DNA of 21,911 bases from positions 1-21,911 of the IMG/VR virus record IMGVR_UViG_3300008116_000610. One strand, 5' to 3'. Within the stretch, counting starts at the first letter, position 1; every line of letters begins with the position of its first letter. Both the position numbers and the translations under genes were made by a program. The notes under the pieces are model-generated. The model did no database searches and was not told the DNA's origin. It saw nothing but the letters and a program-made list of their open reading frames with translations. The stretch comes from a virus. Of this stretch, positions 1 through 21,911 are shown one piece after another.

Positions 1-788
1 GTCTCATCACTATCCATGTTCGCAGTAATCGCAGGGTCTAACGCCACCACAATCCTATTCATGTTCGGTGCCTCTGCCAACCTCGCCTTCTTAATAATCT
101 CCCTGTTCCACAGCAATCCATCCTTATCATCCAACCACACCCCCAAGAACAAGTGAGCGTATCTATGTGGGTTCTCCACCTTCGACTTCTCGGCAGCCTT
201 CACAAACGACTCACTCAAGTTCTGCTTATTATCCAAGTATGTCGTGTGGATGTAAGTCGTATCATCCCTCTTGTCCCTGACAAACTGCTTATATATCCAA
301 TGACTCTTGAAACTAGGGTTCATCACCAAGATCACCCTGTTCGGCCTATCCTTTGCCCTGATCGACAAATCAATCTTGTCAAACACATCCTCATCTCCCA
401 ATTCTTCAGCTTCATCCAATACCCATGTCGTCACATTAGCAATCGACTTCAAGTTTGCAGTCGCAGTACCATGGTTCGTCTTAATACCCCTGAACAATAT
501 CTTCGACCCTGTCCGCTTATTAATAATCTCGGTCTGAGTAATCTCAAAATCACCCTCCTTACCCATTATCTCAATCTTATCAATAAATTCAGGGATAATC
601 GAAATAAACGCAGACACCAATGTCCATCTAGTAAACAATATCACATGACCCTTCTCATAAGTCAAGTTTAAGAGAAACAAGGCCAATGTCCATGACTTAC
701 CCGAACCACGACCACCTGTAATCAAGTAGTACCTAGTCTCAGGATTCTCATAGAATAAAGGCTTGTAGTCAGGTAAGAGCTGAATCAT
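1..788 (-). CDS. terL: Phage terminase large subunit (N-terminal ATPase part; 3' end outside window)
   Basis: This is the DNA-packaging motor ATPase and headful nuclease that pumps phage DNA into the prohead. The 262 visible residues hold a Walker A motif (GGRGSGKS, residues 25-32), a Walker B motif with catalytic acid (TWVLDEAEE, 121-129; D125, E126), a motif-III-like VMNPS (155-159), and the start of the RNase H-like nuclease domain (VVALDPAIT, with D251 as first metal ligand). The pattern fits the PBSX/Terminase_3 type. The frame is open to the left edge, so about 150-200 residues are missing. The start ATG (788-786) follows directly on a duplicated 52-base segment. It lies downstream of the small-subunit candidate on the same strand and opens the packaging and head arm, which continues leftward out of the window. 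Confidence 0.95.
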   Translation of the reverse strand, partial: MIQLLPDYKPLFYENPETRYYLITGGRGSGKSWTLALFLLNLTYEKGHVILFTRWTLVSAFISIIPEFIDKIEIMGKEGDFEITQTEIINKRTGSKILFRGIKTNHGTATANLKSIANVTTWVLDEAEELGDEDVFDKIDLSIRAKDRPNRVILVMNPSFKSHWIYKQFVRDKRDDTTYIHTTYLDNKQNLSESFVKAAEKSKVENPHRYAHLFLGVWLDDKDGLLWNREIIKKARLAEAPNMNRIVVALDPAITANMDSDE

Positions 789-885
789 TGAATATCTGAA
801 TTTTCACCATTTTGATTTTCCGTTTCATTCCTATACACTCAAGATAGGGGGTACCCCCTTTTTTGAATATCTGAATTTTCACCAT
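769..885 (-). CDS. Possible 38-residue ORF spanning the terS-terL gap
   Basis: A small reading frame with an ATG at 885-883 crosses the gap between the two terminase genes and overlaps the terL start by 20 bases. It begins MVKIQIF, and the same seven residues recur exactly 25 codons later, because the underlying DNA is duplicated with a 75-base (in-frame) period. The frame-preserving period hints at coding, but the ORF is short, has no recognisable family, and may simply result from a duplicated leader. I do not regard it as a firm gene. Confidence 0.2.
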   Translation of the reverse strand: MVKIQIFKKGGTPYLECIGMKRKIKMVKIQIFNDSALT

Positions 886-915
886 TTGGGTTTTCCAACC
901 AGTTCCCCTACACTC
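789..915. repeat. 75-base-period direct duplication upstream of terL
   Basis: Two copies of a segment lie at 789-840 and 864-915. The first 24 bases (789-812 and 864-887) are identical. The rest is diverged but still aligns without gaps and ends in the same TACACTC. The left copy ends exactly one base before the terL start codon, so what is duplicated is the terL translation leader. Between the copies sits the palindrome AGGGGGTACCCCCT (846-859) followed by a run of T on the plus strand. Its role is unknown; it could shape translation or transcript processing between the terminase genes. Confidence 0.8.
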
Positions 916-932
916 ACAAGTATACCCTCCCC

Positions 933-1283
933 CTATTCTTCCGTATCTTCCTCATTTTCAGCGTGTTGTATTGCTACCTTGATAGTTTCTATTTGTTCGA
1001 ACTCGATTTGTTCCGCTTCTTTGAACTCAATCTCTTTATTCAACCAACTAATAGGCGGAGCAATCGATTCACCATTTGTAGTCACGTCTATTTGTTGTTT
1101 GGGTAGCCCATATCGGTAACTAAGCCAAAGTTTCAACGCTCCCGTATCACCTTGTTGACATTTGTAAAATAGGGCTTTCCAAATTTCATCTGGAACGCTA
1201 ATTGCATCCATACTTTCAACCAACTTTACTTCGTTAACTTTTGGTTTCCTTCCAGAACCTTCGCGTTTTCCTCCTTTTGGCAT
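933..1283 (-). CDS. terS: Terminase small subunit candidate
   Basis: This is probably the DNA-recognition partner of the large terminase, binding the packaging site and delivering DNA to the motor. The 116-residue protein starts MPKGGKREGSGRKPK, a basic glycine-rich N-terminus common in phage small terminases. It continues with a helical segment (about residues 20-65) containing KLWLSYRYGLPKQQ, which resembles the 'YVYGKPKQ' stretch of that family, and ends in a long acidic tail (about 80-116). Position supports the call: same strand and immediately upstream of the large subunit, separated by 144 bases holding a duplication. The gene is first in the leftward transcript and has a promoter-like element just upstream. 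No enzymatic motif is present. A small DNA-binding protein of other function is the main alternative. Confidence 0.75.
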   Translation of the reverse strand: MPKGGKREGSGRKPKVNEVKLVESMDAISVPDEIWKALFYKCQQGDTGALKLWLSYRYGLPKQQIDVTTNGESIAPPISWLNKEIEFKEAEQIEFEQIETIKVAIQHAENEEDTEE

Positions 1284-1334
1284 AAATAAACAATTTCCTT
1301 ACATCCGTAATAATCTATGAAAAATCCGATTAAT

Positions 1335-1364
1335 CAAAACTAACTAATTTAGACTAATTATAAA
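1335..1364 (-). promoter_or_regulatory. Candidate Bacteroidota promoter for the terminase transcript
   Basis: On the minus strand TAGTTTTG (1342-1335) matches the Bacteroidota -7 consensus TAnnTTTG. Upstream, TTTA (1364-1361) is a one-mismatch version of the -33 TTTG, 18 bases away. It faces the terminase small-subunit gene with a leader of roughly 45 bases. The -33 match is imperfect and the region is very AT-rich, so this is a moderate call. Confidence 0.45.
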
Positions 1365-1385
1365 TTAATTAATTATAAACAATTA

Positions 1386-1416
1386 TTTGCAACTATTAAA
1401 AACCTTTGTAACTTTG
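1386..1416 (+). promoter_or_regulatory. Bacteroidota-type promoter of the rightward early operon
   Basis: TTTG (1386-1389) and TAACTTTG (1409-1416) are separated by exactly 19 bases, the textbook arrangement for the Bacteroidota housekeeping sigma factor (TTTG-N19-TAnnTTTG). It lies 33 bases upstream of the first rightward gene. Together with the opposite-facing candidate at 1335-1364 it makes 1284-1448 a divergent control region for early genes and packaging genes. Confidence 0.75.
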
Positions 1417-1448
1417 CTACATGTTTAACTCAAAACCAATTTCAAACT

Positions 1449-1655
1449 ATGAAAAATTACCGTTTAACCTACAAAAAACTAGACCGTCATGGTATGTATG
1501 AAACAATTTTCACAACAATTATTCAGGCAAAAAGCGCACGTGGAGCTAAAATGAAGGCTAAAAATTTAGCTCCTTTCAATTGGAGCTCGAGGGATATTAT
1601 AAGCCTGGAAAGCGAATTGAATTTAAAATTGGATAAAATTGAATTTAACTACTGA
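1449..1655 (+). CDS. Small hypothetical protein, first early gene
   Basis: A 68-residue protein, basic in its first two thirds (about residues 1-45) and more acidic at the end. It resembles no family I recognise. The middle (AKSARGAKMKAKNLAP, about residues 27-42) is alanine/lysine-rich and probably helical. It is the first gene behind the strong promoter at 1386-1416 and has an A-rich leader without a Shine-Dalgarno sequence, as is normal in this phylum. As the promoter-proximal gene of an early transcript it may be a host-takeover protein, but that is inference from position only. Confidence 0.65.
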   Translation: MKNYRLTYKKLDRHGMYETIFTTIIQAKSARGAKMKAKNLAPFNWSSRDIISLESELNLKLDKIEFNY

Positions 1656-1659
1656 AAAA

Positions 1660-1767
1660 ATGAAAAAAGGACTTAAAGTAATTGGTAAAATTTTGTATGT
1701 AATCATTGGATTTTTACCAATCCTATTTTTGGGATATTTATTAGGACTTAAATTATTAGCTAACTAA
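1660..1767 (+). CDS. 35-residue single-span membrane peptide
   Basis: A short frame starting MKKGLKVIGK with one hydrophobic stretch (about residues 11-33, ILYVIIGFLPILFLGYLLGLKLL), so probably an inner-membrane peptide with a basic N-terminus on the cytoplasmic side. It starts five bases after the stop of the preceding gene and is followed within 16 bases by the next, so it sits inside a compact operon. No family is recognisable. The lysine cap plus hydrophobic core and the tight spacing make it more likely real than chance. Confidence 0.5.
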   Translation: MKKGLKVIGKILYVIIGFLPILFLGYLLGLKLLAN

Positions 1768-1783
1768 AAACACAAAACACAAC

Positions 1784-2044
1784 ATGGAAAATTTTGATTT
1801 TTACATTGACAGAAAAGTAAGTATATGGGTACGGGAATTTCACTCGCTAGAGGCTGAATCTTTGGAGGAAGCAAAGGAAAAAATGCTTGAAGAGTTTGAT
1901 AATGGCTATGGGGATTATCTATGTGACAGAGAGGAATTTTGGGATACTTACACGGAATTAACACCTAGTCAAAATGGCGGAAATTCAACGGCTGAATTAT
2001 ATTTTGAAAAAACAAATCAATTGATAAAAAATAATAAGGATTAA
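1784..2044 (+). CDS. Small acidic hypothetical protein
   Basis: An 86-residue acidic protein, rich in Glu, Asp and aromatic residues. After an N-terminal strand-like segment (MENFDFYIDRKVSIWVREF) comes a helix with the pattern SLEAESLEEAKEKMLEEF (about residues 21-38). This strand-helix start resembles small single-domain proteins seen in Bacteroidota plasmids and phages, but I cannot name a family. Cys47 is its only cysteine. It lies in the first early cluster, with an A-rich leader. Confidence 0.65.
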   Translation: MENFDFYIDRKVSIWVREFHSLEAESLEEAKEKMLEEFDNGYGDYLCDREEFWDTYTELTPSQNGGNSTAELYFEKTNQLIKNNKD

Positions 2045-2059
2045 ATTTTAACTAAAAAC

Positions 2060-2335
2060 ATGGAAAATCTAATTAAAGAAATCAATTCTATTCTAGAAAA
2101 CTATGGTTCGTTTTCAATTTATGAACTAGATAAAAAACAAGAATCAATTTTTGTAAGTCAGTTAGGGCAATACATTGGACTTGCTGAATACTTTGCCCTA
2201 GATTTTTGCGGAATTTCTATCTACGATTCCAATGGATTTAATAGCAATTATAAACTAAAATATGAGGATTTAAGCGAAAATACACTAACTGAAATTTTAA
2301 ACCTTTGCCAGCAATGGGAAAAGGAATCAATTTAA
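2060..2335 (+). CDS. Small acidic hypothetical protein
   Basis: A 91-residue protein, starting MENLIKEINSILENYGSFSIYELD. The N-terminal half looks like an amphipathic helix followed by short strands; the C-terminal part (SENTLTEILNLCQQWEKESI) is again helical. No catalytic motif or metal-site pattern is visible. It follows the preceding gene by 15 bases, with the leader AACTAAAAACATGG, almost the same as other leaders in this cluster, so the genes share a translation-start style. Function unknown. Confidence 0.65.
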   Translation: MENLIKEINSILENYGSFSIYELDKKQESIFVSQLGQYIGLAEYFALDFCGISIYDSNGFNSNYKLKYEDLSENTLTEILNLCQQWEKESI

Positions 2336-2355
2336 TCTAATTAAACTAAAAAATC

Positions 2356-2925
2356 ATGATCAAACTATTAGGAAAAGCAAATAGCAAGCTCCAAAAAACA
2401 GAAGAATACTTTAATGTAAAAATTTTCAATTTCTCAATTCCAGCGGGAAATGACAAAAAAACGGGAAAACTTATTTGCGCTTTTGCAAAAGAATGTTTAA
2501 AGCTATGTTATGCAAAAAAGGGAAATTACCGTTTTACCAGCGTAGAAAAAGGAATGAGCTACCGCTACGAATTAAGCAAGCAAGAAAATTTTATGATACA
2601 TGATTCAGGGGATTTCTATTCCCCTAGTTACTTTGCAAAATGGTTACAAATTGCGCGTTTGAATCCGTCCGTCCGTTTCTATGCATATACAAAGAGTCAC
2701 TCTTTTATCCGTGGTAATTTTGATATTCCAGAAAATTTTGACCTTATTTTTTCCCTAGGTTCAAAAAATGACGAATTAATAAACCTAGATACTGAAAGGC
2801 ACGCTAAAATTTTCGATTCATTGGAGGAATTAGAGAGTAACGGATATTTTGATTCCAGCGTTTACGATTTAAACGCCACAAAATGGATTTCAGCAAATAA
2901 GAAAGTAGGACTAATAATTCACTAA
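2356..2925 (+). CDS. GP88-like phage protein
   Basis: A 189-residue protein with the hallmarks of the GP88 family (first seen in mycobacteriophage, spread among phages and plasmids, function unproven). The marks are a cysteine cluster at residues 41-51 (C41, C47, C51, ending in CYAKKG), the block HDSGDFYSPSYFAKWL (82-97), and FYAYTKSHSF (108-117). The Cys cluster could bind a metal, possibly an iron-sulfur cluster. The family usually runs 200-300 residues, so this copy is on the short side and its C-terminus lacks the later cysteines I would expect in longer members. It is followed directly by a strong terminator and is the last gene of the first early transcript. Confidence 0.7.
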   Translation: MIKLLGKANSKLQKTEEYFNVKIFNFSIPAGNDKKTGKLICAFAKECLKLCYAKKGNYRFTSVEKGMSYRYELSKQENFMIHDSGDFYSPSYFAKWLQIARLNPSVRFYAYTKSHSFIRGNFDIPENFDLIFSLGSKNDELINLDTERHAKIFDSLEELESNGYFDSSVYDLNATKWISANKKVGLIIH

Positions 2926-2929
2926 TTGC

Positions 2930-2956
2930 AGGGACCTATTTAGGTCCCTTTTTTTT
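2930..2956 (+). terminator. Rho-independent terminator
   Basis: AGGGACCTA (2930-2938) pairs with TAGGTCCCT (2941-2949) around a minimal loop and is followed by eight T. It sits four bases after the GP88-like gene and closes the first early transcript, though the next gene starts only 24 bases later and must be read through or have its own start. Confidence 0.85.
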
Positions 2957-2979
2957 ACTAAATAAAAACCAATCAAAAC

Positions 2980-3207
2980 ATGCAAACCGAAAAAATCAAT
3001 TTAGACCAAGATATTAATACAAATAAACTTTTGGCCCGCCTAATTATTTTACTTAGAAAATTACCAGATTTATATCATCCTAACTATGAATCAATAGCCC
3101 GCCAACTTGTTAGGGATAATTTTGAATCTGGAAAAATAAAAGCCTTTGAAGATCATTTTATTCTATTTTCAATCGGTCGGCCTTCCGTATTTGACCAAGT
3201 TAAATAA
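2980..3207 (+). CDS. Small hypothetical protein between two terminators
   Basis: A 75-residue, mostly helical protein with the stretch NKLLARLIILLRKLPDLYHPNYESIARQLVRD split over about residues 15-46; no known motif. The C-terminal half contains a possible small DNA-binding or protein-protein surface but nothing diagnostic. It is isolated: a strong terminator lies just upstream (2930-2956) and another directly after its stop (3208-3232). No promoter match is visible in the 23-base leader, so it probably depends on read-through, which would give it a low expression level. Confidence 0.6.
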   Translation: MQTEKINLDQDINTNKLLARLIILLRKLPDLYHPNYESIARQLVRDNFESGKIKAFEDHFILFSIGRPSVFDQVK

Positions 3208-3232
3208 GGGGATTAATATCCCCCCTTTTTTT
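3208..3232 (+). terminator. Rho-independent terminator
   Basis: GGGGAT (3208-3213), loop TAAT, ATCCCC (3218-3223), then CC and seven T. It begins one base after the stop codon of the preceding gene and isolates the accessory block from the iteron region to the right. Confidence 0.85.
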
Positions 3233-3376
3233 AAGCCTATTTTAAGCCGTTTTAAGACCTTCAAATTCTTTGCCTATGTAATGATACCAAAATAAAAATA
3301 TCGCCACGCTACGGGCTTAAAAATAGCCCGTGTTGACTTACTAGGTTTAGCCTTGCCATGCCATGCCGTGACGCGC

Positions 3377-3408
3377 CCGACCGCGACCAATGGCGGCCGA
3401 CCGCGACC
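3377..3408. repeat. GC-rich 20-base-period direct repeat
   Basis: CCGACCGCGACC occurs at 3377-3388 and again at 3397-3408. The surrounding bases (CGACCGCGTGACCG, and the CCATG repeats just before) extend the GC-rich character from about 3350 to 3418. Its base composition is unlike anything else in the window. Confidence 0.75.
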
Positions 3409-3424
3409 GCGTGACCGTACCCCA

Positions 3425-3593
3425 TAGTGTAAAACATGGGGTAGTGGAAAACATGGCCTAGTGGAAAACATGGGGTAGTGGAAAACAGAACCAGTTCTGG
3501 AACCAGTTCTAACTGGTTACACTCGACCCATAGTGGAAAACAAAACCCATAGTGTAAAACAGAATCATTCTAAATAAGCCCTTAGTGGAAAAT
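3425..3593 (+). repeat. Seven-copy iteron-like array, core TAGTGKAAAAC
   Basis: Copies start at 3425, 3442, 3459, 3476, 3531, 3550 and 3583. The first four are spaced by exactly 17 bases (unit close to TAGTGGAAAACATGGGG); the last three are 55, 19 and 33 bases apart. Variation is confined mainly to one position (G or T) and the final base of the last copy. Regular direct repeats of this size are typical of initiator-binding iterons or cooperative repressor sites. Similar TAGTGRAAAA words occur in nearby genes (3935, 4264, 4277, 4883), possibly by chance. Confidence 0.85.
3489..3518. promoter_or_regulatory. Inverted repeat, candidate operator
   Basis: AACCAGTT (3501-3508) and AACTGGTT (3511-3518) form a perfect dyad with a two-base spacer, and AACCAGTTCT is also directly repeated at 3489-3498. 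The dyad lies within the iteron array, between copies four and five. Its shape suits a homodimeric regulator; no partner protein can be named. Confidence 0.5.
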
Positions 3594-3608
3594 AAAATTA
3601 ATTATTTA

Positions 3609-3639
3609 CTTGCATTGAATATAGAGTTTTGTAAATTCG
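3609..3639 (+). promoter_or_regulatory. Candidate promoter of the recombination/replication operon
   Basis: CTTG (3609-3612), then 19 bases, then TAAATTCG (3632-3639): one mismatch in each half to the Bacteroidota consensus but with the same 19-base spacing as the perfect promoter at 1386-1416. It is 21 bases upstream of the next gene and directly downstream of the iteron array, which could therefore control it. Confidence 0.45.
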
Positions 3640-3660
3640 CATACACTAAACACAAACAAT

Positions 3661-3900
3661 ATGTTAAAAGACCATTATTACTGCTTAGATTTTTCTGGCC
3701 TCACCCTAGAACTTGAATCCTTCGAGAACCAGGGCATTGCCTTAGAACTCTATTTCGGTGGGGGAAAGTCCCTGACCTTGGATATCTACGATGACCTGAC
3801 GGAGAAATTCTCAGACCACTACCGTATTATCTGTGCGGTGCTAGATCCCTTTATTGTAGAACAATTAGAACAAGAAGTCAAAAAATGCTTTACGAAATGA
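3661..3900 (+). CDS. Hypothetical protein, first gene of the second early operon
   Basis: A 79-residue acidic protein with alternating hydrophobic residues (CLDFSGLTLELESFENQG, about residues 8-25, then IALELYFGGGKSLTLDIYDD), so mainly beta, ending in a helix (FIVEQLEQEVKKCFTK). No family is recognised. It is the first gene after the iteron array and promoter candidate, and its stop overlaps the ATG of the next gene (ATGA), so the two are translationally coupled. A regulator role would fit the position but nothing in the sequence shows it. Confidence 0.65.
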   Translation: MLKDHYYCLDFSGLTLELESFENQGIALELYFGGGKSLTLDIYDDLTEKFSDHYRIICAVLDPFIVEQLEQEVKKCFTK

Positions 3901-4070
3901 TGTCAGCCCAAGAGTACGGTGTACTAAAGGGCTATAGTGAAAAATCAACCCGAGTTCATCAGATTATCAGGTCTGGTAAATTTCCTAGTGAATGGGTGCA
4001 AGCACCTAAGAAGATAGGGAATCAATGGATAGTATTTGTAGATGTAAATTGGATTCGAGATGGTAGATGA
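3897..4070 (+). CDS. Small helix-turn-helix protein, excisionase/MerR-like
   Basis: A 57-residue protein beginning MMSAQEYGVLKGYSEKSTRVHQIIRSG in two overlapping segments, followed by KKIGNQWIVF. This is the layout of small winged-helix excisionase-type DNA binders: a helix-turn-helix (about residues 4-24) and a beta-hairpin wing ending in 'G..W.V'. Such proteins act as recombination directionality factors or transcription regulators. The ATG at 3897 overlaps the previous stop as ATGA; an in-frame ATG at 3885 would add four residues, and 3900 would remove one. No integrase is visible in this window, so a regulator of the adjacent iteron array is at least as likely as an excisionase. Confidence 0.6.
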   Translation: MMSAQEYGVLKGYSEKSTRVHQIIRSGKFPSEWVQAPKKIGNQWIVFVDVNWIRDGR

Positions 4071-4203
4071 GTTTATCGCCAAGCACTACGGGGAAATACC
4101 ACGAGAGAAGCGTATAGCAATAGTTACTACCTTCGAGCTTCTATGGGATAAGTACGGACTCAGGTACGCCAAGTCTGCTACTCTAAGACATCACAAGCCA
4201 TGA
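4060..4203 (+). CDS. 47-residue basic hypothetical protein
   Basis: A small basic, helical protein (MVDEFIAKHYGEIPREKR, then a helix TTFELLWDKYGLRYAKSATL), whose start lies inside the preceding gene and whose stop overlaps the next start (ATGA at 4200). Coupling at both ends in different frames supports a real gene. No known family; the arginine/lysine content would allow nucleic-acid contact. Confidence 0.5.
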   Translation: MVDEFIAKHYGEIPREKRIAIVTTFELLWDKYGLRYAKSATLRHHKP

Positions 4204-4367
4204 CCTGGGTCTATGTTTCCTGCTTCATGATTCTATCAGTCCTGATAGCTATAGGCATAGGTATAGTGAAAAAGCATAGTGAAAAATACTTCATAGTTGA
4301 CTTTCTCATAGCATCGACACTTCTAATACTCATTAATTTAATTTACTTAATCACATGGACGACCTAG
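4200..4367 (+). CDS. 55-residue membrane protein, two transmembrane segments
   Basis: Two hydrophobic stretches (about residues 4-23, ending IAIGIGIV; and 32-52, VDFLIASTLLILINLIYLI) are linked by a basic loop KKHSEKY, so the protein is probably an inner-membrane hairpin with the loop in the cytoplasm. It is coupled by ATGA to the preceding gene. Two copies of the TAGTGAAAAA word fall in its coding DNA (4264 and 4277). Function unknown; superinfection exclusion is one common role for such peptides, but that is speculation. Confidence 0.55.
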   Translation: MTWVYVSCFMILSVLIAIGIGIVKKHSEKYFIVDFLIASTLLILINLIYLITWTT

Positions 4368-4483
4368 TAAAAACATTAGACCAATTAATCGGAGAACTTT
4401 ACTTAATTAAAACAAACACAAAAACACATGAAAGAACTCATTTCAATCCAGGCGGAGCTGAAAGCTCCAAAGAATCAGTTTAA
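4355..4483 (+). CDS. Possible 42-residue ORF before the ERF gene
   Basis: A frame beginning MDDLVKTLDQLIGELYLIKT overlaps the end of the previous gene by 13 bases and the ERF gene start by 56 bases in another frame. The first 24 codons look protein-like (amphipathic helix); the rest is read out of frame from the ERF gene and looks arbitrary. It may be a genuine small gene or just a leader of the ERF message. Confidence 0.25.
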   Translation: MDDLVKTLDQLIGELYLIKTNTKTHERTHFNPGGAESSKESV

Positions 4484-4961
4484 CGCATTCGGTAAATACA
4501 AGTACCGATCTTGCGAGGACATCCTAGAGGCTTTAAAGCCCCTTCTGTTGAAGTACGAATGTACTTTGACTATTGAGGATGAGATTAAAGAAGTAGTAGG
4601 TATTGTATTCGTTGAATCTACTGCTGCTATTCAGGTTGATAAAGAAGGTAGAACAGAAGGCAGAGCGGTTACAGCACAGGCTGGCATCGACATCAACCGC
4701 AAGGGTATGGATATAGCCCAGTCGTTCGGGAGCAGCAGCTCATATTCTCGAAAGTATGCACTCTCGGGTCTCCTGTTAATCGATGATACCAAAGACCCTG
4801 ATAGTACAAATGACCATGGTGCAAAAAAGGAAGAGCTTAGTCCAAAGCATCCTAAGTGGCAAGGTGCCAAGGATTCACTAGCTAGTGGAAAAGTAACTAT
4901 TGAGCAGATTAAGGCTGTTTACATTCTTACAGCTGAAAACGAGAAACTTCTACTAGGATGA
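4428..4961 (+). CDS. erf: ERF-family single-strand annealing protein
   Basis: A recombinase of the ERF superfamily, which anneals complementary single strands during phage recombination and replication restart. The 177-residue protein carries the family signature near its N-terminus: ELKAPKNQFNAFGKYKYR followed by SCEDILEALKPLLLKYECTL (about residues 9-46). The glycine-rich middle has QSFGSSSSYSRKYALSGLLLIDD, split across about residues 96-121, matching the conserved SYxRRYaL..LL.i.d block. The C-terminal third is a charged linker and short helical tail. Its stop overlaps the start of the exonuclease gene by four bases, the usual exonuclease-annealase pairing as in lambda Red. It acts in the cytoplasm on resected DNA ends. 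Confidence 0.9.
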   Translation: MKELISIQAELKAPKNQFNAFGKYKYRSCEDILEALKPLLLKYECTLTIEDEIKEVVGIVFVESTAAIQVDKEGRTEGRAVTAQAGIDINRKGMDIAQSFGSSSSYSRKYALSGLLLIDDTKDPDSTNDHGAKKEELSPKHPKWQGAKDSLASGKVTIEQIKAVYILTAENEKLLLG

Positions 4962-5557
4962 ATTTTAAATGCAGAGCAAGTGCCTTGGGTAAGTTAATGA
5001 CTAGCCCAAGGTCTAAGTCTGAAACACTATCTCAGACTACAAAGAGCTACCTAGAGGAATGGGTAAAAGAGCAGATTTACGGAGTTAAGAAGCAGATAAA
5101 TTCTAAGTACTTGCAGAAGGGATTGGCCTTGGAGGATCAGGCTATAGAGTTCTATTCTGTTGCTATGGATAAGGACTTTATGATTAAGAACCTAGACCAC
5201 TTTGAGGATGATTTCTTCACAGGGACTCCTGACTGTATGCACGAGGGTATAGTCTATGACTTCAAGACCTCATGGGACTGCTTTACATTCCCTCTGTTCG
5301 ACCAAGAGCCTGACATGTGGTACTACTATCAGCTCCAGGTTTATATGCACCTGACAGGACTTAGAAAGGCCAAGTTGGTATATACTCTTCAGGATACTCC
5401 TGACTACCTGACTCATGAAGAGCCTGTAAGCTACGCTCATGTAGACAACAGCTATAGAGTAAAAGAGTTTGAGATAGACTATGACCCCATAGTAATTGAG
5501 ACGGCTAAGGCTAAGGTATTGGAGTGTAGGGAATATGTTAAAGAACTACTAGCATGA
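4958..5557 (+). CDS. YqaJ-type PD-(D/E)XK recombination exonuclease
   Basis: A 199-residue nuclease of the lambda-exonuclease/YqaJ fold that degrades one strand of a DNA end and feeds single strands to the annealing protein encoded just before it. Core residues are visible: E59 in QKGLALEDQAIEF, D92 in FFTGTPDC, and D101-x-K103 in VYDFKTSWD. The helix after the core, YYYQLQVYMHLTG (about residues 122-134), carries the conserved QxxxYM pattern. The DxK in place of ExK is normal variation in this superfamily. It overlaps the ERF gene by four bases and the next gene by four bases. The pair forms a complete two-component recombination module. Confidence 0.88.
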   Translation: MNFKCRASALGKLMTSPRSKSETLSQTTKSYLEEWVKEQIYGVKKQINSKYLQKGLALEDQAIEFYSVAMDKDFMIKNLDHFEDDFFTGTPDCMHEGIVYDFKTSWDCFTFPLFDQEPDMWYYYQLQVYMHLTGLRKAKLVYTLQDTPDYLTHEEPVSYAHVDNSYRVKEFEIDYDPIVIETAKAKVLECREYVKELLA

Positions 5558-5757
5558 GCGATATAACGATGTGCGATGGCATAGATTGCCCGATAAGAAG
5601 CAAGTGCTATAGATATACGGCAATGCCTAATTACTACCAGTACTACTTTATTGAGACTCCATACGAATATGACTACTGCGAGAAGTTTATATCCATGAAG
5701 GAGGAAGAAGATTTGAACAATAAGAAATTTGTAAACACTAGAGAAGAAGAACTATGA
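5554..5757 (+). CDS. Small cysteine-rich protein, possible zinc binder
   Basis: A 67-residue protein with four cysteines in the pattern MCDGIDCPIRSKCYRY and, later, YDYCEKF (C7, C12, C18, C42), which could bind zinc or another metal. The C-terminal part is acidic (KEEEDLNNKKFVNTREEEL). Comparable tiny cysteine proteins are common beside recombination genes in Bacteroidota phages, but I cannot name a family. It is coupled to its neighbours by four-base ATGA overlaps at both ends, so it is made together with the exonuclease. Confidence 0.65.
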   Translation: MSDITMCDGIDCPIRSKCYRYTAMPNYYQYYFIETPYEYDYCEKFISMKEEEDLNNKKFVNTREEEL

Positions 5758-5969
5758 CACCAACAGAAAAGGCAGAAGAAATTGTATTTAAATACGAAAA
5801 GTATTTATACGGATACTTTACTACAGACGAAGAGTACGCTAGATGTGTTGAGTGTGCATTGATTGCGGTAGATGAGATATTAGATTTGATTGATACGATT
5901 TATGATTATGATAGGGAATCATTAAATCCTTATTGGCAAGAAGTTAAACAAGAAATCGATAAGCTATGA
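5754..5969 (+). CDS. Small hypothetical protein, MTPTEKAEEI type
   Basis: A 71-residue helical protein. The start MTPTEKAEEIVFKYEKYLYG and the middle CVECALIAVDEILDLI follow a pattern ('TPKEKAEEL...A..CALIAVDEI') I have seen repeatedly in small proteins of Bacteroidota phages and plasmids; the function of that group is unknown. It contains two cysteines (C33, C36) spaced CxxC. The start overlaps the preceding stop by four bases, as does its own stop with the next start. Confidence 0.7.
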   Translation: MTPTEKAEEIVFKYEKYLYGYFTTDEEYARCVECALIAVDEILDLIDTIYDYDRESLNPYWQEVKQEIDKL

Positions 5970-6271
5970 CAGATAAGGAAAAGCAACGAGAATTAATTGT
6001 AGAAATTATGAAAGCAGATGAGCAGTCAGGTATATACCCTGCTATGAACCAGACAGCAGTAGATTGGTTGTTTACCCAACTATGGGAGACACCAAGGGAT
6101 AAGTTTGCTTGGCAAAGTATTTTGAAAGAAGCCAAGAAAATGGAGAAAGAGCAGATTGAAAATGCTTTTGATACTGGTCTGTGCGATGGCTATGACTATG
6201 GATTTACAAATGATTCCCCAACAAAAGAAAATGGTGAACAATACTACAAAGAAACCTACGAAGAACTATGA
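5966..6271 (+). CDS. Hypothetical protein with C-terminal GYDYGFTND motif
   Basis: A 101-residue protein, helical in its first half (EKQRELIVEIMKADEQSG) and ending in IENAFDTGLCDGYDYGFTND, then GEQYYKETY. The C-terminal 'A...G..DGYDYG......GEQYY.ETY' layout recurs in small Bacteroidota phage proteins of unknown function. There is no catalytic signature. Four-base overlaps with both neighbours show it belongs to the same polycistronic message as the recombination genes. Confidence 0.65.
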   Translation: MTDKEKQRELIVEIMKADEQSGIYPAMNQTAVDWLFTQLWETPRDKFAWQSILKEAKKMEKEQIENAFDTGLCDGYDYGFTNDSPTKENGEQYYKETYEEL

Positions 6272-6519
6272 ACTTTATTGAACTAGAAGAAGAGAATATA
6301 GGTAGCCTAGACCTCTCAGTAACCCATATCAAAGATGAAATCTATCAGTTTGCTTTCTACGATAGCTATTGGTATATCGAGGCCCTGGTAGTAAAAAACA
6401 ATAGGAGATTCGACCAAATAGTAAGCTATAAGGTAGAATATGATTCAGTACCTATTAATGGTAATGAACTAGAACGCATTTTAACAAATATACTTGACTA
6501 CTGCAACTACAACTACTAA
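6268..6519 (+). CDS. Small acidic hypothetical protein
   Basis: An 83-residue acidic protein, beta-rich in the middle (ISHIKDEIYQF-like alternation, then YDSYWYIEALVV) with a short helical end (ELERILTNILDY). I recognise no family. It begins inside the previous stop (ATGA) and ends one base before the ATG of the triple-HTH protein. It is likely co-translated with them. Confidence 0.65.
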   Translation: MNFIELEEENIGSLDLSVTHIKDEIYQFAFYDSYWYIEALVVKNNRRFDQIVSYKVEYDSVPINGNELERILTNILDYCNYNY

Positions 6520-6520
6520 C

Positions 6521-6976
6521 ATGACATCACTAACACAGGAACAGAAAGACGAAATAGTAAGACTTTACAAGCTAAAGGTACTTAACAAGAACATCGCAAC
6601 GATTATAGGCATTTCTAGGGGCGTGGTAAACAACTTTCTCTACAAGGAATACCTAAAGACCAATGAGCGATCTAAGAACAACTCAGCACATCTTAAATTA
6701 GCTGACGAGGTAATTGAAATGTACAAGAACGATTACCCTTACAAGCAGATTTCAGAACGTACTGGACTAGCACATCATCAAATCTGTGACATCCTAAAGC
6801 TGACTACCTATCGTAGGCGGCAAGGAATAACAATAAAAAATCTTAGAGAAGTGCAACGATTATGGGAGGAAGGATACAAAATAGCTAACATTTCTTACAA
6901 GCTAGATGTACCATACGGACAGGTTCAGTACTGGGTTCGCAAGATCCGTACAGGGGTGTACACAAGTGTACACTAA
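6521..6976 (+). CDS. Protein with three tandem helix-turn-helix units; candidate origin binder
   Basis: A 151-residue basic DNA-binding protein built from three Hin/resolvase-like helix-turn-helix units: residues 5-40 (NIATIIGISRGVVNNFL), 58-93 (KQISERTGLAHHQICDIL) and 106-142 (ANISYKLDVPYGQVQYWV). There is no catalytic domain, so it is not a recombinase. The ATG at 6521 is chosen over an upstream TTG at 6494, which would add a low-complexity Thr run. Its last codons lie inside the left repeat array (6956-6996), and the primase/helicase follows the intervening non-coding region. Three DNA-reading modules beside 10-11-base phased repeats suggest that it binds them, as an initiator or autoregulator; this is inference from layout. 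Confidence 0.7.
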   Translation: MTSLTQEQKDEIVRLYKLKVLNKNIATIIGISRGVVNNFLYKEYLKTNERSKNNSAHLKLADEVIEMYKNDYPYKQISERTGLAHHQICDILKLTTYRRRQGITIKNLREVQRLWEEGYKIANISYKLDVPYGQVQYWVRKIRTGVYTSVH

Positions 6977-6996
6977 GTGTACACTAAGTGTAAACT
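6956..6996. repeat. Left phased repeat array, unit GTGTACAC
   Basis: Four copies of the palindrome GTGTACAC (last one GTGTAAAC) start at 6956, 6966, 6977 and 6988, that is at 10, 11 and 11 bases, placing all copies on the same face of the helix. The unit extends to AAGTGTACACT in the last three copies. The array overlaps the last codons and the stop of the triple-HTH gene. Confidence 0.85.
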
Positions 6997-7271
6997 AAAA
7001 TCGGCCTCCATTGGCTCCAATCGCAATAAGTGAACACTTTGAACACTTTTTGGGAAAAATGAAAAAAAATAAATTTCTAGGTGGTAAAAAAAAACACTTT
7101 AACAAAAAAAGTGTAAACTTGTAAACCTAAGCCAAAAAAGTGCTAAAAATCGGTCAAATTAAAGCGTGTAAGCGGTTTTAGGGGTTTACACTACACTGTA
7201 CACTTAGTGTAAACTTAGTGTACACTTTTTGCCAAAAATAGCCCATTTTCTACAAACACTTGTAAAAACAC
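6977..7271. other. Candidate replication origin (non-coding, AT-rich, two repeat arrays)
   Basis: The 295 bases before the primase/helicase gene hold no supportable gene. They are framed by two arrays of the same palindromic unit (6956-6996 and 7184-7226). Looser copies lie between (GTGAACAC 7030-7037, TTGAACAC 7039-7046, GTGTAAAC 7111-7118, TTGTAAAC 7119-7126), set in A/T-rich tracts (about 7055-7110) that would melt easily. Iterons plus an AT-rich unwinding element next to a helicase gene and a DNA-binding protein gene are the classical origin layout. A complex operator for the downstream replication operon is the alternative. Confidence 0.6.
7184..7226. repeat. Right phased repeat array, unit GTGTACAC
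   Basis: Four copies start at 7184 (GTTTACAC), 7196 (CTGTACAC), 7207 (GTGTAAAC) and 7218 (GTGTACAC), spaced 12, 11 and 11 bases. It mirrors the left array about 190 bases away: the outermost copies are nearest to consensus on both sides. It ends 45 bases before the primase/helicase start. Confidence 0.85.
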
Positions 7272-9323
7272 ATGAACGTCACTTTAGGAAGAGCAATCAA
7301 CTTATTGAACGCTGGCTTCAGCGTAATGCCCATATCAGAAGGGAAGAAACCACTGATTTTATGGAAGGAATACCAGACCAAAAAGATAGAAAAAGCCGAG
7401 TTAGAACGGCTAGAGTCTAAAACCAAAGGTTATGGTATTATAACAGGATTTTATGGTACTGAATGTATAGACATAGACCTAAAAGTATTCCCTAGTGTAC
7501 AAGAGGGTAAGAAATTTTGGAATGAGTTTATCGCATTTACAGGTGGATACATTTACATCTACGATAATCAGGTGAGCGAATTGTCTTATGAGCAAGTCCA
7601 GGAGATTACCCCTGAAGAGCGTGATCTGTTGATGAATCTATGTAAGTATTTTCATTATGAGGAGAGGGTAGATGAAACGAGGCCAAAAGAGGCCGATTAC
7701 AGCGGTCTAACACCTTGGGATGACTATAACCATAGGAACAAGGCATTGGACCTCTTACAAGGCGAATTTAGTGCCATTAAGCACCTATCTGATCGTATAG
7801 TTCTACGCAAGATAGAAAGCAAGGATGCTCTGCATGGATTTATCTACAAGGACACAGGTCTATGCTACCTGTTTACTACTGCAACTATTTACCCACATGA
7901 GACACCGCTTAGTCCATTTGCTATCTATGCTTGGAAGTTCTTTAGTGGAAATTACTCTGATGCTGCTAGAGAATTGTATAAGGAAGGATATGGTGAACGC
8001 AAGATTAAGAAGGTAGAGATTGAGCGAATCGAGATTCCCAAGGAAGAGCTGATATTTCCGCTAGAAGTGTTTCCTGAGTCATTACAAAATTATATTCTGT
8101 TAAATCAGAAAACCTTAAATCATTCTATTGACTACATGGGTTGCTCTTTACTTTGGTACATTTCTATATCTATTGGTAACAGCTGCAAGGTGCAGGTCAA
8201 AACAGGATGGAGAGAGTCGGTAAACATTTGGCTAGGATTAATCGGTAAGGCAGGTCTAGGTAAGACTCCTAGTATAAATGCAGTCATATTCCCATTGGCT
8301 AAGAAGAATAGTTTTGAGATTAAGCACTATCAGAACGAATACAAGAAGTACAAGGAATATGAGAAGCTATCTACCAAGGATAAGAAAGATGTGGAGGAGG
8401 TTAAAGAACCTGTTAGAAAGCAGATTATTGTTAACGATGTAACTGTGGAGGCATTGGCGGATCTACACGAGGAGAACGCAGTAGGTATTGCAGTATTTAA
8501 GGATGAGCTTAATGGTTGGATTAAGGACATGAACAAGTACAAACCTGGCTCTGACCTAGAGTTTTGGCTGTCATGTTGGTCTAATCAGGAGGCTATTATG
8601 ACTAGAAAGACTGCAAAGAGTAGCTTTATTCAGTCGCCATTGATTCCTGTTCTTGGAGGCATACAGCCTGGAATCTTCTCACAGATTTCTACCTTGGAGA
8701 ACAAGGACAATGGATTCCTAGATAGATTACTTGTCTGCTACCCTGACAAGGACATTGAGCATTACAACAGAAATGCAATAGATCAGGAAGTATTGGATTG
8801 GTACGAGGCTTATATGTCGCAGTTCTATAACCTGATTAGGAAAGATGTGTTGCAGTTTAATAAGTTTGGAGAGATTGAGCCTAGAGTTATTAGGTTTGAT
8901 TCTGAGGCAGAGCATGAATGGGAAAGGATATTCAACAACATTACAGACATGCAGAACTCAGATGATATTTCTGAGTATGTAAAGTCTATGTTGAGTAAGC
9001 AGAAGGCTTACATTCCTAGATTCGCTCTGATTATTAACTCCATTACTGCTTACAATACTTCTAGCGGTTTTGATTGGGTAAGCAAGGATAGTCTTTTAAA
9101 GGCAGAGAAGTTAAGTAACTACTTTATTGCGATGTCTAAGAAGATTAAGGTGAACTCATTGGAAAGCTCTGAGCTAAATGAGTTGGTTCGCTCATTAAAG
9201 AATGAGTCGATAGAAAGAAAGATACAGCAGATTCAGGAAGCCATCCCTGACTTTAATAGGTCAGAACTTGCCGAGATGCTAAATGTTAGTAGAACAACGA
9301 TATATAAACACTTGAAGAAATGA
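7272..9323 (+). CDS. Primase-like/DUF3987 replicative helicase with shortened Prim-Pol domain
   Basis: A 683-residue replication protein. The N-terminus resembles bifunctional primase-polymerase domains (GFSVMPISEGKKPL, residues 15-28; GYGIITG, 53-59; CIDIDLK with metal-binding D67/D69). The block that normally follows, with the conserved histidine motif, is absent: from FWNEFIAF (82-89) the sequence jumps to GGYIYIYD (91-98) and ITPEERDLL (112-120), then GLTPWDDYN (145-153). The second half is a DUF3987 ATPase/helicase: Walker A GKAGLGKT (325-332), Walker B FKDE (D411, E412), GGIQPGIF and the DNGFLDRLLVCYPD arginine region. A C-terminal helix-turn-helix (RSELAEMLNVSRTTIYKHL) ends the protein. 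It follows the candidate origin and would unwind DNA there; priming activity is doubtful. Confidence 0.85.
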   Translation: MNVTLGRAINLLNAGFSVMPISEGKKPLILWKEYQTKKIEKAELERLESKTKGYGIITGFYGTECIDIDLKVFPSVQEGKKFWNEFIAFTGGYIYIYDNQVSELSYEQVQEITPEERDLLMNLCKYFHYEERVDETRPKEADYSGLTPWDDYNHRNKALDLLQGEFSAIKHLSDRIVLRKIESKDALHGFIYKDTGLCYLFTTATIYPHETPLSPFAIYAWKFFSGNYSDAARELYKEGYGERKIKKVEIERIEIPKEELIFPLEVFPESLQNYILLNQKTLNHSIDYMGCSLLWYISISIGNSCKVQVKTGWRESVNIWLGLIGKAGLGKTPSINAVIFPLAKKNSFEIKHYQNEYKKYKEYEKLSTKDKKDVEEVKEPVRKQIIVNDVTVEALADLHEENAVGIAVFKDELNGWIKDMNKYKPGSDLEFWLSCWSNQEAIMTRKTAKSSFIQSPLIPVLGGIQPGIFSQISTLENKDNGFLDRLLVCYPDKDIEHYNRNAIDQEVLDWYEAYMSQFYNLIRKDVLQFNKFGEIEPRVIRFDSEAEHEWERIFNNITDMQNSDDISEYVKSMLSKQKAYIPRFALIINSITAYNTSSGFDWVSKDSLLKAEKLSNYFIAMSKKIKVNSLESSELNELVRSLKNESIERKIQQIQEAIPDFNRSELAEMLNVSRTTIYKHLKK

Positions 9324-9523
9324 TAATTAACGGAAAACAATTAGGTTCATTTGAGATTGTGAGATACTCATTTGACCATGTAAAAGGAGAGCCAAAGATT
9401 CTGATACATCAGATAAAGGCTTTAGATGTCAATGGTGCATACATAAAGTTTGCTAAGCTAGAAGCAGTATTACCTTACCTGTCTCAGTATCCTATATTCT
9501 TTAAAGATTTAAGCAATGATTGA
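9320..9523 (+). CDS. Small hypothetical protein downstream of the helicase
   Basis: A 67-residue protein with alternating hydrophobic pattern (INGKQLGSFEIVRYSFD, then EPKILIHQIKALDV), probably a small beta domain, followed by a helix and PYLSQYPIFF. No known family. It overlaps the helicase stop by four bases (ATGA) and the next gene by eight, so it is translated with the replication protein and may be an accessory subunit. Confidence 0.6.
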   Translation: MIINGKQLGSFEIVRYSFDHVKGEPKILIHQIKALDVNGAYIKFAKLEAVLPYLSQYPIFFKDLSND

Positions 9524-9737
9524 AGCACTAGACGAGATTACGGAAATCCCATTCGAAGTATTTTGGGCTAAGTTTATGGAATTGTACCCAGGTATCTACG
9601 ACCAATTTACTACAGAAGTATATTGGGTCAAGATGAAGGAAGCCAACAGGATATTGGCATTTGAATACCTTTGCAAGTTCGGTAGCGACTACAAAGAACC
9701 TTGGAAGCATTTGCATCACTTTGACCTTCCTTTCTGA
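9516..9737 (+). CDS. Small acidic/aromatic hypothetical protein
   Basis: A 73-residue protein rich in aromatic residues (FEVFWAKFMELYPGIYD, then EVYWVKMKEANR) ending in WKHLHHFDLPF. The final motif resembles the ends of small proteins encoded next to replication genes in other Bacteroidota phages, but no function is known to me. Its stop shares a base with the methyltransferase start (TGATG), so it is coupled to it. The C-terminal DLPF also resembles SSB-tip peptides, which may be coincidence. Confidence 0.65.
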   Translation: MIEALDEITEIPFEVFWAKFMELYPGIYDQFTTEVYWVKMKEANRILAFEYLCKFGSDYKEPWKHLHHFDLPF

Positions 9738-10663
9738 TGCGTCACGGATCACTATTTAGCGGAATAGGAGGTTTCGACTTAGCCTCAGAATGGATGGGAT
9801 GGGAGAACGTATTTCATTGCGAATGGAATGAGTTCGGAAAGAAAGTATTAAAGTATTATTGGCCTAAAGCAATATCATATCATGACATTACAAAAACAGA
9901 CTTCTCTGTTCACAGAGGAAGAATTGACATCCTCACCGGTGGATTCCCATGCCAACCATACTCAATGGCAGGAAAGCGAAAAGGAAAAGAAGATGAACGC
10001 CATCTTTGGCCTGAAATGCTTAGAGCAATACGAGAAATTCAACCAACATGGGTTGTGGGCGAAAATGTTTTCGGGCTTGTTAATTGGAATGACGGGTTGG
10101 TATTCCACGAGGTGCAAGCTGACTTGGAAGCTGAAGGGTACGAAGTACAACCGTATGTACTTCCAGCTGCAAGCGTCAACGCTCCCCATAGGAGAGACAG
10201 AGTTTGGTTTGTTGCTTACTCCATCAACTGTGGATATAGTTCCGAACGAAACAAGATTTCAAAAGAGGACAGAATACAGAAAATCAGTAGGGAGAAAATG
10301 GAGTCCCGGGAGTTTGACAGAACAAGTTTTTCATGGAATGCTACCAACTCCAACTGCATCGGACAAGAATGGGAGTGGGAGCAGAGAAGCGTTGATAAAA
10401 AGAGGAAGAGGAGAGAGAAACGATTTGGGCAGTTGGGCAACAATGAATTCAGTAGATGGGAAAAATTCCCAACTGTCTCCCCAATTTGTACTAGAGATGA
10501 TGGGATTTCCAACAGATTGGACTCTATTACCTTTTCTAAGTGGAGAAACGAATCAATCAAAGCAGGAGGAAACGCAATAGTTCCACAAGTAGTACATCAA
10601 ATCTTTAAAGCAATCGAGCAATATGAAACCACTAGACATACTCAGGGAACTCAAGCTCAATGA
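9737..10663 (+). CDS. dcm: DNA cytosine-5 methyltransferase
   Basis: A 308-residue C5-cytosine DNA methyltransferase that transfers a methyl group from S-adenosylmethionine to cytosine, likely protecting phage DNA from host restriction. Motif I is SLFSGIGGFD (residues 5-14), motif IV GGFPCQPYS with nucleophile C72 (68-76), motif VI GENV (108-111), motif VIII APHRRDRVWF (149-158) and motif X-like AGGNAIVPQVV (about 276-286). The target-recognition segment between VIII and X is charged and low in hydrophobic residues, and exactly this part is shared with a second open frame (9882-10580). The C-terminus overlaps the next nuclease gene by 41 bases. No cognate restriction enzyme is evident, so it is probably an orphan enzyme. 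Confidence 0.93.
   Translation: MRHGSLFSGIGGFDLASEWMGWENVFHCEWNEFGKKVLKYYWPKAISYHDITKTDFSVHRGRIDILTGGFPCQPYSMAGKRKGKEDERHLWPEMLRAIREIQPTWVVGENVFGLVNWNDGLVFHEVQADLEAEGYEVQPYVLPAASVNAPHRRDRVWFVAYSINCGYSSERNKISKEDRIQKISREKMESREFDRTSFSWNATNSNCIGQEWEWEQRSVDKKRKRREKRFGQLGNNEFSRWEKFPTVSPICTRDDGISNRLDSITFSKWRNESIKAGGNAIVPQVVHQIFKAIEQYETTRHTQGTQAQ
9882..10580 (+). CDS. Overlapping gene in +1 frame inside the methyltransferase
   Basis: A 232-residue frame lies wholly within the methyltransferase gene. It reads like a real protein: MNAIFGLKCLEQYEKFNQ (residues 38-55), LWAKMFSGLLIGMTGWYS, KYNRMYFQLQASTLP, LPTPTASDKNG, and near the end LSPQFVLEMMGFPTDWTLLP. The last motif resembles the 'LNPRFVEEMMGFPxxW' segment found near the C-terminus of many phage C5 methyltransferases. 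I recall similar overlapping frames in other Bacteroidota phages, usually left unannotated or called hypothetical, but could not verify this. The likely start is ATG 9882; ATG 9993 is an alternative. It could be a methyltransferase subunit or DNA-specificity partner. Chance is unlikely given 233 stop-free codons and the motif content. Confidence 0.7.
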   Translation: MTLQKQTSLFTEEELTSSPVDSHANHTQWQESEKEKKMNAIFGLKCLEQYEKFNQHGLWAKMFSGLLIGMTGWYSTRCKLTWKLKGTKYNRMYFQLQASTLPIGETEFGLLLTPSTVDIVPNETRFQKRTEYRKSVGRKWSPGSLTEQVFHGMLPTPTASDKNGSGSREALIKRGRGERNDLGSWATMNSVDGKNSQLSPQFVLEMMGFPTDWTLLPFLSGETNQSKQEETQ

Positions 10664-11096
10664 TAGTATCAAAGAGCATCCTAACGTACCTAGATATGCA
10701 ATCGCATTACCTAAGTACGAGGACAAGACAGCCAACGGACTAACCAAGTGCATCATCGACTACCTACAGCTCTCCGGTCATCAAGCAGAGCGAATAAACA
10801 CGATGGGTAGGCCAATCGACAACCGAAAGCAGGTAACAGATGTGCTAGGAAGAACCAAGACTATCGGATCAATGACCTGGGGCAAGTCCACAGCTACTAA
10901 AGGCTCGTCAGACATATCGGCAACCATCCAAGGTAGGTCGGTCAAAATAGAGGTGAAAATAGGCAAGGACAGGCAGAGTCAAGACCAAAAAGTATATCAG
11001 GCAAACATAGAAAAGTCAGGAGGTCAGTACTGGATAGTTAAAAATTTCGATGACTTCATAAAAAAATATGATGATTTTCTAGAAAGTTTAAAATGA
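10623..11096 (+). CDS. VRR-NUC-like PD-(D/E)XK nuclease
   Basis: A 157-residue nuclease of the VRR-NUC type, a family that includes structure-specific enzymes and phage Holliday-junction resolvase-like proteins. The core is TKGSSDISATIQGR (D97) followed by VKIEVKIGKDRQS (E110-x-K112) and QKVYQANIEKSGGQYWIV (about residues 122-139), the usual motif order G-S-x-D / E-x-K / Q..Y...GG. An N-terminal helix (LTKCIIDYLQLSGHQAERIN) precedes it. Its start lies 41 bases inside the methyltransferase gene, so the two are co-expressed. It may trim or resolve branched phage DNA before packaging. A role as the restriction partner of the methyltransferase is possible but less likely because VRR-NUC proteins usually recognise structure, not sequence. 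Confidence 0.8.
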   Translation: MKPLDILRELKLNDSIKEHPNVPRYAIALPKYEDKTANGLTKCIIDYLQLSGHQAERINTMGRPIDNRKQVTDVLGRTKTIGSMTWGKSTATKGSSDISATIQGRSVKIEVKIGKDRQSQDQKVYQANIEKSGGQYWIVKNFDDFIKKYDDFLESLK

Positions 11097-11135
11097 AACA
11101 ATTATTATTACTTCACAAACCAAAAAACAACAATT

Positions 11136-11450
11136 ATGGCAAATTTATCTGAGATTTTTCTCAAGCAGGAAACACTAGAAACTTTACTAAACACAGTAAA
11201 GGCAAAAGGTCTGAAAGGTGTATCAATCACCATTAGTCAGAACGACACCGCAAACGAATGGGGTCAGAATGTAAACTCTTATGTATCGCAGTCCAAAGAG
11301 GACAGAGAAGCCAAGAAGCCTAAGTTCTACACAGGATCAGGCAAGGTGTTCTGGTCAGACAACAAACCATCGGTAGTTGCTGAGAAGAAAGAAGCAGGTC
11401 ATGTAAGTAAAAAAGAGTATGCCCAAACGGAAAGTAGCCTCCCGTTCTGA
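11136..11450 (+). CDS. SSB-like protein with C-terminal LPF tip
   Basis: A 104-residue protein. The N-terminal part (MANLSEIFLKQETLETLLN, then GLKGVSITISQND) looks like a helix followed by strands; the middle is basic and disordered (SKEDREAKKPKFYTGSGKVFW, about residues 52-72, split); and the tail ends YAQTESSLPF. A terminal '-LPF' after acidic or polar residues is the tip by which SSB proteins recruit helicases, exonucleases and primases. The body lacks a canonical OB-fold signature, so I call it SSB-like only. Its place in the replication block supports this. The 3' end overlaps the next gene by 32 bases. Confidence 0.6.
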   Translation: MANLSEIFLKQETLETLLNTVKAKGLKGVSITISQNDTANEWGQNVNSYVSQSKEDREAKKPKFYTGSGKVFWSDNKPSVVAEKKEAGHVSKKEYAQTESSLPF

Positions 11451-11676
11451 TTACACGCTTAAACGTAGGTTTATCAATAAATTCAATGAGTACACCCCGT
11501 GGCAGGATATTGGTCACGGGGAGTGGCTCTCACTAGAGGATGTGCAGGACAAGATTAAGCTCCTAGTGCAAAATTATAGAAGCAAGCACGTTGAAGTATG
11601 GTTTGAAAAAGATGGTAAACTGCTAGATTTCAATGGAAATGTAACTGATGAACCCATTAAATTCATACCTAAATGA
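11419..11676 (+). CDS. Small basic hypothetical protein
   Basis: An 85-residue protein with a strongly basic N-terminus (MPKRKVASRSDYTLKRRFINK) and an end rich in charged residues and beta pattern (HVEVWFEKDGKLLDFNGN). No family is recognised. The middle WLSLEDVQDKIKLLVQNY is helical. It starts inside the SSB-like gene and its stop overlaps the next start (ATGA). Basic character within a replication operon would allow nucleic-acid binding, but that is inference. Confidence 0.6.
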   Translation: MPKRKVASRSDYTLKRRFINKFNEYTPWQDIGHGEWLSLEDVQDKIKLLVQNYRSKHVEVWFEKDGKLLDFNGNVTDEPIKFIPK

Positions 11677-11852
11677 AACCAATACTTTGGAAAATTCTAA
11701 AATTCTTAAACGTATCAATAGGATTCTGCGTAGCTTTATGGCTTATAAGCGTAGGATTCGGAATGTTTGCACTAATTCTAGCAATCTACGTTACCTACTT
11801 AAACTCAGTTATTGATGAAATACTCAAAGGACCAAATCAAGAGGGCTGTTAG
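11673..11852 (+). CDS. 59-residue membrane protein, one or two transmembrane segments
   Basis: A small membrane protein: a basic start (MKPILWKILKFLN) leads into a long hydrophobic region (about residues 12-44; FCVALWLISVGFGMFALILAI in two parts) and a short acidic tail (DEILKGPNQEGC). Its start is coupled to the previous stop by ATGA, and its last 38 bases overlap the next gene. No family is known. It joins two other very small membrane proteins in the early block. Confidence 0.6.
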   Translation: MKPILWKILKFLNVSIGFCVALWLISVGFGMFALILAIYVTYLNSVIDEILKGPNQEGC

Positions 11853-12045
11853 ATCCTGTGTGTTCTGTGAACGCAACGGCATTAAGGCAGATATGGAGAT
11901 GGAAGATCACCCTGAAGCAGGAGACATCTTCTACAATTACTTCTGTGGTGCTGTAGAGCCTAGACTTGCAGAACTGCTACAGAACCCTCGGTATATAATA
12001 AAACTAGAACTAATACAGAGACACCTAACACACAACTACAAATGA
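11815..12045 (+). CDS. Hypothetical protein with CxxC and later cysteine
   Basis: A 76-residue protein starting MKYSKDQIKRAVRSCVFCERNG; the CxxC (C15, C18) together with C44 in YNYFCGAVEP might bind a metal. The centre is acidic (DMEMEDHPEAGD). The start is taken as ATG 11815; a TTG three bases upstream is in frame. It overlaps the preceding membrane-protein gene by 38 bases and the next gene by four. No family is recognised. Confidence 0.6.
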   Translation: MKYSKDQIKRAVRSCVFCERNGIKADMEMEDHPEAGDIFYNYFCGAVEPRLAELLQNPRYIIKLELIQRHLTHNYK

Positions 12046-12233
12046 TTAAATACAAGTACGAAGATTTAGATTTCTTTGTCGATACGGAAACAGGAAAACT
12101 CGTTATTGACTACATGGATAACATAGCTGAGATTGACAATCACATAGCTATCGAGCTTATTGAGATTCTCAGGCAGAAGCTCTACCTCCACAAGGAACAG
12201 AAAGAAAGTGTTATTAAAAGATTCTTTAAATAA
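12042..12233 (+). CDS. Small acidic hypothetical protein
   Basis: A 63-residue protein with two beta-like strands (KYEDLDFFVDTETGKLVID) and a C-terminal helix (AIELIEILRQKLYLHKEQKE), then a basic end. Its start overlaps the preceding stop by four bases. No known family or motif; the simple strand-strand-helix outline is too general to infer function. Confidence 0.6.
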   Translation: MIKYKYEDLDFFVDTETGKLVIDYMDNIAEIDNHIAIELIEILRQKLYLHKEQKESVIKRFFK

Positions 12234-12324
12234 AATTAAACAGGTTTCCATACGGCTAGGGTTCATAACATTGATTATGGCCCTAGCTTATTGGTGGACT
12301 AAATTTATCGAGATACACTTATGA
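12208..12324 (+). CDS. 38-residue membrane peptide (GTG start)
   Basis: A short frame beginning with GTG at 12208 and containing one hydrophobic segment (about residues 15-30, VSIRLGFITLIMALAYWW). It overlaps the previous gene by 26 bases and its TGA overlaps the next ATG in the standard ATGA junction. The exact coupling and the membrane-like composition argue for a real gene; the non-ATG start and small size argue for caution. Otherwise the 87 bases between neighbours would be empty, unusual in this operon. Confidence 0.4.
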   Translation: MLLKDSLNKIKQVSIRLGFITLIMALAYWWTKFIEIHL

Positions 12325-12686
12325 CATTTAACGAACACGTATATCAAATTCTTGGAGATATTAAGGTGATGCTGATAGCAAAGAATGAAAAGTATGGGAA
12401 CTCAGCACTAGAACCTCTAGGAGTATTTAGCAATTTGTCCCCAAAAGAAGGAATAATGGTTCGAATAGATGACAAGCTAAAGAGAATTAAGAACGGATCA
12501 CTAGACAAGGATGATGAAGATGTGTTGAATGACTTAATCGGCTACCTAGTTCTGCTAAAGATTCAAGCAAACCAAGAGAGTAAATACGATGAGCTAGACG
12601 GCTCCCACAACTGGCAAGACATTAAGGAAAAACAGGAGTTAATAAAATTGATGCAGCAGGAGTTGAGAGACGATTTAATCTTGTAA
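12321..12686 (+). CDS. Nmad1/DUF1599-type nucleotide modification associated protein
   Basis: A 121-residue protein matching the DUF1599 (Nmad1) pattern: KNEKYGNSALEPLGVF (about residues 21-36), IMVRIDDKLKRIKNG (45-59) and DEDVLNDLIGYLVLLKI (65-81). Families of this all-alpha type share the MazG/dUTPase-like fold and were predicted to act on nucleotides or nucleotide-modification intermediates in phages with altered DNA. It is the last rightward gene, coupled by ATGA to a small membrane peptide, and is followed by the convergent intergenic region. Whether it hydrolyses a nucleotide cannot be told here, but with a cytosine methyltransferase in the same operon a DNA-modification role is plausible. 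Confidence 0.75.
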   Translation: MTFNEHVYQILGDIKVMLIAKNEKYGNSALEPLGVFSNLSPKEGIMVRIDDKLKRIKNGSLDKDDEDVLNDLIGYLVLLKIQANQESKYDELDGSHNWQDIKEKQELIKLMQQELRDDLIL

Positions 12687-12990
12687 CAAATTTACATAGA
12701 AAATGTTACGAAAAACTTATTGTTTATGAAACGTGAACAGATATTTTTTAAACTATATTTCGGCATTATTTGCTATATACTGCCAAAAGTGTAATTAACT
12801 GCACGATTTGGATTAATATCCCATCATTAACCTACTTTTTGTATATTAATGTCACATATATTGCACTTTATGTGACGTTTTTGTAAAAAGTACTACACAT
12901 TATCGGAAATTTTCCGAGTAATATGGTTTATTTTAACGCCTAGTTTTATCCTGTGAGTGTAAATTTTTATATTAAATTTAAACCTACAGA
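12687..12990. other. AT-rich intergenic region between converging operons
   Basis: No supportable gene lies here. The region is strongly AT-rich and separates the end of the early rightward operon from the end of the late leftward one. It holds a terminator hairpin for the rightward side (12851-12883) and the short dyad CGGAAATTTTCCG (12903-12915 region). No clear leftward terminator is visible, so the late transcript may end less precisely. I see no attachment-site or promoter signal that I would defend. Confidence 0.6.
12851..12883 (+). terminator. Terminator of the early rightward operon
   Basis: GTCACATA (12851-12858) pairs with TATGTGAC (12869-12876) across a 10-base loop and is followed by GTTTTTG. 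The stem is AT-rich and so weaker than the terminators at 2930 and 3208, but its position at the convergence point fits. Confidence 0.55.
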
Positions 12991-13530
12991 TTAAAATAAC
13001 TTTTTACTAACACCTATCTGATGTACTTTCTGGAAAGGTTGGTACTGATATTCAAACAAGTACTTGTTGTCCAAATAGGCAACTTTAGCACCAAGTTCCA
13101 TTTTGGAACTAACCACTCCACCGAGGTATATTCCCTTTGGCTTTTGGATAATTGTTCGAGTTTCTGTGTTGGTTATCGTATTAGTTACCACAGGGATATT
13201 GTAGTCGCTCGTAGCGGTCATTTTAAGCACTTCTCCGAGGACTTCTCCGCTTACCTTAGTACTTCCATACTCGAAAGGAAAAGTACTCTCAAACAGGCTA
13301 ATTTGCGGCTTAAAATCAATTAGTACTGTGTCCCTTAAAATCTCTGTTTTTATCTTGTTTTTAGGGATGTAAACCGTGTCGATTTTTCGAGAGTAAATTG
13401 TGTCAGTTTCTACTCTTGTAGAATATCTGTAAACTACCTCAGACTCAGGTCTAGGGAATATCACAAATGTCAAAACAACGCCTATCATAAATGATAGAGT
13501 AGCTATCTTAATTCTTTCCTTGTCCTCCAT
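12991..13530 (-). CDS. Membrane-anchored periplasmic protein, spanin-like candidate
   Basis: A 179-residue protein with a short cytoplasmic start (MEDKERIKIA), one transmembrane helix (residues 9-25, TLSFMIGVVLTFVIFP) and a long beta-rich periplasmic part. The region DTIYSRKIDTVYIPKN and the repeats TNTITNTETRTIIQKPKG resemble DUF6808-like proteins of Bacteroidota prophages. The end, FEYQYQPFQ..HQIGVSKKLF, looks like an outer-membrane beta-strand terminus. Such a design, anchored inside and outside, would suit the last lysis step, disrupting the outer membrane as spanins do. It is the final gene of the late operon, after the endolysin and holin candidates, which supports this, but the function is inferred. 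Confidence 0.55.
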   Translation of the reverse strand: MEDKERIKIATLSFMIGVVLTFVIFPRPESEVVYRYSTRVETDTIYSRKIDTVYIPKNKIKTEILRDTVLIDFKPQISLFESTFPFEYGSTKVSGEVLGEVLKMTATSDYNIPVVTNTITNTETRTIIQKPKGIYLGGVVSSKMELGAKVAYLDNKYLFEYQYQPFQKVHQIGVSKKLF

Positions 13531-13663
13531 TGGTAAACTGATAATAGCATACGGCAGCTCTCTGATCTCTGTCAGGGAACTCAGCAGTCATAATAGAATC
13601 TGAAATACATCTTGAAATAAACTCAGATTGAGTCTCCTTCGGTTTTGGCTTAGGTAGTGGCAT
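13508..13663 (-). CDS. 51-residue conserved-looking phage protein (KPKPKETQSEFISRC type)
   Basis: A short protein too small for routine listing: MPLPKPKPKETQSEFISRC, then FPDRDQRAAVCYYQF. The order 'P.PK..E....FI.RC....-FPD..QR.AVC' is a recurring pattern in small proteins and protein N-termini of tailed phages, sometimes fused to prohead or portal-region proteins. The two cysteines (C19, C39) could pair or bind metal. Its start shares a base with the preceding stop (TAATG), and its end overlaps the spanin-like gene by 23 bases. Function is unknown. Confidence 0.65.
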   Translation of the reverse strand: MPLPKPKPKETQSEFISRCISDSIMTAEFPDRDQRAAVCYYQFTNGGQGKN

Positions 13664-13884
13664 TATTTCTCTATATCTATATTCTCTTCAATTAATAACC
13701 TACGAAGGTGGTCTCTTGTTTCCTTAAACGCATCGTATTGACCATCGCTTAGCTCTTCATACTTCATTTTAGCTCTAAGCCATTGGTCAACATCCCATAG
13801 AATAGTACGCATCTTATAACCATTGACAGCATCGCTATACTGACTATCCTCATCAGGCAGTGTAAATGTTAGTGTAGCTTTCAT
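13663..13884 (-). CDS. Small conserved-looking phage protein
   Basis: A 73-residue protein. MKATLTFTLPDEDSQYSDAV opens with a beta strand and acidic turn, followed by two helices (MRTILWDVDQWLRAKMKYEE and KETRDHLRRLLIEENIDI). The 'MKATL.F.LP-D....A.nG......L.d.d..LR' pattern is seen in many phages infecting unrelated hosts; its function is unproven. It overlaps the metallophosphoesterase gene by four bases and abuts the 51-residue gene, so all three are expressed together late in infection. Confidence 0.7.
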   Translation of the reverse strand: MKATLTFTLPDEDSQYSDAVNGYKMRTILWDVDQWLRAKMKYEELSDGQYDAFKETRDHLRRLLIEENIDIEK

Positions 13885-14762
13885 AGCGGAAACTTACAGC
13901 TGTCGATTAATAATTCATAATTCTGCTTACCATCTGTCCTGTCTCTTGTACCATTTAGCATAAGAATCCTTCCACCAACAGGCTTTACAGGGGCTCCACG
14001 TTCAACGTGCCAACCAAATGCTCCGTCTTGATATTCCTCCTTATACGAACCAGTTATAGCAAGGTGAATCGGCTTGTGCAGATATTCATAACTTCGCTTG
14101 CCTGTATTGTACTCCATTGTTTCTCGAACATCGTTACGGCTTGCGTTTTCGTGAATGTGACCCATGATAAACACATCCATATTCTCATACATCTCTAATG
14201 CTCTAGTCAGGTTTATAGCTCCCTTGGTAACAATACCTCCACCTCCTGATCCGTGGAAGTACTTTAGGTTCTTGCTTAGAATAGTACTTTCGTAATAAGA
14301 GTACCTAATGACTAACCAACCTCCGTAACCTCCTGTCTGCACATTTGTTTTATTCGTGTAGTTCAACAAATCAACAAATCGCTGCAATGGGTCTGTCTCT
14401 AGGTTCTTGATAATAGCCGTCTCGTGGTTGCCGTATCCAATAACAGTTAGCAAATGAGCGTAAGGACTCCAATACTCAACTGCATCTTCAATTACTGCAT
14501 CAATGTAGTTTGCCTTGTTATGTTCAGGTAGAATGTCCTTTTTATTCCTTCTTGGGTCGTACTTGCCCTGCATTAGGCAAAAGAAATCTCCGTTAACAAA
14601 GATTGGAATTTTGTTTTCTTTGCAGTATTCCAAGTGAGCTTTAAGCATCTTTCTATCGCATTTTGGGTTGTCCCAATGTATATCAGATAAAAGAGCTATT
14701 CGATTCTCCTCTTTGATTAGTGAAAGAGTATGCACATTTCGTGCAATTTTGATGATTTCCAT
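13881..14762 (-). CDS. Calcineurin-like metallophosphoesterase
   Basis: A 293-residue enzyme with the metallophosphoesterase signature: SDIHWD (D27, H29), VNGDF (D59), GYGNHE (109-114, with N112 and H113) and MGHIHE (about residue 200). Together these hold two metal ions and hydrolyse phosphoester bonds. The overall layout matches phage-encoded enzymes whose substrates are unknown; DNA ends, nucleotides and cyclic nucleotides have been discussed for the superfamily. It sits in the lysis cassette, overlapping the M15 endolysin by one base, an unusual position that suggests late expression. A role in countering nucleotide-signal defence systems is a possible reading but is not shown by the sequence. 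Confidence 0.88.
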   Translation of the reverse strand: MEIIKIARNVHTLSLIKEENRIALLSDIHWDNPKCDRKMLKAHLEYCKENKIPIFVNGDFFCLMQGKYDPRRNKKDILPEHNKANYIDAVIEDAVEYWSPYAHLLTVIGYGNHETAIIKNLETDPLQRFVDLLNYTNKTNVQTGGYGGWLVIRYSYYESTILSKNLKYFHGSGGGGIVTKGAINLTRALEMYENMDVFIMGHIHENASRNDVRETMEYNTGKRSYEYLHKPIHLAITGSYKEEYQDGAFGWHVERGAPVKPVGGRILMLNGTRDRTDGKQNYELLIDSCKFPL

Positions 14763-15223
14763 TAAATAGGAATATAGGTGGTTTTGCCTACAGACCGAAC
14801 GGCCTTTAGCTTCTGCTTTCTGTTTTTATCTTTAGAATAGCTAACGTGAACCCAATCAGGGTTAGTATCTGTTCCGAACTCCCAAATCAATTGGTCAAAA
14901 TCCAAGCGGTCTTTAATAAAATCAAAAACCATCTTATTAGTTACCCCTGAGTTGCTGCCATCCATGTCAATATCAATGGCCTCTCCTTTGCAATGCTGTG
15001 ATGTAGGACTCCCCTTGATAAAGGCATTTAAAGCCTTAGATCGGTACCCTGAACTGATAAAGATTGGGGTTTTAAAATGAAGCCTAATAGGCTCAAATAC
15101 CTTCTCGGCTAGTAGCCTAAAGTTCTCCAAATGCTCGGCAGTTGGAGTGTTGTCGATGCCGTGTCTTTTTGCTGCGTCACTACGAGTAACCTCTGCCAGG
15201 TTTAGGTGTGTGCTGATTTTCAT
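14762..15223 (-). CDS. Peptidase M15 family endolysin (D-Ala-D-Ala carboxypeptidase-like)
   Basis: A 153-residue zinc peptidase that cleaves peptide bonds in peptidoglycan, the probable endolysin of this phage. The M15 zinc ligands are present: H77 in SPTSQHCKGEA, D84 in AIDID and H126 in DWVHVSYS; IFISSGYRSKALN (54-66) is the conserved stretch before the first ligand. The N-terminus has no signal peptide, so export depends on the holin. It overlaps the holin candidate by four bases and the metallophosphoesterase by one. Length fits the single-domain Peptidase_M15_3 type common in Gram-negative phages; a separate cell-wall binding domain is absent, as expected for a Gram-negative host. Confidence 0.92.
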   Translation of the reverse strand: MKISTHLNLAEVTRSDAAKRHGIDNTPTAEHLENFRLLAEKVFEPIRLHFKTPIFISSGYRSKALNAFIKGSPTSQHCKGEAIDIDMDGSNSGVTNKMVFDFIKDRLDFDQLIWEFGTDTNPDWVHVSYSKDKNRKQKLKAVRSVGKTTYIPI

Positions 15224-15423
15224 TTCTTAAATATCTTTTCGGCTGCCGTGATCCCAAGAGCTGCCGCTGATAAAGCAGCAACAGAATAAATCAATGCTTC
15301 GTGTTGATTATTTAAAAGAGTATAGGATAAGGTTATTGCAGTTATCACACCTACAAGACGCTTACTAGATGCTTCTCCGTTCTCGCTTAGAAATCCTTTT
15401 ATCCAACTCAAAAAACTTTTCAT
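15220..15423 (-). CDS. Holin candidate, two transmembrane segments
   Basis: A 67-residue membrane protein directly upstream of the endolysin. After a short amphipathic start (MKSFLSWIKGFLSENGEASSKR) come two hydrophobic helices (about residues 23-38, LVGVITAITLSYTLL; and 44-61, LIYSVAALSAAALGITAA), closing with a basic tail KIFKK. The 'SENGEASSKRL' linker is a recurrent feature of small phage holins in Bacteroidota. It would make the lesion that releases the endolysin. Four-base overlaps with both neighbours bind it to the lysis cassette. No antiholin start is evident. Confidence 0.7.
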   Translation of the reverse strand: MKSFLSWIKGFLSENGEASSKRLVGVITAITLSYTLLNNQHEALIYSVAALSAAALGITAAEKIFKK

Positions 15424-15545
15424 CTGCCTTGGCCTCTGTATTTCTTAGGTTTGTTTAATGCCTTAGAGTAGGACTTCTTTGCCTTTCTTTCTCTACGCTT
15501 GCCAAAAGAAGTTGGCTTTACTTGTGAGCTACTTCCCTTCTTCAT
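15420..15545 (-). CDS. 41-residue highly basic phage protein (KPTSFGKR type)
   Basis: A small lysine/arginine-rich protein, too short for routine ORF calling: MKKGSSSQVKPTSFGKRRER followed by a basic stretch ending in KKYRGQGR. The 'KPTSFGKR...KKS.....KKYRGQGR' pattern is one I have seen in Bacteroidota phages, without known role. About two in five residues are Lys or Arg, so it probably binds nucleic acid or an anionic surface. It lies between two membrane-protein genes with a four-base overlap into the holin candidate and a 17-base overlap with the preceding gene. Confidence 0.7.
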   Translation of the reverse strand: MKKGSSSQVKPTSFGKRRERKAKKSYSKALNKPKKYRGQGR

Positions 15546-15732
15546 CTTTTCTTTTATCAAAGATTGCTTTCTCGTTTTTAATCTTGTAAACCAAGTACAC
15601 GATTGAAAGCACAGAAATACACATTGTAAATACTACGTTGATAAAATCCACGCCTATCGCTTGAAAAACATTTGCCATAATTGCTACCAACGTGGATGGG
15701 ATGCCTATTTCGTCTTTCTGTAAGAGATTCAT
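15529..15732 (-). CDS. Small single-span membrane protein, possible second holin component
   Basis: A 67-residue protein, MNLLQKDEIGIPSTLVAIMA then one long transmembrane segment (about residues 25-49, IGVDFINVVFTMCISVLSIVYLVY), ending in a charged tail KNEKAIFDKRKDEEGK. The ATG at 15732 is preferred to a TTG at 15750, which would add six residues. It is the first gene after the terminator at 15773-15798 and leads the lysis cassette, so a holin, antiholin or pinholin role is plausible. Charged C-terminus and single span are compatible with a class III-like holin; nothing is diagnostic. Confidence 0.6.
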   Translation of the reverse strand: MNLLQKDEIGIPSTLVAIMANVFQAIGVDFINVVFTMCISVLSIVYLVYKIKNEKAIFDKRKDEEGK

Positions 15733-15747
15733 TTGCTTTTCGTTTAT

Positions 15748-15755
15748 CAAAAATA
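15748..15755 (-). promoter_or_regulatory. Weak candidate -7 element before the lysis cassette
   Basis: On the minus strand TATTTTTG (15755-15748) matches TAnnTTTG immediately after the terminator and 15 bases before the first lysis gene. No TTTG lies at the right distance upstream (only TTTT 19 bases away), and the leader would be very short, so confidence is low. Confidence 0.3.
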
Positions 15756-15772
15756 AGGCATTTTAAAGCAAT

Positions 15773-15798
15773 AAAAAAAGGGGCTGTTTTAAGCCCCT
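15773..15798 (-). terminator. Rho-independent terminator separating tail and lysis units
   Basis: On the minus strand AGGGGCT (15798-15792), loop TAAAAC, AGCCCCT (15785-15779), followed by seven T. It stands 25 bases after the stop of the last tail-region gene and divides the leftward late block into a tail unit and a lysis unit. Confidence 0.85.
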
Positions 15799-15822
15799 CT
15801 GATTGGTCGTTGACCATTACCA

Positions 15823-16110
15823 TTACTTTTCGCTCAAAGCCTCGTAGAGCGGCGCTAAAATAAGCACGGTGAATGCTTTTGCCTTAATCTTCTCCTTAAT
15901 TAGGTCAGCATCGCTTTTGGTCATCTCAATCTCGCCCTCGGAGTAGTAGATTTTCTTAGCCAACTCATAAACTCGAATTGGGTCTTCTTTGTCCTCTGCG
16001 GTGAATAGAGCGTTTCCAACTAGCTTGCTAAGAAGCATTTCTTCCCCTTTTTCGTTAGGGATTTGTTTGCCTTCGATGTCTGTAACGGCAACGGCTAAGT
16101 TTACTTTCAT
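15823..16110 (-). CDS. Small phage protein downstream of the tail fibre
   Basis: A 95-residue protein. MKVNLAVAVTDIEGKQIPNEKGEEMLLSKLVGNAL is split over the N-terminal third; the middle has a run of lysine/glutamate-rich helix (PIRVYELAKKIYYSEGEIEM) and the end is a hydrophobic helix (TVLILAPLYEALSEK). The outline 'N.NL......D..G..IPN..G......L.......D..R.WE.A..' recurs in small proteins following tail fibres in Bacteroidota phages; function is unproven, perhaps in fibre assembly. It overlaps the next upstream gene by four bases and ends before the terminator. Confidence 0.65.
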   Translation of the reverse strand: MKVNLAVAVTDIEGKQIPNEKGEEMLLSKLVGNALFTAEDKEDPIRVYELAKKIYYSEGEIEMTKSDADLIKEKIKAKAFTVLILAPLYEALSEK

Positions 16111-16376
16111 AGAATTGTGAGGTTTAATTTCTCGGCAATATAAGTAAACGCATAATTATTGTCGCCATCCCAAGCCAAATAATCTTCTCCACTCATTACT
16201 ACATTACCTTCTGCAAGCGATTGTCCGATTGTATCGGGTTGCTCACCGCTAGAGCAAAGCTGATAGTAAAATGTGCAAGACGACTCTAGGTTGTCGTTGA
16301 TGATGTAGGCATTTAGTAAGTTAGCCTCTTGGCTTTCGCCATTTTTCCAGATTGTAATTGGTTGAATTGGTTTCAT
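16107..16376 (-). CDS. Small phage protein directly after the tail fibre
   Basis: An 89-residue, mostly beta protein, starting MKPIQPITIWKNGESQEANL and ending with AWDGDNNYAFTYIAEKLNL. The 'I.IW.NG....AN......I.D.L...CTFYYQL' layout looks like small tail-associated proteins placed after long fibres in Bacteroidota phages. Function is unknown; a chaperone or a tip component of the fibre are both possible. Its ATG at 16376 is preceded by a run of adenines and lies nine bases after the fibre stop. Confidence 0.65.
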   Translation of the reverse strand: MKPIQPITIWKNGESQEANLLNAYIINDNLESSCTFYYQLCSSGEQPDTIGQSLAEGNVVMSGEDYLAWDGDNNYAFTYIAEKLNLTIL

Positions 16377-16387
16377 TTTTTTTTTTT
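16376..16387. other. Homopolymer run of 12 T (A12 on the coding strand)
   Basis: On the minus strand twelve A stretch from the fibre stop codon into the ATG of the next gene. Length changes during replication would alter the spacing between stop and start, not any reading frame. It may tune translation of the small downstream gene. Confidence 0.8.
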
Positions 16388-19300
16388 AGTTATTTGTTGT
16401 TTTAGCGTGTAAATAATAAGTTGTTCCAGCAACTTCAACTTCAATAGTTCTATTTGGTGATGTTGGAGATACTGTGGCAGCTTTTCCTAATTTCCATATA
16501 GCAGCTGTTCCTCCTACTGGAGAACTAGTGCTAATTGCATTAGTTTGAAACTCACCGTCTGTTTTCAAAGTAGCAAGAACAACACTGTTTGCAGTAAAAT
16601 TTAATTGATGATTTGAACTAGTCCCAACAAATCCAGCACTTACCCCAACCCCTAATTGAGCAAATACGCCACTTTCATTTCTTACGCTTAAACCAGCAGT
16701 TGCAAAGCCAGTGATAGTTGCCAAATCCCTTACCTGAAGTCTTGCATTAAGTCCATTGTCAGTAGTCGTTCCAATCAACACGTTGCCGCCATTAGGTTGT
16801 AATGCTAAAGGTCTGTATGCTACACCTTGCTCAACAGCTTGTATTTGTGCGTAATCAGAAGAATGAAAACCAAATATGAGTTGCTCATTAGTATTACTTG
16901 CTCGTCTGATTGTTAATTGCTCATTTCCAGCATCCGCAGTTATTATTGTTGCTCCGTTTATATTAACACTACTGCTAAAGGTAGCTGCGCCTGTAACTCC
17001 AAATGCTCCATTTTGAATACTAACTAATCTATTACCATTAGCAGAAACTATCCCAAATCCTGCATTTGAACTATATCTTAAATCACCTGAAGTTAAAGTT
17101 ATTTGACTTGCTGCTCCGACACTTACATCCCCACTAACCTGCAACCTTGCTCCGTTGTCGGAGACAAAAGTAGGCCCAATGTGAACGTTTCTGCTAGACA
17201 AGATTCGCATTGCTTCTGTATTGTCCGTAGCAAATAGGAAACCGCCTGATGTATATAATTGTGTAAATCCACTTTCTTGAAAAATTGCAAAATCTATTGA
17301 ACCGTTTCCTATTGCAAAAGCATTATTTGCATATCCTATTGTCGTTCCAATCTGTAATTTATTATTTATCGAATTTGTGCCAATACCAAGATTGCCAGAT
17401 GCGGTCAACGTCATCGCTTGGGTAAAACTCAATATAGGTTGTCCAGCCGTGCCTGATGGGGCGGTGAACCAAATGTGTTGTCCGCCACTAGAACCTATAT
17501 CATATCTATTAGCAAAACCATTGTTAGCATATCTATATGCGCCATCAAAATAATAATTTGATGACAATTGAACAGAATTAATTCCTAGTCCCCAAAAAGA
17601 ATTTCCAAGAGTTCCAACTTCAATAACTTTGCCTAGAGTCCACGCACTAGGTGTTACTCCCAAGCCAAGGTTGCCATCTGAGTTTATGCGCATTCGTTCT
17701 GAGCCATTAACATAAGTTATTAATGGATATGCACCTTCGCTATAAATAAATCTTGCATAAGCAACTCCAGTGAAATCACTACCAGTGCTATTGTCAACAC
17801 CCCAATAGATATTACCAGAGGTGTTTGCTGTTTTTAATGCTGAATAATTTGTAGTTCCAGTTACATCTAATCTGCCAAGAAAAGTACCTACCCCACTAAC
17901 CTGCAACCTTGCTCCGTTGGTAGGCGTAGCTCCAATCCCAACATCTCCGTCTAAGAAAGTATATCGAATGTTACTTGCAACTCTATCAATTGTAAACCCA
18001 TTGCTTACGCCAAGCATACCAACTTGAAACATACTGGCATCAGTTGCAGATGGTGCAATTGCTTGAAGTACATTTGTAGTTGTATAAGTTGTTCCAAAAT
18101 CTCCCTTGGTTGCAAATATACCACTATCAAACCATCCTGTGCCATTTACTCTTAGCGTGTTACCATTAGGTGTTGACGTTCCAATTAAGAAGTTGCCTCC
18201 ATCAGTAATCATTGCTCTAAGGCCATTATTTGTGGCAAACTGTAAAGCATGGTTACTTAAAACTTGAACTGTAGGATTTGCACCATTTCCAAAGTCAGCA
18301 CCAGGATTTAAAAAAACCTGTCTGGTACCATCAGTTGCATAATAATTCCCTGCTGTTAATATATTAGTAGTTGAGTCATAAGTAAAATCTGCATCACTCG
18401 TCTGTGTAGTAGTACCATTCCAAATAGATACCCTCCCTGCTGCTCCTGTGCCTGTCACAGGGTTCGTTAAAGCGTTCTGCTTGTTGTTAAAGGTTGTCCA
18501 ATCAGCAGCAGTCAATGCCCCTCTATTTGTAGCAGATGCGTTGGGTACGTTTAATGTTATTACAGGCGTTGTAGTGCCATTTGCAACCGTACTTGATAAG
18601 TCAGTACCACTAGTGCCTAAAGTAAGCGCAGCAACGCTAGTAACCGTGCCTACGTTAGATGTCTTATTATTAAAGGTAGTCCAATCTGTGCTAGATAAGA
18701 ATCCATTTGTAGAACCACTTGCTTGAGTAATGCTTATTTCTCCTGTTGAATTGTTGTATTGAATAGGTGCAACTCCGCTTAAAGCAGTCAAAGCAATAAA
18801 AGCACTAGGATTAGTAGCTGCGTATGCACCTATTTCAGAAAGTGACCAAGCTACGTTTGCAGAACCATCAACAGACTTTCCTGTATTTCCAATAGTAATT
18901 GTTCTAGCATTAGTCCAAGTGTTTGCTGTACCTGCGTTACCTGTAATTGCTATTCCCCAAGTTCCTCCGTTTTCAGTAACAAACTTTACATCATCAACAG
19001 CCATAAATCCGTCAGACCTTAGTCCAACTCTAACTATTGACCTATTGCCCCAATGAAATGTAATTGCAGGGCTATAACTCCAAGCACTATAGGCATTTAA
19101 AACGTAATCTCTTTCTCTTATTTCAATTAAACCACCATCAACACCTGCTCCAGAAGATGCTCCAAGGATTTTTGCCCCAGTGTTCATTGTACCACCTGCC
19201 AAAGCCAAGTAAGTACTTGCAGCAGCTGCCGTTGTTAGGTAAATCGAATTATCATAACTTATTGTTGTACCACTAATTTTAACAAATCCTGTCCCATTTA

Positions 19301-21146
19301 GAGCGTTCTGCTTAGAATTAAAAGTTGTCCAATCCGTACTGCTTAAAAATCCACTTTGTGACCCACTCGCTTGCTGAATAGTAATGTTAGGAGTAGTTCC
19401 TCCGCTTGAAGCCAATGGACTAGACGCGGTTACTGAAGTTACAGGAGTTATATTCCCAGAGTGCCATAATTTACTCCAAGCGGTAGTCGCACTATTATTT
19501 GTTTTTCTTACATAAAATTCTTGGTCAAAGAAACTACCTGCAATTTGCATTGCATAATTATTAGAATCGTTTGTATGCCTTGATTCTATTAAGTGTTGCC
19601 AGCTACTTGCTCCAGAATAATAGTTTACAGGACTAATAGTTTCAAAAAAACCACTCCTAGCACCTGCATTACCTTGCAATCCTGCATCGTTTCTTGTTAA
19701 TGTTCTTTGTCCAGATATATTTGACCACGCAACTTCACTTGCGGTTGCAGCATTACCTGTAATTGCTATTCCCCAAGTCCCGCTTGCATTAGAGCCATCG
19801 GAATTTGCTTTGTTATTAAAAGTACTCCAATCCGTTCCGCTCAAAGCACCTGTAACTCCTGCACTTGCTAATCCTAGACTAAGTTGTTGAGTAGATAAAC
19901 TCAATCCATTGGCAGTACCTAAAGTAACCGCATTGTGCCTAGCAGCTGTGTTTGCAGCTACATCAGTGTTTGCACTTACTCTAGCTTCCGTATAGTAAAG
20001 GTTACCGCTTTCAGTTACCTGTGCAGTCGTATAGTCACCGCTTACAGCTATTACCGCTCCTGTTCTTCCAAATACAGACGTAACTGCATCGGTGTTTAAA
20101 TCACTCCAAGACGCAGTAATCGTTCCGCCATCCTGCTGCGTTAAAGTCAACGTCTTAGTAGTCGTGCCTGTAACCGCAGCTGAGTTAATCTTATCGTTAT
20201 ATGCCTGAGTAAACAAAGCCCAATCAGCACTACTTAAAGCACCTCGATTAGTAGCCGAAGCAGTAGGCAGGTTAAACGTATGCGTAGATATCGCACTTGC
20301 AATGTTAAAGTCCGTACCTGTTGTTCCTACGGCAAAGTTCTGCACTTGAGCAGTCAATCCGTTTAACGCAGTTAATCCTGTCGTAAACGTGGTAATGATC
20401 TGACACAAGTGGTTATTCTCAGTGTGAAGAGTAATTGTTCTACCGCTATGCGTAACGTAGTAACGAATCGCCAATCTATCTGTCAACGCAAGAGTAGTAG
20501 TCGGAACTGCAAGCGTAGAAAAGTAAGGAGTTAATGTAGTGCCAAACGCAATAAACTCAGGAGATGTAACACTTGAAGCAATCAGAGTAAAAGTAGTGCC
20601 ATCATACTTGTAAAGCTCTACATAGAATGTTGGTGTACCTCCACTTGATGATGAACTGAAGTAGGTTTCAAAGTTCCAGTTACCGCCAGGAATCTCAAGT
20701 AAATTTGGATCACCTGCATCGGTAATAAAAGAAGCAATGTATCCGTCAGCACTAATGCTGAAATCCGTTCCTGCTCCAAGGATAGGAACTTTATTCAACT
20801 CCTTGTATGCAACACCTCCAATAGTTCCTTGGTTTACCGAGCCATTTAAGTAGTAGCTTACAGAACCTCCTCCACCGCTTGATTCAGGGAAGTCAGCCAA
20901 GCTACCATCTCCACGGATGTATTGAGCAACGGTACCTGCACCTGCAACACCGATAGTTCCATTAGCAGTCAAAGGAGAATTAGACACAGTAAACGCAGAA
21001 GGCATGGTAAGCCCAACGGAGTTCAACGAACTGCCTGGAGGGTTAACAGGAGGTAATGGTTCGCCTTCAATAGACCCTGGACTACTCGGAGAAACACCTG
21101 TTCTTACTTTGGTCGCTCTATAAAATTTACCTGGTACGTCTGCCAT
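16386..21146 (-). CDS. Modular tail fibre protein (1586 residues)
   Basis: A very long receptor-binding tail protein, rich in Gly, Ser, Thr, Asn and Ala. After an N-terminal particle-attachment stretch (MADVPGKFYRATKVRTGVSP, proline-rich linker, SLNSVGLTMPSAFTVSNSPL and YIRGDGSLADFP) come many fibre modules. The module end 'ADWTTFNNKQ' occurs in five variants (about residues 305-895) with TSV..ASSPLASSGG spacers; the latter third carries repeated GARLQVSG/GTW.IG-type units. No catalytic S74 chaperone domain is visible; the end is STSSPVGGTAAIWKLGKA. The upstream neighbour is another tail protein. Length and repeats suggest a trimeric fibre contacting the host surface. Exact DNA repeats inside the gene make it prone to rearrangement. 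Confidence 0.88.
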   Translation of the reverse strand: MADVPGKFYRATKVRTGVSPSSPGSIEGEPLPPVNPPGSSLNSVGLTMPSAFTVSNSPLTANGTIGVAGAGTVAQYIRGDGSLADFPESSGGGGSVSYYLNGSVNQGTIGGVAYKELNKVPILGAGTDFSISADGYIASFITDAGDPNLLEIPGGNWNFETYFSSSSSGGTPTFYVELYKYDGTTFTLIASSVTSPEFIAFGTTLTPYFSTLAVPTTTLALTDRLAIRYYVTHSGRTITLHTENNHLCQIITTFTTGLTALNGLTAQVQNFAVGTTGTDFNIASAISTHTFNLPTASATNRGALSSADWALFTQAYNDKINSAAVTGTTTKTLTLTQQDGGTITASWSDLNTDAVTSVFGRTGAVIAVSGDYTTAQVTESGNLYYTEARVSANTDVAANTAARHNAVTLGTANGLSLSTQQLSLGLASAGVTGALSGTDWSTFNNKANSDGSNASGTWGIAITGNAATASEVAWSNISGQRTLTRNDAGLQGNAGARSGFFETISPVNYYSGASSWQHLIESRHTNDSNNYAMQIAGSFFDQEFYVRKTNNSATTAWSKLWHSGNITPVTSVTASSPLASSGGTTPNITIQQASGSQSGFLSSTDWTTFNSKQNALNGTGFVKISGTTISYDNSIYLTTAAAASTYLALAGGTMNTGAKILGASSGAGVDGGLIEIRERDYVLNAYSAWSYSPAITFHWGNRSIVRVGLRSDGFMAVDDVKFVTENGGTWGIAITGNAGTANTWTNARTITIGNTGKSVDGSANVAWSLSEIGAYAATNPSAFIALTALSGVAPIQYNNSTGEISITQASGSTNGFLSSTDWTTFNNKTSNVGTVTSVAALTLGTSGTDLSSTVANGTTTPVITLNVPNASATNRGALTAADWTTFNNKQNALTNPVTGTGAAGRVSIWNGTTTQTSDADFTYDSTTNILTAGNYYATDGTRQVFLNPGADFGNGANPTVQVLSNHALQFATNNGLRAMITDGGNFLIGTSTPNGNTLRVNGTGWFDSGIFATKGDFGTTYTTTNVLQAIAPSATDASMFQVGMLGVSNGFTIDRVASNIRYTFLDGDVGIGATPTNGARLQVSGVGTFLGRLDVTGTTNYSALKTANTSGNIYWGVDNSTGSDFTGVAYARFIYSEGAYPLITYVNGSERMRINSDGNLGLGVTPSAWTLGKVIEVGTLGNSFWGLGINSVQLSSNYYFDGAYRYANNGFANRYDIGSSGGQHIWFTAPSGTAGQPILSFTQAMTLTASGNLGIGTNSINNKLQIGTTIGYANNAFAIGNGSIDFAIFQESGFTQLYTSGGFLFATDNTEAMRILSSRNVHIGPTFVSDNGARLQVSGDVSVGAASQITLTSGDLRYSSNAGFGIVSANGNRLVSIQNGAFGVTGAATFSSSVNINGATIITADAGNEQLTIRRASNTNEQLIFGFHSSDYAQIQAVEQGVAYRPLALQPNGGNVLIGTTTDNGLNARLQVRDLATITGFATAGLSVRNESGVFAQLGVGVSAGFVGTSSNHQLNFTANSVVLATLKTDGEFQTNAISTSSPVGGTAAIWKLGKAATVSPTSPNRTIEVEVAGTTYYLHAKTTNN
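17129..17919. repeat. Exact 29-base repeat within the tail fibre gene
   Basis: The 29 bases at 17129-17157 are identical to 17891-17919; they encode the same module boundary (GARLQVSGx) 762 bases apart, in the same frame. Recombination between the copies would delete an in-frame block of 254 codons. Confidence 0.8.
18480..20250. repeat. Five related DWTTFN-type modules in the tail fibre gene
   Basis: Related coding units near 18480, 18665, 19315, 19812 and 20212 specify variants of 'GALSSADWTTFNNKQ'. Between them an exact 26-base repeat occurs at 18937-18962 and 19753-19778 (encoding TWGIAITGN). The modules are diverged except for this core, typical of fibre genes that grow by duplication. 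Confidence 0.75.
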
Positions 21147-21147
21147 A

Positions 21148-21911
21148 TTAACTTCCTATTTCTTCTAATCTTGCTAATTCTAATCTCCAACTATTCGCCA
21201 TTAAATCTACCTCCATTGCAACTACCATCCAATAGTACCCATCGTATTCGATGTTCTGATATGGCTTAATCTCTAATGGATTTGCAGCGTTTCTAGGCAA
21301 TGTCAATATCAATCTAGGGTTTTGCTTACCCTTGATGTTTGCTAACTCCTGAAGGAATATCTGTATTAGTGGTACTGATTCGACACCATCCCTAGACCAA
21401 TTCTGAGAATTTGGATACCCATATCCAACCAAGTCGAGCCGTATAGCACTGCTCGAGTTCTCTGTGTCAACATCACCGATTTTAAACTTGACATCGGGAT
21501 ATACGTTTGAGTACGATTCATCTGTTACAAATTTTTCTGATATTTCAGCAGTCGCAAAGGAATCGTTTTCCTCGATTTTAAGCGACATATTTCTGTAGCC
21601 TACTGTGTACTTATCTACAGAAGCTGAGTTGGTTGTAATGGTCTGATATAGCCTGATAATGACATTGCCATCTTCAGGTACTACTACGTTAGTAATATCT
21701 AGCTTATTCCAAGCATACATTGATCCCATAGGGAACTGCATGATTGTAAAAGTATTTGTCCATGTAAACACGTCAACCCCATCAAATGATAGGTAGCTAG
21801 ATCCGATGTTTATCAAAACTCCTGCAAAGGTGTTTGGTCTTGGTAAATCTCCACTAAATCTAGGCTCAAAGATAAACTCAATCTGAAAGCTCAATGTGTT
21901 AGCTAAGTCCT
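21148..21911 (-). CDS. Tail structural protein, C-terminal part (5' end outside window)
   Basis: A leftward frame that is open at the right edge: the codons before the internal TTG read DLANT, so the protein continues outside. The 254 visible residues are beta-rich with few charged clusters: FIFEPRFSGDLPRPNTFAGV, MSLKIEENDSFATAEISEKF, LILTLPRNAANPLEIKPYQNI and the end VDLMANSWRLELARLEEIGS. No catalytic motif is present. Its stop is one base before the tail fibre start, so the two are translated together. It is probably part of the tail tip or baseplate to which the fibre attaches; the family is not recognised. Confidence 0.7.
   Translation of the reverse strand, partial: DLANTLSFQIEFIFEPRFSGDLPRPNTFAGVLINIGSSYLSFDGVDVFTWTNTFTIMQFPMGSMYAWNKLDITNVVVPEDGNVIIRLYQTITTNSASVDKYTVGYRNMSLKIEENDSFATAEISEKFVTDESYSNVYPDVKFKIGDVDTENSSSAIRLDLVGYGYPNSQNWSRDGVESVPLIQIFLQELANIKGKQNPRLILTLPRNAANPLEIKPYQNIEYDGYYWMVVAMEVDLMANSWRLELARLEEIGS

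Follow-up and report, generated by a model that had tools for sequence, protein, structure and literature searches.

Introduction

The described systems closest to the locus analysed here are the replication origins of SaPI/PICI elements, in which two sets of iterons flank an AT-rich region beside the initiator gene (PMC6092414; PMC7581432). The initiator, SaPI Rep, is a helicase whose C-terminal domain recognises the iterons (PMC7581432). In phage P4, the alpha protein fuses a primase, a helicase and an origin-binding domain and binds repeats (PMC4234260; PMC7145576). For DUF3987 itself, the available portion of Kazlauskas et al. 2018 predicts a novel helicase and regards the C-terminal winged helix (WH) of PrimQH proteins as possibly involved in origin recognition (PMC5862659); within that portion the word "iteron" does not occur, and no site or repeat code is given.

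Here we analyse a 21,911-nt stretch of viral DNA (IMG/VR record IMGVR_UViG_3300008116_000610, positions 1 to 21,911; hereafter the window). Judging from comparative sequence analysis, positions 6956-7225 are very probably a phage replication origin, to which the PrimPol-DUF3987 primase-helicase encoded next to it would bind through its C-terminal HTH. The features of the locus are as follows.

6494..6976, plus strand: multi-HTH (triple-HTH) protein gene, a clade-specific neighbour that is constant in the window clade
6956..6995, no strand assigned: left outer array of 4 phased sites (6956, 6966, 6977, 6988), conserved in relatives and overlapping the last codons of the triple-HTH gene
7030..7046, no strand assigned: left inner pair (GTGAACAC, TTGAACAC), with counterparts in distant families
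7047..7110, no strand assigned: A+T-rich core (81% AT), presumed melting region
7111..7126, no strand assigned: right inner pair (GTGTAAAC, TTGTAAAC), with counterparts in distant families
7184..7225, no strand assigned: right outer array of 4 phased sites (7184, 7196, 7207, 7218), conserved in relatives
7272..9323, plus strand: PrimPol-DUF3987 primase-helicase of 683 aa, proposed initiator (homologue structure model, PDB fold match)
9288..9317, plus strand: SRTTIYKHLK, recognition helix of the C-terminal HTH and the element proposed to read the origin (co-variation and blind prediction)

As in SaPI/PICI origins, two iteron sets flank an AT-rich region, and the array adjoins the gene of the proposed initiator helicase (89/90 loci surveyed and 31/33 new loci). 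Because SaPI/PICI origins share this ground plan, the array layout is not unprecedented. Several features differ. SaPI-type origins lie immediately 3' of the initiator gene, whereas the array here lies 5' in the window clade and 3' in 46/90 loci; the SaPI Rep families carry DUF927 or Primase_Cterm/D5, whereas the ATPase here is DUF3987; and the arrays described here were found in virus contigs, contain inner site pairs and follow a readable residue-to-base rule.

The proposed initiator resembles P4 alpha, as far as domain resemblance goes, in its fused primase, helicase and DNA-binding domain, but the P4 primase is of the TOPRIM type and the one here is a PrimPol (AEP). In pRN1, ORF904 likewise unites a PrimPol, a helicase and a winged helix at the C-terminus, and its PrimPol is the best fold match here; its origin, however, is a large stem-loop without iterons rather than a pair of iteron arrays. 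Repeats and an AT-rich melting region also recall the origins of iteron plasmids and lambda O, where the initiator is not a helicase and the helicase is loaded separately, whereas the initiator proposed here is itself a helicase. Finally, our proposal agrees with what was predicted for PrimQH/All3500-type primases with DUF3987, namely a helicase and a WH possibly involved in origin recognition.

Repeat arrays in the window

The first-pass annotation had placed eight copies of one unit, four on each side, around an AT-rich gap. All eight are present at those positions, but only half are exact: GTGTACAC occurs at 6956, 6966, 6977 and 7218, and each of the remaining four differs from it by one mismatch (GTGTAAAC at 6988 and 7207, GTTTACAC at 7184, CTGTACAC at 7196). 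Start-to-start spacings of 10, 11 and 11 in the left outer array and 12, 11 and 11 in the right bear out the helical phasing of 10-12 bases that had been proposed. Sequences with up to one mismatch to GTGTACAC occur 12 times in the window. Ten of these occurrences fall within 270 bp, whereas 5.8 would be expected over all 21.9 kb. Looser copies between the arrays, also claimed initially, are indeed there and are more precisely two tight pairs, 7030+7039 and 7111+7119. The overall layout is thus 4-2-AT core-2-4, or twelve sites arranged 6+6, around a core of 64 bp (7047-7110) that is 81% A+T compared with 61% for the window. No Rfam family was found in the window or in the seven relatives searched. 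Further upstream, at 4428-5557, the window encodes an ERF single-strand annealing protein followed by a phage exonuclease (phrog_5715).

Mean pairwise identity over the block 6956-7228 is 0.885 in 51 dereplicated relatives from IMG/VR, compared with 0.84-0.85 at second and 0.52-0.56 at third codon positions of the flanking genes. The noncoding array block is more constrained than the second codon positions of its neighbours.

Arrays in relatives

The first-pass annotation had made its reading depend on the presence of the arrays upstream of the helicase in close relatives, a test that the relatives pass. Three relatives with end repeats of 123-127 bp, as in circular assemblies, each contain the double array once. 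In L078, L081 and L313 the layout is kept with different units (GTGTAAACC, GTGTAACC and GTGTAAAA, respectively), and arrays of other DUF3987 phages are built from GTTTAAA, GTTCAAA, GTTCACA, GTTGCAA, GTGTGAA, TGTAAC, TGTGAC, TGCGCA or TGCACA. In a survey of 90 loci, the window included, for which the fetched stretches were mostly ~10 kb, the best phased array lay within 1 kb of the DUF3987 gene in 89/90, against an expected ~0.32. The array is upstream of that gene in 43 loci, as in the window and its clade, and downstream in 46, where it mostly starts within ~15 nt of the helicase stop codon. Outer groups of 3-5 sites and inner groups of 2-3 are found in most loci, with spacings that peak at 10 and 11 bp. 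Among 33 new loci, the array was absent beside the helicase gene in two. Five loci with relatives were recovered from MAGs, all of them Bacteroidota, and we take the phages to be a family that infects Bacteroidota bacteria.

Co-variation of the repeat unit with the helicase

We compared array motifs and helicase sequences in 54 helicases dereplicated at 90% body identity. With body distance removed, array-motif distance correlated with recognition-helix distance at a partial r of 0.617, the maximum of 5,000 permutations being 0.19. Of 710 ten-column windows covering the whole protein, the one that scored highest was exactly the recognition helix of the C-terminal HTH; outside the HTH, no window exceeded 0.36. 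In the unit frame p1-p6 (T[G/T]T[A/G]A[A/C]), units carry G at p2 where helix position 2 is Arg (33/33, versus 2/21 without Arg; Fisher p 1e-12), G at p4 where position 3 is Arg (12/12 versus 1/42; p 4e-11), and C at p6 where position 7 is Arg (9/9 versus 3/45; p 4e-8). Positions 2, 3 and 7 changed residue 7, 10 and 6 times on the body tree, and on average 4.5, 7 and 5 phylogenetically independent pairs, respectively, showed the base following the residue, with none in the opposite direction.

The ten repeat classes and the reading frame were set after the first data set had been viewed. For this reason, the rules were fixed in writing before new loci were fetched and tested, and this blind test alone is out of sample. 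The unit was predicted exactly in 20/26 new phages, compared with 8/26 for the nearest body relative (permutation p <= 5e-5), and in 19/24 of those whose helices had not been seen before. Three of the 26 lack a clear unit in the ten classes (L475 and L407, scored as hits, and L430, scored as a miss); with clear units only, 18/23 were correct and 5/23 mispredicted. In four of these five clear misses, an SRK-type helix lacks Arg 7 yet reads C at p6 (in one case G at p4 as well); the fifth reads C at p5. The residue-to-base rule set is therefore incomplete, and Lys at helix position 3 is the obvious next term. Three amino-acid positions of the helicase largely predict each virus's repeat unit.

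Phased repeat arrays also occur at partition sites, and the arrays might instead serve segregation or packaging, as a centromere-like or pac/cos site. We consider this extremely unlikely, given that the array sequence co-varies with the helicase and adjoins its gene, and that none of the window proteins searched was recognised as a partition protein.

The primase-helicase

The window helicase matches Pfam DUF3987 (E=8e-55) and has no DUF927 or D5 match in Pfam. A structure model of the L004 homologue (mean pLDDT 82) has a PrimPol fold like that of pRN1 ORF904 (1rni, Foldseek E 4e-7), and its DUF3987 ATPase part gives weak MCM/E1-like matches; a PDB sequence search returned no convincing solved relative of the DUF3987 part. 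On the basis of domain resemblance, primase, helicase and DNA-binding domains would be fused in one protein. In the window helicase, an in-frame gap at 7538/7539 removes 52 aa of the PrimPol domain that are present in all relatives covering the region, a point against the proposed initiator role. The missing residues include SGYH and ETRG, which are probably catalytic, and the gap may be either a natural deletion or an assembly error.

The triple-HTH gene

The triple-HTH protein had been the binder favoured in the first-pass annotation. Its gene has no homologue at E<=1e-3 in any of 18 distant array-bearing genomes (several of 35-41 kb, with some records possibly incomplete), and the protein has no relative in the phage collection. 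It is therefore not a general binder of the arrays, and the binder now proposed in its place is the helicase, whose own HTH predicts the repeat sequence. The triple-HTH protein may still have a local role in the window clade. In L313, the place of the window's HTH gene is occupied by an SNF2-methyltransferase-like gene; this single 721-aa ORF (L313:1472-3637), directly before the array, looks on reading like a fused SNF2-type helicase and DNA methyltransferase.

The palindromic, phased sites would suit repressors, and in the window they sit between an HTH gene, constant throughout the clade, and the start of the helicase gene. The arrays could thus be operators only, bound by the triple-HTH protein or the helicase to regulate the primase-helicase operon, with the origin elsewhere. 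This is very unlikely for several reasons: the HTH protein is missing from all 18 distant genomes, the repeat is predicted by the helicase helix, and several relatives with upstream arrays have a TAnnTTTG promoter between array and gene. Moreover, in the 46 loci where the array lies past the helicase stop codon, it cannot control that gene's promoter.

Compatible with an origin, and less improbable, is a dual use: the helicase would bind the origin, and the triple-HTH protein, specific to the clade, would act as a co-binder or repressor at these sites or on DNA next to them. The left array overlaps the 3' end of the HTH gene, L078 and L081 likewise have multi-HTH proteins ahead of their arrays (by reading), and in pRN1 a repressor gene accompanies that of the PrimPol-helicase (PMC4234260). 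Yet the sequences carry no sign of the HTH protein reading the sites, the unit being too uniform in the clade to tell, and we regard such an arrangement as rather unlikely.

GC skew

Raw cumulative GC skew follows gene strand and has no switch at 7.1 kb. A strand-plus-replichore model gave a positive replichore term at the array for each of the eight genomes, with the optimum -4.5 to +7 kb from the array. Third-position skew is lower to the left than to the right of the array in 9/9 genomes, a difference that is suggestive only because the genomes are related. Once corrected for strand, the skew is compatible with an origin in the early block and gives no position for it; as a whole, GC skew is uninformative, neither supporting, refuting nor localising the origin. 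The support for the origin first called in this interval is instead comparative, coming from arrays that are single-copy in circular relatives, lie beside the primase-helicase gene and co-vary with the DNA-binding helix of its product.

Proposed mechanism and relation to known origins

In the mechanism we propose, the C-terminal HTHs of helicase subunits would occupy the repeats, six sites per side. Helicase subunits would gather at the 6+6 sites, of which the outer ones are in helical register, on both flanks of the AT-rich core, where one helicase ring probably forms per side. The core may then melt, the same primase-helicase protein would unwind and prime, and replication would start bidirectionally.

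The working principle, a helicase initiator that reads its origin with a C-terminal domain, is already known from the SaPI literature. Our additions are the phage family, how its arrays are built, their placement 5' or 3' of the gene, and the residue-to-base code. Set against the open-access literature, the ground plan in DUF3987 phages and the readable repeat code appear to be new, and an earlier description elsewhere is possible. We suggest, tentatively and with more doubt than belief, that these arrays form a widespread origin class of their own in DUF3987 phages, with one ring per side (one site per subunit), the array before or after the gene, and a three-residue helix code that would enable repeated lineage switches to mutually incompatible origins.

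Phages of a large family, diverse in sequence and with another type of helicase, are now found to share a SaPI/PICI-like ground plan, and DUF3987, which Pfam still lists as a domain of unknown function, gains a specific predicted role as an origin-reading initiator. In uncultured phages the origin becomes findable and its repeat largely predictable from protein sequence, and the joint change of specificity in initiator and origin becomes a testable question.

Other elements near the helicase gene

In L029, nine CCACTA repeats form an unphased cluster of their own within ~320 bp, ~3.6 kb upstream of the helicase gene. In other loci, the helicase gene is preceded by an 80-90 nt leader that begins shortly 3' of a TAnnTTTG promoter and ends in a T run. 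Its arms, which vary in sequence between lineages, are ordered A-B-A'-B' (pseudoknot type). Neither the window nor any of four window-clade genomes scanned contains the leader, which had no Rfam match in the seven loci searched. It occurs in 23/54 loci (28 hits; mean of 0 in shuffled sequence), among them L317, L319, L316, L321, L339, L343, L346, L348, L353, L365, L366, L367, L368, L374, L375 and L378, and a few copies precede other genes (L396 +4680, L316 +4025, L353 -3703).
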